A stretch of DNA of 64,000 bases, taken from Haloterrigena salifodinae (GTDB lineage Archaea > Halobacteriota > Halobacteria > Halobacteriales > Natrialbaceae). This document shows, in pieces, positions 1 through 64,000 of this stretch. The notes under the pieces were generated by a model. That model was not told where the DNA came from, ran no database searches, and saw nothing but the letters and a program-made list of their open reading frames with translations. The stretch lies in assembly GCF_003977755.1 (NCBI RefSeq), contig NZ_RQWN01000002.1, positions 310,001 through 374,000 of the forward strand, written 5' to 3'. The first letter of the stretch is position 1, and each line of letters starts with the position of its first letter. The position numbers and the translations under genes were made by a program.

Positions 1-225
1 GAGATCATCGGCGAAGCGGTTCAAACGATCCTCCGCCGAGAGGGCCAAGCGGACGCCTACGAGCGCGTCAAGGCCGTCACGCGGGGCAAGGACGTCACGA
101 TCGAGGACTTCCGCGAGATGTTCGACGACCTCGACGTCGACGAGGACGTCCGCGAGGAGCTGCTGGCCCTGACGCCGACGGACTACGTCGGCGTCGCCGA
201 CGGGCTGGTCGACGACCTCGAGTAA
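1..225 (+). CDS. purB: Adenylosuccinate lyase, C-terminal fragment (5' end outside window)
   Basis: This frame is open from base 1 and encodes the last 74 residues of a protein. The helical, acidic tail with an EAVQTILRREG start and a conserved-looking DYVG near the end resembles the C-terminal domain of adenylosuccinate lyase. That enzyme acts twice in purine synthesis, cleaving SAICAR and adenylosuccinate with release of fumarate. The catalytic domain lies outside the window, so the call rests on the tail alone. The gene is complete at its 3' end and is followed after about 70 nt by a CPBP protease gene on the same strand. Confidence 0.7.
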   Translation, partial: EIIGEAVQTILRREGQADAYERVKAVTRGKDVTIEDFREMFDDLDVDEDVREELLALTPTDYVGVADGLVDDLE

Positions 226-295
226 CGAGGGTCGCCCACCGGGACCCACCCGACGTGTCAGTACCTATTTCTATCCGTAGTGGGTAGGGTCGACC

Positions 296-1069
296 GTGTC
301 CTCGAGTCGATCGATCGCCGGGGCGGTTCCGGCGCGCGTCCGCGCCGTCGCCCTCTGTCTCGCCCTCGCCGTTGGCGGCTGGCTGACCGGCTACGCCGCG
401 ACGCTCGGCGTCCAGGGACAGGTGTTCGCGCTCGGCTACGAGGCCGAGGCGATCGTCCAGATCTCCACCTCGATCGCGTTCAACGTCGTCGGGGCCGGCG
501 GCCTCGCGCTGACGTACCTGATCGTTCGCCGCAACGGATTCGACCGCGAGTTCACCCGCGCGTTCCTTCGACTTCGGAACCCCACGATCTGGGATCTGGC
601 GTGGATCGTCCTCGGTCTGGTCGGGGCGTTTATCGTCGTCGTCGGCTACCACGGCCTCGTCGAGTACGTCGATCCGTTCGGCACGGGCGGCGAGGGCGAG
701 ACCCACTCGAGCATCGAGCAGAACCGCAACCATCCGGTGCTGTTTCTGGTCGGCATTCCGATCGCGATCCTCCTGACCGGGCCCGGCGAGGAACTGCTCT
801 ACCGCGGCGTCGTCCAGTCGCGGCTGGGCGAGGCGTTCCCGACGCTGCTCGCCGTTCCCCTGTCCGCGCTCGTCTTCGCCACCGTCCACCTCCCCGTCTA
901 CATGGGCGAGGAGTTCGGGGCCGTCCTCGTGAGCCTCGGAACGGTGCTGGTGCTGGGGCTCTACCTCGGCACGCTGTACGAACTCTCCGGCAGCCTGCTC
1001 GTTCCGGCGCTGATCCACGGCTGCTACAACGCGGTCGTCTACCTCTCGAACTACCTGACGTACGCCTGA
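296..1069 (+). CDS. CPBP family intramembrane metalloprotease
   Basis: A 257-residue membrane protein that starts at GTG and has several hydrophobic helices. It carries the CPBP/Abi signature: an EELLYRG motif at residues 165-171 (paired glutamates and arginine), a histidine near 198, and an HGCYN motif at 241-245. In this family these residues form the active site of a membrane-embedded protease related to the CAAX prenyl endopeptidase Rce1. The substrate cannot be read from the sequence. It stands alone between purB and a convergent membrane protein gene. A second CPBP gene lies beside lonB near 58-59 kb. Confidence 0.88.
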   Translation: MSSSRSIAGAVPARVRAVALCLALAVGGWLTGYAATLGVQGQVFALGYEAEAIVQISTSIAFNVVGAGGLALTYLIVRRNGFDREFTRAFLRLRNPTIWDLAWIVLGLVGAFIVVVGYHGLVEYVDPFGTGGEGETHSSIEQNRNHPVLFLVGIPIAILLTGPGEELLYRGVVQSRLGEAFPTLLAVPLSALVFATVHLPVYMGEEFGAVLVSLGTVLVLGLYLGTLYELSGSLLVPALIHGCYNAVVYLSNYLTYA

Positions 1070-1245
1070 GATCGGACGCCAGGACCGAGAAGTTCGGGTC
1101 GTCCTCAGCGATTTCGATTCCTTGTAACTCGAGTCCGGGGTCGAAGATCAAATTCCGTTGCGCTCGACGACTCGAGTCCTGCTGCGGCCAATATCGATTC
1201 CCGCTGCCGCCGACCCGCTCACGGCGGCGCGCCGTCCGTGCGTCC

Positions 1246-2190
1246 TTACCGTTCGTCGGCGGGTTCCTCGCGAGACGGCTCGGCGTCGCCGTCCCCGTCG
1301 TCGGCCGCGTCGGCGTCCCACTGCCAGCCGCCGACGGTCCAGTTCTCGTCGTCTCCGACGATGTCGATCTCGTCCCGGCCCGAATCGTCGTCGCCGTCCT
1401 GCTCGAGGACGGCCCCCGTCTCGTCCGCCCACGACCGTTCCTCGCGGTCTGTCGACCGTCCGGCAGATTCGTCTCCGCCGTTCCAGATCGCGGCGGACGG
1501 CGATCGGTCCGATTCGGTCTCCCAGCCGCCGCTCGAGCGACCGGTCGCCGACCCTGCAGTCGACTCGCCGACCGCGCCAGCGCCGAACAGGCGCTCGTCG
1601 ACATCGAACCGAAGTCGCGCGACGGCCCCGATCGCGACGGTCGCCAGCCCCATCGCCACCAGCGCGCCGAACACGGGAACGAGTTGGCTTGCGCCGAGGA
1701 CGACGGCGCCGCCGACGACCGCCGGAACGAGCGACGCCGAGTCGCTGCGCCGTCGAGCGAGTCGGTCGCCGATCGCGACGGCCCCGAGACAGCTACCGAC
1801 GACCACGGCGATTCCCCAGACGAACAGTCCTGGCGCTGCGACGACCGCTGTCAGCGCAGAGACCGCCGGGTGTTCGACCGTCATCGACAGAATCAGCGGC
1901 AGCGTCACGACGACGAGCAGTCCGAACAGGCCGAGAAATCCGGCGGCGAACGAGAGATCCGGCCGCTCGGCGATGTCGTCGCCGACCGTTCGCGTAACCG
2001 ACGAGGCGGCGGCCAGGAGAACGACGCCGACGAGGAGCGCGACGATCGTTGTCCCGAGCGGGAGCCAGAACGGGCGCGGAACGACGGCGCCGACACTCGA
2101 GGCGGCGAGGGAAGTCGTCCCGTTCGGGCCGACGGCGGCGAGGGCGGGCGGAGCGAACGCGGTTTCGGGGGCGACGGCGAGGGGAGACAC
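1246..2190 (-). CDS. Uncharacterised membrane protein with acidic C-terminal tail
   Basis: A 314-residue protein, if the GTG at 2188-2190 is the start. An upstream ATG would extend it to 2256, but the extra 22 residues look like non-coding translation. The first 200 residues hold about four to five hydrophobic helices rich in Val, Leu and Ala. The last 110 residues are a hydrophilic, strongly acidic, low-complexity tail that probably faces the salty cytoplasm. I recognise no catalytic motif. The gene lies just downstream of dapE on the same strand, so it could be read through from the lysine operon, but nothing in it suggests a role in lysine synthesis. Confidence 0.65.
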   Translation of the reverse strand: MSPLAVAPETAFAPPALAAVGPNGTTSLAASSVGAVVPRPFWLPLGTTIVALLVGVVLLAAASSVTRTVGDDIAERPDLSFAAGFLGLFGLLVVVTLPLILSMTVEHPAVSALTAVVAAPGLFVWGIAVVVGSCLGAVAIGDRLARRRSDSASLVPAVVGGAVVLGASQLVPVFGALVAMGLATVAIGAVARLRFDVDERLFGAGAVGESTAGSATGRSSGGWETESDRSPSAAIWNGGDESAGRSTDREERSWADETGAVLEQDGDDDSGRDEIDIVGDDENWTVGGWQWDADAADDGDGDAEPSREEPADER

Positions 2191-2299
2191 GTGCGTATAC
2201 GGATAGGTGTGGCAGTATCGACAAAAAACGCCCGATCGGATCGGTCTCGGTTTCACTCGGCCGGAGCCGCTTCTCGCGTCCCGGTCGCTCCCCGGCTGG

Positions 2300-3466
2300 C
2301 TACGCGACGAGCGTCCGGAGTGTCTCCTCGAGCGCTCGCGACGCCGTCCGCACGGCGTCGACGCGGACGTACTCCTGCGGGGCGTGGGCGACCGCGCCCT
2401 CGTCGTCCGCGAGCACGCCGGGACCGAAGACGACCGTCGGCGCGTCGGCCGCGAAGTAGGAGGCCTCGGTCGCGGCGGTGAACGGGCGCACCTCGCCCCC
2501 GGACGCGTCCGCGAGGACGTCGACGATCTCGGCGTCAGGGTCAGTGTCCCAGGCCTCGAGGAACGGCGTCGGCCGGTCGGTAAAGCGGAACTCGACGCCG
2601 ACGTCGTCGGGAACGGCCGCCTCCAACTGGTCGGTCAGCGCAGCGTGGAACTCGTCGGCCGTCTCCGGGGGCACGCTGCGGCGATCGATTGTCAGCGCGC
2701 AGTCGGCCGGCACCTGGTTCGTGGCCTCGCCGCCCTCGACGACGGTCGGCGTTAGCGTCGCGGCGCCGAGTTGGGGGTGCTCGGGCGGCGCGTCGTCGCG
2801 CTCGCCGAAAGTACGAATCGCCGCGAGGACGGACTCGAGGGCCGCGACCGCGTTGGTGCCGGTCTCCGGTTCCGCGGCGTGGGCGTTGGCTCCCGTCAGG
2901 TGGATCGTTCCCTGAAACCGGCCCTTCGCGGCCGTACAGACGTCAAGATCGGTCGGCTCGCCGACGATCACGGCGTCGGCGTCGCGCGTCGGCGAGTCCT
3001 CGCCCGTCACGAGTTCGTAGGCGCCCGTCGAGAGCACCTCCTCGTCCGGCGTGATCGCGAGCGTGACCTGGCCCTCGGTCGGGTCGACGGCGAAAAACGC
3101 CGCGAGCAACGCGGCGAGGGGCCCCTTCGCGTCGCAGGAGCCGCGGCCGCGGATCACGTCGCTCCCGCCGGCTTCGTCCCCGCTCTCGTCGCGCTCGAAC
3201 GGGACGTGCGGCGAGACGGTGTCGATGTGCGTGTTCAGCACGACGTGCGTCTCGGCGTTGGCCGATCCGCGGGTCGCCAGCACGTTGCCGCCGTCGTCGA
3301 TCCGAGGAGAGACGCCGCGGCTCTCGAGCGTCTCGCAGAGGAACTCGCGCATCGGACCGACGTCCTCGTGAGAGTCGTGCTGAACGGCCGTCTCGAGGAA
3401 CTCGACGGGGTCGAAACCGGCGAACGCAGCGTCTTCGACCGCCGTCGAGCCGTCGTCCCCGCTCAC
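2300..3466 (-). CDS. dapE: M20 family peptidase, probable succinyl-diaminopimelate desuccinylase
   Basis: A 388-residue M20 metallopeptidase. The metal-binding pattern is visible: THIDTV near residue 80, RGSCDAKGPLAALLA with the bridging aspartate near 110, DEEVLSTGA with the catalytic glutamate pair, and GEPTDL after it. The family covers DapE, ArgE/LysK and carboxypeptidases. Its position as the last gene of a dapA-B-D-lysA-dapF operon, with a 4-nt ATGA overlap with dapF, makes removal of succinate from N-succinyl-LL-diaminopimelate the likely reaction. The specificity is inferred from context. Confidence 0.85.
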   Translation of the reverse strand: MSGDDGSTAVEDAAFAGFDPVEFLETAVQHDSHEDVGPMREFLCETLESRGVSPRIDDGGNVLATRGSANAETHVVLNTHIDTVSPHVPFERDESGDEAGGSDVIRGRGSCDAKGPLAALLAAFFAVDPTEGQVTLAITPDEEVLSTGAYELVTGEDSPTRDADAVIVGEPTDLDVCTAAKGRFQGTIHLTGANAHAAEPETGTNAVAALESVLAAIRTFGERDDAPPEHPQLGAATLTPTVVEGGEATNQVPADCALTIDRRSVPPETADEFHAALTDQLEAAVPDDVGVEFRFTDRPTPFLEAWDTDPDAEIVDVLADASGGEVRPFTAATEASYFAADAPTVVFGPGVLADDEGAVAHAPQEYVRVDAVRTASRALEETLRTLVA

Positions 3467-4293
3467 AGTTCCGTCGGCGATCGGACGGTCACTTCGCCGT
3501 CAAACTCGTGTTCGACGGGGCCGGCGAGCGTCGCGTTCCCGCGGTCGTTGAAACTCACGCGCAGATTGCCGCCCGGCGGATGGACGTCGACCGGGTCGGC
3601 GTCGGTGTGGCCGAGTCGGCGCGCGACGACGGCGATGGCGACCGCGCCGGTGCCACAGGAGTCGGTCTCGCCTTCCACGCCGCGCTCGTAGGTTCGCTGG
3701 TCGAAGCCGCCCTCGCCGTCGGAGCTGGCGAGCGTGACGTTCGTTCCGACGGGAAACGCGTCGGCATAGCGGACCGGCGGCGCGACCGTCTCGAGGTCGA
3801 CGTTGTCGACATCGTCGACGAACGCGACGGCGTGGGGGACGCCGGTGTTGACCATCGTCACCTCGAGGCCCTCGATTTCCTCCTCGAAGACCTGCTCGTC
3901 GGCTCGGACGGGTACCTCGTCGGGGTCGAACGTGGGCGTGCCCATCTCGATGGTGATCCCCTCGTCCGTGCGGTCCGCGCGGAGGGTCCCCGCCTGCGTG
4001 TCGATCATGACGCTGTCGGAGTCGGTCTCCGCCATGGCCCAGTCGGCGGCACAGCGCGCGCCGTTGCCGCACATCGGAGCCGTCGCGCCGTCGGGCTGGA
4101 CCAGCGTCATGATGACCCGCGGCGGGTGGAACCGCTCCTCCAGGGCGAGATAGAGGATGCCGTCGGCACCGACGCCGTCGTCGCGGTCGCACTCGCGTTC
4201 GGCGAGCGCGCCTCGATCGGGGACGTATTCGTCCGCTTGAATGATTAGAAAGTCGTTGCCGGTGCCGTGGTACTTCTGGAATGGGACGCTCAT
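3463..4293 (-). CDS. dapF: Diaminopimelate epimerase
   Basis: A 276-residue protein of normal DapF length. It converts LL- to meso-diaminopimelate without a cofactor by a two-cysteine mechanism. Both catalytic cysteines are present: Cys75 in PMCGNGARC and Cys213 in DSCGTGAVA. The N-terminal FQKYHGTGNDF motif is also typical. The gene starts 4 nt after lysA ends and overlaps dapE by 4 nt, so translation is probably coupled through the three genes. Confidence 0.96.
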   Translation of the reverse strand: MSVPFQKYHGTGNDFLIIQADEYVPDRGALAERECDRDDGVGADGILYLALEERFHPPRVIMTLVQPDGATAPMCGNGARCAADWAMAETDSDSVMIDTQAGTLRADRTDEGITIEMGTPTFDPDEVPVRADEQVFEEEIEGLEVTMVNTGVPHAVAFVDDVDNVDLETVAPPVRYADAFPVGTNVTLASSDGEGGFDQRTYERGVEGETDSCGTGAVAIAVVARRLGHTDADPVDVHPPGGNLRVSFNDRGNATLAGPVEHEFDGEVTVRSPTEL

Positions 4294-4297
4294 CGTG

Positions 4298-5752
4298 CTA
4301 TCGTATATCGTGGTCGTTATGTGCTTCTCGGTTGGTATCCGCGTTCCGATTCCGACTCGGGTTTTCGATTGTCGGATCGGCCGCGTTCGTCTCGACTCGC
4401 GTTACGTCGTCGAACGTCTCGCGTCGGCGGGCGAGTCGGACCGCGTCGTCGCCGTCGCCGTCGATGACGACCGACGCGGGCCGGGGCCGGGAGTTGTACT
4501 GGTTGGCCATCTCGTAGCCGTAGGCCCCCGCGTTGCCGATCGCGAGCACGTCCGCGCGTCTGCTGGCCGGTAGTTCGCGGTCGGAACAGAAAACGTCGCC
4601 GCTCTCGCAGATGGGGCCAGCGATCGTCTGCGGGACCGTCTCGCGGCCGCTATCGGACGGTTCGTCGGTTTCGGCCTCGATGTCGGCGGTCAGATTCCGA
4701 ATCGGATGGTAGGCGTCGTACATCGCGGGTCGCAGGAGCGTCGTCATCCCGGCGTCGACGCCGACCGCGAGGGTGTCGCGAGCCTCCTTGACGGTGTTGA
4801 CCTCGGTCAGCAGGACGCCCGCGTCTGCGACGAAGTAGCGGCCGGGTTCGATTGTCAGCCGCGCGTCGACCTCGCCCAGCGCCTCGCGGGTCGCCTCTGC
4901 GACGGCCTCGAGGTCCAGCGGCGCCTCGTCCTCGCGGTAGGGGACGCCGAAGCCGCCGCCGACGTCGACGAACTCGAGGCTGCCGTCGAGCGCCTCGCTT
5001 GTCTCACGGGTCGCTTCGCTTCCCGTTCGACTTTCCGAGGCGAGTAGCGCCTCGTTCACTTCCCGCGCGAGATCGCCCATCCGCGCGACGAACGCCCGGT
5101 GATCGTCGAGTTGGTCGCTCGAGACGCCCGACCCGACGTGAGCGTGGACGCCGACGACGTCGAAGCCGCGGTCGGCGGCGTCCGCGAGCACGTCGACCGC
5201 GCGCTCGATCGGCACGCCGAACTTCGCGGCGGCGCCGGTCTTGACTTTCTCGTGGTGGCCGGCGTCGATCCCCGGATTCACGCGGAGGCAGAGCCGACCG
5301 TCGTAGCCGCGTTCCTCGAGGCGGTCGATCGTGTCCTCGGCGCCGACGGTGATCGTCAGTTCGGGGTGGTCTTCCCAGGCGTCGACGACCCAATCGAGGT
5401 CCCGCGCGGGCGGATTGACGGCCGTGTAGTGGATGTCCGCGCCCGATCCGCCGCCCCTATCGCTCGCCTCGGCGGCCGCGAGCGCGCGTTTCACTTCCCC
5501 GGCGGAGGCGCACTCGAGGCCCGCGCCCTCCTCGTGGAGCGTCTCGAGGACGTCCCCCAGCGCGTTGGCCTTCACGGCGTACATGATCTCGGCGTCGGGA
5601 AACGCCGCCGCGAGGCGTCGGTAGTTCTCGCGCACGCGCTCGAGGTCGAGCGCGTACAGCGGTGAGCCGTAGTCGCCGACCAGCGACTCGAGGCGCGTCG
5701 CGTCCCAGTCGGCGAGCCGGCGAATCGCCGGCGAGTCCGCGAGCGTACTCAT
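4298..5752 (-). CDS. lysA: Diaminopimelate decarboxylase
   Basis: A 484-residue PLP enzyme of the alanine racemase-like (fold III) family that decarboxylates meso-diaminopimelate to lysine. The PLP lysine lies in MYAVKANALG, the glycine-rich phosphate loop in FVDVGGGFGVPY, and the C-terminal active site in GPICESGDVF and NAGAYGYEM. I chose the internal ATG at 5750-5752, which gives MSTLADSPAIRR; the ten codons upstream look non-coding. The last 30 or so residues, after the usual domain end, are an asparagine-rich tail encoded by less GC-rich DNA, which is odd for the family. Confidence 0.94.
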   Translation of the reverse strand: MSTLADSPAIRRLADWDATRLESLVGDYGSPLYALDLERVRENYRRLAAAFPDAEIMYAVKANALGDVLETLHEEGAGLECASAGEVKRALAAAEASDRGGGSGADIHYTAVNPPARDLDWVVDAWEDHPELTITVGAEDTIDRLEERGYDGRLCLRVNPGIDAGHHEKVKTGAAAKFGVPIERAVDVLADAADRGFDVVGVHAHVGSGVSSDQLDDHRAFVARMGDLAREVNEALLASESRTGSEATRETSEALDGSLEFVDVGGGFGVPYREDEAPLDLEAVAEATREALGEVDARLTIEPGRYFVADAGVLLTEVNTVKEARDTLAVGVDAGMTTLLRPAMYDAYHPIRNLTADIEAETDEPSDSGRETVPQTIAGPICESGDVFCSDRELPASRRADVLAIGNAGAYGYEMANQYNSRPRPASVVIDGDGDDAVRLARRRETFDDVTRVETNAADPTIENPSRNRNADTNREAHNDHDIR

Positions 5753-5856
5753 TGTCACTCTCAAGTAACCGAGAGGATTCAAGCGTTTGGGTTCTCGTTC
5801 TCGGCTACTCTGCCTCGCGCGACGTTCGCTCGAGGATCGCTATACCGCTAACCGAC

Positions 5857-6693
5857 TTATTCCCGGAGCGCGTCCTCGCGCTCGGTAGCCTCGAGCGTCT
5901 CCGTCTCGAGATCGGTCGCGACCACGGCGGGCTTGTAGGCGCCGCCGTCGAAGAGGTCGTGGTCGCTGATCGAGGACTCGACGAAGCGGGTGAACGCGCG
6001 CCGGTTCGCGGGCAGTTCGCCGTAGATGACCTCCTCGTCGACGAGGTCGTAGACGGGGATGCGCGGGGTCAGCAGCGTGTTCTCGCCGACGACGCTGTTC
6101 TCGCCGACGACGAAACCCGAGGTGACGCGACAGCCGGCGCCGAGCGAGACGTTATCCTCGACGATGACCGGCGCGTTCTCGACGGGCTCGAGGACGCCGC
6201 CGATCAGCGTATTCGCGCCGAGCTTGACGTTGTCGCCGATCTGGGCGCAGGAGCCGACGGTGTCACAGGAGTCGACGAGCGTGCCGTCGCCGACGTGGGC
6301 GCCGATGTTGACGAACGATGGACTCATCATGATACAGTCCGAGCCGATGTGAGCGCCCTGTCGGACGACGGTGCCGTCGGGCGTGTTGCGGCTCCCGCGG
6401 TCGCCGTACTCGCTCGAGTCGGCCAGCGGCAGGACGTCGTTGTACGTCGTGCCGCCGTGTTCGTACTGCTGGATCGACCGGAGGCCGAAGTTCAGCAGGA
6501 TCCCCTGCTTGACCCACTCGTTGGCCTCCCAGGAGTCGCCCTGTTTTTCCGCGGCGCGGACCTCGCCGTCCTCGAGGGCATCGAGGAACGCCTCGAGGGT
6601 GGCGTATTCGTCCTCGCCGGCCGTCTCGGCGTTGACATCGTCGTTCTGGTACTGCGTCCACAGCTCCGAAATTTCGGTTTCGAGTGCGCTCAT
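5857..6693 (-). CDS. dapD: 2,3,4,5-tetrahydropyridine-2,6-dicarboxylate N-succinyltransferase
   Basis: A 278-residue left-handed beta-helix acyltransferase. The C-terminal half shows the hexapeptide pattern (repeats such as IGSDCI, IGAHVG, IGDNVKLG, VGENSVVGE). It commits the pathway to the succinylase branch by succinylating tetrahydrodipicolinate. The start at 6691-6693 gives MSALETEIS and overlaps the dapB stop by 4 nt (ATGA). An upstream ATG at 6747 would lie well inside dapB. A 104-nt gap separates it from lysA, the only large gap in the operon. The acetyltransferase variant (DapH) is a less likely alternative. Confidence 0.92.
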   Translation of the reverse strand: MSALETEISELWTQYQNDDVNAETAGEDEYATLEAFLDALEDGEVRAAEKQGDSWEANEWVKQGILLNFGLRSIQQYEHGGTTYNDVLPLADSSEYGDRGSRNTPDGTVVRQGAHIGSDCIMMSPSFVNIGAHVGDGTLVDSCDTVGSCAQIGDNVKLGANTLIGGVLEPVENAPVIVEDNVSLGAGCRVTSGFVVGENSVVGENTLLTPRIPVYDLVDEEVIYGELPANRRAFTRFVESSISDHDLFDGGAYKPAVVATDLETETLEATEREDALRE

Positions 6694-7457
6694 TCGCTGA
6701 TCACGTCCGCGAAGTCGTAGCGACCCGCCTTTTGTCCAGCGATCCATACCGCCGCGTCGACCGCGCCCGCGGCGAAAACGCCCCGATCCTCCGCGCGGTG
6801 GGTCAGTCGGACCTCCTCGTGGTTGCCCGCGAGGACGATCTCGTGTTCGCCGGTGATGTCGCCGGCCCGCAGCGCGTGGACGCCGATCTCGCCCTCCTCG
6901 CGGGGCGCTTCGCCCTCGCGGCCGTGCGTGCGCTCGGAGAACTCGCCGTTGGCCTCGATCTCCTCGAGCAGCCGGTTCGCGGTCCCGCTGGGCGCGTCGC
7001 GCTTGGCGTTGTGGTGGGTCTCGACGAGTTCGACGTCGTATCCCTGTAAGTTCTGGACCGCCTCGCCGACGACGTTGACCAGCGCCTGCACGCCGCGGGC
7101 GAAGTTCGGCGCGTGGAGGACGGCGACGTCGTCGCCGGCGGCCTCGAGCGCCTCGCGCTGGTCGTCGTCGAAGCCGGTCGTCCCGGTGACGAAGGCGACG
7201 CCGGCGTCCGCGCAGGCCTCGACGTAGTCGACGGCCGACTCGGGGCCGGTGAAGTCGACGACGGCGGTGGGTTCGCGGTCGACGACCAGCGAGTCGAACT
7301 CGTCGGCCGGCTCGATCCCGACGCCGTCGACGGTCTCGCCGTCCGGCTCCCGGTTGACCGCGAAGACGACCTCGCAGTCGTCGCGCTCAGTGACGGCCGC
7401 GATCACTTCGCGGCCCATCCGGCCGGTCGCGCCGGTGACGCCGATCCGAACCGTCAT
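6690..7457 (-). CDS. dapB: 4-hydroxy-tetrahydrodipicolinate reductase
   Basis: A 255-residue NAD(P)H-dependent reductase. The N-terminal Rossmann motif VTGATGRMG is followed by VDFTGPES, VTGTTGF and APNFARGVQ. The catalytic/substrate segment ETHHNAKRDAPSGTA carries the conserved HH and K. The start at 7455-7457 overlaps the dapA stop by 4 nt. A longer open frame runs upstream in this frame but is only a shadow of dapA. The product feeds DapD directly. Confidence 0.97.
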   Translation of the reverse strand: MTVRIGVTGATGRMGREVIAAVTERDDCEVVFAVNREPDGETVDGVGIEPADEFDSLVVDREPTAVVDFTGPESAVDYVEACADAGVAFVTGTTGFDDDQREALEAAGDDVAVLHAPNFARGVQALVNVVGEAVQNLQGYDVELVETHHNAKRDAPSGTANRLLEEIEANGEFSERTHGREGEAPREEGEIGVHALRAGDITGEHEIVLAGNHEEVRLTHRAEDRGVFAAGAVDAAVWIAGQKAGRYDFADVISE

Positions 7458-8401
7458 CGATCGCCCTCCACTGCGGCTCCCTCGTCGCTCGCGTCGGTGG
7501 TACCGGCGCGGGTCGACTCGTCCTCGAGGTCTTCGAGGACGGCCTCGAGGTCCTCGCGGTACTCCTCGGAGAGGCGGGTCAGCGGCGAGCGCATGCGCGC
7601 GGGACCGTAGCCGCGGATCTCCATGGCCTCCTTGACCGGGATCGGGTTGGTCTCGACGAACAGGTGGCGGTACAGCGGCCCCAGCGTGTGGTGGAGCTCC
7701 TGTGCGCGCGCGTAGTCGCCGTCGAGGGCGGCGCCGACCATCGCGCAGGTCAGTTCGGGTTCGATGTTCGCACAGACGCTGATCGTTCCGGTGGCGCCGA
7801 CGGAGATGGTCGGCAGCGTGAGCGCGTCGTCGCCCGAGAGCACCGCGAACTCCTCGTCGGTCGTGCGCTCGGCTATTTCGCCGATCTGGCCGAGGTCGCC
7901 GCTGGCGGCCTTGTAGCCCGCGATGTTCTCGTGGGCAGCGAGTTCGACCGCGGTGTCGGGTTCGATGTTGCGGCCCGTCCGCGAGGGGACGTTGTAGACG
8001 ATCTGGGGCAGGTCGACGGCGTCCGCGATCGTTTCGTAGTGTTCGATCAGCCCGCGCTGTTCGGGCTTGTTGTAGTACGGTGAGATGAGCAGGAGGCCGT
8101 CGGCGCCCGCGTCGGCGGCTCGCTCGGAGAGTTCCAGCGCCTCGCGGGTGTTGTTCGAGCCCGTGCCCGCGATGACGGGGACGTCGTCGACGGCCTCGAT
8201 GACCGCCTCGACGACCTCCACGTGTTCGTCGTGGGTCAGCGTCGCCGACTCGCCGGTCGAGCCGACGGGAACGAGCCCGTCGACGCCCGCGGCCTCGAGT
8301 CGCTGCGCGTCGGTCTGGAGCGTTTCGAAGTCGATCCGTTCGTCCTCGTCGAAGGGCGTACACATCGCCGGGAAGACGCCCGAAAGGTCGAGTGCTGTCA
8401 T
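7454..8401 (-). CDS. dapA: 4-hydroxy-tetrahydrodipicolinate synthase
   Basis: A 315-residue class I aldolase of the DapA/NanA family and the first gene of the lysine operon. It condenses pyruvate with aspartate semialdehyde. Visible motifs are GVFPAMCTPF at the N terminus, VPVGSTGESATL for substrate binding, the YNVPSRTG loop, and the Schiff-base lysine in IAGYKAASGD. The relative KDG aldolase is unlikely because dapB, dapD, lysA, dapF and dapE follow directly. The C-terminal 20 residues are acidic and low-complexity. Confidence 0.95.
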   Translation of the reverse strand: MTALDLSGVFPAMCTPFDEDERIDFETLQTDAQRLEAAGVDGLVPVGSTGESATLTHDEHVEVVEAVIEAVDDVPVIAGTGSNNTREALELSERAADAGADGLLLISPYYNKPEQRGLIEHYETIADAVDLPQIVYNVPSRTGRNIEPDTAVELAAHENIAGYKAASGDLGQIGEIAERTTDEEFAVLSGDDALTLPTISVGATGTISVCANIEPELTCAMVGAALDGDYARAQELHHTLGPLYRHLFVETNPIPVKEAMEIRGYGPARMRSPLTRLSEEYREDLEAVLEDLEDESTRAGTTDASDEGAAVEGDR

Positions 8402-8727
8402 TGTCGTGTATTGTGGTCGTGTCGGTAGTGGCGTTTCGATCGTTCGTGATCGATCATCGTCGCTGGCGTGCGGACCGAGACCGCGCCCGAAACGGGGCTG
8501 CTACACCCGCTTCGAGCACTTTCACACACGTTTACGTTTCGAAAAACGAGGGGAGACGCCGCTCGAGACGGAGCCGATGGAGCGGTGAGCGACGTGGGGC
8601 ATACCTGATTCACTGATCCGAACCCCCTTATCCGTTGCGTCTTCGGTCGGCGGCTATCCCCGCGGCGTACCAGCAGCTGATATGATCTTCCGCGTAATTT
8701 ATCCCCGAGCGTTACATAGAATCGTCT
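8402..8727. other. Divergent intergenic region between dapA and htpX
   Basis: This 326-bp spacer separates the divergently transcribed lysine operon and the M48 protease gene, so it must hold both promoters. A stretch with TTTACGTTTCG near 8530 and the AT-rich stretch around 8690-8705 are the best promoter candidates. Short open frames here have no coding character. I see no repeat or RNA structure worth naming. Confidence 0.5.
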
Positions 8728-9552
8728 ATGACAGACTTCGGACTGAAACTTCGGATGGTCGTCGTCGGTACCATCCTCTTTGCCTTCTACGTCGGAGCAG
8801 CGACGTTTTTGGCCCTGCTATTCGGCGTCAGCCCGATCCTGATACTGCCCGCTGGGATCGTCATCCTCCCCGCGATCCAGTACAAACTCGGGAAGTGGAT
8901 GGCGCTCAGAGGCGCCGAGGAGATGCCCGAGGACGGCCAGTACCGCGAGGTCCACCAGATGACCGAATCGCTCTCCCGCGACATGGGCGTCGACAAACCC
9001 AAGCTGATGGTGATGAACATGGGCGTCCCCAATGCCTTCGCCGTCGGCCGCAAGGGCGCCGGCGTCGTCTGCGTCTCGACGGAACTCATGCAGATCCTCG
9101 AGCGCGACGAACTCGAGGGGGTCATCGCCCACGAGATCGCCCACATCAAGAACCGTGACGTGATCACGATGGTCGTCGGCCAGTCCATCGGGATGATGGT
9201 CGGTTACGTCGCCTACTTCGCGGTCCTGATGGGCGGCGAGCGCAACATCGGCACCTGGATCCTCGCGATGGTCGCCTCCTCGCTAGCGAACATGCTGGTG
9301 ATGGTCTTCGTGCTGGCCATCTCGCGGTACCGCGAGTACGTCGCCGACGAGGACGCCCGCCAGTACATCGGCACCGGCGAACCGCTGGCACGCGCACTCG
9401 AGAAGATTTCCAGCGGCGCGCAGGGACGCGAGTCCCAACTCGACGACAGCATGAGCGCGCTGTGTATCATGAACACCGACCGCGGCCTCATGGAGAAGCT
9501 GTTCGCGAGCCATCCGCCGACGGAGAAGCGCATCGAGAAGCTCCGCAGCTAA
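8728..9552 (+). CDS. htpX: M48 family membrane zinc protease (HtpX-like)
   Basis: A 274-residue membrane protease. Two hydrophobic helices (about residues 8-50) precede the zinc motif HEIAH at 135-139, and two more helices follow at about 150-205. The third zinc ligand is probably the glutamate in YREYVADEDA near 207. HtpX-type proteases degrade misfolded membrane proteins at the cytoplasmic face. The C-terminal SHPPTEKRIEKL is typical of the family. The gene appears monocistronic, and its product would act in the same quality-control field as LonB and the CPBP proteases of this window. Confidence 0.93.
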   Translation: MTDFGLKLRMVVVGTILFAFYVGAATFLALLFGVSPILILPAGIVILPAIQYKLGKWMALRGAEEMPEDGQYREVHQMTESLSRDMGVDKPKLMVMNMGVPNAFAVGRKGAGVVCVSTELMQILERDELEGVIAHEIAHIKNRDVITMVVGQSIGMMVGYVAYFAVLMGGERNIGTWILAMVASSLANMLVMVFVLAISRYREYVADEDARQYIGTGEPLARALEKISSGAQGRESQLDDSMSALCIMNTDRGLMEKLFASHPPTEKRIEKLRS

Positions 9553-9764
9553 CGATTCGCATTTCGCCGTCGACGCTGTTCTGATTTCTGTTCCCGATCC
9601 GTCATTGCTCTCGACCAGCGCACTCTGGACCGCTGGGTCTCCTCGCGGACGGTCGCCGTGGCGCTCGGCGCCAGAGACCGAGGACGATCACCGACTCGGT
9701 CGAGGCCCGGAACGCGATCCGCGGAACGCCGCGATTTTTACGGGAGCCCCGCACAGTGTGATCT

Positions 9765-10262
9765 ATGACGGAAATTCACCCGGGCCAGCGCGTCGCCGTT
9801 CTCGTCGACGCCCAGAACCTCTATCACACGGCCCAGAGTCTGCACAGCCGCAACATCGACTACTCCGCGCTGCTCGACAAGGCCGTGCAGGACCGCCAGC
9901 TCACCCGCGCGATCTCCTACGTCATCCGCGCGGATTCGCCCGAGGAAGAGAGCTTCTTCGAGGCGCTGATCGACATCGGCTTCGAGCCGAAGATCAAGGA
10001 TATCAAAACGTTCTCGGACGGGACCAAGAAGGCCGACTGGGACGTCGGGATGAGTCTCGACGCGGTGACGCTTGCCAACCACGTCGATACGATCGTCCTT
10101 TGTACCGGCGATGGCGACTTCTCGCGGCTCTGCTCGCACCTGCGCCACGAGGGCGTCCGCGTCGAAGTGATGGCGTTCGAATCCTCGACGGCCGAGGAAC
10201 TCATCGCGGCGGCCGACTCCTTCGTCGATCTCGGCGAACGCCACGAGACGTTCCTCCTCTGA
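9765..10262 (+). CDS. NYN domain (LabA/PIN-like) protein
   Basis: A 165-residue protein made of one NYN domain, a PIN-like fold usually linked to RNA cleavage. The acidic residues expected at the metal site are visible in VLVDAQNLYH (residues 12-21), in the KADWDVGMSLDA segment, and in CTGDGDFSRL. It resembles LabA-like proteins, which are short single-domain members. The RNA target is unknown. The gene is flanked by htpX on the same strand and a small convergent membrane protein gene. Confidence 0.85.
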   Translation: MTEIHPGQRVAVLVDAQNLYHTAQSLHSRNIDYSALLDKAVQDRQLTRAISYVIRADSPEEESFFEALIDIGFEPKIKDIKTFSDGTKKADWDVGMSLDAVTLANHVDTIVLCTGDGDFSRLCSHLRHEGVRVEVMAFESSTAEELIAAADSFVDLGERHETFLL

Positions 10263-10280
10263 GAGCGGACTCCGCTCGCG

Positions 10281-10460
10281 TCAGAGCCGATCCGAGCGCC
10301 CTTTCCAGAGTCCGACTAACAGTGCGTACCCGGTAACGAGCAGCATCGCTCCCGTCAGAACGTATACGAACGGCCCGGAGACGAGCGTCGCCGGCCCGGC
10401 CAGCGTCAGGGTGCCAAAGAGGAACAAGGCGACCCCGAGAGCGATTTGCGTGGCGTCCAT
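10281..10460 (-). CDS. Small two-helix membrane protein
   Basis: A 59-codon open frame that starts at the ATG (10458-10460) and ends at TGA (10281-10283). It encodes MDATQIALGVALFLFGT, a glycine turn, a second helix FVYVLTGAMLLVTGYALLVG and a basic tail WKGRSDRL. Two clean hydrophobic segments with a positive tail and GC-rich third positions support a real membrane peptide. It converges with the NYN gene with 18 bp between the stops. I do not recognise a family. Confidence 0.6.
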   Translation of the reverse strand: MDATQIALGVALFLFGTLTLAGPATLVSGPFVYVLTGAMLLVTGYALLVGLWKGRSDRL

Positions 10461-10632
10461 ACGATACCGGAATTACTGAATCGAGTATTATAACGTTCGT
10501 CATTTTAGATAGTCGTGAAATCCAACAGTCTCGCTCTCGCGAGCCGGCGATTCGGGTACGGGAGTCGGGATTGACCGCTCGAGTTCGGGCGAGGTCGAAG
10601 GGCTTTCGACCGCGCGCGTGAAAGCCCGCGCA

Positions 10633-11127
10633 ATGAGCGATCCAGCCGACGGGAACGGACAGGCGGGACTGCCGGAACTGCGGACCATCGCGGACTACCA
10701 GTTCGGCGCGGGCGCCGGTGAAGCCCTCTTTCCGCCCGCGGAGTCACTCACGATCAAACGCACCTCTTCGGGTCGGCCCCAGCAGATCCACGCCGACGAT
10801 GGACGGATCGTCTCCTTCGGGACCGACGGCCGGTTCACCCTCGGCCTCGAGGGCGGCCGGCGACTTCACACGGCCCTCGAGCATCCCACCTACCGCGTCG
10901 TCGTCGACGACGAGAGCGAACCGTTCGTCCGCGACGAGAAGAACGTCTTCACGAAGTTCGTCCTCGAGACCGGCCCGGAAATCCGGCCGGGCGACGAGGT
11001 GCTCGTGGTCCACGAGCGCGGCGAGTTGATCGCGGTCGGGACGGCGGAACTGGCGGCCGACGCCATCGCGGACTTCGAGACCGGGATGGCGGTGAACGTG
11101 CGCGAGGGCGCGCCCGCGGAGAACTGA
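10633..11127 (+). CDS. PUA domain protein
   Basis: A 164-residue protein with a C-terminal PUA domain (about residues 85-155). That domain includes KFVLETGPEIRPGDEVLVVHERGELIAVGTAEL, split here as a beta-rich RNA-binding core. The N-terminal half resembles the small uncharacterised archaeal family in which a PUA domain follows a short domain with YQFGAG. The ATG at 10633 is preferred over a GTG 15 nt upstream. The gene lies upstream of NAC and a tRNA methyltransferase, a grouping that suggests a translation or RNA-modification role. Confidence 0.8.
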   Translation: MSDPADGNGQAGLPELRTIADYQFGAGAGEALFPPAESLTIKRTSSGRPQQIHADDGRIVSFGTDGRFTLGLEGGRRLHTALEHPTYRVVVDDESEPFVRDEKNVFTKFVLETGPEIRPGDEVLVVHERGELIAVGTAELAADAIADFETGMAVNVREGAPAEN

Positions 11128-11469
11128 CTTTTCTCGAGTCACGATTGACTGGCAACGGTTGACTGGCCGGGAGCGTGCCCGAGCGATAGCGAGGGCGCGC
11201 GACCCGGGGAAGGGCAGGCGACCACACGCAACGACCGCGAGCGAGGCCGAAGGCCGAGCGAGCGGGCCGACGACCGACCCGGAAGCCGCGTTCACGCGGC
11301 TGGAGGGGAGGGAGGAGTGCTTTTCATCAAAGCTGAGCGGGATCTCCGATCCCGCGAGGTCCAAAAGAGCGCTTCGCGCTCTTTTGAAGATTTTACCGAG
11401 TGCGGTCGCCCCGTGACCGCACACAGAGTAAAAGTTTGAACCGCAGAGTAAAAGGGTGCGGGTAGCGAC
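11128..11469. repeat. Spacer with four perfect hairpins and a short direct repeat
   Basis: This 342-bp gap carries four successive perfect inverted repeats: 11284-11301 (7-bp arms), 11337-11355 (8-bp arms), 11363-11385 (10-bp arms, AAAAGAGCGC and its complement around TTC) and 11401-11421 (7-bp arms). A direct repeat CAGAGTAAAAG occurs at 11424-11434 and 11444-11454, exactly 20 bp apart, just upstream of the NAC start. The arrangement resembles mosaic intergenic repeats common in some haloarchaeal genomes, but copy number cannot be judged from one window. Confidence 0.6.
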
Positions 11470-11859
11470 GTGTCGGGTATGTTTGGAGGAGGCGGCGGCG
11501 GACTGAACCCGCGCAAGATGGAACAGATGATGCAACAGATGGGGATCGACGTCGAGGATATCGACGCCGAGGAGGTCATCATCCGCACCGACGAGTACGA
11601 CCTCGTCTTCAACGACGCCGAGGTCACCAAGATGGACGCCCGCGGCGAGGAGACCTACCAGATCATCGGCTCGCCCGAACAGGTCGAGTCCGGTGCCGCC
11701 GGCGGGAGCGCCGGCGCTGACGAGGACGCCGGAGCCGCGATTCCCGACGAGGACGTCGAACTCGTCGCCACCCGCGCCGGCGTGAGCGAGGACGAGGCCC
11801 GCGAGGCCCTCGAGGCGGTCGACGGCGACCTCGCCGCGGCGGTCGAACGCCTCGAGTGA
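11470..11859 (+). CDS. nac: Nascent polypeptide-associated complex protein
   Basis: A 129-residue archaeal NAC. Residues 1-15 are a glycine-rich start ([10 protein letters not shown]), followed by the NAC beta-barrel (about 20-75, with [12 protein letters not shown] and [13 protein letters not shown]). A C-terminal UBA domain follows (about 90-129, [24 protein letters not shown]). Archaeal NAC is a homodimer that binds ribosomes and nascent chains. Translation starts at GTG. The next gene, a tRNA methyltransferase, begins 1 nt after its stop codon. Confidence 0.95.
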
Positions 11860-11860
11860 C

Positions 11861-12643
11861 GTGACCGACGATAGCACTTCCGAGACTGAGGTCGAAACGG
11901 AGGGTGAGGACTGCGTCCCCGTCCTGCTGGTCAAGGGCGACCGCGAGTACCTGATCCAACCCGGCGGCGAGCAGGGGACCGATCTGGGCGTGCTCGAGGT
12001 GCCCGAGGACGTCCAACCGGGCGACACCATCGAGACGCATCTCGGCGAGGCGTTTCAGGTGCGCCGGCTACGCGGTCCGGATCTCTTCCACCAGTTCGAG
12101 CGGACGGGGGCGCCGATGGTCCCCCGCGACGTCGGGCTGGTGATCGGCGAGACCGGCGTCTCGCGGGGCGACCGCGTGCTTGACACCGGCACCGGGACGG
12201 GCGTGCTCGCGGCTTCAATGGCCCGCGCGGGCGCCGAGGTGGTGACCTACGAACGCGATCCGGAGTTCGCGGACGTCGCTCGCGAGAACATGAAACTCGG
12301 CGGCGTCGACGACAGCGTCGACATCCGGACGGGCGATCTGACCGAGGAGATCGACGCGCTCGAGCCCTCGTCGTTCGACGTGTTGACCCTCGATACGGGC
12401 GACGCGGCGGCCGTCGTCGAGCACGCGCCCGACCTGCTGGTCGACGGCGGCTTCGTCGCTGTCTACAGCCCCTTCATCGAGTCGACCCGTGAGGTCGTCG
12501 CGGCGGCCCGCGAGGTCGACCTCTCGAATGTCCGCACGCGCGAGACGATCCAGCGGGAGATGCAGTTCGACGACCGCGGCTCGCGGCCGTCGACCGCGCC
12601 GGTGGGCCACACGGGGTATCTGACGATTGCCCGCAACGTCTGA
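11861..12643 (+). CDS. trmI: tRNA (adenine-N1)-methyltransferase, TrmI type
   Basis: A 260-residue class I SAM methyltransferase that begins at GTG right after the NAC stop. The SAM-binding loop is LDTGTGTGVLAASMA, the acidic ribose contact is in VTYERDPEF, and an N-terminal beta domain (residues 15-80) precedes it as in TrmI. Archaeal TrmI methylates A57/A58 of the tRNA T-loop. The usual archaeal context next to PUA and NAC genes supports the call. Related GCD14-type enzymes share the fold, so exact site specificity is inferred. Confidence 0.87.
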   Translation: MTDDSTSETEVETEGEDCVPVLLVKGDREYLIQPGGEQGTDLGVLEVPEDVQPGDTIETHLGEAFQVRRLRGPDLFHQFERTGAPMVPRDVGLVIGETGVSRGDRVLDTGTGTGVLAASMARAGAEVVTYERDPEFADVARENMKLGGVDDSVDIRTGDLTEEIDALEPSSFDVLTLDTGDAAAVVEHAPDLLVDGGFVAVYSPFIESTREVVAAAREVDLSNVRTRETIQREMQFDDRGSRPSTAPVGHTGYLTIARNV

Positions 12644-12764
12644 GTTCGCTTCGTTCGGCCCGACCCGTCCGCTCGGTGGCGGATCTCAGTGTTCGACGAT
12701 TCACACGTCGGCCGAAATCCCGTTGTAAACCGGTTCCTACTACAGAAATTCATTCAGTTTCGAG

Positions 12765-12801
12765 TTGCGAATGTTCGCAATTGTTCGCAACCTTCTTTAT
12801 T
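12765..12801 (+). promoter_or_regulatory. Operator-like repeats and TATA element upstream of ppsA
   Basis: A perfect inverted repeat TTGCGAA-TG-TTCGCAA lies at 12765-12780, and a third TTCGCAA half-site follows at 12784-12790. The TATA-like CTTTATTC (12794-12801) follows immediately, about 26-33 nt before the ppsA ATG at 12827, which is the spacing of a leaderless promoter. A protein bound here would cover the TFB-recognition side of the promoter. The regulator is unknown. Confidence 0.6.
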
Positions 12802-12826
12802 CGCTCGGGTGTCGAGACAGATAGCA

Positions 12827-15169
12827 ATGGCTGTACTCTGGCTGGACGAGATCAGTGCTGGCGACCTCGAGAAGGTCGGCGGCAAAGGAGCCTCCCTGGG
12901 CGAACTCACGGGTGCTGGGCTGCCCGTGCCCCCAGGATTCGTCGTAACCGCCGGGACCTATCGATCGTTCATCGAAGAAGCCGAAATCGACGAGGAACTG
13001 TTCGCGGCCGTCGAAGTCGACGTCGACGACTCGTCGGCGCTGGCCGAGGCGGCCGACCGCGCCCAGGAACTCATCCTCGAGACGCCGTTCCCCGACGAAC
13101 TGCGCGAGGAGATCCTCGAGTCCTACCGACAGGTCGGCGACGGCGAGGCGTTCGTCGCGGTGCGGTCGTCGGCAACGGCCGAGGACCTGCCTGACGCCTC
13201 CTTCGCGGGCCAACAGGAGACGTTCCTCAACGTTACCGAGGAAGCGCTGCTCGACCGCGTTCGGGAGTGTTGGGCCTCGCTCTTTACGCAGCGGGCGATC
13301 TACTACCGCCAGGAGCAGGGCTTCGACCACTCGGCGGTCAACATCGCGGTCGTCGTCCAGCAGATGGTCGACGCAGAGAAGTCCGGCGTGATGTTCACGA
13401 GTCACCCCTCGACGGGCGATCCGACGATGATCATCGAGGCCGCCTGGGGGCTCGGCGAGGCCGTCGTCTCGGGTGCGGTCTCCCCGGACAACTACGTCGT
13501 CGAGCGCGAGGACCGGTCGATCGACGTTACCGTCGCCGAGAAGAAGGTGATGCACGAAAAGGACGAGGAGACCGGCGAAACCGTCGAGAGCGAAGTTCCC
13601 CAGGACAAGCGGAACGAGCGGGTCCTCTCCGACGACGAGATTGGCGCCCTGATGGACCTCGGCGAGCGCGTCGAGGACCACTACGACGAGCCCCAGGACG
13701 TCGAGTGGGCCATCGTCGAGGGCGAGGTCTACATGCTCCAGTCCCGGCCGATCACCACCATCGACGAGAGCGACGGCGGGGCCACCGCTGCCGAGGCGAC
13801 CGGCAGCGTCGATGCCTCGAAGGGACTGACCGACGGTAGCGGCGGCGTTCAGGCCGCCGGCGGCGAGTCCTCGAGTTCGGGTTCGGACGCCTCCGGCGAG
13901 GTAATCGTCGACGGGTTAGGCTCGAGTCCGGGGACGGTCAGCGGGGCCGCCCGGATCGTCAAAAAGCTCGACGACCTCGATAAGGTCGGCGAGGGCGACA
14001 TCATCGTCACGGAGATGACGATGCCCGATATGGTGCCCGCGATGAAGCGGGCCTCGGGGATTATCACCGACGAGGGCGGTATGACCAGCCACGCCGCCAT
14101 CGTCTCCCGCGAACTCGGCGTCCCCGCGATCGTCGGCACGACGAATGCGACGACCGTCCTCGAGGACGGCCAGGTCGTCACGCTCGACGGCGACAAGGGC
14201 GCGGTCCTCGAGGGGACGGAAGTCGAGCCCGATGAAGAGACCGAACCAGTCGAGGAGGTCCGCCCGCAGTCGCCGGTCAAGCCAATGACCGCGACGGAGG
14301 TCAAGGTCAACGTCTCGATTCCGGAGGCCGCCGAACGCGCGGCCGCGACCGGTGCCGACGGCGTCGGCCTGCTCCGCATGGAGCACATGATCCTCTCGCT
14401 GAACCAGACGCCTGCGAAGTTCATCGCGGAGAACGGCGAGGACGCCTACATCACCGAACTCGTCGAGGGAATCCGCGGCGTCGCCGACGAGTTCTACCCC
14501 CGGCCTGTCCGCGTGCGCACGCTGGACGCGCCGACCGACGAGTTCCGACAACTCGAGGGCGGCGCGGACGAGCCGAAAGAGCACAATCCGATGCTGGGCT
14601 ATCGCGGTATCCGGCGCTCGCTCGACCGTCCCGACGTCTTCGCCCACGAACTCGAGGCGTTCCGGCGGCTCTTCGAGATGGGCTACGACAACGTCGAGAT
14701 CATGTTCCCGCTGGTCAACGACGCCGAGGACATCTACCAGGCCAAGTCGCTCATGAAGGAGGCCGGCATCGACCCCGAAAAACGCCGCTGGGGTGCGATG
14801 ATCGAGACGCCGGCTTCGGCGCTGTCGGTCGAGGAGATGGCCAAGGCCGGCATCGACTTCGCCTCGTTCGGCACGAACGATCTCACCCAGTACACGCTTG
14901 CGGTCGACCGCAATAACGAGCACGTCGCCGACCGCTTCGACGAACTCCACCCGGCCGTCCTGCGACTGATCGGCGACGTCATCGAGACCTGTCGCGAACA
15001 CGACGTCGACACCAGCATCTGCGGCCAGGCCGGCTCCAAGCCGGAGATGGTCCAGTTCCTCGCCAAGGAAGGCGTCACGTCGATCTCGGCCAACATCGAC
15101 GCCGTCCGCGACGTCCAGCACGAAGTCAAGCGCGTCGAGCAGAAGTTGCTGCTCGATTCGGTTCGCTAA
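12827..15169 (+). CDS. ppsA: Phosphoenolpyruvate synthase (pyruvate, water dikinase)
   Basis: A 780-residue enzyme that makes PEP from pyruvate and ATP for gluconeogenesis. The N-terminal ATP-grasp domain (about 1-325) includes GGKGASLGEL and VRSSATAEDLPDASFAGQ. A serine/glycine-rich linker of about 45 residues (330-375) precedes the swivelling domain with catalytic His422 in GGMTSHAAIVSREL. The C-terminal PEP/pyruvate barrel (about 470-780) includes GTNDLTQY and the catalytic cysteine in SICGQAGS. The ATG at 12827 gives MAVLWLDEI and has a well-placed TATA box. The linker is longer than in bacterial enzymes. Confidence 0.96.
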   Translation: MAVLWLDEISAGDLEKVGGKGASLGELTGAGLPVPPGFVVTAGTYRSFIEEAEIDEELFAAVEVDVDDSSALAEAADRAQELILETPFPDELREEILESYRQVGDGEAFVAVRSSATAEDLPDASFAGQQETFLNVTEEALLDRVRECWASLFTQRAIYYRQEQGFDHSAVNIAVVVQQMVDAEKSGVMFTSHPSTGDPTMIIEAAWGLGEAVVSGAVSPDNYVVEREDRSIDVTVAEKKVMHEKDEETGETVESEVPQDKRNERVLSDDEIGALMDLGERVEDHYDEPQDVEWAIVEGEVYMLQSRPITTIDESDGGATAAEATGSVDASKGLTDGSGGVQAAGGESSSSGSDASGEVIVDGLGSSPGTVSGAARIVKKLDDLDKVGEGDIIVTEMTMPDMVPAMKRASGIITDEGGMTSHAAIVSRELGVPAIVGTTNATTVLEDGQVVTLDGDKGAVLEGTEVEPDEETEPVEEVRPQSPVKPMTATEVKVNVSIPEAAERAAATGADGVGLLRMEHMILSLNQTPAKFIAENGEDAYITELVEGIRGVADEFYPRPVRVRTLDAPTDEFRQLEGGADEPKEHNPMLGYRGIRRSLDRPDVFAHELEAFRRLFEMGYDNVEIMFPLVNDAEDIYQAKSLMKEAGIDPEKRRWGAMIETPASALSVEEMAKAGIDFASFGTNDLTQYTLAVDRNNEHVADRFDELHPAVLRLIGDVIETCREHDVDTSICGQAGSKPEMVQFLAKEGVTSISANIDAVRDVQHEVKRVEQKLLLDSVR

Positions 15170-15345
15170 GTCTGTCGGTTACGCCGTCCAGAACTCTTCT
15201 TTGTCCCGTATTTCGCTTCGCCGTGACGACCCATCGTCGGCGTGGTGTGCAAGCACCGGTAGACGCTACTCGCGTTCCGTTGCACAGCCGATCGTCGACG
15301 GCCGTCTCAGGTCGGCTGTGTGCCCGTCGACGGACTGCCGTTCGA

Positions 15346-15588
15346 TTACCTCGAGAGCGCTTCGAATTCCGCGGTCCCGCACCGGCAGCCGTCTTTTCGG
15401 CCGATGGGCTGGACGGTCTCGTCGGCGAGAACCCACGCGGAGTAGATCGCGCCACAGTCGCGACATCGGGCGGCTACTTTCTCCCATTCGTCGGTCGTGG
15501 AACCGTCGGATTCCTGGGACTGACGGTGTGCTGTCACACCGTAATAAAGACGACCCTTGCGGAAGAGAGAAATGGTTGTATATACCAC
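15346..15588 (-). CDS. Small protein with CxxC zinc-ribbon-like motifs
   Basis: An 80-residue protein. After a short basic N-terminal segment (ISLFRKGRLYYGV) it carries CRDC near residue 42 and CRCG near residue 69, enough to form a small zinc ribbon. The rest is hydrophilic and acidic. I do not recognise a named family. It lies on the minus strand between ppsA and a Bat-type regulator, separated from the latter by 40 nt, and could be co-transcribed with that regulator. Confidence 0.55.
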   Translation of the reverse strand: MVYTTISLFRKGRLYYGVTAHRQSQESDGSTTDEWEKVAARCRDCGAIYSAWVLADETVQPIGRKDGCRCGTAEFEALSR

Positions 15589-15628
15589 TCCAGGGGAACG
15601 AGCGCTCGAAACCGCCGGGAGCGGGGGC

Positions 15629-16291
15629 TCACTCGTCGTCCGGATGGGTGAACGTTAACGTGGACGTGATGAGGTTTCGATGGGCGGCGTGAAACCGCTT
15701 CGAGAGCGCCTGCTGGGAGATCCCTAGTTGGTCGGCCAACTCGTTCATCGTGATCTCCTGCGGGATCTCGTAGTAGCCTCCCTCGAGCGCCGCGACCAGC
15801 GTCTCGCGTTGTTTCGTCGTGAGATCGTACTGGGCGCTGGCCATCGGCTGTTCCTGTTCTTTGATGCGGTTGAGGTCGAACGCGATTCCGTTGTCCTCGC
15901 AGTAGTTCTGAAACCTGGCGAGACTGTCTCGGTCGTCGAATCGCATCCGAAGCTCCCAGTTTTCGTCCCGCCCGACCGCCTGCAGGATCGTCGCCCCGAG
16001 TTCGATGTAGGCGTAGACGATTGTTTCGACGTTCCGCGTCCACTCGGCGCGGTACAGTCTGGCGTCGTCGACCTCGTCGATTAGCGCGACGTCCGTCGTC
16101 GAGTCGTCGTCCTGAAACGCCGCCTCGAACGCCGCGTGGTCGCCGCCGCTGACCCAGAAGTACGGCATCACCCGGTCCTCAATCGTCGCCACGACCCGCT
16201 CGATCTCGACGACCATCTGCGGGACGGTCGTGAGGGCGTGGTGCAGCGCCAAATCGTCGGATTCGACCGAAAACTCCGCGATGATACTCAT
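15629..16291 (-). CDS. Bat-type helix-turn-helix regulator
   Basis: A 220-residue regulator. The C-terminal region (about 155-215) is the bacterioopsin-activator HTH: LTTKQRETLVAALEGGYYEIPQ, then a helix ending in ELADQLGISQQALSKR. The N-terminal 150 residues match the sensor-like region that often precedes this HTH and has no cofactor motif I can name. Such proteins are the commonest one-component regulators in haloarchaea. Possible targets are the adjacent zinc-ribbon gene or the glycosyltransferase upstream. Confidence 0.9.
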   Translation of the reverse strand: MSIIAEFSVESDDLALHHALTTVPQMVVEIERVVATIEDRVMPYFWVSGGDHAAFEAAFQDDDSTTDVALIDEVDDARLYRAEWTRNVETIVYAYIELGATILQAVGRDENWELRMRFDDRDSLARFQNYCEDNGIAFDLNRIKEQEQPMASAQYDLTTKQRETLVAALEGGYYEIPQEITMNELADQLGISQQALSKRFHAAHRNLITSTLTFTHPDDE

Positions 16292-16384
16292 ACGGTTCGT
16301 TCGCGTTCGGATCGAATAAAATCGAGCACACGCTGCTTCCTTTTCTCTGTGGCCTCGAGGAGATCGTCGCGCAAGTCCCGTCGC

Positions 16385-17677
16385 TTACGATCTTGTCTTC
16401 TCGACGTGGTACCAGCTCCCGTCCCAACTCAGGCCGTACTCGAGGAACGAGCGGAGCGTGAGAACCCCGAACGCGGGGTAGCAAAGCGGCGCGAGGGCGA
16501 CGCTCCACGCGAGCCCGTCGATCCGGCCGTCGTGCCGGTCGCGCCAGGCGACGAGGCCGATCGTGCCGACGAGGGCCGCCGACGGGAGCAGGACGGCCGA
16601 CTCGACGTCGAGGACGAGCAAGAGCAGGAGCTTCGAGACCAGCGCGAGGGTAAAGAGGCTGCCGAACAGGCTCGAGCACATCCGGCCGATCGAAATCGCG
16701 CCGCGGTGGCCGACCCGACCTCGCAGGAGGTCCACGAGGGTGGCGTGGAGCACCTCGATCTGGCCGACGCGCCAGCGCTTGCGCTGGCCCCAGAGGTCGG
16801 CCCACGTGTGGGGGGCTTCCATCGTGTTCGTACACTGGCGGGCCTGTCTAACGTCGAGGCCTTCGCGGTAGCAGGCGTGGGCGAAGTCCAGATCCTCGGT
16901 GAGCATGTCGTCGTAGCCGCCGATGCGCTCGTGGGTCTCGCGAGTGAACGCGGTCGAGGAACTGCGGCAGTTCGTGAAGCCGGCCAGTTCGACCAGCTTG
17001 TAGCTGGCGTGGAAGACGATGCGCTCGCAGTAGGCGACCGTTTCGACGAGGCCGGTCGGTCGCGGGACCCGCCGCCCCTGGAAGACGTCCGCGCCGGCCT
17101 CGAGTTCGCCTATCGCCGTCGGGAGGAACTCGGGGGCGATCCGCTCGTCGGCGTCGAAGACCGCGAAGTGGTCGGCGTCGCTCTCGCGGACGGCGTAGTT
17201 GATCGCTCCCGCCTTCGATCCCGGCTCGCCGTTTACCAGACAGTTCACGCGGTCGTGCTCGGCCGCGAGTTCGCGCGCTCGCTCGAGGGTCGCCTCGTCG
17301 TTCGGCTCGGCGACGACGGCGACCTCGAGGTTCTCGTAGGCGCTCTCACAGAGGCTCTCGACGCTTTCGTCCATCACTGCGTGGTCGCGGTAGACCGGGA
17401 CGATCGCCGTGAGTTTCGGCCCGTCGGTAATCTTCTCGAGATCGCCTCGCGAGGACCAGACCTCGCGGACTAGCAGTAGACCGGTCAGCCCGACGAAGAA
17501 CGTGAAGACCGCGGCGGCCGACAGCGCCTCGAGGAAGACGAAGCGGATGGTGACCGCCAGCAGGTCGATCGTGATCGATTGGACATCCGTTGCATCGAGA
17601 AACCCGAAGACGAACAGAGCGAGGACGCCGCTACCGGTGCCGAAGTATTCGACGAACCGCGACGCGGACGGGAGCAT
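16385..17677 (-). CDS. Membrane glycosyltransferase, family 2
   Basis: A 430-residue GT-A enzyme. Two N-terminal helices (about 15-75) precede the catalytic domain. That domain has VPVYRDHAVMDESVESL for nucleotide-sugar binding, the metal-binding DADE at about 170, the acceptor-side aspartate in TEDLDFAHAC, and QRKRWRVGQ (a Q/RxxRW motif typical of processive synthases). Further helices lie in the C-terminal 130 residues. It probably makes or extends a surface glycan, but sugar and acceptor cannot be told. No other glycan genes are adjacent. Confidence 0.85.
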   Translation of the reverse strand: MLPSASRFVEYFGTGSGVLALFVFGFLDATDVQSITIDLLAVTIRFVFLEALSAAAVFTFFVGLTGLLLVREVWSSRGDLEKITDGPKLTAIVPVYRDHAVMDESVESLCESAYENLEVAVVAEPNDEATLERARELAAEHDRVNCLVNGEPGSKAGAINYAVRESDADHFAVFDADERIAPEFLPTAIGELEAGADVFQGRRVPRPTGLVETVAYCERIVFHASYKLVELAGFTNCRSSSTAFTRETHERIGGYDDMLTEDLDFAHACYREGLDVRQARQCTNTMEAPHTWADLWGQRKRWRVGQIEVLHATLVDLLRGRVGHRGAISIGRMCSSLFGSLFTLALVSKLLLLLVLDVESAVLLPSAALVGTIGLVAWRDRHDGRIDGLAWSVALAPLCYPAFGVLTLRSFLEYGLSWDGSWYHVEKTRS

Positions 17678-17821
17678 TAGCGGGCACTTTCGACTGACGC
17701 GGTATCAATATTTCTGCAGCTAGTGCTCTCCTCGAGGTCGCGTCCGTCCGGAGTCCCTCTCTGCGGAATCCGTCCGAGGACAGGACCGTTAAGCGCAACG
17801 TCTAAACGGGTGAACGTACTT

Positions 17822-18916
17822 ATGCGTGATATGCAATCCGAGCCGCAAGCGTTCGACCGGGTGCTGTCGTCGATGTGTACGGAGCCCCACCCGGTAGCGC
17901 GTGACGCGGCCGAACGGTTCCTCGCGACCAATCCTGGTGATCCGGGGACGTATCCGTCGGTCTCGGCTCTCGAGGAGGAGGCGATCGCGACGCTGGGTTC
18001 GATCGCCGGCCTCGAGGAACCGGCCGGCTACATCGCCAGCGGCGGGACGGAAGCGAACATTCAGGCCGTCCGCATCGCTCGCGACCGCGCAGAGAGCCAG
18101 CGTCCGAACGTGGTCATGCCCGAGTCGGCCCACTTCAGCTTCCAGAAGGCCGCGGACATCCTCGGCGTCGAACTGCGCATCGTCCCGACCGACGACGACT
18201 TCCGGGCCGACCTCGAGGCGGTCCGCGCCTCGGTCGACGAGGCGACCGCGCTGGTGATCGGCGTCGCGGGGACGACCGAGTACGGCCGCGTCGACCCGAT
18301 TCCGGAACTCGGCGAGATCGCGCGGTCGGTCGACGCCATGCTCCACGTCGACGCCGCGTGGGGCGGGTTCGTGCTGCCCTTTACGGACTACGACTGGAAC
18401 TTCGACCACGCCGCGGTCGACACGATGGCGATCGATCCCCACAAGATGGGCCAGGCCGCGGTTCCCGCAGGCGGGCTGCTCGCCCGCTCCGAGGAACTGC
18501 TGGACGAACTCGCCGTCGACACGCCCTACCTCGAGTCGACCTCGCAGGCGACGCTAACCGGGACGCGGTCGGGCGCCGGCGTCGCCAGCGCCGTGGCGGC
18601 GATGGAGGAGCTGTGGCCCGAGGGCTACAAGCGCCAGTACGTCCGCTCGCAGAACAACGCCGAGTGGCTCGCCGATGCCCTCGAGAAACGCGGCTACGAC
18701 GTCGTCGATCCGACGCTGCCGCTGGTCGCGGCCGACGTGCCCCGATCGACGTTCGACGCCCTGCGGGCGAAGGGCTGGCGGATCTCTCGGACCGCGACCG
18801 GCGAACTGCGCGTGGTGTGTATGCCCCACGTCACCCGCGAGATGCTGGCCTCCTTTATCGGCGATCTGGACCGACTCGAGGTGCGCGCGAGCGTGCCCGT
18901 CGCGAGCGACGATTGA
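17822..18916 (+). CDS. mfnA: L-tyrosine/L-aspartate decarboxylase (MfnA family)
   Basis: A 364-residue PLP-dependent group II decarboxylase. [15 protein letters not shown] is the phosphate-binding segment, [13 protein letters not shown] carries the aspartate that pairs with the pyridine nitrogen, and the PLP lysine is in [15 protein letters not shown]. In methanogens MfnA makes tyramine. In haloarchaea, which lack methanofuran, the likely role is beta-alanine from aspartate for coenzyme A; this is inferred. The start could be 17822 or the ATG at 17831 ([10 protein letters not shown]). Upstream in-frame codons look non-coding. Confidence 0.9.
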
Positions 18917-19063
18917 TTTCGCTCGAGTAATCGGGGCTCGAGACTGCGGTTTACTGCGGCGAGTGACTACCGTTTCCTCGAGACTCGAACGTTCTGCTCT
19001 CATCTTCTACAGTCGAATAGCGACGATCGGTAGCTGTTTGCCGCGTCACTGCAACTCTCGCGT

Positions 19064-19423
19064 ATGGCGCTGGCACTGGATCGGATCGACGTCATGACGA
19101 TCATCGGCTTCCCCGTGCTGGCCGCAGCGTCGGTCTCGGCGGCGCTCGAGGGTATCGTCGTCGCGGCTCTCGTCGGGGGCTTTGCACTCTCGCTATCGAC
19201 GTGGCGGCTCTACGGCGGGCGGCCGTGGGAGGCGCTGGCGTGGCTGGCGTGGGTCGGCGCGGCCGTCGCGGTCGTGATCACTCCCGGGACGCTGGGGATC
19301 GTCGCGTTTCTCGTCCTGCTTCTCGTCGGCCTCGGACTGCTGTTCGGCGGTCGACTGGGCCTGCTGCCGACTATCTGGAACCGTGACGGAACGGCGACGA
19401 GCGACGAGTCGGTCGACGACTAG
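19064..19423 (+). CDS. Small membrane protein of unknown function
   Basis: A 119-residue protein with four likely membrane helices (about 10-30, 30-45, 55-75 and 78-100) and a short acidic tail ending in SDESVDD. No catalytic motif is visible. The GC-rich third positions and helix pattern support a real gene. It ends 73 nt before the metG start on the same strand, but metG seems to have its own promoter. Confidence 0.7.
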   Translation: MALALDRIDVMTIIGFPVLAAASVSAALEGIVVAALVGGFALSLSTWRLYGGRPWEALAWLAWVGAAVAVVITPGTLGIVAFLVLLLVGLGLLFGGRLGLLPTIWNRDGTATSDESVDD

Positions 19424-19496
19424 GGGCGACGGTCAGAGAGCGTCACCGTCGATCGAAACCGGCGGGTTTTACGCCCGGCACCGCCTCGTGATGCAT

Positions 19497-21599
19497 ATGA
19501 GCAACGACGAGTTCCCGACGGACCAGCCTGCGGTCGTGACCTGCGGGTTGCCCTACGCCAACGGCGACCTGCACATCGGTCACCTGCGAGGGTACATCGG
19601 CGCGGACGCCTTCTCCCGCGCCTTTGAGACGCTCGGCCAGGAAACGGCCTACGTCTGTGGCTCGGACATGCACGGTACCCCGGTCGCCGTCAACGCCGAA
19701 CAGCAGGGCGTCGATCCGGAGGACTTCGCTCTCGAGTGGCACGAGCAGTACGAGGAGACGTTCCCGCAGTTCAACGTCGAGTTCGACAACTACGGCCACA
19801 CCCACGACGAGACGAACACGGAACTGACCCAGGAGATCGTCCGGAAGTTGGACGACGAGGGCTACATCTACGAGAAGGAGATCCAGGTCGCCTACGATCC
19901 GGACGCCGACCAGTACCTCCCTGACCGCTACGTCGAGGGCACCTGTCCCTACTGCGGCGAGAAGGCCCGCGGCGACGAGTGCGACGAGGGCTGTCAGCGA
20001 CACCTCGAACCCGGCGAGGTCGAGGACCCGACGAGTACGATCACGGGGAACCCCGCCGAGTACCGCGAGCGCACGCACAAGTTCTTCGAGGTCTCGGAGT
20101 TCTCCGACTTCCTGACGGAGTTCCTGGACGGCCTCGAGGGCACCTCTAACGCGCGAAACCAGCCGCGACAGTGGATCGAAGACGGCCTGCAGGACTGGTG
20201 TATCACGCGGGACATGGACTGGGGGATCGACTACCCCAACGGGGGCGATACTGAGGGCGACGACCTCGTTCTCTACGTGTGGGTCGACGCCCCGATCGAG
20301 TACATCGCGAGTTCGAAGCAGTACTCCGAGCGCGTCGGTACCGACGAGTTCGACTGGGAGCAGGTCTGGAAGGGCGACGGCGAGATCATGCACATCATCG
20401 GCCGGGACATCATCCAGCACCACGCGATCTTCTGGCCCGCGATGCTCGAGGGCGTCGGCTACAACAAGCCCCGCGGAATCGCCGCAACCGGCTTCATCAC
20501 GATCAACGGGAAGGGGCTGTCGACCAGTCGCAACCGCGCGATCTGGGCGAAAGAGTACCTCGACGAAGGGTTCCACCCCGACCTGCTGCGCTACTACCTG
20601 ACGACCACTGGCGGCCTCCAGCAGGACGTCGACTTCTCGTGGGACGCCTTCCAGGAGAAGGTCAACGGCGAGTTGGTTGGCACGGTCGGTAACTTCTGGT
20701 ACCGCTCGCTGCTCTTTGCCTACCGCAACTACGAGGGGACGCCGAAGGCCGACGTCTCCGAGGAAGTCCGCGAGCGCATCGAAGGCGCCATCGGCGACAC
20801 CCGCGAGAGCGTCAACGACTACGACCTGCGGGGTATCGGGCAGGCCGCCACCGAACTGGCCCAGTTCGGCAACGAGTACATCCAGCGCAACGAGCCCTGG
20901 AAGCTCACCGACGAGGAGCCCGAACGGGCGGCACAGGTCATCCGCGACTGCGTCCAGATCGCCAAGGCCGTCGGCGTCCTCCTCGAGCCGATCGCGCCCG
21001 ACAAGGCCCAGGCTCTCTGGGAACAACTCGGCGAGGACGGCGCGGTCGCGGACGCCCACCTTGAGGACGCCCTCGAGGCCCCGCCGCGGAACTTCGACGA
21101 ACCCGGCGAACTCTTCGCGAAGATCGAGGACGACCGCGTCGAGGAACTCAACGAGAAACTCGAGGAGCGCGTCGCCGCCGCGGGCGACGACGGGGACGAC
21201 GAGGAAACCGAAAGCGACGACACCGACGGGGACGAAGCGGGCGATATGGCAGACACCGACGATATCGAGGCGCTCGCCGACAATCGCATCGGCTTCGAGG
21301 ACTTCCAGGAACTGGACATCCGCGTCGGCCGAATCGAATCGGCCGAGGGAATCGAGGGTGCTGACGACCTCGCGCGACTCGAGGTCGACATCGGCTTCGA
21401 GACCCGACAGGTCGTCGCGGGCATCAAGCAGCTCCACGACCTCGAGGAACTCCCCGGGGAGAAGTGCATCCTGCTGGCGAACATGGAGAAGGCCGAACTG
21501 TTCGGCGTCGAGTCCAACGGGATGATCCTCGCCGCGGGCGAGGAGGCGGACCTCCTGACGACCCACAGCGACGCCGAGGTCGGCGAGAAGATTCGCTAA
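19497..21599 (+). CDS. metG: Methionine--tRNA ligase with C-terminal tRNA-binding domain
   Basis: A 700-residue class I synthetase. The HIGH motif lies in CGLPYANGDLHIGHLRGY, and a zinc knuckle with CPYC and ECDEGC follows at about 145-165. The KMSKS equivalent is the archaeal GKGLSTSRN. After an acidic linker (about 560-585) the last 110 residues form an EMAP/Trbp111-like tRNA-binding domain, beginning near IGFEDFQELDIRVG. The start at 19497 (MSNDEFPTD) is favoured because GGTTTTACG lies about 25-32 nt upstream; an ATG at 19491 is possible. Confidence 0.96.
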   Translation: MSNDEFPTDQPAVVTCGLPYANGDLHIGHLRGYIGADAFSRAFETLGQETAYVCGSDMHGTPVAVNAEQQGVDPEDFALEWHEQYEETFPQFNVEFDNYGHTHDETNTELTQEIVRKLDDEGYIYEKEIQVAYDPDADQYLPDRYVEGTCPYCGEKARGDECDEGCQRHLEPGEVEDPTSTITGNPAEYRERTHKFFEVSEFSDFLTEFLDGLEGTSNARNQPRQWIEDGLQDWCITRDMDWGIDYPNGGDTEGDDLVLYVWVDAPIEYIASSKQYSERVGTDEFDWEQVWKGDGEIMHIIGRDIIQHHAIFWPAMLEGVGYNKPRGIAATGFITINGKGLSTSRNRAIWAKEYLDEGFHPDLLRYYLTTTGGLQQDVDFSWDAFQEKVNGELVGTVGNFWYRSLLFAYRNYEGTPKADVSEEVRERIEGAIGDTRESVNDYDLRGIGQAATELAQFGNEYIQRNEPWKLTDEEPERAAQVIRDCVQIAKAVGVLLEPIAPDKAQALWEQLGEDGAVADAHLEDALEAPPRNFDEPGELFAKIEDDRVEELNEKLEERVAAAGDDGDDEETESDDTDGDEAGDMADTDDIEALADNRIGFEDFQELDIRVGRIESAEGIEGADDLARLEVDIGFETRQVVAGIKQLHDLEELPGEKCILLANMEKAELFGVESNGMILAAGEEADLLTTHSDAEVGEKIR

Positions 21600-21653
21600 C
21601 GCGGCCGCTTGAGCGGTCGACTCTCGGTTTTCGGTCCTCGATTCGATTCCGCG

Positions 21654-22091
21654 TTACTCCGACTGTCTCGCATCGTAGCGACGGACGAGCTCGGCGACGT
21701 ACCAGAACTTGAGCGCCATCGCCGCGACGCCGGCGACCGCCGCCCGAATCGGCTGCTTTCGGTACGCGGCGACGACCGCGTAGCCACTCGTCGGGACGTT
21801 GAGAACGTTGAGCGCGTTCGGATACGAGAGTTCGAGAACCCCTTCCTGTCGTTCTCTCGTCCACCACCGCTCGGCGAGCACCACACGAGTCATCCACGCG
21901 TCGTCAGTTTTCGGCGGCGAAAACAGGAGCGGGTTGAGTATCGTAAACGCGACGGCGGCCGCGCCGAACCGCCAGTTACGACTGTAGATCGCGTACAGGA
22001 TCGCGGGCAGCAGCAACGTGCGACTCCAGCCGCTTTTCGGGTTCGAGTGTCGCTCCCAGAAGGTCTCCTCGAACTGCTCCAGCGCGGTCAT
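21654..22091 (-). CDS. Membrane protein, DUF6653-like
   Basis: A 145-residue protein, if it starts at MTALEQFEETFWERH (22089-22091). The N-terminal WERHSNPKSGWSR segment and two to three helices resemble a haloarchaeal membrane family that I recall as DUF6653; that name is not certain. One helix pair spans about residues 25-60 and another about 105-130. No function is known. The gene converges with metG and follows a HAD gene on its own strand. Confidence 0.65.
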   Translation of the reverse strand: MTALEQFEETFWERHSNPKSGWSRTLLLPAILYAIYSRNWRFGAAAVAFTILNPLLFSPPKTDDAWMTRVVLAERWWTRERQEGVLELSYPNALNVLNVPTSGYAVVAAYRKQPIRAAVAGVAAMALKFWYVAELVRRYDARQSE

Positions 22092-22188
22092 GGTCGTTGT
22101 CGGACGCCGACTCGCAAATAGGTTCACGCGCGGTGCGCGTCGATCGGGACGGTAAGTGCAGCGAACGGCGTTGGCGGCTCGAGAGCGG

Positions 22189-22872
22189 TCAGAGAACCGT
22201 CTCGAACGCCTCGAGTGTCGAGAGTTCGTAGGTCGGCTCGTGGGTGTGTGCGCCGCCGTCGGCGTCGTCGTGGCCGGGATCGACCCAGGCCGAGTCCAGC
22301 CCCATCGCGTTCGCGCCGGCGACGTCGGCGCGGATCGAGTCGCCGACGTGGATCGCCGCGTCCGGAGCCACGCCGAGTTCCCCGAGAGCGTACTCGAAGG
22401 GGGCCGCGTCGGGTTTCGGGAAGATCCCCGCGCTCGGCTCGGTGAAGACGCTGACGTCGAAGGCGTCGGCGATGCCGAGTGCCTCGAGTTTTTGCGTCTG
22501 GGTCGGCCGGCCGCCGTTGGTGATCAGCCCGACCGGTCCGAGGTCGCGGGCGTGCTCGAGGGCGGCCCGCGCGCCGGGACGGAACCTGACGGCGGTCGGG
22601 TCCTGTTCCTCGAGGTACGCCCCAGCCAGCCGCGGCGCAACCGCGGAGTTGACGTCGGCCCGACCCGCGACCTCGGTGAAGAGGTTCTCGTAGAAATCGC
22701 GATCCGTTTCGGCCGTCGGAAGCGACGGCACGGCCGCTCGCAGGTCCGCTGGCGTACAAAACGGGTCGATGCTGGCCCGCTCGAACGCCGCCTCGAGCAC
22801 GTCCCTGGCGTTGCGCGTCGGCTCACAGAGGGTGCTATCGAGATCGAAACAGATCGCGTCGTACGCAGCCAT
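22189..22872 (-). CDS. HAD family hydrolase
   Basis: A 227-residue haloacid dehalogenase-like enzyme. Motif I is CFDLDSTLCEP (Asp nucleophile and general acid), motif II is LITNGG, the lysine is in IFPKPDAAPF, and motif IV is HVGDSIRADVAGA. The helical cap lies between motifs I and II (about 20-90). Such enzymes are usually small-molecule phosphatases; the substrate is unknown. The gene is divergent from the HFX_2341-type regulator at 23016. Confidence 0.88.
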   Translation of the reverse strand: MAAYDAICFDLDSTLCEPTRNARDVLEAAFERASIDPFCTPADLRAAVPSLPTAETDRDFYENLFTEVAGRADVNSAVAPRLAGAYLEEQDPTAVRFRPGARAALEHARDLGPVGLITNGGRPTQTQKLEALGIADAFDVSVFTEPSAGIFPKPDAAPFEYALGELGVAPDAAIHVGDSIRADVAGANAMGLDSAWVDPGHDDADGGAHTHEPTYELSTLEAFETVL

Positions 22873-23015
22873 CTACGACACGTACGGTCGTGTTCGTTCT
22901 TAAGGTTTCGACAGCGTGAGAATCTCTTTCACACGGTAGTTGGAGCTCGAAGGTCGAAGTTCAATCGCTCGACGTTTTTCGCAGCCGTTATTTTCACCGC
23001 GGCACCTGTCGGTGT

Positions 23016-23858
23016 ATGGACGTCGTCAAACGAGTACACATCGTGCCGCTGGGCTACGAGTACGACCGGATCCTCGGGCCAATCCGGAACCAACGAGCCG
23101 ATCTCGTCTACCTGCTCGAGGACGACGGCACCGACGCGGGGGCCCGGACCGGGACGGCCGACTACCACGACGACCTCCGGGCGGAACTCGAGTCGGCCGT
23201 GCCCGAGGTTCGAACGCGGGAGTGCGATCTAACGGACGTCTACGCCGTCCTCGGTATCGTGACGACCCTCGCGGCGAAGCACGCGGACGACGACGTCTCG
23301 GTCAACGTCTCCGGCGCGGGGACGATCCCCGCCATCGGCGCGACAATGGCGTGTATGGACGTCTCGACGGACGCTCGCGCCTACTACGTCGAACCCGAAT
23401 CCTACGACCACGACGGGGAGCGCGAACCGATATCGGCGGGCGTCGCCGAAACCGAACAGCTCCCGGCGTATCCGATCGACTCGCCGACGCCCGACCAGGT
23501 CGCGATCATGGACTTTCTCGCCGAGCCGTCCGACTGGGAGGAGTACCACGACGCGCGGACGACGCCGCCGAAGAAGAAGGACCTGATCGAGTACGCTCGC
23601 GATCGGAACCTCTCCTTTATGGCCGATCGACGGCCGCCCGAGGATCGCGGCGGCGAGGACAAGGGCGCCTTTCGTGTCCTCGATACGCACGTGCTTGAGC
23701 CACTCGCGGACGACGGCTACATTACGATCGAATCCGTCGGCCGGCGTCGTGTCGTCGAACTCACCGAGCAGGGGGAAAACGCCTACCGGGCGTTCAAGCA
23801 CAAGCTCGCGGCGGTCGACGGCGTCGAGTACGAGTACGAATCCGAGGCTCGAGGCTGA
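23016..23858 (+). CDS. HFX_2341-type regulator (DUF6293: CARF-like domain plus wHTH)
   Basis: A 280-residue protein. The N-terminal 140 residues are a Rossmann-like domain: VHIVPLGYEYDRILGPI opens the first strand, a GTADYHDDLRAEL segment follows, and SVNVSGAGTIPAIGATMA is a glycine-rich loop. This layout resembles the ligand-binding CARF fold. The C-terminal half is a winged helix (VLEPLADDGYITIESVGRRRVVELTEQGENAYRAF, here described by its parts). A ligand-sensing transcription factor is likely. TATA-like TTATTTTC lies about 27 nt upstream of the ATG. Confidence 0.78.
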   Translation: MDVVKRVHIVPLGYEYDRILGPIRNQRADLVYLLEDDGTDAGARTGTADYHDDLRAELESAVPEVRTRECDLTDVYAVLGIVTTLAAKHADDDVSVNVSGAGTIPAIGATMACMDVSTDARAYYVEPESYDHDGEREPISAGVAETEQLPAYPIDSPTPDQVAIMDFLAEPSDWEEYHDARTTPPKKKDLIEYARDRNLSFMADRRPPEDRGGEDKGAFRVLDTHVLEPLADDGYITIESVGRRRVVELTEQGENAYRAFKHKLAAVDGVEYEYESEARG

Positions 23859-24037
23859 GCGACCGCGGTACCCGACCGTCCGATGGCGACCGGAGGGCCG
23901 AAGCGGCGGAGGGGCCGGCGCGTCGACACCGGTGGTTGGCGGTGGAGGGCCGAAGCGTCGGGAACCGGACCGATCGGGCGGCGCGGACGCCGACACGGAG
24001 GGGCGGCGAGGTGGGAGGAGCGACCGTCAGCGGCAAC

Positions 24038-24637
24038 CTACTCGTCGGCGACCAGCGCGGCTAGCTTCGTCCCCAGCCGAGCGCACTCGAGGTCGGCCTC
24101 GAGTCGCTCGACGTGGGCGTGGAGGCTCGCCTCGTCGAGGTCGGCCCCGCGGTCGTCGAGACAGACGGGATCGCCGGCCGCTCGAGCGAGCAGGAACGGG
24201 GCGGCAACGGCGAGATACGAACCGGATAGGTCGGGGCCAGCGACAGTCCCGCGCTCGGCGGCGGCCAGCAGCTCGCGAGCGACGATCAACCGGCGCCGCA
24301 ACGACGCGATCTCCGACTCCGGCGTCGGCGTGCCGAGATGGCGCGACAGCTCCGATTCGACCGCGACGACGTCGTCGGGGTCGACGTCGAACGCGGCCAC
24401 GAGCTCCTCGCGATCGACCGTCGGGCGTCGGCTCCGCCGGGTCGCGAGCCGAACGGCCCCTAGTACGGCCGGGGTGTGGCCGTGTTGCAGGGCCGCCAGC
24501 TCGCCGGCGTGATCGAACGCCGCGCGGGCGATGTCGGCGACCGCGTCGACCTCGAGTCGACGAACCGCTTCGTCGACCGATGGACCGTCGTTCGCGATCC
24601 CGGAACCGCCTCCCGCGGGGGACTGTCGCTGACCCAT
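24038..24637 (-). CDS. Uncharacterised helical protein with a possible TFB-like cyclin box
   Basis: A 199-residue protein starting at the ATG at 24635-24637. Residues about 20-95 are all-helical, with a pattern (HGHTPAVLGAVRLATRR, then PTVDREELVAAFDVD, then a final helix ending in SRHLG) like one cyclin repeat of TFB. There is no N-terminal zinc ribbon and no second clear repeat. The C-terminal 100 residues are helical and may be a degenerate second repeat or a dimer region. The frame stays open upstream into the divergent DHQ synthase gene, but that part looks non-coding. Confidence 0.6.
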   Translation of the reverse strand: MGQRQSPAGGGSGIANDGPSVDEAVRRLEVDAVADIARAAFDHAGELAALQHGHTPAVLGAVRLATRRSRRPTVDREELVAAFDVDPDDVVAVESELSRHLGTPTPESEIASLRRRLIVARELLAAAERGTVAGPDLSGSYLAVAAPFLLARAAGDPVCLDDRGADLDEASLHAHVERLEADLECARLGTKLAALVADE

Positions 24638-24959
24638 ATGCGTGTCATCTCGCCGCCATACATTATCTACTTCTGAGAAAGTATCATTACTATCGTTACT
24701 ATCTTCACTTCCGTTACTACCGATACGATCGAGACTGCGAGCAATGTTCCGACGGGTTGCAGAGCGCACCGAACGTCGCTTGATCCCACACCGCCCCTCG
24801 AGTCGGCTCTCGATCGAAGACGGCGACTCGCCAGCGAAGACGTGACGGCTCGGGGACATCGGCCAGTACCGTCCCGAACAGCCGACAGCGATCGCGGACG
24901 GGTCCGCCCGCCCTGCGGCATTCGCCACGTTCAAGCCGGTCCCCTTCGAGGGTCGAGAT
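24638..24959. other. Divergent spacer between cyclin-box-like gene and DHQ synthase II
   Basis: This 322-bp region separates two divergent genes. The half near 24640-24730 is AT-rich and holds the 9-bp array. The rest is GC-rich with no clear signal except TTCAAGCC about 29 nt before the DHQ synthase start, a weak TATA candidate for a leaderless transcript. The open frames crossing it look non-coding. Confidence 0.45.
24682..24726. repeat. Five tandem 9-bp units upstream of the cyclin-box-like gene
   Basis: Five contiguous 9-mers follow the consensus TATCGTTAC on the plus strand: TATCATTAC, TATCGTTAC, TATCTTCAC, TTCCGTTAC and TACCGATAC. The array ends 44 bp before the ATG of the gene at 24038-24637 and lies in an AT-rich stretch, so it sits where its promoter should be. 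A 9-bp period could place repeated half-sites on the DNA, or simply reflect slippage. Confidence 0.65.
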
Positions 24960-26177
24960 ATGACGCGATCTGTCTGGGTCAAAGCCGACGACACCGTCGG
25001 CGACTGGGACGACCGCCGGGCGCGGATCACCGCCGCGCTCGAGGCGGGTGCAGACTGGGTACTGGTCGACGAAGAGGACGTCTCCCGCGTGCGCGAACTC
25101 GGCGACATCAACGTCGCCGCCTTCCGGACCGACGGCGACGTGACGCTGGTCGACGACATCGACGACGTCGAGACCGACGCGGACGCGGACGCCGACGACG
25201 TCGCCGAGTCGACGACGGACGCCGACGCGGTCGTCGTCGGCAAGAACGGCGAGGGCGACGCGACGATCGATCTCCCCGAAGACTTCTCCGGCTCGGCCGA
25301 CCTCTCGACGCTTCGCCGGCGCGACGGCGACGTTGAGCGCGGCGCCTACGTCCGCATCCTCGGCAAAGAGTACGAGCGGTTCGCCGAGACGGCCGCCGAG
25401 GAGGCCGACCACACCATCATCGTCGGCGAGGACTGGACGATCATCCCCCTCGAGAACCTGATCGCCCGGATCGGCGAGGAGACCAACCTCATCGCGGGCG
25501 TCACCACCGCCGAGGAGGCGAAGACGGCCTTCGAGACCCTCGAACTGGGCGCCGACGCGGTTCTGCTCGACTCCGACAGTCCAGACGAGATCCGCGAGAC
25601 CGTCGAGGTCCGCGACGAGGCCGAACGCGAGTCCCTCGACTTGGAGTACGCCGAGGTGCTCGACATCGAGCAGATCGGCAGTGCCGACCGTGTCTGTGTC
25701 GATACGGGAAGCCTGCTGGAACACGACGAAGGGATGCTTGTCGGCTCGATGGCCCGCGGCCTCGTGTTTGTCCACGCCGAGACGGCCGAATCCCCGTACG
25801 TTGCCTCCCGGCCCTTCCGGGTCAACGCGGGTGCCGTCCACGCCTACGTCCGCACGCCCGGCGGCGGCACGAAGTACCTCTCGGAGCTTCAGAGCGGCGA
25901 CGAGGTCCAGGTCGTCGACACCGCGGGCAACACCCGCGAGGCCATCGTCGGCCGCGTCAAGATCGAGAAGCGGCCGATGTTCCGGGTCGCCCTCGAGACC
26001 GACGACGGCGACCGCATCGAGACGCTCCTCCAGAACGCCGAGACCATCAAGGTCGCCACCGGCGAGGGTCGGACCGCCGTCACGGACTTGGAGGCCGGCG
26101 ACGAACTCCTGTTGTACACCGAGGACACGGCGCGTCACTTCGGCGAGGCCGTCGAAGAGAGTATCATCGAGAAATAG
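24960..26177 (+). CDS. aroB': 3-dehydroquinate synthase II
   Basis: A 405-residue protein of the archaeal DHQ synthase II family. It oxidatively deaminates and cyclises the ADTH-derived precursor to 3-dehydroquinate, replacing bacterial AroB. Family features seen are MTRSVWVKAD at the N terminus, IPLENLIARI near 165, VGSMARGLVFVHAET near 270, and the VNAGAVHAYVRTPGGGTKYLSEL block. An acidic Asp/Ala stretch near residues 65-85 looks like a halophilic insertion. Its partner ADTH synthase lies 28 kb away in this window (52854-53651) beside the trp genes. Confidence 0.94.
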   Translation: MTRSVWVKADDTVGDWDDRRARITAALEAGADWVLVDEEDVSRVRELGDINVAAFRTDGDVTLVDDIDDVETDADADADDVAESTTDADAVVVGKNGEGDATIDLPEDFSGSADLSTLRRRDGDVERGAYVRILGKEYERFAETAAEEADHTIIVGEDWTIIPLENLIARIGEETNLIAGVTTAEEAKTAFETLELGADAVLLDSDSPDEIRETVEVRDEAERESLDLEYAEVLDIEQIGSADRVCVDTGSLLEHDEGMLVGSMARGLVFVHAETAESPYVASRPFRVNAGAVHAYVRTPGGGTKYLSELQSGDEVQVVDTAGNTREAIVGRVKIEKRPMFRVALETDDGDRIETLLQNAETIKVATGEGRTAVTDLEAGDELLLYTEDTARHFGEAVEESIIEK

Positions 26178-26394
26178 TCGATTTCGTCGACCTCTCGGAT
26201 CGGCATCATAGATATTTGGTAACTTACCCCATGTTCTGCAGTCGGATTCGGCACGGTGTGTCGACTAGTTGCCACAATCGCGGACAGTATCCCGTCGAGA
26301 CACCCTGAAACGGGGAAATAATCCCTTGTGACGGTAATTCCACGCGGCGGCGAACAACTTCTATGGTGGTTGTTATCGTCACACGTGGCAGACG

Positions 26395-27513
26395 ATGAGT
26401 ATTACTCGAGAGGCCATTCGATCGGTCGAACCGCCCGAATTCGCAGTGACGCTTCGTAATGCCGGCCTCGCGGGCGCAGGCGGCGCCGGATTCCCGACAT
26501 ACGCCAAGTGGGAGCGCCTCGACGAGGTCGACTCGCTGCTGGTCAACCACCAAGAGAGCGAACCGAACTACTACATGGACAAGTGGCTGGGCCGCGAGCG
26601 AACCGAGGAGTTGGCGGCGCTGTTCGACGGACTCCTCGAGCGGGCGTTCGATCGGATCGTCATCGCCGCCAAGTGGCCCGACCGCGACGAGTGGATGGGC
26701 GACCTCGAGGCGGCGACCGACGCGACGATCTATGCCCCGGACGCGCTGCCAGTCTCCGAAGACGAGACGGGAATCGTCATCGCCTACACCGACGACAAGT
26801 ACGAGTTCGGGATGGAGAGCGTCCTCATGCGGCTCGTCGCGGGCGTGGTCATGGGAGGGAACGAACTCCCGATGGACAACGGCTGGATCGTTCAGAACAC
26901 CGAGACGCTCTCGAACGTCTATCGCGCCCTCGTCGACGGGGAGCCGACGACCCGCAAGTTCGTCCACGTCGACGGGCGGGTGCCGACCCACCGGTTCCTT
27001 GAGGTACCGATCGGCACGCCGGCGACGGACCTGCTCGAGGCAGCGGGTCGCACGGACGACCTCGCCGACAACGAGGTCATTCTTGACGGTGGTCCGGGGT
27101 GGTGTTTCGAGATCGACGCGGCCCCGGATGCGTTCGGGGTCCGCAAGCGAACGAACTGCCTGCTCGTGATGGAGGAGTCGGTCGTCAAGGAGAACACCAT
27201 CGGAAGCGGCGGCCGGGTCAACGTCCTCGCACCAGCGGCGTGGAAGGAGTCGGTCCACGAGACGGCCCCGACAGAAGCGCTCCGTCCGGACCGCGTCGAA
27301 GTGCCCCTGATCACGAACCCCGATTTCGAGGGGGTCGTCACGCCGAGCGAGCCGATCGTCAAAGTCGGCGACGAACTCGAGACCGGCGAGATGATCGCCC
27401 GGCCGGCCGACGGGATCAGCATCGCCCAGCACGCTCCGATCGACGGCACGGTTACCGGTGTCGGCGATCGATCGATTACGATCGAGCGCGATGACCGGTC
27501 GACGTCGGGCTGA
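26395..27513 (+). CDS. RnfC/NuoF-like flavoprotein without iron-sulfur motifs
   Basis: A 372-residue protein. The glycine-rich GLAGAGGAGFPTYAKW (about 25-40) followed by LLVNHQESEPNYYMDKW is the NADH/FMN-binding pattern shared by NuoF, RnfC and PduS. A region around GTPATDLLEAAG resembles an SLBB domain, and the end (VKVGDELETGEM with a final hairpin) resembles the barrel-sandwich domain of RnfC. Only two cysteines lie in the relevant region, so the [4Fe-4S] clusters of RnfC/PduS seem to be missing. It stands alone, with no rnf partner nearby. An NAD(P)H:acceptor electron transfer role is likely. Confidence 0.72.
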   Translation: MSITREAIRSVEPPEFAVTLRNAGLAGAGGAGFPTYAKWERLDEVDSLLVNHQESEPNYYMDKWLGRERTEELAALFDGLLERAFDRIVIAAKWPDRDEWMGDLEAATDATIYAPDALPVSEDETGIVIAYTDDKYEFGMESVLMRLVAGVVMGGNELPMDNGWIVQNTETLSNVYRALVDGEPTTRKFVHVDGRVPTHRFLEVPIGTPATDLLEAAGRTDDLADNEVILDGGPGWCFEIDAAPDAFGVRKRTNCLLVMEESVVKENTIGSGGRVNVLAPAAWKESVHETAPTEALRPDRVEVPLITNPDFEGVVTPSEPIVKVGDELETGEMIARPADGISIAQHAPIDGTVTGVGDRSITIERDDRSTSG

Positions 27514-27534
27514 TGCCGCCGGCGCGGCTACGGC

Positions 27535-27693
27535 TCACCGTCGGCACGACCACACGGTCGTCGATCGGATCCACGCGGACGGGGTCCGCCGATCGCAGAT
27601 GACGGTGCCATCGCCGTCCTCGTAGCTGACGTAGTGGTCGAACGCTCGATCCGCCGTCGCCTCTCGCTCATCGTAGTCGCCCTTTGCGTGCAT
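27535..27693 (-). CDS. Small haloarchaeal protein (DUF7331-like)
   Basis: A 52-codon frame from ATG (27691-27693) to TGA. The central part, AFDHYVSYEDGDGTVICD and then TPSAWIRS, matches a small haloarchaeal family that I recall as DUF7331 (aromatic/acidic segment, a single cysteine in VICD, and a PxAWI motif). The last eight residues (TTVWSCRR) are unlike that pattern and may mark a frameshifted end. It lies between the RnfC-like gene and a zinc-ribbon membrane protein. Function unknown. Confidence 0.6.
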   Translation of the reverse strand: MHAKGDYDEREATADRAFDHYVSYEDGDGTVICDRRTPSAWIRSTTVWSCRR

Positions 27694-27839
27694 TCGAAAT
27701 CACGTCCGTCGGTCGCCGAGACCGACCTGATAGCCGCCGTACCAAGCGATTGGTGAAAAGGGCTCCGTCGATGTACTACTAGTGTGATTATATCACGGGT
27801 GCGTAGTGGTAACGCCGGTCACTCGAGCGGGGCTGGAGA

Positions 27840-28253
27840 TTACGTCTGGGCCGGTTCCTCGTCGGGGCTCGGCTCGAGGCGGGCCGTACACCAGTGACAG
27901 AACTCGAGGTCCTCGTCGAGTTCCTTTCCGCATTCGGGGCAGGTAGCCCCGCCGTCGTCTCCGCCGCTGCTCGGCGAGAACTCGAGCGCTCGAACGATCG
28001 CGTCGAACGCCGCGATGAGGTTGACGAACAGGACCGTTAGCTGAGACAGCATGTCGACCTCGCTGGTGATCGTCATCGCCTCGGCGAACGATTCGGCCGC
28101 TGCGATCTGATCGACCGGGAAGAAGAGCCAGAACGTGACGAAGTAGAGTCCGGCAAAGAGCAGCGCTCGAAGCCAGTCCCGGATCACGACGTGTCCGGCA
28201 CCGGGAAAGACCATCGAGAGGCCAGCGGCGACGACCGCGCGAAGCCATGTCAT
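27840..28253 (-). CDS. Membrane protein with C-terminal zinc ribbon
   Basis: A 137-residue protein starting at MTWLRAVVAAGLSMVFPG (ATG 28251-28253). Two to three membrane helices lie in the first 85 residues. The C-terminal zinc ribbon has CPECG and CHWC, followed by an acidic tail. The GAGHVVIRDWLRALLF region resembles small haloarchaeal membrane families with this layout. An upstream start at 28355 would add a non-coding-looking stretch. Function unknown. Confidence 0.72.
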   Translation of the reverse strand: MTWLRAVVAAGLSMVFPGAGHVVIRDWLRALLFAGLYFVTFWLFFPVDQIAAAESFAEAMTITSEVDMLSQLTVLFVNLIAAFDAIVRALEFSPSSGGDDGGATCPECGKELDEDLEFCHWCTARLEPSPDEEPAQT

Positions 28254-28519
28254 CGTACGTGGTGGTAGGGGACCCTCGTCCTTAACATTCCGATTTCTTT
28301 CGACGACGGTGTACGTTCGGATCGATAACCGTTCTGGGCGGGAACGGACCGGCAACCCGTTCCCGAGCAGTCGATTCGTTTCGAAAATCGAGAGCTCGAG
28401 ACGCGATCTCGTCTCCCGTCACCAAGACTCGTTGTGAGCCGAACATGAACCGTTCCATATCGCGAGTCGCTTCGCTCTCACTCGGTCTGCGTAACTTCTC
28501 GCCGGCTTGGATACGCTCT

Positions 28520-29221
28520 CTACAGTCCCTCGAGAACACCATCATCCACCGCGCCCGTCTCGAGCGTCTCTACTAGCGAACGGAGTTCGCGCAGCGGCAA
28601 CTGTCCAGGCGCGTACTCGCTCGAGTCCGAGGCCAGCGGCGCGTAGCCGAGCGCCGAACCGTACAGCGGGGCGACGACGCGCGTGTGACTGCCGAGTTTT
28701 CCCATTCCCATCCCGGCGGTCCGAATTCCGTCGCGAGTGGCGCTTTCGATCGCCGACAGAATCCGCAGACAGTCCCGGCGGTCTTCGACCTGGGTGGCGA
28801 ACTTGGCGATGTCGCCGTACTCGGCGCACTCCTCGATGATCGCGTCGAGGGTCTCCCGATCCGGCGTTGCGTCGAAATCGTGGAAGGAGATCACCAGTTC
28901 TACGTCCTGGTCGCGGAACTCGTCGACAACCCACTCCGTCCCACGGGCCGTCTCGAGTTCAACGTCGACCAGTTCGACGGCGCCGAATTCCGCGGCGGTC
29001 ATCAACGCGTCCAAGCGACCCTGATCCTCCGCGTGGCCGCCGGCCCACTGCGACCGGTTCGTGGCGAGAATTGGCAGTTCGCCGTCGTAGTCGGCGAGTT
29101 GCTCGATCGGGTCGTTCGCGCTGTCCATCCGAAACTCGAGCAGATCGGCGGCCTCGCGCGCGTCCGGTTCCCGTCCGAGATCGTTCGTCGTCGCAGCGAG
29201 GGAGAACCCGTCGACGGTCAT
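28520..29221 (-). CDS. aroD: 3-dehydroquinate dehydratase, type I
   Basis: A 233-residue type I enzyme that dehydrates 3-dehydroquinate through a Schiff base. The catalytic histidine is in ELVISFHDFDATP and the lysine in DIAKFATQVED. The N-terminal ADLLEFRMD segment is the usual substrate-binding start, and the late GSHTRVVAPLYGSALGYA motif closes the barrel. The ATG at 29219-29221 (MTVDGFSLA) is favoured because CCTTTTATC lies about 25-33 nt upstream, a good TATA box for a leaderless transcript. It follows DHQ synthase II in the pathway. Confidence 0.94.
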   Translation of the reverse strand: MTVDGFSLAATTNDLGREPDAREAADLLEFRMDSANDPIEQLADYDGELPILATNRSQWAGGHAEDQGRLDALMTAAEFGAVELVDVELETARGTEWVVDEFRDQDVELVISFHDFDATPDRETLDAIIEECAEYGDIAKFATQVEDRRDCLRILSAIESATRDGIRTAGMGMGKLGSHTRVVAPLYGSALGYAPLASDSSEYAPGQLPLRELRSLVETLETGAVDDGVLEGL

Positions 29222-29518
29222 GATACCGGCTACCAATCCCCCAGATAAAAGGATTTCGAGAGGCCGGATAGCGCCGTCTGCCAAACGCCCGCCGGCGACT
29301 GGATTTGATCACCACGGAGAGGCGGAAAATCACGAGATACAACGGTCATTCGCCGGAGTTAATCGAAGTGAAGCGTCCGATCGACGTCGGAGTCGTCGTT
29401 CGAACCACGCGACAGTTCAAGGCTCGAGATGGCCATTTATATATCTATCATCGAGAATCCTCGAGAGTGTTCGTCCGGAACGGATTCGAGCGGCGAGTCA
29501 GCGGACGAGGAGGAGGCG

Positions 29519-30466
29519 TCAGCGATCGGCCAGTCGACTGACGTCGGAGAGAACGGCGGTGGCGGTCTCCGGGCCGCCGGCGCCGCGGCCGCTCGAGTGG
29601 AGCGAGCCGGCGTGGCGCGTTTCGATCTGGACGATATTGCGGGTACCGGTGACCGCGAGCGGGCCGTTTTGCGGGACGAGTCGCGGGGCGACGCGGACGC
29701 CTTCGCGGGTGGCCTCGCCGATCAGCCGAATCGTTCGGCCGTCTTCGGCGGCCAGATTCAACGCGCTACCCGGAATGTTCTGGATTCCCTCGACATCCGC
29801 GTCCTCGAGAGCGAAGCCGCCGTCGGAAAGGACGTTCGCCAGGATGACGAACTTGAGCGCGGCGTCGGTGCCGTCGACGTCGAAGGTGGGGTCGGCCTCG
29901 GCGACGCCCAGGTCCTGGGCCTCCGCGAGGACGTGATCGTAGTCCAGTCCCTCGGCGGCCATCCGGGTCAGGATGAAGTTCGCCGTGCCGTTGAGGACTC
30001 CGCGAACCGCTGTGACGGCCTGCGGCGTTTCGTCTTCGATCGTCGAGAGGACCGGGATGGCACCGCCGACCGTCGCTTCGAACCGGATCGAACCCGCGCT
30101 CTCGTCCTCGAGCGCGCGGAGTTCGTCGTACCGTTCGGCGACGGGGCCCTTGTTGGCCAACACGACGTGGCGGTCGGCCTCGAGGGCGCGTTCGACGTGG
30201 GTGAATCCGGGTTCGGCGTCGCCGAGCGTTGTCGGCGTCGCCTCCACGAGGACGTCGTACTCGCCCTCGAAGACGTCGTCGGGGTCGTCGACGCCGACGG
30301 GTTCGCCGCTGCGTTTGCGCTGGAGTGCGCCTTCGACGTCGATGCCGTCGTCGTCGATGACGGCGTTCGTCGAATCGGCGAGGGCGACGACCTCGTGACC
30401 GTACTCGCCGGCGAGGTCGGCGACCGATCGTCCGACGTCGCCTGCACCGAGAATCGCGAGTCGCAT
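29519..30466 (-). CDS. hom: Homoserine dehydrogenase
   Basis: A 315-residue enzyme that reduces aspartate semialdehyde to homoserine, the branch toward threonine and methionine. The N-terminal LGAGDVGRSVADL is the nucleotide-binding motif, VVLANKGPVAE carries the catalytic lysine, and GTANFILTRMAAEGLDYDHVL is the typical substrate-domain segment. It lacks the C-terminal ACT domain of many bacterial enzymes. The upstream ACT protein gene ends within its start codon (1-nt overlap), so the regulatory domain may be supplied separately. Confidence 0.95.
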   Translation of the reverse strand: MRLAILGAGDVGRSVADLAGEYGHEVVALADSTNAVIDDDGIDVEGALQRKRSGEPVGVDDPDDVFEGEYDVLVEATPTTLGDAEPGFTHVERALEADRHVVLANKGPVAERYDELRALEDESAGSIRFEATVGGAIPVLSTIEDETPQAVTAVRGVLNGTANFILTRMAAEGLDYDHVLAEAQDLGVAEADPTFDVDGTDAALKFVILANVLSDGGFALEDADVEGIQNIPGSALNLAAEDGRTIRLIGEATREGVRVAPRLVPQNGPLAVTGTRNIVQIETRHAGSLHSSGRGAGGPETATAVLSDVSRLADR

Positions 30467-31029
30467 CAGGCGTCACCTCCGAGCAGCGGTTCGACGACGG
30501 TGAGATCCTTCTCCTCGCTGACCGATCGGATGGTCTCGAAGACCGCTTCGGACCGCCCGGAGTCGATCGCGAGTCGCACTCGGGCGCTCGAGGTGTCGCC
30601 GGTTCCCTGTGGCGCGGACAGCGACAGATCGAGAACCGCGGCGCTCGTCTCGTTCTCGATCGCCAGCAGGGTATCGGAGAGATCCGTCTCGATGAGGTGA
30701 CCAACCAGCACGACGCTGATCTCTTCGCCGTAGCGTTCGGCGCCGGCCTGAATGACGTTGATGCCGTTTTCCCGGAGTGCGGCGACGATATCGTCGAACC
30801 GATCCGGCGGACAGCCGAGGTCGACCTCGACGGGAATGTGTCCTCGCGGCGTGATATTGCCGCGTTCGTGGTGGATACTCATGAGATTGCCGCCGTTTTC
30901 GGCGATCGGTTCCAGCGCGGCGAGTAACTCGCCGGGTTCGTCGACCAGTTCGAGGCGGACGGTGTAGGTACGAACGCCGCCGTCGGTCTCGGTGCCGAGG
31001 TCACCCGGTGGCGTCGGTTCGTCACCCAT
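30466..31029 (-). CDS. Tandem ACT domain protein, probable regulator of homoserine dehydrogenase
   Basis: A 187-residue protein that begins at MGDEPTPPG (ATG 31027-31029); a GTG 9 nt upstream is possible. The first ACT domain (about 18-90) has LELVDEPGELLAALEPIAENGGN, in shortened form the classic effector-binding loop. A second, weaker ACT-like unit spans about 98-185. It overlaps hom by one base. Separate ACT subunits usually bind amino acids, so threonine feedback on Hom is a reasonable inference. Confidence 0.85.
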   Translation of the reverse strand: MGDEPTPPGDLGTETDGGVRTYTVRLELVDEPGELLAALEPIAENGGNLMSIHHERGNITPRGHIPVEVDLGCPPDRFDDIVAALRENGINVIQAGAERYGEEISVVLVGHLIETDLSDTLLAIENETSAAVLDLSLSAPQGTGDTSSARVRLAIDSGRSEAVFETIRSVSEEKDLTVVEPLLGGDA

Positions 31030-31865
31030 CGGTGTCACCGCCTCTCGGCACGTGATCGTCCGTCATCGTGGGCATGCTATCGTCTCCGTAACGGGAACGT
31101 AAAAGCGTATAGATATCCTCATCGCTCGAGACCGACTCGAGCGGGCCGCTGTGGCGGTTTCGGCGGCGACTGTTGTAGCGACGCTCGACATCAGTTCGCT
31201 CGAAACGACGCTCTCCCGGATAGAGAGCGACACTCGTTCTTCATTGCAGCCGCCGAACGTGCTCTTTCTTCTCCTGCTCGAGGTGTCGCTCCCGGGTATA
31301 TCTATCTAACTACAGTTCTTTCGAATACTATATTATCGTGCATGTATCTGTTGATCAGGTCGGTCGAGTAATCGAATTGAGATACACCCGAAAAGCGGCT
31401 CCTTCGCCTGTTGTCCGGTGTATTGGTCACTCCTAATTAGATTCGATACTATTTTGATTATCTGGATTTCTTGCGCTTAGAAACAAATATTGTAGCCGAA
31501 TCCGCCTGATTTAGGCCGATATTCGCCATCTCTGTGTGTGATCCAGGACTATTTTCCCTACTCCGATTATTCGGTGGCGATCGAAGATATCGAATTGAAA
31601 AGTAGTATAGAAATATGGCAATTAATCCCCCTCCCCCTGTTCGAGGCGACGAGAGCAAACTGCTTCGTCTGCGTCCGAGCGAACAACCCACGAGACCCAT
31701 CGTAGGCCACCCGGCAATCCAGGGCCACTGTTCACCGTCAACCGCGCTATCAACGCCGACTATTCCATTCTATATCGCAATATGAGATTTATGATTGTCG
31801 TAAACGGACTGCTATCGGCTGTGTGGATTACGACTGAAAGAAATTCGACGACTTCGTCGCCGCGA
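31030..31865. other. AT-rich intergenic region with no supported gene
   Basis: This 836-bp gap lies between the ACT gene and the end of the SMC-related gene, both on the minus strand. The first 60 bp should hold the promoter of the ACT-hom pair. The part from about 31290 to 31620 is clearly AT-rich. A minus-strand open frame at 31458-31700 has no coding character. I see no repeat family, tRNA or hairpin array. Confidence 0.5.
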
Positions 31866-33827
31866 TTAGATGTCCGAGACGACCTCGTGCTCGACGTCGA
31901 CGGCCTGCGCGTCCTCGTCCAGCAGCGCCACGACGAGATACGGCACGTAGGACTCGAAGTACTCGACGACTTTGGCGATCCGTTCGGAGTCGATTGCCTC
32001 GAGGGAGTCGAGCAGCATGAACGGGACCGTCTCGTAGACATCGTGGACGAGATAGCCCGCGAGCGCGAACACGAGACCGGTTACCTCTCGCTCGCTCTCG
32101 CTCAGGTGCCCGATCGTGTCCTCGTAGGCCGCGCCGTCGTCGGTACTGCGGACGATTTTGAGGTCGAACGACGATCGCTCGACCTTCCGGCGGCCCTCGC
32201 GGACCTCGCGGCGCGTCCGGTCGATCCAGATGCGGTCGAGGTTATCGTAACCCAGTGCCTCGAGGAGGTTCTCCATGTGTTCGTTGAACCCCTCGACGGC
32301 GTCGGCCTCGATCTGATCGATGCGCGTTCGGAGATCCGTCAGTTCGTCGGTGATGTCTTCGCGACGCTCCTGGAGATTGCTGCGGTCGTCGAGTCGCTGT
32401 TCGATCTCGTCGATCTCGTCGTCGATCTCCTCGCGCTCGCGCTCCTTGCGTTCGAGTTCGAACTCGAGTTGGTTGACCTCCTTGTGCTGGTCGAGGACCC
32501 CGCTGTAGTCGTCGGTCTCGAGGTCGTCGATCGTCGTCTCGAGGTCGTCGATCTCCTCGGTGAGGGCCTCGCGGTCGTCAACCAGGTCGTCGAGCCGGCC
32601 CTGTCGCCGGTCGAGTTCGTCGTCGATCGAATCGAGGCGACGCTGAGTCTGCCGGTACTCGGTCTTGTTCTCGTTGATCTCCGAGAGCGTCTCCCGACGC
32701 TCGTCGAGGTCGGAGCTGATCTCGGAGCGCTCTTCGATGCGCTCCTGTCGGACGGACCGGAGCTGTTCGATCGTCGTCTCGATCTGGTCGCGGGGAACCG
32801 ACGAGCCGCAGGTCCAGCAGGTGACTGACTCCGAGTCCGCGAGCAACTGGTCCGTAACCGGGCCGTCATCGTCCTCAGTGGCGGCATCCGGAAGGACCGA
32901 TTCCTGTTCGTCGAGCAGTTGCTCGTTGAACTGAATCGTACTCTGTAGCTGCGAGATCTCGTCGGAGAGTTCCGCCTTTTCCGTCTGGAGGGTGTCGATT
33001 TCGGCTTCGAGGCGGCTGACCTCCGTCTCGTCGCCCGACGAGAGCGACTCGAGACGCTCCTCGACCTCGTCGCGTTCGTCCTCGAGAGCCTCGATACTCT
33101 CGCGTTCGGTCTCGATGCGGTCGCGGACGGTTTCGAGCTCCGAGCGGGTGTCGCGAAGCTCCGCGAGTTTCTCCTCGAGTTCGGACTCCTCCTCGCGTCG
33201 CTGTTCGACGTCGACGTTCGTCTCCTCGAGTTCTTCGCGGGCCTCTTCGAGGTCCGCCTGAAGCGACTCGATCTCGTCGGTGAGACGGGTCCGTTTTGCC
33301 TCGAGGTCGGGCAGCCGGTTCTCGAGATCGTCGAGTTCGGACAGCCGCTCGTCGAGTTCCCGTTTCTGCTGTTCGTACTGCTCGATTTCGGCCTTGATCG
33401 CGTCGGTGTCGACCGGCCGCATGATCAGTTCGCGGAGGTCGTCGCCGCGGGCGACGGCCTGTCGCGCTTCGTTAGTTTCGAGCAGGAACGCGAACAGATC
33501 GGCGAGTTCCGGATCGTCGAGATACGGATCGCCGTCGGTAACAATCGTTCCGCCTCGGCGTTCGAGCGTCCGCCGGTATGTCTCGTCGCCGAACTCGAGG
33601 ACCGCGTGGCCCTCGTCGGCGTCGGCTTTGAGACTCGCTTGCTCGCTTCCGAGCGCTGCCATGATCGCCTGCAGCAGCGATGTTCGGTTGGTCGCGTTGC
33701 GCCCGGAGAGCACCGTCACCCCGCGGTGAAACGTAACCTCCGTTTCGTCGATACCCCCGATGTTATCGACCGAAAGGGTGGCTGCCCCCGGAATGTCTCG
33801 TTGTTTCGTATCCAGTCCAGGTTCCAT
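31866..33827 (-). CDS. Archaea-specific SMC-related protein
   Basis: A 653-residue SMC/Rad50-like ATPase. The N-terminal head has GRNATNRTS at residues 42-50, a Walker A variant with Arg in place of the usual Lys. Long coiled coils (about 125-325 and 350-540) flank a hinge with C337-W-T-C340, which could form a zinc hook. The C-terminal head has a signature-like HLSESEREVTGLVFALAG and a Walker B-like FMLLDSLEAID (Asp607). The ATG at 33825-33827 fits the family N terminus better than one 48 nt upstream. It follows rdfA with a 90-nt gap and is probably co-transcribed. Confidence 0.88.
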   Translation of the reverse strand: MEPGLDTKQRDIPGAATLSVDNIGGIDETEVTFHRGVTVLSGRNATNRTSLLQAIMAALGSEQASLKADADEGHAVLEFGDETYRRTLERRGGTIVTDGDPYLDDPELADLFAFLLETNEARQAVARGDDLRELIMRPVDTDAIKAEIEQYEQQKRELDERLSELDDLENRLPDLEAKRTRLTDEIESLQADLEEAREELEETNVDVEQRREEESELEEKLAELRDTRSELETVRDRIETERESIEALEDERDEVEERLESLSSGDETEVSRLEAEIDTLQTEKAELSDEISQLQSTIQFNEQLLDEQESVLPDAATEDDDGPVTDQLLADSESVTCWTCGSSVPRDQIETTIEQLRSVRQERIEERSEISSDLDERRETLSEINENKTEYRQTQRRLDSIDDELDRRQGRLDDLVDDREALTEEIDDLETTIDDLETDDYSGVLDQHKEVNQLEFELERKEREREEIDDEIDEIEQRLDDRSNLQERREDITDELTDLRTRIDQIEADAVEGFNEHMENLLEALGYDNLDRIWIDRTRREVREGRRKVERSSFDLKIVRSTDDGAAYEDTIGHLSESEREVTGLVFALAGYLVHDVYETVPFMLLDSLEAIDSERIAKVVEYFESYVPYLVVALLDEDAQAVDVEHEVVSDI

Positions 33828-33917
33828 GCACCGGTGTACTGTCCCCACACATATAGATATTCCCACTTCAGCCACTCGTGAGAATTTGCCGGTTCCAGGT
33901 TTCGACGACAGAGCGGA

Positions 33918-34565
33918 TTATGCGCCGTCCGCGTCCGCCGCGTGACAATCACACGCCCGGTTCTCGAGGAGTTCCCTGATGGTGTACTCCTGGAGGCAGT
34001 CCTCACAGGTTACCGTAACCGAGACGGTGACGTCGAAGTCGCCGATGGCGACGACCTCGTTGCGCTCGAGTTGGGCGACGGTGTCCGCCGTAACGGCCGC
34101 AGTCCGATTCTGTAACGCACCGAGCTTTTCGCTGCTGCTCTCCAGCCGTTCTTCATCGCTCGGCGTCTCGAGTTTCGCGCCGAGACAGTCGGTAAGGTGT
34201 TTGTAGACCGTCTGGTGAGAGACGAAATCCGACTCGACTCGGTCGATCGGAACGCCGTCCCGTTGGAGTTCGTTTCGAGTCTGAACCCGGGTCCCGCTGC
34301 TGACGTCGTCGTCGGTCAACAGTCGGTAGGTGTTCTCGACCTCTCCCTCTTTGGGCGGGATGTCCGCCTCCTCGAGCGCCGCCTCGAGCACGCGGTGATT
34401 GACGTAGGTCGCGAGTTCGCGCGTGCTGCGCTGGTCGTCTCCGTCCCCAGTCCAGTAGGCGACCAGGTCGTCGTTGAGACCCGCGAGCTCGTACTGCGTC
34501 GCGACCCGCCCGAGCTTGCACGTACACACCGCCTCCGAATCAGTCGAACTGGAACGATCGGTCAC
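33918..34565 (-). CDS. rdfA: Rod-determining factor RdfA-type protein
   Basis: A 215-residue protein of the haloarchaeal family named for its effect on rod cell shape. Recognised features are CKLGRVATQYELAGL at the N terminus, RSTRELATYVNHRVLEAAL as an HTH-like helix pair, and EVENTYRLLTDDDVSSGTR followed by DFVSHQTVYKHLTDCLGAK. The C terminus has cysteine pairs CEDC and ACDCH that could bind zinc. The family is usually found beside an SMC-related gene, as here. Whether this copy controls shape is not known; many haloarchaea carry several paralogues. Confidence 0.85.
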   Translation of the reverse strand: MTDRSSSTDSEAVCTCKLGRVATQYELAGLNDDLVAYWTGDGDDQRSTRELATYVNHRVLEAALEEADIPPKEGEVENTYRLLTDDDVSSGTRVQTRNELQRDGVPIDRVESDFVSHQTVYKHLTDCLGAKLETPSDEERLESSSEKLGALQNRTAAVTADTVAQLERNEVVAIGDFDVTVSVTVTCEDCLQEYTIRELLENRACDCHAADADGA

Positions 34566-35500
34566 TATGTTTGTCTACTCGTCAGGAGACGAAAAACGTT
34601 CGGATCCACGTCGTCTTCGGAACGTGCAGGTGTGATCCGTAACGGTGGAGAACTGCGTTCCGGGCCAGTATCGTCTTACCGTCACGCTGACAAACCATTC
34701 TACATAGACATGTATGAGTTCATATCGCTATCGAGCCGCTCGTCTGTCATCATCTGAGTTATGTATGCAATCGATACTCCCGATTACAGAGGTACTTTTG
34801 TAATTTGTGGTTCACACAGATATAAAAGCAATGTGCGTTACTTGCGGCAGCCGCGTATATAATATTTGGCTTGCATTTGATTGGTGTCCGAAACTGACTA
34901 TCGATTCCACCCAGAATTCAGGCTTCTGTCGACTATTTTTCGGACTTGGCGTGTTCCAGGCGAACTCTTGAGCCCTGTTTTACGACTGTCGTCCTTGACA
35001 AGAGCAGCGGACAAACCCGTAAATAAATCAAATAATGCGATATCTTTTCCTGGCATGGGTGTCGTTTCTGTTCTGGCCCGGTACCGAGTTCGTCTTGCGT
35101 TGCCCTCGAAACCCTCACCGACGGATGGATGCTAGTTGCCGGTTGCATCACCGAATTCGCTATCGGCATCGGAGACAGCCGACGAGTCGTCGCCCGATTG
35201 TCGAACGAATGTTTCCATAATTCAACGATAGCGTAATAGTGATGCCAACCGGCGCCGTAAATTACGAAAGTACCTCTGTAAATAGCGTTCTGGTCTCGCG
35301 TCGAGATTGAGTAGCTGTCTACTCCGGTCGAAACGGGAGCGGGTGCTCGCGTCTAACTGTTTGAAGATGAGATTGCTAAGGGGTTCGGTTCTTGTTCCCT
35401 CCGATCGCGATATCGCCACGCATTCTGGACGCAACGCTTCGAACACCAGAAGCGAGTGAGGGAACTATTATTTATTCGGCACCCGTCAGTAGGGCATACA
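34566..35500. other. AT-rich intergenic region containing a MITE-like element
   Basis: This 935-bp gap separates rdfA (minus) from the PPC-domain gene (plus). It contains the 498-bp element annotated separately, several TATA-like stretches (for example GTATATAATATTT near 34855), and a TATTATTTATTC at about 35466-35476 that suits the PPC gene start at 35501. Short open frames on both strands look non-coding or decayed. Confidence 0.5.
34784..35281. mobile_element. MITE-like element with 23-bp terminal inverted repeats
   Basis: The 23 bp at 34784-34806 and the reverse complement of 35259-35281 match at 22 of 23 positions; both ends begin TTACAGAGGTACTTT. The 498-bp interior is AT-rich, has only short broken frames and no transposase motif. 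The size and ends fit a miniature inverted-repeat element or an internally deleted IS. I could not find a convincing target-site duplication just outside the ends, so an old insertion or a regulatory inverted repeat remains possible. Confidence 0.55.
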
Positions 35501-35908
35501 ATGGACTACACTGAAGAATCCGACCGAATCGTCGTTCGACTCGATCCCGGCGACGAAGTATTGGCCTCCCTCGAGACGCTCCGCGACGACGCGGGACTCG
35601 AGCAAGGCTTCTTGATGGGGATCGGCGCCGTCGACGAGGTCGTGCTCGGCCACTACGACGTATCCGAACAGGAGTACAACGAGGAGCGGTTCACCGGGCA
35701 GTATGAGGTGACGAGCTTCCTCGGAAACATCGGTCCCGACAAGATCCACACGCACATCCAACTCGGAGACGAGAACTTCGAGTCCCTCGGGGGCCACTGC
35801 TCGGAGGCAGTCGTCTCCGGGACGTTCGAGATCGTCGTCTTCCCGGGCGAGACCTCGCTCACCCACCAGCTGGACGAACGGACCGGACTCGACGTCTTCG
35901 ACCTCTGA
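35501..35908 (+). CDS. PPC/DUF296 domain DNA-binding protein
   Basis: A 135-residue single-domain protein of the PPC (DUF296) family. The core includes FLMGIGAVDEVVLGHYD, GNIGPDKIHTHIQLGD and GGHCSEAVVSGTFEIVV. The conserved histidines of the H-x-H (IHTHI) segment and GGH could bind metal, as reported for some bacterial members. Plant proteins with this domain carry AT-hooks; this one has none. The ATG at 35501 has a TATA-like TATTATTTATTC about 25-35 nt upstream. Function is unknown. Confidence 0.87.
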   Translation: MDYTEESDRIVVRLDPGDEVLASLETLRDDAGLEQGFLMGIGAVDEVVLGHYDVSEQEYNEERFTGQYEVTSFLGNIGPDKIHTHIQLGDENFESLGGHCSEAVVSGTFEIVVFPGETSLTHQLDERTGLDVFDL

Positions 35909-36682
35909 GCCCGGGACCAATCCGGCCGGCCCGATACGGGGCCCTGATTGGGCTCGCGGTCGATCCGCTCGGGTCTCGAGGCGGCGTTTGGCGTTTCCGG
36001 AGCTATGCTCGAGCCGGTCGCGCCCCTCGCGACGCCGTGGCACCGACCCGGAACGTCGGATGTCCCGCCGACCGAACCGGCGGTCGACTGATCGGCGCTG
36101 TAGCCAGCATTTCGTCGCTCGATTCCCATACCTCGGTTGGAAAATGGCACTAGTATCAGAACAGAATGATAGTATGGAGATAGATAATCGCGTTCTCTCG
36201 AGATGCAGATCAACTCTAAAGATCATCGATACGCGGCACAGTATCGCTTCTAAAACGGCTTCTATGGAACCACTCTCCGGCCGTCTAGTACCGAAAGACA
36301 ATAGTTAGTGTCTTCGAAAATAGGAAGGGGAGTGCGGTGGACACATCGATAAAAACTCCATAAATTGGACAATATGGTGGTGTTAAGTCGGAAATATGTG
36401 CTAATATGGGTCCCCCAATACGGTGTTACTCATTTTAGACACTTCTCAAATAACATATGGAGGTTGGTACTATATCTGACCGGGTTAGATTCCGGTTGTG
36501 TGGCAGAGAAACACGTCGACTATCTACCAGTTAGCCGACGCCCGAGGCAGTCGGTCCGCGACGGTGATACCACTGACAGCGAACGGAACGTATCGAGAAC
36601 GGAGTGCAATACCGCAGGAAAGTATCGAGCAACTGCAGTCGAGAGATCGATCGAAACGACGGTGAAAAGCCGAGCGGACCGC
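35909..36682. other. Intergenic region, no supported gene
   Basis: This 774-bp gap lies between the convergent PPC-domain and TFB genes. The first 150 bp are GC-rich and the part from about 36130 to 36520 is AT-rich. Open frames on both strands carry stop-rich, atypical codon use. I see no inverted repeat array, tRNA or recognisable gene remnant. Confidence 0.45.
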
Positions 36683-37672
36683 TTACGCGAGACCGAGGGT
36701 CTCCTCGGCCTCGAGGAGTTCGTGGTACCGGTTCCGAATCGTCACTTCGGAGATGTCGGCGACGTCGCTGACGGCGGCCTGCGTGGTCTTCTCGTTGGTC
36801 AGCAGGGCGGCGGCGTAGACCGCGGCGGCCGCGAGGCCGACCGGCGACTTGCCGCTGTGGACGCCCTTCTCCTTGGCGTTCTGCAGGAGGGCACGAGCGC
36901 GGTGTTCGGCCTCGTCCGAGAGTTCGAGTCCCGAGGCAAAGCGGGGGACATAGCTCTCGGGGTCGGCGGGCTGGACCTCGAGGCCCAGTTCCCGGACCAC
37001 GTAGCGGTAGGTGCGGGCGATCTCGTTTTTCTCGACGCGGGAGACGTCGGCGATCTCATCTAAGCTACGGGGCACGCCGGCCTGGCGGGCAGCGGCGTAG
37101 ACGCAGGCCGTCGAGACGCCCTCGATCGAACGGCCGGGGAGCAGATCCTCGTCGAGCGCGCGGCGGTAGATGACGGAGGCAGTCTCGCGGACGTTCGTCG
37201 GGAGTCCCAGCGCGGAGGCCATACGGTCGATCTCGCCGAGTGCCTGTTTCAGGTTGCGCTCCTTGGAGTCGCGAGTGCGGAAGCGCTCGTTCCACTTGCG
37301 GAGGCGCTGCATCTTCTCGCGCTGGCGCGAGCCCAGGGAGTTCCCGTAGGCGTCCTTGTTGCGCCAGTCGATGTTCGTCGAGAGCCCCTTGTCGTGCATC
37401 GTGTTCGTCGTGGGCGCGCCCACGCGGGACTTCTCGTTTTTCTCGGTAGCGTCGAAGGCCCGCCACTCGGGGCCGCGGTCGACTGAGTCCTCCTCGACGA
37501 CCAGTCCGCAGTCCTCGCAGACGGTCTCGCCGTGTTCGTCGTCGACGACGAGGTTGCCCGCACACTCGGGGCAATCGAGGTTGCTCTGCTCGCTTTCGTC
37601 CGTCGTTTCGGTTGTGTCGTCTGTTTCGTGCTCGGTACGCCGTACTCTTGTGTTCGATGGTGTGTTGCTCAT
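36683..37672 (-). CDS. tfb: Transcription initiation factor TFB
   Basis: A 329-residue archaeal TFIIB. After an acidic, threonine-rich leader (1-30) the zinc ribbon has CPEC and CEDC (about 33-55). The B-finger region includes DRGPEWRAFD and RVGAPTTNTMHDKGLST. Two cyclin repeats follow (about 130-220 and 230-325), with GRSIEGVSTACVYAAAR and GKSPVGLAAAAVYAAALL. It bridges TBP-bound promoters and RNA polymerase. Haloarchaea encode several TFB paralogues; which one this is cannot be told here. The ATG at 37670-37672 gives MSNTPSNTR. Confidence 0.97.
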   Translation of the reverse strand: MSNTPSNTRVRRTEHETDDTTETTDESEQSNLDCPECAGNLVVDDEHGETVCEDCGLVVEEDSVDRGPEWRAFDATEKNEKSRVGAPTTNTMHDKGLSTNIDWRNKDAYGNSLGSRQREKMQRLRKWNERFRTRDSKERNLKQALGEIDRMASALGLPTNVRETASVIYRRALDEDLLPGRSIEGVSTACVYAAARQAGVPRSLDEIADVSRVEKNEIARTYRYVVRELGLEVQPADPESYVPRFASGLELSDEAEHRARALLQNAKEKGVHSGKSPVGLAAAAVYAAALLTNEKTTQAAVSDVADISEVTIRNRYHELLEAEETLGLA

Positions 37673-37890
37673 ACGATGGCGAATGCTGACCGGCCGAACT
37701 AGCTGCAAAAGCCCGGACGGATTCGTTACCTTCCACGTTCAGACACTCGATGGTTAAGGGTTTCGAAATCGCGAGCCGACAGCTCTCGAGAGCGGGTAAT
37801 TCGCCGGAACTAGTATGAATGATCGGGACAATCATGAGGGGCGTCTCGCCGAACCGGAGCCCCCAACTGCCGCCCCTTCGAACCGCCGCT

Positions 37891-38418
37891 ATGGACCTCG
37901 CAGTCGGAAGCACGAACCCGACCAAGATCGACGCCGTCGAACGGACCCTCGAGCGATTCGATCCGACCGTCGTCGACGCGGCGGTCGACTCCGGCGTCCC
38001 CGAGCAGCCGTGGTCGATCGAGGAGACCGTTACCGGCGCCGAGAACCGCGCCCAGCGCGCGCTCGCGGCGACCGACGCCGACTACGGGATCGGCCTCGAG
38101 GGCGGCGTCGCGCGTATCGACGGCGTCCCGGGGCTCTCGCTGATCATGTGGGCCGCGGCTACGGACGGCGACCGGCTGGAACGCGGCGGCGGGCCGACGC
38201 TTCACCTCCCGGACGACGTGGCGCATCGCCTCGAGGACGGGGCGGAGCTGGGGCCGGTGATGGACGACCGCCTCGGCACGGACGGGATCGCCGAGGCCGA
38301 GGGCGCCGCCGGCGTTCTGACGGCCGGCCTGACGAGCCGAACGCGAGCGCTCGGCGAGGCGGTCGCGTGTGCGTTCGGTCCGTTCGTCGCGGACGAGTCG
38401 AGCCCCGACCGCGCCTAG
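37891..38418 (+). CDS. DUF84 family inosine/xanthosine triphosphatase
   Basis: A 175-residue protein of the DUF84/YjjX family, house-cleaning enzymes that hydrolyse ITP and XTP. The N-terminal VGSTNPTKIDAVERTL is the family signature, and GIGLEGGVARIDGVPGLSL lies in the nucleotide pocket. The C-terminal AGVLTAGLTSRTRALGEAV also fits. The ATG at 37891 (MDLAVGST) is chosen over upstream starts in non-coding sequence. It is divergent from tfb. Confidence 0.88.
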   Translation: MDLAVGSTNPTKIDAVERTLERFDPTVVDAAVDSGVPEQPWSIEETVTGAENRAQRALAATDADYGIGLEGGVARIDGVPGLSLIMWAAATDGDRLERGGGPTLHLPDDVAHRLEDGAELGPVMDDRLGTDGIAEAEGAAGVLTAGLTSRTRALGEAVACAFGPFVADESSPDRA

Positions 38419-38527
38419 CGCCGTCGTACCGTAACACAACCCATCACCAGAGATGACAGACTGACCGGGATCATCATCAGAGACACGTGATGGTCTATCG
38501 CACCTGACGCTCACCAAAAGACATATA

Positions 38528-38624
38528 TTAACCGCACGTACCAACGGGAGCTTTCTACTCGATTATGATCCCATTAACTCCCGGCAAAACCGCAAGCAGG
38601 CGTCGGGTTAACCGCGCGTACCAA
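38528..38624 (+). promoter_or_regulatory. Two 17-bp direct repeats upstream of the wHTH gene
   Basis: TTAACCGCACGTACCAA at 38528-38544 recurs as TTAACCGCGCGTACCAA at 38608-38624, with one mismatch and 80 bp between the starts. The second copy ends 34 bp before the ATG at 38659, at the position of the expected TATA/BRE, and the first follows ACATATATTA. Paired sites like this suggest an operator, possibly for the small HTH protein itself. Confidence 0.6.
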
Positions 38625-38658
38625 ACCCCCTAAGGGCGTTCCTGCCATCGAACGAAGT

Positions 38659-38892
38659 ATGAGCACTGCAATGGCGGCCGACCTCACGAGCAAGCAACAC
38701 CGTATCCTCCAGTACCTTCGCGATAACGCCGGCACGAAGACCTACTTCAAGTCGCGACTCATCGGCCAGGAACTCGGAATGACCGCGAAGGAAGTCGGAT
38801 CGAACATTACGGCGCTGCAGGACGGCAACTTCGACGTCGAGATCGAAAAATGGGGTTACTCCTCGAGTACGACGTGGAAAGTTAACGTTTAA
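38659..38892 (+). CDS. Small winged-helix protein (DUF7123-like)
   Basis: A 77-residue protein. SKQHRILQYLRDNAGTKTYF forms the first helices, and RLIGQELGMTAKEVGSNITAL reads as the recognition helix pair of a winged HTH, followed by a short beta wing (WGYSSSTTWKVNV). It resembles a highly conserved haloarchaeal small protein family that I recall as DUF7123; the name is not certain. A second ATG at 38671 is possible. It is probably a DNA-binding protein. Confidence 0.78.
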   Translation: MSTAMAADLTSKQHRILQYLRDNAGTKTYFKSRLIGQELGMTAKEVGSNITALQDGNFDVEIEKWGYSSSTTWKVNV

Positions 38893-39010
38893 CGCTCGCG
38901 ACGCAGGCGACGGGAGTCATCCGCCGCCCTCCCCGTATTTTCTCTTTGTAATCCGTCCGGTAGTGTAGCAGCCGTTTTTTCACGGTTCGCGGCATAGGAC
39001 CGGGCGAGAA

Positions 39011-39661
39011 ATGCCACAGCCGATTCTGTTCGATATGGACGGCGTCCTTCTCGAGGGTCCGGGAACTCACCCGCAGGTGTACGCGGACGCCGCCGACGCC
39101 GCCCTCGACGAACTTGAAGCCGATCCGACGCCGACCCAGCGGGCCGATCTCCGCCGAAATGACCTCGAGAACGTCGCCGACCACTGCGAGGCGCTGGGGA
39201 TCGATCCAGCGCGGTTCTGGCAACTGAAGGAACGCTACGCCTCGCAGGGAACCCACGATCGACTCCGGGCCGGCGAGCGCGGACTGTACGACGACATCGA
39301 CGCAATCGAGGCCCTAGCCGAACGAACCACAGTCGGGCTCGTGACCAATAACCGCCACGAGACCGCGGAGTTCGTCGCCGACTACGTCGGCATCGACTTC
39401 GAGGTCGTTCGCGGTCGCGATCCGACGCTCGAGGGCTACCGGCGCCGCAAACCCGAACCCGATTACATCGAGGACGCGCTCGACGAACTCGGGAGCAGCG
39501 AGGGACTCTACGTCGGCGATTCGATCAAAGACGTCACGGCCGGTCGAGCCGCCGGCCTCGAGACGGCGTTCCTCCGACGCTCGCACAATCGCGGCCTCGA
39601 CCGCCCCGCCGAGGCGACGCTCGAACTCGAGTCGCTGGCGGCGCTGACCGATATCGTCTGA
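39011..39661 (+). CDS. HAD family hydrolase (phosphoglycolate phosphatase-like)
   Basis: A 216-residue HAD enzyme. Motif I is LFDMDGVLLEGPG, motif II VGLVTNNRHE, the lysine lies in RRRKPEPDYIEDAL, and motif IV is YVGDSIKDVTAGRAAG. The small helical cap lies between residues 18 and 90. The DMDGVLL form is common among sugar and glycolate phosphatases. The substrate is unknown. It differs from the HAD protein at 22189-22872 and is not an obvious recent duplicate. Confidence 0.88.
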   Translation: MPQPILFDMDGVLLEGPGTHPQVYADAADAALDELEADPTPTQRADLRRNDLENVADHCEALGIDPARFWQLKERYASQGTHDRLRAGERGLYDDIDAIEALAERTTVGLVTNNRHETAEFVADYVGIDFEVVRGRDPTLEGYRRRKPEPDYIEDALDELGSSEGLYVGDSIKDVTAGRAAGLETAFLRRSHNRGLDRPAEATLELESLAALTDIV

Positions 39662-39718
39662 AGAATATCAACCACAAAATCGACGCGTAACGCGCTATTA
39701 CCAAGGAGTAGTCCACTC

Positions 39719-40336
39719 TTAGCCGTCGTACGTGAGGTACTGGTCCGCGTTTCGCGCGAGTTGACGGGCCGCGTCGCCGAAGGAGTCGGCGTGGCGGACG
39801 ACCAGAACGAGGACCGTCTCGGGCCGTTCGACGGCGTAGCCGTCCTCCCGGGAGAGCAGGCCCTCGTCCTCGAGTTCGCCGGCGTACTTGCTGACGGTCG
39901 GCGGCGAGACGTCGAGTACCGCCGCGAGGTCGCCGCCGGTCGCCGCCGGGTTCCGGAGGAGTTCGATCAGCATTCCGCGGGGCGTCTCCCGGCGGAGGTA
40001 GCCAAGCACCTGCTTTTCGAACTCGTCGAACCGGCCGGCCGGCACGAACCGTTTGTAGTCCCCGTCCCGGTAACGCTCGATTACCTCGAGTTCCTCGAGA
40101 CGTCGCAGGTGGTGTTGGGTTTCGCCGGTCCCTAACTGGAGATCGTCCCGGATCTTCGAAAAGTGGGCGCCGGGCGTCGTCGAGAGATAGCCGGCAATCG
40201 CGTCGCGAGCGTCGCTTTCGCCCGTGTCGGCCGCGGCTGACTCGGAGAGTCCGGCAAGCGGCGACGCCGCTCCGAGCGCGGCGAAGCGACGAAGGGTCGC
40301 TCGTTTCTCGTCGTCGACCCCGTTTGATGTCGTCAT
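39719..40336 (-). CDS. Winged-helix transcriptional regulator with two HTH units
   Basis: A 205-residue regulator. The first wHTH (about 45-100) includes GAHFSKIRDDLQLGTGETQHHLRRLEEL, in the MarR/ArsR-like style seen in many haloarchaea. The second (about 120-175) includes GGDLAAVLDVSPPTVSKYAGELEDEGLL. The N-terminal 35 residues (KRATLRRFAALGAASPLAGL) look like a twin-arginine or short hydrophobic segment, which is odd for a cytoplasmic regulator. Target genes are unknown; the SPFH/NfeD genes lie just upstream on the same strand. Confidence 0.85.
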   Translation of the reverse strand: MTTSNGVDDEKRATLRRFAALGAASPLAGLSESAAADTGESDARDAIAGYLSTTPGAHFSKIRDDLQLGTGETQHHLRRLEELEVIERYRDGDYKRFVPAGRFDEFEKQVLGYLRRETPRGMLIELLRNPAATGGDLAAVLDVSPPTVSKYAGELEDEGLLSREDGYAVERPETVLVLVVRHADSFGDAARQLARNADQYLTYDG

Positions 40337-40512
40337 GCTGTGCTTACTACGAGGAATGGGACGGGACCTAAAACAGGTTTCGCTCCAATTCGTTTCGTGA
40401 AGCGTGATAGTCTCTGCGCGATGTTTATGGCGGAATTCAGTTTTTGAACGGGGTCAGATCTGGGACCAGAAGGCTGGCGGGCAGTTGGTGAACTGTCGCC
40501 GGCGCGTGGCAG

Positions 40513-41691
40513 TTAGTTCGTCGAGTCGTCGGCGTCGTCGGCCGACGGTTCGGCGCCGCCGTCGGTTCGTTCCTGGAAGTCCTGATCCATCTCCTCGATG
40601 ACCGCGTCGGGGTCGGAGATGGTGCCGGCGTCCTTGCCTTCTTTGATCGCCTGGGCTTCCTGTTCCATCGCCTCAAGGTCCATCTCGGCTTCCTCGTCAA
40701 TCTCGCCGATGATCTCGGCGATGTCGTCGAGGCCGATCAGTTCGCGGGTCTCCTCGTCGAACTCGCGACTCTCAAGTTCGGCGCCGTTCTCCTCCACGTC
40801 GCTTCCCGAGAGGTGCTTCCCGTAGCGGCCGACCAGCGAGGTGAGCTCCTGTGGCATGACGAAGGTCGTCGATTCGCCCTGACCGATGTCGGCCAACGTC
40901 TCCATCCCCTTATCGATGACCGCACGTTCGCCCATCGACTCGGCGGACTTCGCGCGTAGGACCGTCGAAATCGCGTCACCCTGGGCCTCGAGGATCTGGC
41001 TCTGCTTTTCACCCTGGGCGCGGATGATCTCGCTCTGTTTGTCACCTTCGGCCTTCTCGACGGCGCTGCGGCGTTCACCCTGTGCCTCGAGGATCATCGC
41101 GCGGCGCTTACGCTCCGCGGAGGTCTGTTGTTCCATCGCGCGCTGGACGTCCTTCGAGGGGTTGACCTCGCGGACCTCGACGGACTCGACGCGGATCCCC
41201 CACTCGTCGGTGGGTTCGTCGAGTTCCTGGCGGATGCGCGCATTGATCTCCTGGCGCTTGTTGAGCGTGTCGTCGAGTTCCATGTCGCCCAGCACGGCTC
41301 GGAGGGTGGTCTGGGCGAGGTTGGAGACGGCCTTTTTGTAGTTATCGACCTGCAGGAACGCCTTCTTGGCGTCCATGACCTTGATGTAGACGACGGCGTC
41401 GGCAGTCACGGGCGAGTTGTCCCGCGTGATCGCTTCCTGACGGGGAACGTCCAGCGTCTGCGTTCGCATGTCGAACCGATAGGTGTTCGAGACGAACGGC
41501 GGGACGAAGTTGATCCCTGGCTCGAGCAGTTTGCGGTACTCGCCGAAGACGGTCAGAGCGCGCTTCTCGTAGGCGTCGACGATTTCGATCGCACTGAGCA
41601 GTGCGGCGATGACGACCAGGAGGACGAGCGCGCCGACGAGCAGCAGCGCACCCCCGGCGGCGGATTGTATTGGAAGTGTTTCTACGACCAT
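40513..41691 (-). CDS. SPFH/stomatin-prohibitin family membrane protein
   Basis: A 392-residue protein. One N-terminal membrane helix (about 12-36) is followed by the SPFH domain (about 40-200: VFGEYRKLLEPGINFVPPF, TLDVPRQEAITRDN). A long alanine/glutamate-rich coiled coil (about 205-280, SAERKRRAMILEAQGE) and an acidic tail follow. SPFH proteins form large membrane rings that organise lipids and proteases. The next gene upstream encodes an NfeD protein, the usual partner. An acidic tail of 100 residues is longer than in bacterial QmcA. Confidence 0.95.
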   Translation of the reverse strand: MVVETLPIQSAAGGALLLVGALVLLVVIAALLSAIEIVDAYEKRALTVFGEYRKLLEPGINFVPPFVSNTYRFDMRTQTLDVPRQEAITRDNSPVTADAVVYIKVMDAKKAFLQVDNYKKAVSNLAQTTLRAVLGDMELDDTLNKRQEINARIRQELDEPTDEWGIRVESVEVREVNPSKDVQRAMEQQTSAERKRRAMILEAQGERRSAVEKAEGDKQSEIIRAQGEKQSQILEAQGDAISTVLRAKSAESMGERAVIDKGMETLADIGQGESTTFVMPQELTSLVGRYGKHLSGSDVEENGAELESREFDEETRELIGLDDIAEIIGEIDEEAEMDLEAMEQEAQAIKEGKDAGTISDPDAVIEEMDQDFQERTDGGAEPSADDADDSTN

Positions 41692-41763
41692 ATTTCGCTC
41701 TTGCGGCGGTGGAGGGAAAAACGTTCCCTTGTTTAGACTACATGTTTGGCCGACCCGATCGGG

Positions 41764-42363
41764 TCAGCTCGATTTCTCGGTCTCGGTCTCCGCTTCGGGT
41801 TCGGACGGCGAATTCTCGTCGACAGCGTCGGTATCATCGGTGTCGTCGGTGTCGTCCGCCCCTTCCGCGAGCGCGCGGTCGATCTCGTCTTCGGCGATCG
41901 AGCCGAGTGCCTCGACGGTCAACACGTTGCCGCCGCCGGGATCGAGGACGATGACCTCTTCGCCCTCCTCGATCGTTCCGCCCGTCGACCGGGCGCTGTA
42001 ATACGGCGAGAACCCGCCTTCCTCGAGTTTGACCTGTCCTTCGCGGGCCGTGACGGTCTCGGTCACGTAGCCCGTCGCGCCTGCCAGCGAACTCGAGTCG
42101 GAGGTCTGGGCGGTGCCCTTGCCGCCGTAGAAGTCGAACTCGCGGTAAACGTAGGCCGCTCCGACGCCGATGGCGAGGGTTAGCGCCGCGAGAATAAACG
42201 GGTTCACCACTGCGGGAACGAGCACGCCGATCAGTCCCGCGCCGACCAGTGCGACACCGATCACGATGAGGTGTGCGCCCGGCGAAATCGCCTCGAGACC
42301 CATGAGTACGAGCCCCGCGATCAGGAGCGCGAGCGGCATGTTCCCGACGAGGAGTTCCAGCAT
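41764..42363 (-). CDS. NfeD family membrane protein
   Basis: A 199-residue protein with three or four N-terminal helices (about 5-75), including LVLMGLEAISPGAHLIVIG. An OB-fold NfeD domain follows at about 90-145 (LAGATGYVTETVTAREGQVKL, in shortened form), and then a very acidic repeat-like tail (DDTDDTDDTD). NfeD proteins work with SPFH proteins. The SPFH gene follows 72 nt downstream on the same strand, so the two probably form an operon. Confidence 0.92.
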   Translation of the reverse strand: MLELLVGNMPLALLIAGLVLMGLEAISPGAHLIVIGVALVGAGLIGVLVPAVVNPFILAALTLAIGVGAAYVYREFDFYGGKGTAQTSDSSSLAGATGYVTETVTAREGQVKLEEGGFSPYYSARSTGGTIEEGEEVIVLDPGGGNVLTVEALGSIAEDEIDRALAEGADDTDDTDDTDAVDENSPSEPEAETETEKSS

Positions 42364-42520
42364 ACTGTCAGCTAAGTTCTCACCCGGATTAAAGGTTGCC
42401 GAGCGACGTCACCACGGGATCCGGGGCTACAGGTCGAGAAGCACCGACGAACGCAGCTGTGGGTGTCGACGGCCGCCCTCGCGGCGAGTCGTCGACGCGA
42501 TCGCGCGGTCGCGATCACGA

Positions 42521-42937
42521 TCACAGCGGGAGGGTCATAACTCGGAGGAGGACGAGCGTCATCGCGACCGCGCCGAGGACGACGAAGATCGCGCTCTCGA
42601 GGTCGGGATCACCGGGTTTGATCGGCGTCGAATTCGGTTCGGGCGCGTACGAATCGTCCTCGTCCGCGTCGGCGTCGGCTTCGGCCGCCGCGTCGGCGTC
42701 CCCGGAGAGATCCAGTGGCACGCGGTACTCGTCGTCCCGCGAGGGGCCGTCGAACCCGTCGTCGCGACGGTCGACAGCGCTATCGTCGGCACGCTCTCGC
42801 CGGTCGTCTCGATCCCACGGGTCGCGGTCGTCCGCGGTCTGCCGATCGTCGATCGAGTTCGTCGCGTCCGGATCGGGCGCCGACGAGCCGCGTCGCTCGC
42901 CGTCGTCGCCGCCGGCTCCGGCCGCATCGTCTGCCAT
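42521..42937 (-). CDS. Acidic protein with one C-terminal membrane helix (DUF7312-like)
   Basis: A 138-residue protein from MADDAAGAG (ATG 42935-42937). The first 110 residues are low-complexity and dominated by Asp, Ala and Arg. A single hydrophobic helix ends the protein (DLESAIFVVLGAVAMTLVLLRV), which makes it a tail-anchored membrane protein. I recall the haloarchaeal family as DUF7312, with limited certainty. It lies 66 nt downstream of pyk on the same strand. Function unknown. Confidence 0.65.
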   Translation of the reverse strand: MADDAAGAGGDDGERRGSSAPDPDATNSIDDRQTADDRDPWDRDDRRERADDSAVDRRDDGFDGPSRDDEYRVPLDLSGDADAAAEADADADEDDSYAPEPNSTPIKPGDPDLESAIFVVLGAVAMTLVLLRVMTLPL

Positions 42938-43003
42938 AGGTGACCGTAACAGCCCCGTCGTCAAAAACCCGCGGGCCCGCGGATCGGTTTTCCCGGAGCG
43001 CGA

Positions 43004-44761
43004 TCAGGGTCGGTCGGCCCGCGCGCCGAGATCCCCGCCGTAGACGACGCCGCGCTCGGCGTCGAGCGTCACGACGTCTCCGTCGGCGGTTTCCTCGAGA
43101 TCGGCGCCGCTGATCATCGGGATGTCCATCTCGCGGGCGATCAGCGCCGGGTAGCCCGTCAGCCCCCGCTGGGCGTCGATGATCCCGCCGATCTTCGTCG
43201 GGTCGCCCGTGAACTCCTCGTCGAAGTCGGTCGGCAGCGAGAGGATCGCCCCCTCGGGGACGTCCGTGAGGTCGCCGTCGGTAAGCTTGACGACGGGGCC
43301 AGTCACCCGTCCGTCGACGACGACCCGACCGGTCGTCAACGCCTCGGCGGCGACGTGGACCTTCAACATGTTGGTCGTGTTCGCGCCCTCGAGTTCGGTC
43401 ATCATGCCACAGAGGACGACGACGGTGTCGCCGCTCTCGGCGACGCCGGCGTCTAAGGCCGCCTGGACGGCTCGCTCGACGACCGCGTCGGCCCCCTGAT
43501 CGGAGACGCGGGCATACAGCGGCGTCACGCCCCACGTAAGCGACAGCTGCCGGCGGACGCGGTGACTCGGCGTCGAGGCGACGACCGGCACGCCCGGCCG
43601 GTACTTGGACGTCTTCAGCGCCGTGTAGCCGGATTCGGTCGCGGCGACGACGGCGTCTGCGTCGATATCCCGCGCGAGGAAGCGCGCCGAGCGCGCCAGC
43701 GCGTCCGTCCGCGCCTCGCCGGCGGCGGGGACGCGCTGCTCGAGCAACTCGTCGTACTCGTTCGACTCCTCCACCTCGCGAATGATACTGTCCATCGCGT
43801 CGACGACCTCGGTGGGGTGGTCGCCGATGGCGGTTTCGGCTGATAGCATCACCGCGTCGGTGCCGTCGAGGACGGCGTTTGCCACGTCGGAGGCCTCGGC
43901 GCGGGTCGGCCGCCGGGCGTGCACCATCGAGTCGAGCATCTCCGTGGCGGTGATCACGGGCGACCCCGCCTCGCGGCAGTTCCGGATGATCCGCTTCTGG
44001 ATCATCGGGACGTCCTCCATCGGACACTCCACGCCCAGGTCGCCGCGGGCGACCATGATCCCGTAGGACGCTTCGATGATCTCCTCGAGGTTCGCCACCG
44101 CACCGGCTCGCTCGATCTTCGCGATCAGCGGAATCTCGACGCCCAACTCCTCGAGCACTTCGCTGACCTCGTAGACGTCCTCGGCGTCGCGGACGAAACT
44201 CGCCGCGACGAAGTCGACCTCCTTCTCGGCGGCCAGTTCGAGGTCCTTCCGGTCTTTCTCGGTGACGATGTCCAGATCGAGGTCGACGCCGGGGACGTTG
44301 ACGCCCTTGCGGCCGGCCAGTTCGCCGCCGGCGTCGACGCGGGCGCGGACCGAGTCGCCGTCGTGCTCGAGGACGGTCGTCTCGATCAGGCCGTCGTCGA
44401 GCAGGATCCGGTCGCCCTCCTCGACGGCGCCGATGGGGAGGGAGAGGCCGACGGTTTCCGAGCTCGCCTCGTCGCCCTCGACGAACCGGATCTCGGAGCC
44501 GGTCTCGAGGGAGACCGTCTCGCCGTCGGGAAGCGGTGCGGTCCGGATCTCCGGTCCCTGCATGTCCAGCATTACGGCGACGGGCTCCGGACGGGCCTCA
44601 TCGACGGTTCGAACGCGATCGATCAACTCGGCGCGATCCTCCCGGCTGCCGTGGCTGGCGTTCAGTCTCGCGACCGACATCCCTGCCTCGGCGAGCTCCT
44701 GAATCGTGCCTCGATCGCTCGAGGCGGGCCCCAGCGTACAGACGATTTTCGCGTTTCGCAT
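43004..44761 (-). CDS. pyk: Pyruvate kinase with C-terminal swivelling domain
   Basis: A 585-residue pyruvate kinase. The start MRNAKIVCTLGPASSD is typical. The active site includes RLNASHGSREDR, the catalytic lysine in IPLIAKIERAGAV, and MVARGDLGVE. The allosteric C domain follows to about residue 470. The last 100 or so residues form a PEP-utilising swivelling domain, but the position of the phosphohistidine motif reads TGYPALIAREM, with no histidine, so the domain is probably structural. The ATG at 44759-44761 is chosen; the longer frame upstream is non-coding. Confidence 0.96.
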   Translation of the reverse strand: MRNAKIVCTLGPASSDRGTIQELAEAGMSVARLNASHGSREDRAELIDRVRTVDEARPEPVAVMLDMQGPEIRTAPLPDGETVSLETGSEIRFVEGDEASSETVGLSLPIGAVEEGDRILLDDGLIETTVLEHDGDSVRARVDAGGELAGRKGVNVPGVDLDLDIVTEKDRKDLELAAEKEVDFVAASFVRDAEDVYEVSEVLEELGVEIPLIAKIERAGAVANLEEIIEASYGIMVARGDLGVECPMEDVPMIQKRIIRNCREAGSPVITATEMLDSMVHARRPTRAEASDVANAVLDGTDAVMLSAETAIGDHPTEVVDAMDSIIREVEESNEYDELLEQRVPAAGEARTDALARSARFLARDIDADAVVAATESGYTALKTSKYRPGVPVVASTPSHRVRRQLSLTWGVTPLYARVSDQGADAVVERAVQAALDAGVAESGDTVVVLCGMMTELEGANTTNMLKVHVAAEALTTGRVVVDGRVTGPVVKLTDGDLTDVPEGAILSLPTDFDEEFTGDPTKIGGIIDAQRGLTGYPALIAREMDIPMISGADLEETADGDVVTLDAERGVVYGGDLGARADRP

Positions 44762-44881
44762 AGGTCGACGTTGCGCGAGTACGGCCAAAAATGGTGGGGT
44801 CGGTAACTCGCACTCGAGTTCTCGTTCGTGTCGTCCCGTGCCACGCGAATCGTTTTCCGCTCGTTTGCCGGACGCCGACGT

Positions 44882-45169
44882 ATGGTAACTGACGCATCGC
44901 TCGTCGACGTTGACGACCGGTCCGTCCAAAACGCGCAGGAACTATCGTCGATCTGGGGCGCGATCAGAACCGAGTTCGAGGATCACGAGGCAGAGATGCT
45001 CGACTCGGACGCGATTCTGGGACGGCACGACTTTCTCGTCCTCTTCGACGCGGCCGACCGCGAGTTGGCGTTTAAGTCGGCGTTAACTCTCCGTCGGCAC
45101 GGACTGTCGGCGCAGACGATGGAAATCGTCGATACCGACGACTTCGCGAATCTAGTCGACGAAATCTGA
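44882..45169 (+). CDS. GYD-like domain protein
   Basis: A 95-residue protein starting at MVTDASLVDVDD (ATG 44882). LSSIWGAIRTEFEDHEAEMLD, then LGRHDFLVLFDAADRELAFKSALTLRRHG, then a final MEIVDTDDFANLVDEI match the dimeric alpha-beta GYD domain (the GxYDF core is GRHDF here). The function of this family is unknown. The gene is divergent from pyk. Confidence 0.78.
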   Translation: MVTDASLVDVDDRSVQNAQELSSIWGAIRTEFEDHEAEMLDSDAILGRHDFLVLFDAADRELAFKSALTLRRHGLSAQTMEIVDTDDFANLVDEI

Positions 45170-45209
45170 CGGCGTCGAGCGCCGTCGTTCCGCAGTGGTG
45201 TCGATACCG

Positions 45210-45746
45210 CTACGCGTCCGACGGCAACAAATCCGTGTGGACGACGGCCCGGTACTGTTCGTTCGTCGCGGCCTCGAGTCGGGCGAGGAGGGCGGTGGCG
45301 TCGGCAAAGCTCTCGGGGAGTTCGAAGGAGTCATCGGCGTCCTCGTCGCGCCGTTTACAGCGCTTGACGAACGAGAGCAGCGTCGGGTACGTACCGCCCC
45401 GGGCGTAGACGACGCCGATTCCCTCGCTTACCTGCTCGGCCCAGTGGTCGACGATCGGCTTCGTCTCGACCCGCGGTTGCTGCTGTTGCTCGGCCAACTC
45501 CGCCGCGTCGATATCGGTCTCGCCGAGAACCTGATCGAAGGCCGCCTCGAGTTCCTCGGCGTCGTCGGCGGGCGACGGCGCGTCGGCGTCGGCCGCGATC
45601 AACCCGCGAAATGCCTCGATCTCCGACCGTCGGACGGCAACGGGGTAGACGAAGTCGTGGGTCTCCTTCGGCAGTTTGTACGACCGCCCCTCGACGCCGC
45701 TCTCGCCGGGATCCGATTCGCCCAGCATCAACTCGAGTATGCCCAT
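45210..45746 (-). CDS. Uncharacterised haloarchaeal protein
   Basis: A 178-residue soluble protein starting at MGILELMLGESDPG (ATG 45744-45746). It is predicted mixed alpha/beta with an acidic middle (about 55-100). The second half holds VVYARGGTYPTLLSFVKRCKRR, a basic patch. The end VVHTDLLPSDA is short. I do not recognise a family or motif. It converges with the GYD-like gene and may be transcribed with the SprT-like gene upstream, across a gap of about 100 nt. Confidence 0.6.
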   Translation of the reverse strand: MGILELMLGESDPGESGVEGRSYKLPKETHDFVYPVAVRRSEIEAFRGLIAADADAPSPADDAEELEAAFDQVLGETDIDAAELAEQQQQPRVETKPIVDHWAEQVSEGIGVVYARGGTYPTLLSFVKRCKRRDEDADDSFELPESFADATALLARLEAATNEQYRAVVHTDLLPSDA

Positions 45747-45850
45747 ACCTGAAAGAGACACCGGAAGTCGAATAAGTGTTCCGCGGCCGTCTCGCGGTTC
45801 GCAATCGAGGTCCGCTTCTGAGCGGGTGGACCTTCGCCTGCATCGTCGTC

Positions 45851-46429
45851 TTACCACTCGGCACCGAGCGCCGACTTCACGCCGCCGAACTCGCTCGCGG
45901 TCGTCCACGTCCGGCCGCTCGCCGCGTGCTCGACCTCGTAGGCGCCGCCGCAGGCGCCACAGCGGTACCGATCGGGCGCCTTCACGGGCTTCGAGGCGCG
46001 GTGGCGCCGCGCCTCCCAGTCGCAGCCGTCGTCGCGACAGCGGAGGACGTACCGAGGGTCCGAAAACGACTCGCAGTGACGCGGCGCCTCGAGTTCGGCC
46101 GCCCGTTCGCGAAAGCGCGATCCGTGCCCCGACTCGCCGAACCGCTGGAACTCCCAGGCGTGGACGAGTTCGTGTCGAACGACGCCGGCGAACGTCTCCC
46201 AGTCGTACCGCCGGTAGGCCGCCCGCGTGAGCACGATCGTCGCGACCTCACGGTCGGCGTCCCAGCGACACGCCCCGGCGCGACGGCGAGCGCGCGTCGA
46301 AACGTCCCACTCGAGGGCGTCGCGGTCGACCTCGAGGTCGTGGGCCTCGAGGATCTCGCGGGCGTGGATCCGTGCCCGAGCGACGATTTCGTCGTCGATC
46401 GTGAGGGCGTCCTCATTGTCGTCGGTCAC
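45851..46429 (-). CDS. SprT-like zinc protease domain protein
   Basis: A 192-residue protein from a GTG start. It shows the SprT active site HELVHAWEF (about 84-92), where two His and a Glu bind and activate zinc, and a possible third ligand in ESGHGSRFRE. The C-terminal zinc ribbon has CRDDGC and CGACGG. Eukaryotic SPRTN uses this domain to cut DNA-protein crosslinks; bacterial SprT is less understood. A DNA-repair protease role is an inference from the family. Confidence 0.88.
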   Translation of the reverse strand: MTDDNEDALTIDDEIVARARIHAREILEAHDLEVDRDALEWDVSTRARRRAGACRWDADREVATIVLTRAAYRRYDWETFAGVVRHELVHAWEFQRFGESGHGSRFRERAAELEAPRHCESFSDPRYVLRCRDDGCDWEARRHRASKPVKAPDRYRCGACGGAYEVEHAASGRTWTTASEFGGVKSALGAEW

Positions 46430-46655
46430 GGACCGACGAACGAAGGCAGATTTCGAGAGCGTTTCGATCGAACTCGAGCGCGACGAGGGTGGGAACTTCG
46501 CGATTCCTCGCTCGAATCGAGATGGTGCATAACGCGTTCCCTCGAACGGAATCGACGCGAATTGACGTTCAGGTACCGCTTCTGGAATAGTCGGTTTTCA
46601 GATACGAATCGATGAACGCGCTTCTCAAATCATGCGAAGCGGTTTGGCCGAAGCG

Positions 46656-46675
46656 CGATCGGGAAGACCCGATCG
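46656..46675 (-). terminator. Hairpin just after the Tat lipoprotein gene
   Basis: A perfect 8-bp stem CGATCGGG / CCCGATCG with a 4-nt loop lies 23 bp past the stop codon of the minus-strand gene at 46698-48545. No U-tract follows on that strand, so it may act as an mRNA end stabiliser rather than a terminator. Confidence 0.35.
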
Positions 46676-46697
46676 TGATTGATCCGGAGTGTTCCAG

Positions 46698-48545
46698 TCA
46701 ATATCCTCTGAGCGTGAACTCGCCGAGCCTCGTGTACGTGGTTATCCCCGACGGATGGGGCACCTCGTCCGGTCGGCCTTCCATCAGCAGCCAGGCGAAG
46801 ACCGCCTCGCCCTGGATGGGTTCGTCGTCGACGTACTGGGCGGGATGATAGAACTCGAACTCGGCTTCCGGATCGAGGGCACGGATGGCTTCGCCGATTT
46901 CGCCTTCCTTGGGGCGGACGACGACAACTTCCTTGAGATCGTCGAGCGCGAGGGTGATGCTCTCGGGGCCGTCGGGGTTCCGGAACCGGACCAGCGTCTC
47001 CTCGTCGCCCGTGATGTAGAATTCCGTCTCCGGCGTGGTCCACTCGCTCCCGTCGAAGATCTGTGTCTCGACGCCGTCCGTCGTTCCGGGAGTCGGCCGG
47101 GTTACCCACTTCGAGACGTAGAAGATCGTCGGCCCGCCGTACTCCACGTCGCGGTAGGTCTGGAACTCCGTTACATAGCCGGGGCCCTGACGCTGCCAGA
47201 CCGGCATGAAGACGCCGTCCTCGTAGAAGTCGTAGTTGATGTAGTAGTTGTACGGGGCGAACCGATGCCCGGAGTGGAAGTCACGGGCGTTCGGGACCGC
47301 ACCCGTGTGGAAGTGCGTCCGAAGTCGGAACCCGCGCGGGTGCTCGGGGGTCTCCGGGTACTCGGTCGTCCCGAGCACACCGGGGCCACCGAAGTCGTTG
47401 CTGTGAATGTCCCAGTAGAGCAGTTCCCCGCTGAAGACGGGCTCGTCGTCGGGAAACATGAACTCGCGCGTGTTGCGGCCGTTCCGCTCCGGAAGGGCGT
47501 AGCCGGTCGACGTGCTCACCGGTGCGATGTACTCGAACGCCGGTTTGCCGTTGTAGGTCGCGCTGACCTCCGCACCGACGGTTCGCGGACCCGACCACTC
47601 GACAGACCAGCCCGCGTCCTCGATGACTTCGTCGACGTTTTCGGTGCGGTGGTATCCTTCCGGTGCGGTGATCTGCGGCCGTTGCATCGTTGGCGGTTCC
47701 GGGACGCTGCCGAGAACCGTCTCTCCGTCCGGATTCATCTCTCTCGCAAGTTGCTGCGGTGGATGTTCGGCGAAATCCTCGACGAGGACCACGTCCAGGA
47801 GTTCGATATCGTTGCCCGCGATGTTGATGAACGTGCTTACGACGTTGAGTTCGCCGTCCTGCATCACGTAGTATATCGAGGGAGAGACCTCCCCGTGGGC
47901 GTAGTCGCCGTAGGCGGTGATAATCTCTGCCGCCTTCTCCATGGGATACCAGTCGTTCCCCTCGAGGTGTTGCCAGACCTCGTCGTGGTCGAGGACGTAC
48001 TCGTGGCGTCGACGTCCCTCTTCGTCCGGATAGTCGCGGTTCCACGTTACATCGATCGGGTCGGTGATGTGGAGTGCCTGTAGCTCCTCCGTGTGCCGAT
48101 CGACGAGACCGTACGCGACCTGCCGTTGCTCCGCCGTGACCTCGAACTCCCCGGATTCGCGGCCGCCATCGACACTCATTCCGGTCGTTCCCTGGACGCT
48201 GATGGCATCGAGATCGTTGGTTAGCGGATCGTAGGCTTCGAACGACGCGATCCACTCGCTCGCCACGTCATTCACCGCTGGGTCCGCGAGTAGCGTTTCG
48301 ACTGCCTGTCGCTTTCGGTATCCCCACAGTTCCTTGTATCCGAAGTCGCTGACATCGCGCGGACCGATGCGACGCGTCTCTGTGATCCGATCGCCCGGTT
48401 CGGGCGGGTCGTCCGGTTCCGACTGCCCTTCGACGCTCCCGTCCGAACAGCCCGCAAGGACACTTCCCGTCGCGACGCTCAACGTCGCTACGAATCGACG
48501 TCTACTGACGGTTCGAAGCGTATCTTGTATGCCTTGCTTTCCCAT
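46698..48545 (-). CDS. Tat-exported lipoprotein with copper amine oxidase-like features
   Basis: A 615-residue secreted protein. The N terminus has a twin-arginine motif SRRRFVAT (14-21) and a lipobox VLAGC ending at Cys33. Several features resemble copper amine oxidases. The HFHTG stretch (His411, His413) and DFHSGH lead into APYNYYINYDFYEDG, where Tyr432 lines up with the TPQ tyrosine region before the FYxDG strand. The end (VPHPSG, then GEFTLRGY) resembles the family C terminus. The downstream H-x-H copper motif seems absent, so activity is doubtful. The similarity is weak and the family call is an inference. Confidence 0.55.
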   Translation of the reverse strand: MGKQGIQDTLRTVSRRRFVATLSVATGSVLAGCSDGSVEGQSEPDDPPEPGDRITETRRIGPRDVSDFGYKELWGYRKRQAVETLLADPAVNDVASEWIASFEAYDPLTNDLDAISVQGTTGMSVDGGRESGEFEVTAEQRQVAYGLVDRHTEELQALHITDPIDVTWNRDYPDEEGRRRHEYVLDHDEVWQHLEGNDWYPMEKAAEIITAYGDYAHGEVSPSIYYVMQDGELNVVSTFINIAGNDIELLDVVLVEDFAEHPPQQLAREMNPDGETVLGSVPEPPTMQRPQITAPEGYHRTENVDEVIEDAGWSVEWSGPRTVGAEVSATYNGKPAFEYIAPVSTSTGYALPERNGRNTREFMFPDDEPVFSGELLYWDIHSNDFGGPGVLGTTEYPETPEHPRGFRLRTHFHTGAVPNARDFHSGHRFAPYNYYINYDFYEDGVFMPVWQRQGPGYVTEFQTYRDVEYGGPTIFYVSKWVTRPTPGTTDGVETQIFDGSEWTTPETEFYITGDEETLVRFRNPDGPESITLALDDLKEVVVVRPKEGEIGEAIRALDPEAEFEFYHPAQYVDDEPIQGEAVFAWLLMEGRPDEVPHPSGITTYTRLGEFTLRGY

Positions 48546-48797
48546 ACCATGAACAGTACCTCTTGGAAGTCTTCTAATTACCCAATAGTATCCTGAATAT
48601 TCTATCGGTAATGTTCCGAGTATCAGTCGGTAAAAATCAGTGATTCACTTACAGCACGTTATCTACCTGTAAGAGGCGATCGTACTGCTCATAGCATCGC
48701 GAACGAAATAGAGCCGTAATGAGTTATCGTCTCGCAGAGACGCGTTATTCGGTAATCGTGCAACCGAACGAACCGTTTGCTTCGGCGGGGACTATCC

Positions 48798-49787
48798 ATG
48801 ACCGCCAGTGATGACACGCTCCCGATCGCTCGCAGTCCGGACCCGGACGACCCCGTCGTCCCCGCCGCTCTCGTCCTCACCGCGGCGTTCGAGGACCCGC
48901 TGGACGAACGCCAACCGTGGCTCGAGCGCTACGAGATCACCGACACTCTCGCGGTTCCGGGCGCCGAGACGCCGGTCTACCTGACCGACTCGGGGATCGC
49001 CGTCACGACCACCGGCATCGGCAAGAGCGACGCGGCGACGACCGTCACTGCCCTGCTCGCGACCCCGGGGATCGACCTCGAATCGGCCTACGTCGTCTCC
49101 TGTGGCATCGCGGGATCGTCGCCCGAGACCGCCGCGCTGGGATCGGTCGCGATCGCGGACGCGGTGGTCGACTGGGATCGGAAACACCGGTGGGATCGCG
49201 GGTCGGTGGACGACGCCGGCGAACTCGGCGAATCGACCGCCATCGGCGATTCCACAGATGAGCGCCCGATCGACCTGCTGGCTTACCGCCCGCGAGACTA
49301 TGTCCACCGGCTCGAGGACGGCCTCGTCGAACGCGCGCTCGCGGCCGCCGGCGACGTCGACCTGCTCGAGGACGACGACGCTCGAGCCTACCAGCGGACG
49401 TATCCCGAAGCGCCCGATTCGGGACCGACCATCGAGCGCGGCACGACCGTCTGCGGCGACGAGTTCTGGCACGGCCCCCGCTACGCGCGGGAGGTCGGGT
49501 GGCTCTGCGAGGCCTACGGCGTCGGTCCCTACGTGACGACCCAGATGGAAGACGCCGCGACCGCGCGGGCGCTCGAGCGGTTCGACCTGCGCGATCGCTA
49601 CCTAAGCGTGCGGGCCGTCTCGAACTACGACCGACCGGCGCCCGGCGAGTCGGTTACCGAGAGTTTCGACGGCGATCCGGCGACCCTCGCGCTGGCGATC
49701 GACAATGCCGCCCGCGTCGGGGGGAGGGTCGTCGAGGAACTGGTCGAGACGGACCCCCTCGATATCGGCACGGAGCGCGCTGTGTAA
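48798..49787 (+). CDS. Purine nucleoside permease family protein
   Basis: A 329-residue protein of the NUP family. Typical features are AALVLTAAFED near the N terminus, the glycine-rich TTTGIGKSDAATTVTALL, YVVSCGIAGSSPETA, and TTQMEDAATARALERFD followed by VRAVSNYDRP. It has no membrane helices, and the fold resembles nucleoside phosphorylases despite the permease name (first described in yeast). A role in purine nucleoside uptake or cleavage is therefore likely but undecided. The ATG at 48798 gives MTASDDTLP. Confidence 0.85.
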   Translation: MTASDDTLPIARSPDPDDPVVPAALVLTAAFEDPLDERQPWLERYEITDTLAVPGAETPVYLTDSGIAVTTTGIGKSDAATTVTALLATPGIDLESAYVVSCGIAGSSPETAALGSVAIADAVVDWDRKHRWDRGSVDDAGELGESTAIGDSTDERPIDLLAYRPRDYVHRLEDGLVERALAAAGDVDLLEDDDARAYQRTYPEAPDSGPTIERGTTVCGDEFWHGPRYAREVGWLCEAYGVGPYVTTQMEDAATARALERFDLRDRYLSVRAVSNYDRPAPGESVTESFDGDPATLALAIDNAARVGGRVVEELVETDPLDIGTERAV

Positions 49788-49988
49788 CAGTAGATAGTAG
49801 CGCGATTTTTCATTCAGATATACAGAGAGGATATAGCCGAGATTTCGATAACTATGTGTGCGGATGCAACACTTGACCGCCATCGGTATCACGCTTTCAT
49901 TCGTGGACCGACTGCTCAGTCGAGATGTGAACTGGGGAGCCAAGAAAGATGCCCAGGTACTGCCGAAAGTTGCGTTACTCATGACACA

Positions 49989-49997
49989 CTTTTTATG
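49989..49997 (+). promoter_or_regulatory. TATA-like element for the ACT protein gene
   Basis: TTTTTATGC lies about 24-32 nt upstream of the ATG at 50020, the spacing of a leaderless haloarchaeal promoter. It supports the short start of the ACT protein and argues against the longer open frame that begins at 49858. Confidence 0.45.
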
Positions 49998-50019
49998 CCA
50001 TTGTATAGTCCTCGTTCGT

Positions 50020-50403
50020 ATGGATCCGACCGATTATCTCCAGAACGGGACAGTCAGCGTATCGGACGACACATATGCAGTTTGCCGGACCGATCACAAT
50101 CATCCCGATGCATTTGCGACCGTCCAAGACGAGACAGAGACCACGGTGGTCGTCGAGCAGGATGCTGTCGATACGGTCGATGCCAGTGAGATTGAGTCCG
50201 ATTGGAAGCGACTGACATTCGAGATGGACCTCCCGTTTGAACTCGTTGGCTTTCTAGCGGCGGTTGCGTCAGCACTTGCCGAAGTAGATGTTTCGGTGTT
50301 CGTCATCTCTACGTACTCAACCGATCACGTGTTTGTCAAGGAAGACGAGCTTGATACTGCTGTTCTGCGGCTCGAAGATTTGGGATGTAATGTCTCCGAC
50401 TGA
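50020..50403 (+). CDS. ACT domain protein (CASTOR-like ACT pair)
   Basis: A 127-residue protein from MDPTDYLQNG. The C-terminal ACT domain has LTFEMDLPFELVGFLAAVASALAEVDVSVFVISTYSTDHVFV, the arrangement of the ACT_7 domains that bind amino acids. The N-terminal 60 residues form a second beta-rich unit (YAVCRTD, then TVVVEQD). Stand-alone members bind lysine, arginine or similar ligands in other organisms; the ligand here is unknown. The DNA is less GC-rich than its neighbours (for example TTTGGGATGTAATGTC at the end), which may mark a more recent arrival. Confidence 0.82.
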   Translation: MDPTDYLQNGTVSVSDDTYAVCRTDHNHPDAFATVQDETETTVVVEQDAVDTVDASEIESDWKRLTFEMDLPFELVGFLAAVASALAEVDVSVFVISTYSTDHVFVKEDELDTAVLRLEDLGCNVSD

Positions 50404-50613
50404 TGGCGATCGACAGTGAGATCCACGATACCGGTAGACCGAACTCGTTCTCCGTCTTGTACGTCGATTATGGTACTGTTCAGAAATACGGGTAGCAGCT
50501 CCGATCAGTGCTTTCCCTGTACTGAGCGCGATTTTCACGCCGAACTCTGAATGAGAATCCGTGTTACCAACTACTGATACCGTTTCCGATCCGGTAACTC
50601 GTCCCTGCAAAAG

Positions 50614-51210
50614 TTAGATCACGCCGTCGCTCCGGAGCGCCTCGAGGGCGGCGACGACGGCCCCGCGCTCGTCGTCGCGGACGGCCCGACTCTGCTCGAG
50701 TTGCAGGCCGCCGGCGCCGTCCCGCGAGAGCCAGTTGACGAAGTTGTTCGGACTGACGCCGGCGTAGGGGCCCGAAGAGACCGACTCGACGGGATCCGAA
50801 ACCGCCGTCTCGAGGCGGTCGCTGACGCGTCGTTTCGTCTCGGCGTCGGTGGCGCCGCCGACGAGCACGCGATCGTCGCCGAGGCCGTGGAAGCTGACGA
50901 CCGTCTCGAAGCCTCGGTCGGCGATCTCGCCGAGCAGCGGGTACAAATCGGGGGAGAAGGAACTGGACGGCGGGTGCCACAGCTCGAACGGCTTCCGCTG
51001 ATCGTCGTAGCCGAGGCAGGCCCAGCAGCTGGCGGACGGGAGACGCGCCGTCAATTCGACCGCCTGCTCGGCGGTCCAGGGTTCGACCTGCCCGCCGTGG
51101 GCGGCACAGACCAGCACCTCGTCGTTTTCCCCGTCGTCGTACAGTAACTCGGTGTAGTGGCCGGTGTCAGTCTCCTCGAGTTGGTGGGTCCGAACCGTCG
51201 CTCGAGTCAC
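50614..51210 (-). CDS. Poly-gamma-glutamate hydrolase family protein
   Basis: A 198-residue protein of the zinc-dependent DUF867 family. VCAAHGGQVEPWTAEQAVEL carries the first zinc histidine and glutamate, and TVVSFHGLGDDR a later histidine. In phages of Bacillus this fold hydrolyses poly-gamma-glutamate. Some haloarchaea make that polymer, so a role in capsule turnover is possible but untested. There is no signal peptide, so it would act in the cytoplasm. An Nramp gene lies 41 nt downstream on the same strand. Confidence 0.8.
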   Translation of the reverse strand: MTRATVRTHQLEETDTGHYTELLYDDGENDEVLVCAAHGGQVEPWTAEQAVELTARLPSASCWACLGYDDQRKPFELWHPPSSSFSPDLYPLLGEIADRGFETVVSFHGLGDDRVLVGGATDAETKRRVSDRLETAVSDPVESVSSGPYAGVSPNNFVNWLSRDGAGGLQLEQSRAVRDDERGAVVAALEALRSDGVI

Positions 51211-51251
51211 GACGCCGGCTACGCGATCGATCGAAAAAATTCCCGGCCCGT

Positions 51252-52493
51252 CTAGAGCCAGCCGGCGAGGGTCGTCGCGAGCGATTCGGCCGTCAGGGCG
51301 CTGCCGACCAGCAGAACGAGCGCGACGAGCGCGAAGGCGACGTTCTCCTTCTTCGAGACGTCACCGTATCGGTTGACGGCGCCGATGAGTCCGAGGACGG
51401 TGACCGGCAGGGCGATCAGCCCGTTGATCGCGGGCATGATGATCGCCATCCGGACGGGCGTGAGGCCGGTGTTGATCAGCAGCCAGAACGCGGCCAGCGC
51501 CGAGAGGACGATGAGGCCGACGACGGTCGCGCGAAAGCGCGCGTCGCCGAAGACGGTGTGATGGCCCAGCGCCTGCGGGACCATGTAGCCGGCGCCGAAC
51601 AGCGTCCCAGTCGCCGAGCTAAAGCTGGCTAGCAGTGCCGCGATCAGGAAGACGTAGAGCGCGCCCTGACCGAGGGTCGCCGCCAGCGGTTCGCCGGGGC
51701 CGGTGAGCGTCATCGTCCCTTCGGTCAGCGTGATCGCCGAGACGATCATCACGAACGCGCCGATCGTGAGCGTCGTCATGATCCCGGCGGCGTTGTCCCG
51801 TCGGTAGGCGTTGACGTCGGTCCACTCCTTGGTCGGGCCCATGCTCGACTGGATGAAGAAGTTCGGCCAGTAGACGGTCGTTCCGAGCAGCGCGATGACG
51901 GCCGTGAGATAGCCGATATCGCTGACCAGCGTCGGAACGAGTCCGGCAGCGACGTCGCCGATGGGAATCTCTAGCCCGACGAGCAGGAGGCCATAGGAGG
52001 CGAAGACGGTGATCACCATCGCGGCGATCGCACCCTCGATGCGCTCGTAGACCCGCAGTTGCACCAGCGCGACGCCGACGCCGGCCGCCACCAGGATCCC
52101 GATGAGGACGTTGTCCAGACCCGGGACAAGCCACGCCAGCGCAGCACCGGCGATCGCGTAGTTCGAGATCGACCAGAGGGCGCTCATCGCGGCCATCGCG
52201 ACGATGAGGGCGCGACCGCTGACACCGGGCAGGTAGTCGACGATGTAGTCGGTCAGCGGTTCTCGGGAGACCGCAAGCCGGGCCGACATGTCGTGGAGGG
52301 CGATGTCGATGAGGAAGGCCAGCGGGAGGACCCACAGCAGCGCGAACGCGAAGTTCGCGCCGGTGTCGGCCAGGATGTAGACCGATCCCGCGCCGAAGAC
52401 GTTCGCCGCGAACAGCACGCCGAGCCCGTACGTTTCCAGTAGGTCGGCGACCGTCGCCTGCACGCCGCCGACCTCGTACGTTTCACTCGCCAT
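51252..52493 (-). CDS. Nramp family divalent metal transporter
   Basis: A 413-residue protein from MASETYEVGG with about eleven helices. The first helix region has FAANVFGAGSVYILAD, where the DPGN metal motif of classic Nramp transporters is replaced by FGAGS. The sixth helix region reads YWPNFFIQSSMGPT. Loss of the DPGN aspartate and asparagine means manganese or iron cannot be assumed as the substrate; Nramp-related magnesium carriers also differ at this site. The upstream in-frame region to 52655 is non-coding. Confidence 0.8.
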   Translation of the reverse strand: MASETYEVGGVQATVADLLETYGLGVLFAANVFGAGSVYILADTGANFAFALLWVLPLAFLIDIALHDMSARLAVSREPLTDYIVDYLPGVSGRALIVAMAAMSALWSISNYAIAGAALAWLVPGLDNVLIGILVAAGVGVALVQLRVYERIEGAIAAMVITVFASYGLLLVGLEIPIGDVAAGLVPTLVSDIGYLTAVIALLGTTVYWPNFFIQSSMGPTKEWTDVNAYRRDNAAGIMTTLTIGAFVMIVSAITLTEGTMTLTGPGEPLAATLGQGALYVFLIAALLASFSSATGTLFGAGYMVPQALGHHTVFGDARFRATVVGLIVLSALAAFWLLINTGLTPVRMAIIMPAINGLIALPVTVLGLIGAVNRYGDVSKKENVAFALVALVLLVGSALTAESLATTLAGWL

Positions 52494-52853
52494 CGGCGAC
52501 CACCTCCGGACGTGGGTCGGCGCGCGTGATGTAACGGGTGACCGCAGCGAATCGTGATTCCATACCCACCAAACAGGCAAGATGGGGGAGTGGGTTCGGC
52601 TTGCACCGTCCACCGACGCATAAGTACCCGGCAACTGCAACCGCTCGGCCATCAAAGCGAGCCGGGCAGTTAATCCTCGAGACGAGTTACACGGAACCGG
52701 CTACTCGGGAGTCACCGATGGAACGAAGCGACGGATATCCCCTCACAGTACTCGACGTGGTCGACTAGATGCCGGTACTCGCCGCGGTAGAAAACGGAGC
52801 GCCCCTCGAGTCGATGTAAAGTCGATGTGAGAGCGATCGCAGACGGGTACGGT
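52494..52853. other. Intergenic region downstream of the trp operon, no supported gene
   Basis: This 360-bp gap follows the last gene of the trp operon and precedes the Nramp gene on the same strand, so it holds the Nramp promoter and the operon's end. A plus-strand frame at 52538-52768 has no coding character. I see no terminator hairpin with a U-tract. Confidence 0.4.
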
Positions 52854-53651
52854 TCAGGCCTGAAGCGCCAGTCCGGCCGCTTCCAGCGCTTCGTCGGTCG
52901 ACAGATCGTCGTGGACGACGCCGGAGACGGCGGTCGCGATGGCCTCGGGGTCCTCGTGCTGGAAGACCGAGCGGCCCATCGAGATGCCGGCGCCGCCGGC
53001 GTCCATGACGCCCCGGACCATCTCGATCGTTTCGCGGTCGGTGCCCTTCGAGCCGCCGGCGATGACGACCGGGAGTCGGGTCGACTCGGCGACGTGTTCG
53101 AAGCTCTCAGCGTCGCCGCTGTAGCCCGTCTTGACGATGTCGGCGCCGAGTTCCTCGGCGAGGCGGACGGCGTGGCCGAGCGCCTCGGGATCCTCGGAGT
53201 CGACGCCCGGACCGCGGGCGTATGCCATCGCGAGGACCGGCATGCCGAGGCGCTGGGCGTCTTCGGTGACCTCCGCGAGCTGGGCGATCTGGTCGGGTTC
53301 GTGATCGGAGCCGACGTTGATGTGGAAGGAGACGGCGTCGGCGCCGACGCGGACGGCCTCTTCGACGGTGCCGGTCATCCGTTTGTCTTGCTCGTCGGGA
53401 CCGATCGTCGTCGAGCCGTTGAGGTGGACGATGTACCCTTTGTCGTTTTTGTGCTCGTGGACGCGGGAGGCGATCCCCTTCTGGGTGAGGACGGCGTCCG
53501 CGCCGCCCCGGGTCACGCCGTTGATGGTTGCTTCGATGTCTTTCAGTCCCTGAACGGCTCCCATCGTGATCCCGTGGTCCATCGGGATGATCACGTAGGA
53601 GTCGTCTGTGCCAATTCTGTCGAGTCGCGCGTCAATACCTGTGGTAGTCAT
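52854..53651 (-). CDS. aroA': 2-amino-3,7-dideoxy-D-threo-hept-6-ulosonate synthase (archaeal shikimate entry)
   Basis: A 265-residue class I aldolase of the DeoC/FbaB fold. IIPMDHGITMGAVQGL starts the barrel, VLTQKGIAS and HLNGSTTIGPD follow, and the Schiff-base lysine lies in ADIVKTGYSGD. GGSKGTDRETIEMVRG binds phosphate. In archaea it makes ADTH, which DHQ synthase II (24960-26177 here) converts to 3-dehydroquinate. The relative fructose-bisphosphate aldolase is possible, but its place 24 nt behind trpA favours the aromatic pathway. Confidence 0.9.
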   Translation of the reverse strand: MTTTGIDARLDRIGTDDSYVIIPMDHGITMGAVQGLKDIEATINGVTRGGADAVLTQKGIASRVHEHKNDKGYIVHLNGSTTIGPDEQDKRMTGTVEEAVRVGADAVSFHINVGSDHEPDQIAQLAEVTEDAQRLGMPVLAMAYARGPGVDSEDPEALGHAVRLAEELGADIVKTGYSGDAESFEHVAESTRLPVVIAGGSKGTDRETIEMVRGVMDAGGAGISMGRSVFQHEDPEAIATAVSGVVHDDLSTDEALEAAGLALQA

Positions 53652-53675
53652 TGCGAGTGTGTAGCAATCTTGCGG

Positions 53676-54539
53676 TTATGGCTGTTCTGGTTCCGGTGTA
53701 TCTTCCGCATCGACCGTGAGAGACTCCGCGCCCCGAACTGCGCCGCGTTTGAGTTCCTCGGCTTTGGCCTCGAGATCGGCCGCCGGATCGTCGCTGCCGG
53801 CGACGATGTCTATCAGCGCGCTGCCGACGATGACGCCGTCGGCGCCGGCCTCGACGATCTCGGCCGCGTGGTCGCCCTCGCTGACGCCGAAGCCGACCGC
53901 CTTGGGGACGTCGTACTCCGAGAGGCGCTCTAAGCTCTCGTGGGTCGCCGTCGAAACGTCCGCGCGGGCGCCTGTCGTCCCGAGGCGGGCCTGAACGTAG
54001 GCGAAGCCCGAGACCTGCGACATGATCGTCTCGAGGCGCTCGCCTTCGGTCGTCGGCGCGACGATGAAGACCAGATCGAGGCCGTGGTCGTCGCAAGCCT
54101 CGCGCAGCGGGTCGGCCTCCTCGGCAGGGAGGTCGGGGACGATGATCCCCGAGAGGCCGGCCTCGGCCGCGCGCTCGACGAAGGGGCGGACATCCGGCTC
54201 CGAACCGTATTGGAGGATCATGTTGTAGTAGGTCATCACCAGCAGCGGCGCCTCGGTCTCGAGGTCGTCGACCAGCTCGAAGAAGCCTTCGGGGGTCGTT
54301 CCCGCGTCGAGCGCCCGGTTGATCGCGGCCTGGATCGTCGCGCCCTCGGCGACCGGTTCCGAGAACGGCAAGCCGAGTTCGATCAGGTCCGAGCCGCCTC
54401 GATCGAGGGCCTCGACGTACCGCTTGGTGTCCTCGAGCGAGGGATCGCCCGCGGTGATGTAGGTGATGAGCGCGGGGTCGTTCTCGCGGATGGCGGTCTC
54501 GATGTCGCTTTCTGGGGCGGCGTTCGAATCGTCAGTCAT
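53676..54539 (-). CDS. trpA: Tryptophan synthase alpha subunit
   Basis: A 287-residue TIM-barrel protein that splits indole-3-glycerol phosphate. The catalytic glutamate is in [15 protein letters not shown] and the aspartate in [26 protein letters not shown] and [11 protein letters not shown] bind phosphate. It overlaps trpB by 4 nt (ATGA). The C-terminal tail is acidic and slightly longer than in bacteria. Confidence 0.97.
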
Positions 54540-55852
54540 CCGTCGAACACCTCCACGTCCGGTGCCGCCTCGAGATCGCGTTTCTCGGTCTCCTCGAGGA
54601 CCGTCTCTAAGTCCTTGTCGCCGCGGCCCGAGACGTTGACAACGACGAGGTCGCCCAGCTCGTCGTGCGATTCCTCGAGGTAGCCGAGCGCGTGACTCGA
54701 CTCCAGCGCCGGGATGATCCCCTCGAGTCGCGAGAGCCGGTGGAAGCCGTTGAGCGCGGCCTCATCGTCGACGCTGACTGGCGTGACTCGCCCCGTCTCG
54801 GCGAGATACGAGAGTTCGGGACCGACGCCGGCGTAGTCCAGTCCTGCGCTGACGCTGTGGGACTCCATGATCTGGCCTTCCTCGCTCTGGAGGAGCTTTG
54901 TCATCGCGCCGTGGAGGACGCCGTCGGTCCCCGTCGAGAGCGTCGCGGAGTTGGGCGCGAGCCCCTCCTCGGCGTCGATCTCGAGGCTCGAGCCGCCGGC
55001 CTCGACGGCGTAGAGGTCGACGTCCTCGTCTCGCGGGCTTCGCCCGCTCGATTCGTTCGCGAACCGTGGGTCCGCGCAGTCCGGCACGAACTCGTGGAAG
55101 GTCCCCATCGTGTTCGAGCCGCCGCCGGCGCAGGCGACGACGCTGTCGGGCAGGCGGCCGGCCTTTTCTCGGATCTGCTCGCGGGCCTCGCGGCCGATGA
55201 CGGCCTGGAAGTCCCGGACCAGTTTCGGGAACGGGTGCGGGCCGACCACGCTACCGATCACGTAGTGGGTCGTCTCGACGGTGGTTGCCCAGTCGCGGAA
55301 CGTCTCGTTGATCGCTTCCTTCAACGTCCCGCTGCCGGCCTCGACGGGGTTGACCTCGGCCCCGTTCATTCGCATCCGGTAGACGTTCGGGCGCTGGCGG
55401 TTGACGTCGGTCCGGCCCATGTAGATCTCGCAGGGCATGTCGAGGTGGGCCGCGGCCATCGCGGTCGCGGTCCCGTGTTGGCCCGCGCCGGTCTCGGCGA
55501 TGATCCGCTCTTTGCCCATGTACTTCGCGAGCAGGACCTGTCCAAGCGCGTTGTTCAGTTTGTGCGCCCCGCCGTGGACGAGATCCTCGCGCTTGAGGTA
55601 GATCTCGCGGTCGTATCGCTCGCTGAGTCGGTCTGCGCGCTGGAGCGGCGTCGGTCGCCCGCCGAAATCGTGCATCCGCTCGCGGAACTCGTCCATGAAG
55701 CCGTCCTCGTTTTCGAGGACGTAGCGCTCGTAGGCGTCCTCGAGTTCCTGTAACGCCGGCATCAGGGCCTCGGGGACGTACTGGCCGCCGTAGTCGCCGA
55801 ACGTGGACTCGCTGTCGCGCTCGCGGTTGTGTTCGGGATCGCTCGTGCTCAT
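54536..55852 (-). CDS. trpB: Tryptophan synthase beta subunit
   Basis: A 438-residue PLP enzyme of the TrpB1 type that joins indole and serine. [17 protein letters not shown] is the classic start, the PLP lysine lies in [14 protein letters not shown], and [12 protein letters not shown] binds the phosphate. [16 protein letters not shown] and the final NVSGRGDKD also match. Its start codon overlaps the stop of a 12-codon micro-ORF (55849-55887), which in turn overlaps trpC. Confidence 0.98.
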
Positions 55853-55887
55853 TGCTCGTCTCCGTCGGTGAGTGTGTATTCGCTCAT
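55849..55887 (-). CDS. 12-codon micro-ORF coupled to trpC and trpB
   Basis: ATG at 55885-55887 opens a frame reading [12 protein letters not shown] and a TGA at 55849-55851. Its ATG overlaps the trpC stop and its TGA overlaps the trpB start, each by an ATGA tetranucleotide. It thus fills the gap between the two genes exactly. It may serve translational coupling, or be a chance frame. The peptide has no recognised motif. Confidence 0.4.
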
Positions 55888-56723
55888 GTCTCGTCGTCCT
55901 CCGCCTCGACCAATCGCCGGGTGTTCTCGGTCACGTCGCTGTCGCCCGCGCCGTGGTCCATGATGGCGCTGCCAACCAACAGGGCGTCGGCGCCAGCCGC
56001 GCGCATCCGGCGGACATCCGCGGGCGAGGACACGCCGCTCTCGGCGATCAGCGTTACGTCGTCCGGAACCCGTCTCGCGGCTTCGCCGCTCGACTCGTCG
56101 AGGCGCGTCATACGCCTCGCATAGGGCGCCACCGACTCGAAGGTTTCGAGGTCGACCTCGAGTCGCGCCAGATCCCGGTTGTTGACGCCGATAATCTCGG
56201 CGCCCGCCTCGAGGGCGGTCTCGAGTTCCGCCCGGTCGTGGACCTCCACGAGCGGCTGGAAGCCGCGTTCGCGGGATGCGGCTACGAGTTCCCCGAGCGT
56301 CTCGGGCTCGAGGAAGCGGACGATTAGTAACAGGAGATCGGCCGCGACGGCATCCAACTGCGCCTCGCGGAGGAGGAAGTCCTTCCGGAGGACGGGGACG
56401 TCGACGGCCTCACGGATCCGGGTCAGCGACTCGGTGGACCCGCCGAAGTGGCTCGGCTCGGTGAGCACCGAGATGGCCGTCGCGCCGCCATCGACCATCG
56501 CCTCCGCCAGTTCGACGGGATCGTCGTCGCGAGTCCCGTCGGCGGTGGGGCTCGTCGGCTTTACCTCGGCGATCACCGGAACGCGGCCGTCGGCCTCGGC
56601 CCGCGCGACGGCGTCAGGCAGCGACCGCGCGTCGACGTCGACCACCTCGTCGCCTCCGGGGCGCTCCCGGGCGGCCTCGAGGATCGACTCGACCGCCGGT
56701 GCGAGATCCGTATCAGTCTCCAT
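55884..56723 (-). CDS. trpC: Indole-3-glycerol phosphate synthase
   Basis: A 279-residue TIM barrel and the first gene of the operon. [14 protein letters not shown] is the substrate-binding start with its catalytic lysine, [13 protein letters not shown] and PVLRKDFLL follow with the general acid lysine, and IIGVNNRDL and LIAESGV complete the site. It closes the indole ring in tryptophan synthesis. Genes trpD, E, F and G are not in the window. Its promoter carries paired TGTACA boxes. Confidence 0.96.
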
Positions 56724-57039
56724 TGTTGTACATCGACGTACTCATATGTACAAAAGGCTTGCGCCATCGGGGCGCGATTCTCGAGTTACAGGTGTTTGCG
56801 GTGGCGCGCGCTGTGGCGCGGTGAACCGCGGCTCGACACTGCGCGAGGGATGAGGACCGCAGTGACGGAGGAGCGAGGACCGTAATCGGCTGGGGAGGGT
56901 GTGGCGCTCATCGTTGCCAGGAATTGCAGACCGCTCGTATCTTCGTCGAAAACGGAGTTATTACGGAACGGTGTCCTACCGATTCCGTTCAAATGCGTCG
57001 ACCGGCGATTATTCAAGTCCCTACCGCTTACGATGACGT
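56724..57039. other. Divergent spacer between trpC and the alkyltransferase-like gene
   Basis: This 316-bp region holds the trp operator and promoter at 56726-56755. The middle (about 56770-56920) is GC-rich, with GCGAGGGATGAGGACCGCAG and GGCTGGGGAGGG, which resemble dispersed intergenic sequence seen in related haloarchaea; this is recollection only. The part near 56930-57039 is AT-richer and should hold the promoter of the plus-strand gene. Confidence 0.45.
56726..56753 (-). promoter_or_regulatory. trp operator: paired TGTACA boxes
   Basis: A perfect 8-bp inverted repeat, TTGTACAT and ATGTACAA, flanks 12 bp; the two TGTACA cores are 20 bp apart, two helical turns. The near box lies 3-10 bp before the trpC ATG and the far box overlaps the expected TATA position for a leaderless start. 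TGTACA is the known TRP box bound by TrpY in Methanothermobacter. Confidence 0.65.
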
Positions 57040-57510
57040 ATGGAGGACGTCACGGATGCCGGAATCTACGCGCGGGAATCGTCGTACCTCGATCGACACG
57101 TCCAGCTCGGGGCCGCCAGCGGACGCGTGCTGAGCGTCACGTTTCCCGAGCGACCCGACGACGACGCCGAGACGGACCACCCCGTGCTCGACCGCATCTT
57201 CGAGTACCTCGACGGACTCGAGGAGATCACCTTCGACGACGTGCAGGTTGCCCTGACGGTGCCGACCGACCAGCGGGCCGTCCTCGAGTCAGTCCGGGAG
57301 ATCCCCTACGGCGATCAGGTCACCGTCGACACGCTCGCGAGGATGACCTCCGGGCTCGACCACGAAGACGAGGACGACGTCATTCTCGTCCGAACCGCCT
57401 TGGACCAGAATCCGGCGCCGATCCTTATTCCGGACCACCGCGTGCGCGACGGCCCCAGCGCCGCGCCCCCGGCTGTCGAACAGAAGTTGCGCTCGCTCGA
57501 GGAACTGTAG
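57040..57510 (+). CDS. Alkyltransferase-like (MGMT-related) protein lacking the active cysteine
   Basis: A 156-residue protein. Its C-terminal half follows the O6-alkylguanine-DNA alkyltransferase pattern: REIPYGDQVTVDTLA (87-100), a helix with VRTALDQNPAPILIP, then PDHRV at 131-135. In active MGMT this motif is PCHRV, so the methyl-accepting cysteine is replaced by Asp132. Proteins of this type (ATLs) bind alkylated bases and flag them for excision repair. The N-terminal 80 residues form a beta-rich domain, as in MGMT. DNA-lesion binding is inferred. Confidence 0.78.
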   Translation: MEDVTDAGIYARESSYLDRHVQLGAASGRVLSVTFPERPDDDAETDHPVLDRIFEYLDGLEEITFDDVQVALTVPTDQRAVLESVREIPYGDQVTVDTLARMTSGLDHEDEDDVILVRTALDQNPAPILIPDHRVRDGPSAAPPAVEQKLRSLEEL

Positions 57511-57629
57511 CCGCTCTCGAGTTCGGTGCGGCACTCGAGACACTGAACCGGTTTCTCGCCGTGCCGTCGGTTCGACCCGATCTCCGTCGCGTCAGTCGAC
57601 ACGATACCCAGTAGTCACCGCTCTCTTCG

Positions 57630-57989
57630 TTAGTCGACGATCCAGACGGCGTAGATGTAGAGCCCGATGCCGGCGAAGACGGCGAAGGAGGACGCCTGAT
57701 CGAGCGATGGCACCCGGGTGAACAGGAACGTCAACTGGAGGACGCCGCCGACGACGAGACAGGCGGCTGCACCGAGGATCGCCCGCGGGGCGACTCGCAC
57801 CTCGCGTTGCAGGAAGAGGATCGTGCCGACGCCGATCGCGATCACGGCGAAGACGAACTCGGCGGCGTAGGTCGCCAGCGGTTCGGCGGCGACTTGTCCG
57901 TAGATCAGGAGGACGAAGTAGAAGACGACGGCGAAGAAGATTCCGCGGTAGATCGCCGCCGGAACTTCGTCGGGCCCGTTCGTAGCCAT
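57630..57989 (-). CDS. Small four-helix membrane protein
   Basis: A 119-residue protein from MATNGPDEVPAAIYRG (ATG 57987-57989). Four hydrophobic helices lie at about 15-35, 42-60, 70-88 and 98-117, joined by short loops. No motif is recognised. It lies 25 nt downstream of the CPBP protease gene on the same strand, so it may belong to a lonB-CPBP-membrane protein transcription unit. Function unknown. Confidence 0.7.
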   Translation of the reverse strand: MATNGPDEVPAAIYRGIFFAVVFYFVLLIYGQVAAEPLATYAAEFVFAVIAIGVGTILFLQREVRVAPRAILGAAACLVVGGVLQLTFLFTRVPSLDQASSFAVFAGIGLYIYAVWIVD

Positions 57990-58014
57990 ACCAATACCGA
58001 CCGAACCCACCCCC

Positions 58015-59103
58015 TTAGCTTTCGAGGGTCTCGGCCCACTCGAACTCGAGGCCCTCGTGAACGACGAACTCGAGGGCGTTGATCAGGTAGTGGGCGACGA
58101 CGACGACCACGAAGCTCCCGGTGACGACGAAGACCGTCGCGAGGACGAATCCGAGCAGCCCGGTAACGAGGATGCCGACCGACCCCTGCATCCCGTGGCC
58201 GAGGGCGAACGCGATCGAGGAGACGACCGCCAACAGCCACGGATCGACGCCGAAGCCGGTCGAGAGGGCGCCGATCATCGCCGCCCGGAACAGCAACTCC
58301 TCGAAGCCGGCGATCAGCGGGAGGACGAACGCCAGCAGCACCACCCACTCCCACGTCGTGTCTGGCGCCAGCAGCGTCCGCAACTGTTCGTCGTGGTCGA
58401 ACCCGATATGCGTCGCCGCCGCGGCGCCGATCTCGTTGGCCGCGTAGAGGACGAGTCCGGCCGCCGTTCCAACCACGAGCCCCTCCCGGAGGAACGCCGT
58501 CGAGAACTCGATCCCTAGCGCGCCGACGGGGATCCCGGTGTAGAGGACCGCCCCGAGGAGGACGCTCGCGAACAGCCCCTGCGAGAGCGCGACGTTCGCC
58601 AGGAGTTCCCCCGCGGACAGCGACTGCGGATCGAGTTCCTGTTGTGGCTGTCCGTCGGAGCGCGCGCCGGTTCCGGATACCTTTGCGGGGTCGGACGGCG
58701 ACTGTGTCCGCTGCGTCTCGACCCCACGTTCGGCAGCCGTCGGATCGTTTGCGGTAGTCGGACGGTTAGCGGCCCCAGAACGGCCGTCGCGATCGGCCGT
58801 CGCATCGGACTCCGATTCGGCCGCCGTCTCCGCGTCCGCACCGACACTCGAGTCGGCGCCCCCCGCCTCGTCGTTGGCGGGCGCGGCCGTGTCGTGTGAA
58901 TCGCGGCGATGGCTTCCCGAGTCGAGTTCAGATGTGTCGCCTCGAGCGCTCGAGACGGACGCGGACTGTGGGGACGCAGTATCGGTGCCGTCGCTGGCGG
59001 TCGAATCGTTGTCGGAGAACGCGCTCTGTGTCAGGTGTGAGAGAACGAGCAGCAAAACGAGGACGACGCCCGTAACGCCCGCGAACGTCGCCCACTGAGC
59101 CAT
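58015..59103 (-). CDS. CPBP family intramembrane metalloprotease next to lonB
   Basis: A 362-residue protein. A first helix (about 5-25) is followed by a long disordered region rich in Ser, Asp and Ala (about 30-165). The CPBP core then has GFEELLFRAAMIG with the paired glutamates and FALGHGMQG with a histidine. VVVVAHYLINALEF carries the last histidine. It begins 6 nt after the lonB stop and is probably translated from the same mRNA. A lon-abi arrangement is known in Haloferax. A role in membrane proteolysis with LonB is inferred. Confidence 0.88.
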   Translation of the reverse strand: MAQWATFAGVTGVVLVLLLVLSHLTQSAFSDNDSTASDGTDTASPQSASVSSARGDTSELDSGSHRRDSHDTAAPANDEAGGADSSVGADAETAAESESDATADRDGRSGAANRPTTANDPTAAERGVETQRTQSPSDPAKVSGTGARSDGQPQQELDPQSLSAGELLANVALSQGLFASVLLGAVLYTGIPVGALGIEFSTAFLREGLVVGTAAGLVLYAANEIGAAAATHIGFDHDEQLRTLLAPDTTWEWVVLLAFVLPLIAGFEELLFRAAMIGALSTGFGVDPWLLAVVSSIAFALGHGMQGSVGILVTGLLGFVLATVFVVTGSFVVVVVAHYLINALEFVVHEGLEFEWAETLES

Positions 59104-59109
59104 TGGTCG

Positions 59110-61302
59110 TTACTGCGGGCTCGGGTTGGAGCCGCTGCCGACGGAGCCCTGGCTCCCCTCGAATGCGTTGCTGGTGATCGACTTGAGGCGATCGACCAGG
59201 GAGTCCTTCTTGGGTTCGCCCATCAGCGCGACGTCGAGCACTTCGCTGATGTTCGAACACGGGATGATCTCGATCATCTCCTCGTACTCGTCTTCGATCA
59301 TCACGTCCTGTTCGTTAGCCTTCGGGATGATGACCTTCGTACAGCCGGCCTTCGCGGCGGCTTCGATCTTGTGGGTGACCCCGCCGACCGGGAGCACGTC
59401 GCCGCGGACCGACAGCGAGCCGGTCATCGCGACCGTCTGGTCGACCGGGATGTCCTCCAAGGCGCTGATGACGGCGGTCGCCACCGTGATGGAGGCGGAG
59501 TCGCCGTCGACGCCCTGTTGGCCGGCCTGGACGAACTGGATGTGGATGTCCTTCTCCGAGAGATCGACGTCGGAGAACTTCTTGATGATCGCGGAGACGT
59601 TCTGGACCGACTCCTCGGCCATCTCCTTGAGCTTCCCGGTGGCGATCACCTGACCGCCGCCTTGTGCGGGCGCGATCTCGGCCATGACCGGAAGCATGAT
59701 CCCCGAGTCCTCGCCCATGACGGCGAGGCCGTTGACCCGTCCCTCAACGCCGCCCTCGGCGACCTCGAGTTCGTAGTCCTTGCGGCGCTCGATGTAGTCG
59801 TCGGCGAGCTGTTGCTCGATCGAGCGCGAGCGGCCCTTGGCCTGCAGGACGTCATCGCGGGTGGTGAACTCCCGATCCTCCGAGCGGGCGATGTCGCCCG
59901 CGACGCGGACGAGTCCGCCCAGCGTCCGGAAGTGCAGCGTGAGGTGGTTCTTCCGCCCCGAGCGACGCTTGGCCTCGAGGAGGACCTCCTCGACGGCGTC
60001 GTCGGTGAAGTGTGGCAGACGGCCGTCGCGTTCGACCTCCTGGGCGATGAAGCGCGCGTACTTGCGCCGCATCTCGGGGGTGTCCTCGATGGTGTCCTCC
60101 ATGTACACCTCGTACCCGTACCCTTTGATACGGTTCCGGAGCGCGGGGTGCATGTTCTCCATCGCGTCCAGGTTGCCGGCCGCGATCATGATGAAGTCAC
60201 AGGGGACGGGCTCGGTCTGGACCATCGCGCCCGAGGAGCGCTCGGACTGGCCCGTGATGGCGAACTCGCCCTCCTGAATCGCGGTCATCAGCTTCTGCTG
60301 GGTGCGGATGTCGAGCGTGTTGATCTCGTCGACGAACAGCACGCCCTTGTTGGCCTGGTGGATCGAGCCAGGTTCGACGCGGTCGTGGCTCGGCGTCTCC
60401 ATGCCGCCGGACTGGAACGGGTCGTGGCGGACGTCGCCCAGCAGCGCGCCGGCGTGGGCGCCGGTCGCGTCCTCGAACGGCGCGGTGCGCTTGTCGCCGT
60501 TGTTGACGATCATGTTGGGCACCATCGCGTCCGATCCGCGGTTCGTGTAGCGGAAGATCAGCCAGACGATCCCGGCCGCGAGGATGCCGAGCAGGATGTT
60601 TCCGACGGCGAGGATCGCGTACGCGAGGATGATCGCGACGATGATCCACATCAGGATCGAGCGCATCTGGTTGCGCTTGCGAGCTTCCTCCTTGTGGGCG
60701 TCGATGATCTGTTCGCCTTTCCCCGCCGGGACGGTTCGGACCTTCGGCTCGTTGCCGTCGTCCGGGTTGTGGTAGACTAAGACGTCCTGGAGATCCTCCT
60801 GGGGGAGCAGCTGACTCATCGCCTTCGCCAGCATCGACTTGCCGGTCCCCGGCGAGCCGATCATCATGACGTGGCGACGCTGCTTGGCTGCCTTGATGAT
60901 GATATCGCGTGCTTCGTCCTGGCCGATGACCTGGTCGACGAGTCGGTCGGGAACCTCGATTTCCTCCGTCGAATCGATCTTGAGACCGCCGAGCAGATCG
61001 TCCTCGGCGATATCCTCGTCGATTTCGACGCCCGGATCGACCTCGACTTCGCTGCCGAGATCTTCGACGGTTTCGATGTCGTCCTCGCTCGAGTCCGGCT
61101 CGAACTCGTCGACCGGATCGTCGAACTCGTCCCCGTCGTCGACGTCGTCGCGCTGGTCACCGTCCTTCTCGAGCGGCGACCGTTCTCCCTGACGCTCCGA
61201 CTCCGGCTCCGTGTCCTGGGGCCGTGGCTGGCCCTGCTCCTCGTCAGGTCCAGCGTCGGTGGCGTCTTCGGGAGGGTCGTCAACGTTCGTATCGTTACTC
61301 AT
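59110..61302 (-). CDS. lonB: ATP-dependent membrane protease LonB
   Basis: A 730-residue archaeal Lon. A disordered acidic head (1-115) precedes the AAA+ module with Walker A GSPGTGKS (149-156) and, further on, Walker B-like GVLFVDEINTLD. Two membrane helices (about 215-250) are inserted in the AAA+ domain, the mark of LonB. The protease domain carries catalytic Ser602 in GDSASITVA and Lys645 in THKIEAAAKAG. It is essential in haloarchaea, where it controls carotenoid enzymes and membrane composition. The ATG at 61300-61302 gives MSNDTNVDD. Confidence 0.97.
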   Translation of the reverse strand: MSNDTNVDDPPEDATDAGPDEEQGQPRPQDTEPESERQGERSPLEKDGDQRDDVDDGDEFDDPVDEFEPDSSEDDIETVEDLGSEVEVDPGVEIDEDIAEDDLLGGLKIDSTEEIEVPDRLVDQVIGQDEARDIIIKAAKQRRHVMMIGSPGTGKSMLAKAMSQLLPQEDLQDVLVYHNPDDGNEPKVRTVPAGKGEQIIDAHKEEARKRNQMRSILMWIIVAIILAYAILAVGNILLGILAAGIVWLIFRYTNRGSDAMVPNMIVNNGDKRTAPFEDATGAHAGALLGDVRHDPFQSGGMETPSHDRVEPGSIHQANKGVLFVDEINTLDIRTQQKLMTAIQEGEFAITGQSERSSGAMVQTEPVPCDFIMIAAGNLDAMENMHPALRNRIKGYGYEVYMEDTIEDTPEMRRKYARFIAQEVERDGRLPHFTDDAVEEVLLEAKRRSGRKNHLTLHFRTLGGLVRVAGDIARSEDREFTTRDDVLQAKGRSRSIEQQLADDYIERRKDYELEVAEGGVEGRVNGLAVMGEDSGIMLPVMAEIAPAQGGGQVIATGKLKEMAEESVQNVSAIIKKFSDVDLSEKDIHIQFVQAGQQGVDGDSASITVATAVISALEDIPVDQTVAMTGSLSVRGDVLPVGGVTHKIEAAAKAGCTKVIIPKANEQDVMIEDEYEEMIEIIPCSNISEVLDVALMGEPKKDSLVDRLKSITSNAFEGSQGSVGSGSNPSPQ

Positions 61303-61554
61303 AGAACTCTGTTCAGTACCTGATTCGAAGGGATTGGGACTGATATACTTTCTCCATGCGGAGGATGGTGACAGTGGCTGAATATCGGCCCCACAGCGGC
61401 CGACGGGGTGGTTCAGCGATTCGACGCGTCGTCCTCGTCGAACGCTATTTCGGCGGAGATTGTATGGTAGCATAGCTCATAATACTCCCGCCGATCGCGA
61501 CGACCCGTCGGCGAACTCGCCACGCTTATGCATGCCGCCCGAGCAGGTTCCGGT

Positions 61555-62073
61555 ATGACCCGGGGGTTCTACATCGGCCGGTTTCAGCCCTTCCACAACG
61601 GCCACCTCAGCATGGTCGAACAGATCGCCGAGGACGTCGACGAGCTCGTGCTCGGGATCGGAAGCGCCGACGACTCACACACCGTGCACAACCCGTTCAC
61701 GGCGGGCGAACGCATCATGATGATCACGAAGTCGCTCGTCGACTACGACCTCGTCACCTACGCCGTTCCGATCGAGGACTTAGAACGGAACTCGGTGTGG
61801 GTGAGCCACGTCCAGAGCATGAGCCCGGACTTCGACGTCGCCTACTCGAACAATCCGCTGGTCATCCAGCTGTTCCGCGAGGCCGACATCGACATCCGCC
61901 AGTCACCGATGTTCAACCGGGAGGTCCTGGAGGGCAGCGAGGTCCGCGAGCGGATGATCACTGGCGGTGACTGGGAGTCGCTGGTCCCCGAACCCGTCGT
62001 CGATACCGTCGACGAGATCGGCGGCATCGAACGGATCCAGATGATCAGCGACTCGGATTCGAACGGCGACTGA
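61555..62073 (+). CDS. nadM: Nicotinamide-nucleotide adenylyltransferase
   Basis: A 172-residue nucleotidyltransferase that makes NAD from NMN and ATP. FYIGRFQPFHNGHLSMVEQ has the HxGH motif, VLGIGSADDSHTVHNPFTAGER is the archaeal insertion, and LEGSEVRERM stands for the ISTxxR-like C-terminal motif. The ATG at 61555 gives MTRGFYIGR. GCTTATGCATG lies about 22-32 nt upstream, so the shorter start is preferred over 61528. A SAM hydrolase gene follows on the same strand. Confidence 0.95.
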   Translation: MTRGFYIGRFQPFHNGHLSMVEQIAEDVDELVLGIGSADDSHTVHNPFTAGERIMMITKSLVDYDLVTYAVPIEDLERNSVWVSHVQSMSPDFDVAYSNNPLVIQLFREADIDIRQSPMFNREVLEGSEVRERMITGGDWESLVPEPVVDTVDEIGGIERIQMISDSDSNGD

Positions 62074-62191
62074 CCGCCTTCGAGTCCCGTCCCCGGCGGA
62101 ACGGGCTGTGACCGAGGCTGCCGGAGCCCTCGAGACGGCTGGCCGGCGCCGAGACGTATCGATTTTCACCGTCCGCCTCCTACCGCCGTCC

Positions 62192-63076
62192 ATGATCACG
62201 CTCGCGTCGGATTTCGGGACGCCGTACCCCGCGGCGATGAAGGGAGTGCTCTGTCGGCGAACGGACGCCAGACTGGTCGACGTCGCCCACGATTTCCCCC
62301 GGCAGGACGTCCGCGCCGCCGCATTCTGGCTCCGCGAGGTGCTACCGTACTTCCCGCCGGCCGTACACCTCGTCGTGATCGACCCGGGCGTCGGCACCGA
62401 CCGCAATGCGATCGTCGTTCGCGCGGGCGAGCACGCGCTCGTCGGGCCCGACAACGGCGTCTTGCTCCCCGCCGCCCGCCGGCTCGTCGGCGGTCGGGAC
62501 GCCTCCCTCGAGACGTACGTCGTCGACGAGAGGAGGCTCGAACCAACCGAACCCGCTGGCGGTCCGGTCAGTCCGAGCGCGACGGCGCTCTCGGCGGACT
62601 CCGACGCCGGTGGGAACGAAGGCGGCCGAGAGGGACCGGCCAGCGCCACCTTCCACGGCCGGGACGTCTTCGCGCCCGCCGCCGCCGATGTCCACGAGGC
62701 CGGCGTCGACGCGCCGGCCGACCTCGAGTGGCTCGATCCGCTCGACGGCGATCCCGTCAACTGTTCGCTTCCGGAGCCGACGCTCGAGGACGACCGCGTC
62801 GTCGGTGAGGTACTGGTCGCTGACGACTTCGGGAACGTCATTACGAACGTTCCCGGTGACGTCCTCGCCGGCTGCGATCGGATCGTCGCTAACGGCGAGA
62901 CGGTTCCCGTCGGGGAGACCTTCGCCGCTGTACCGGTCGGGGAGCGACTCGCGACGGTTGGGAGCCACGGCTACGTCGAATTGGACGTCAATCGGGGGCG
63001 TGGCGACGAGGCGTTCGACCTCACGGTCGGCGACGGAGTCGTCCTCGAGTCGGCCGGGACGGACCGCGCGAACTGA
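62192..63076 (+). CDS. SAM hydrolase (SAM hydroxide adenosyltransferase, DUF62)
   Basis: A 294-residue protein of the fluorinase-related DUF62 family, which splits S-adenosylmethionine to adenosine and methionine with water. MITLASDFGTPYPAAMKGVL is the usual start, HLVVIDPGVGTDR and LVGPDNGVLLPA follow with the conserved aspartates, and DDFGNVITNVP lies in the C-terminal beta domain. A glycine/alanine insert (about residues 115-155) is unusual. The pairing with nadM recurs in haloarchaea, to my recollection. Confidence 0.92.
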   Translation: MITLASDFGTPYPAAMKGVLCRRTDARLVDVAHDFPRQDVRAAAFWLREVLPYFPPAVHLVVIDPGVGTDRNAIVVRAGEHALVGPDNGVLLPAARRLVGGRDASLETYVVDERRLEPTEPAGGPVSPSATALSADSDAGGNEGGREGPASATFHGRDVFAPAAADVHEAGVDAPADLEWLDPLDGDPVNCSLPEPTLEDDRVVGEVLVADDFGNVITNVPGDVLAGCDRIVANGETVPVGETFAAVPVGERLATVGSHGYVELDVNRGRGDEAFDLTVGDGVVLESAGTDRAN

Positions 63077-63085
63077 GCCGCAGTT

Positions 63086-63454
63086 TCAGCGGCCGACCGA
63101 CGGGACATGTTGCTCGGGATCGACGACGATCTCGCCGGTCGAGTGGACCGTGACGACACACGTCGCGAACGGAAAGGTGATCCTCCCGTCGACATCTGCC
63201 ACGTCGGCCCGTCGCCAATGGCCGAGCAGCGAGTTCAGTGCGTCCGGCTCGACGGCCGCCGAGAGCCGCTCGAGATCGTCCGTATCGACCTCGAGCACCG
63301 ACGCGACGGTGATCACTACGGCCGTGCTCGCCAGCTCGTAGGTGCCGTCGTTGCACCAGGTGTGGTAGGTCCCGCGGTCCTCGTCGTAGTAGATCGTCTG
63401 CCCCCCGTCGTCGTCGACCGGCGTCAGGTTCCTCCTCCAAGCGGGTCGGGACAT
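63086..63454 (-). CDS. HalOD1 output domain protein
   Basis: A 122-residue protein that is almost all HalOD1 domain. It has ASTAVVITVASVLEVDTDDLERLSAAVEPDALNSLL, in shortened form the usual helix pair, and then ITFPFATCVVTVHSTGEIVV. HalOD1 domains end haloarchaeal signalling proteins and may be outputs of two-component systems. A stand-alone copy has no visible sensor partner here. It converges with the SAM hydrolase gene with 9 bp between the stops. Confidence 0.85.
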   Translation of the reverse strand: MSRPAWRRNLTPVDDDGGQTIYYDEDRGTYHTWCNDGTYELASTAVVITVASVLEVDTDDLERLSAAVEPDALNSLLGHWRRADVADVDGRITFPFATCVVTVHSTGEIVVDPEQHVPSVGR

Positions 63455-64000
63455 AACGTCTCTAGATACCGTGTGTTAACATTTATCATTACTGGCCAGA
63501 CTGTCATCCGAACCGATAATCACGCAGTCAATCGAGGCGTCCGTTCGTTCTCGCTATACGTCACTTACCTGATGACAAGGTGTGCGTCATTCTCTTCGCG
63601 CGGGTCCTCGTTCGGCGAGACCGCCATCGACTGTCCGTCGTCTGCGAGTGCCCGACCGAGGGAGACGAGTCATCCGAACTGCGGTCGACGAGTTCCCACC
63701 GCTGATTCGCGCCGCTCGTCCAGTGCCACTGAACGACGTTCTCGCCGGAGCTCTCGGCGTCGAGGATGCGACCGCTGTTCGCGTTGACGAAGCCGTAGCG
63801 GTCGTTCGCACCGGTCCACGACTGCTGGACGACGTCGGCGCCGCCGTCGGTTCCGGCCGCTTCGACGCGAGGACCTTCCCGCTGTGAACGGCCTCGAGGC
63901 TAGGCCGTCTCGTCGTCGCGAACGGGTGGCTACCGCTCGCGGTGAGACGGCGTCCGTACGCGGTCGCGAAAAGAAAGAGGGGTTCAGCGACGGCTCGGCG
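63455..64000. other. Region with a decayed lectin fragment at the window edge
   Basis: Apart from the ricin-type remnant at 63561-63890, this 546-bp stretch shows no supported gene. The first 100 bp are AT-rich and should hold the promoter of the HalOD1 gene. Anything past 63900 could be part of a feature that continues beyond the window, but I see none. Confidence 0.4.
63561..63890 (-). pseudogene. Frameshifted ricin-type beta-trefoil lectin fragment
   Basis: Read on the minus strand, VHSGKVL (one frame) is followed in the next frame by RVEAAGTDGGADVVQQSWTG, NANSGRILDAESSGENVVQ and HWTSGANQRWELVD. These are two units of a RICIN/QxW repeat, with QQSW and NQRW as markers. A single lost base near 63869 explains the frame change. 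The fragment ends at a TGA at 63561-63563 with no start or catalytic domain. It probably derives from the C-terminal lectin domain of a secreted glycoside hydrolase. Confidence 0.65.

Follow-up and report, generated by a model that had tools for sequence, protein, structure and literature searches.

TGTACA is the TRP box of Methanothermobacter TrpY, and trpB2 is one target of this regulator. Trp has been reported as residue 2 of Methanothermobacter TrpY and its homologues, although it is no criterion of the family model, and Trp2 was proposed to link the translation of trpY with charged tRNA-Trp in Methanothermobacter. PMC6737238 summarises binding and tryptophan-dependent repression by Methanothermobacter TrpY. 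In Thermococcus kodakarensis, TkTrpY (TK1227) belongs to the same protein family as the haloarchaeal TrpY; the Thermococcus homologue is 42% identical to the Methanothermobacter protein but shows no trp binding or regulation (PMC6737238). In Thermococcales, Tar (TK0271) controls trp and other aromatic operons, a role like that predicted here for TrpY, but it is a different protein and an activator.

In Halobacterium salinarum, the Lrp/AsnC protein LrpA2 combines an HTH with an ACT-like ligand domain, as TrpY does, and responds to aromatic amino acid starvation. We know of no link of Lrp/AsnC regulators to the TGTACA operator, and no binding-site data for LrpA2 were found in the literature. A 2019 survey of TrpY homologues could not estimate the functions of the haloarchaeal, other-methanogen and Archaeoglobaceae branches (PMC6737238). 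Neither TGTACA nor a TrpY regulon was described for haloarchaea in the open-access literature that was searched, and none of the papers found assigned a regulator to haloarchaeal tryptophan synthesis.

The repeat in front of trpC

The sequence at positions 56726-56753 of the window, i.e., the whole stretch of 64,000 nucleotides of Haloterrigena salifodinae DNA that was analysed, is TTGTACATCGACGTACTCATATGTACAA. An earlier note had described a perfect TTGTACAT-N12-ATGTACAA repeat directly upstream of trpC, with TGTACA cores 20 bp apart and the far box over the expected TATA position, and it is present exactly so (Table 1). Because trpC is read from the minus strand and its ATG is at 56723-56721, only 3 nt lie between the near box and the start codon. 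The far box and a TATA-like element (minus strand CGCAAGCCTTTTGTACA) overlap, the core of this box sharing bases with TTTTGTAC. The spacer contains a third GTAC that the earlier note did not mention, and the TGTACA repeat therefore forms the outer portion of a 26-bp palindrome whose three GTNC cores follow an exact 10-bp period.

The window contains a single TGTACA-N(8-20)-TGTACA, and 100 shuffles gave none; the 28-bp pattern, with a free spacer and up to 3 mismatches, had a single occurrence in the 4.96-Mb genome. Two other single TGTACA in the window (26113 and 60102) are consistent with chance, about two being expected.

Table 1. Features of the trpC locus (window coordinates) and non-haloarchaeal exact-pattern sites (locus identifiers)
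Feature	Position or locus	Strand	Basis
26-bp palindromic trp operator TGTACA-TATGAGTACGTCGA-TGTACA, trpC coding strand	56727..56752	-	Pattern and profile matches, conservation
TGTACA core distal to trpC (promoter side); overlaps the TATA-like element	56747..56752	-	Column conservation
Middle core GTAC (GTNC in relatives), at 10 bp from either outer core	56738..56741	-	Column conservation
TGTACA core proximal to trpC, 3 nt ahead of its start codon; transcription expected to start at or close to it	56727..56732	-	Column conservation; leaderless transcripts common in Haloferax volcanii (PMC4983044)
Conserved BRE/TATA-like core promoter CGCAAGCCTTTTGTAC	56748..56763	-	Column conservation; BRE/TATA assignment putative
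trpC, first gene of the operon	55884..56723	-	ORF and homology
trpB	54536..55852	-	ORF; trpB reference for other-lineage searches
trpA	53676..54539	-	ORF; reference for other-lineage searches
aroA' (ADH synthase-like, step one of the archaeal aromatic pathway)	52854..53651	-	ORF
Exact-pattern sites at trpC, non-haloarchaeal	L188-L190		
Exact-pattern sites at trpE, non-haloarchaeal	L185, L186, L194		
Exact-pattern sites at trpB2, non-haloarchaeal	L177, L184		
Exact-pattern sites at tryptophanyl-tRNA synthetase, non-haloarchaeal	L181, L182		
Exact-pattern sites at TrpP-like transporter, non-haloarchaeal	L176, L179		
Exact-pattern site at aroA', non-haloarchaeal	L192		

By analogy with trpCBA-OE1472F of Halobacterium (PMC4162585), aroA' probably belongs to the trpC operon. 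The divergent gene upstream of trpC (window 57040-57510), a common neighbour of haloarchaeal trpC, resembles an alkyltransferase-like (MGMT/ATL) protein. Conserved neighbours upstream of trpC, named by sequence reading, look like an MGMT-like gene, a CPBP protease and LonB; no transcription-factor gene conserved beside or upstream of trpC was recognised among the haloarchaeal trpC loci. Three genomes of a single genus (G003, G012, G023) have one in-frame TGA within the trpC match, which may simply be at the C-terminus.

Conservation and specificity in haloarchaea

Exact TGTACA-N14-TGTACA was found in 57 of 145 haloarchaeal genomes, from 28 of 59 genera, and the reversed control pattern gave no match in the same 145 genomes. 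Among 30 exact-pattern loci that were fetched, 26 sites lay immediately before trpC and one before trpD; L016, L030 and L038 were judged unrelated or unclear. Inspection of trpC upstream regions in relatives showed that the boxes are kept at the same place in 80/80 haloarchaeal promoters. The paired outer boxes scored 9 to 12 of 12 in all 80 named trpC loci and at least 10 in 78 of them, compared with null rates for a score of 10 of 0.08% in 120-nt stretches drawn at random from these loci and 0.26% in shuffled promoters. The operator was exactly 3 nt from the ATG in all 67 distinct trpC operator sequences, in which the central GTNC core had frequencies of 0.99 for G, 0.96 for T and 1.00 for C.

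At haloarchaeal trpD, 49/50 promoters scored at least 9, nearly all with the site some 38 nt ahead of the start codon. This version has an extra phased core, four being visible as GTAC-GTAC-ANNC-GTAC, and lies downstream of a TATA-like CTTAAG; in the genome studied here, it is located at G000:C1:293428-293456.

A sequence-only profile, R1, built from trpC, trpD and other-lineage sites and run at E values up to 5, gave 70 matches over 39 haloarchaeal genomes, with 67 at trpC, trpD or trpB promoters. Of these, 39 are at trpC (among them two shifted registers of the element and a few sites matched on both strands) and 27 at trpD; a displaced trpBA accounts for one more, and three are unrelated. 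In the genome of H. salifodinae itself, R1 matched at trpC and trpD only. The recall of R1 is not independent, because haloarchaeal sites helped to build it, but the near-absence of non-trp matches in haloarchaea is independent of profile building. The paired TGTACA before trp genes is, almost certainly, a genuine site of regulation. The displaced case comes from a deep haloarchaeal lineage (G021), in which a strong operator (L294:1576-1602) precedes trpBA rather than trpC, as if it had moved with the rearranged operon.

TrpY and the operator across the phylum

The blind exact-pattern search covered 148 genomes of the phylum (with the reversed control pattern in four of them). Outside the haloarchaea, 13 of 20 sites read were upstream of Trp-related genes (Table 1), the names trpE, trpB2, TrpRS and TrpP being given by sequence reading or by homology to references so named; trpB2 and trpB are about 31% identical. 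New non-haloarchaeal sites obtained with R1 lay upstream of trpC, trpD, trpE, trpB2, TrpP or aroA' in 17 of the 19 cases fetched. Among 33 genomes of families that lack strong sites, R1 gave only eight weak matches, six of them at trpB, trpB2 or aroA'. To judge from their genes, the non-haloarchaeal lineages with the operator would be methanogens and relatives.

Seven exact-pattern sites (L175, L178, L180, L183, L187, L191 and L193) and five profile sites (L265, L268, L272, L295 and L296) were judged unrelated or unclear, as were two profile sites inside coding genes (L255 and L262). The top-scoring non-haloarchaeal operator is L178:2030-2055 (G152), TGTACATAAAAGTACAATCATGTACA, with an E value of 7.7e-4; the lactate-permease-type transporter-like gene that follows it is possibly a new tryptophan-regulated transporter. 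At L191:2025-2050 (G164), an exact operator pair lies 21 nt before a small gene in which no function was recognised.

A search for a TrpY homologue in the genome found a single one, a protein of 167 aa (G000:C3:398666-399166) whose residues 2-164 matched NCBIfam TrpY_fam (NF053754) with 244 bits, above the curated cut-off of 180. All 26 aligned relatives matched this model at E <= 0.001. The family is single-copy in 40/40 named haloarchaeal genomes tested and present in 143/148 genomes of the phylum; two of the five genomes without it are incomplete. An AlphaFold2 model (mean pLDDT 89) displays a winged-helix pattern at residues 13-67, read from secondary-structure order alone, and an ACT domain at 94-166; the Pfam ACT match was under the Pfam cut-off. 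Foldseek returned ACT-domain PDB structures and, weakly, Lrp proteins, and the sequence search gave no convincing PDB relatives.

The haloarchaeal system resembles that of M. thermautotrophicus (trpY-trpEGCFBAD) in its TGTACA boxes at trp promoters, on the TATA and start region, and in encoding a TrpY-family protein; another likeness is the operator at trpB2 in several non-haloarchaeal lineages. It differs in that the trp genes form two separate operons, with trpY away from them (trpY on contig C3, trpC on C2, trpD on C1). The haloarchaeal trpY promoters carry no boxes (scores of 5-8 of 12), and autoregulation of trpY through TGTACA boxes was therefore rejected. Three to four cores in a strict 10-bp phase may also set the haloarchaeal sites apart. 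Finally, residue 2 is Phe in 23/24 haloarchaeal TrpY proteins (L125-L148), L148 alone having Trp2, which is also found in the TrpY proteins read from other lineages (L149-L174).

In the tree, a deep TrpY clade (families f14 and f17), whose presumed recognition helix has DRKVV or DRNVV, stands apart from the DRRVV type. Members of the deep clade (L155-L164, L172, L289 and L290) have no such operator at their trp genes. Neither the exact nor the profile search found operators at Trp genes in f14 and f17, with divergent TrpY, or in f19, without TrpY. However, the profile found no site in f11, f23, f24, f27, f28 and f30 either, despite a TrpY of DRRVV or similar type. As TrpY is in almost every genome and several TrpY-bearing families lack the site, co-occurrence is a weak test of the link between the two. 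A diverged recognition helix without the operator may help to explain why the Thermococcus homologue, a protein that is absent from the tree, does not regulate trp.

The earlier note had proposed that a TrpY-like repressor controls the haloarchaeal trp operon with the TGTACA motif, which would extend a methanogen system across a deep divide. The first proposal is well supported by the sequence data, with boxes in every trpC promoter aligned and the TrpY family present. The second gains from the same operator at trp genes of other TrpY-bearing lineages, so that the TrpY link does not depend on one short motif. The predicted trp regulon is wider than the earlier note had proposed.

A proposed tryptophan switch and its alternatives

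The best explanation, which we hold with good confidence, is that the element is the operator of a haloarchaeal tryptophan regulon repressed by a tryptophan-sensing TrpY-family protein. We infer TrpY as the binder, tryptophan as the signal and repression as the sign of control. The repressor would be the 167-aa wHTH-ACT protein, probably a dimer, with tryptophan sensed by its ACT domain. When tryptophan is plentiful, TrpY would occupy the row of GTNC cores along one DNA face. With one helical turn between them, the cores face a single side of the DNA, which suggests that two or more dimers bind cooperatively. In Haloferax volcanii, 72% of protein-coding transcripts are leaderless (PMC4983044), and the trpC operator therefore probably spans the region from the TATA box to the transcription start. 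At trpC, the row of cores extends between the TATA box and the start codon, and binding would therefore block TBP/TFB and polymerase. At trpD, it begins a little downstream of the TATA box and covers the expected start site, and binding there would block initiation. Through this shared control, the trpCBA-aroA' and trpDFEG operons would be switched together. Joint induction of trpCBA and trpDFEG without aromatic amino acids was reported in H. salinarum (PMC4162585). One observation speaks against a tight switch: 2007 work as cited in PMC13147458 described the trpCBA promoter of Haloferax as not tightly regulated.

The binder is probably a TrpY-type repressor. That the operator is real but bound by an Lrp/AsnC-family protein such as LrpA2 (Trh1) seems unlikely, even though depriving H. 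salinarum of aromatic amino acids induces LrpA2 14.9-fold (PMC4162585) and Lrp proteins, with their HTH and ACT-like domain, are among the fold matches of the TrpY model. Lrp proteins are many per genome (seven in H. salinarum, PMC4162585), whereas the site is at two haloarchaeal operons only, and trp genes carry the same operator in other TrpY-bearing lineages. In addition, TGTACA is the established box of TrpY.

We also give little credence to the possibility that TrpY binds the operator but mainly activates, or senses aromatic amino acids broadly. The aromatic operons of Thermococcus do use an activator, Tar (PMC6737238), and sites precede aroA' in other lineages (L192, L260, L266 and L270), but nearly all remaining targets are tryptophan-specific and the overlap with the TATA and start region is the geometry of a repressor. 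Finally, it is very hard to maintain that no regulator is involved and that the conserved bases reflect only inherited similarity and a core promoter (BRE, TATA, initiator): the distal box does overlap the TATA-like element and the adjacent BRE/TATA bases are equally conserved, but the trpD element keeps its cores and 10-bp period downstream of its own TATA-like box, trpY promoters lack the element, and the whole-genome profile picks almost only trp promoters, with other Trp genes elsewhere.

We lean, with more reserve, towards TrpY and the 10-bp-phased GTNC operator being the ancestral tryptophan regulon of the phylum, predating the split between haloarchaea and the methanogen relatives. Haloarchaea would have retained a two-operon switch, and methanogens also the control of tryptophan uptake, tRNA charging and TrpB2, with phased cores allowing several TrpY dimers to sit side by side on one face of the promoter DNA. 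This suggests that the TrpY/operator regulon is one of the more ancient amino acid regulons that can be traced in archaea.

The trp operator is an operator for an already known regulator family and fills a recognised gap. It provides the haloarchaeal TrpY branch with a specific prediction, namely a short operator, two target operons and a single-copy candidate protein in genetically tractable hosts. TrpY, so far proven in one methanogen, thereby gains testable targets across a whole archaeal phylum.
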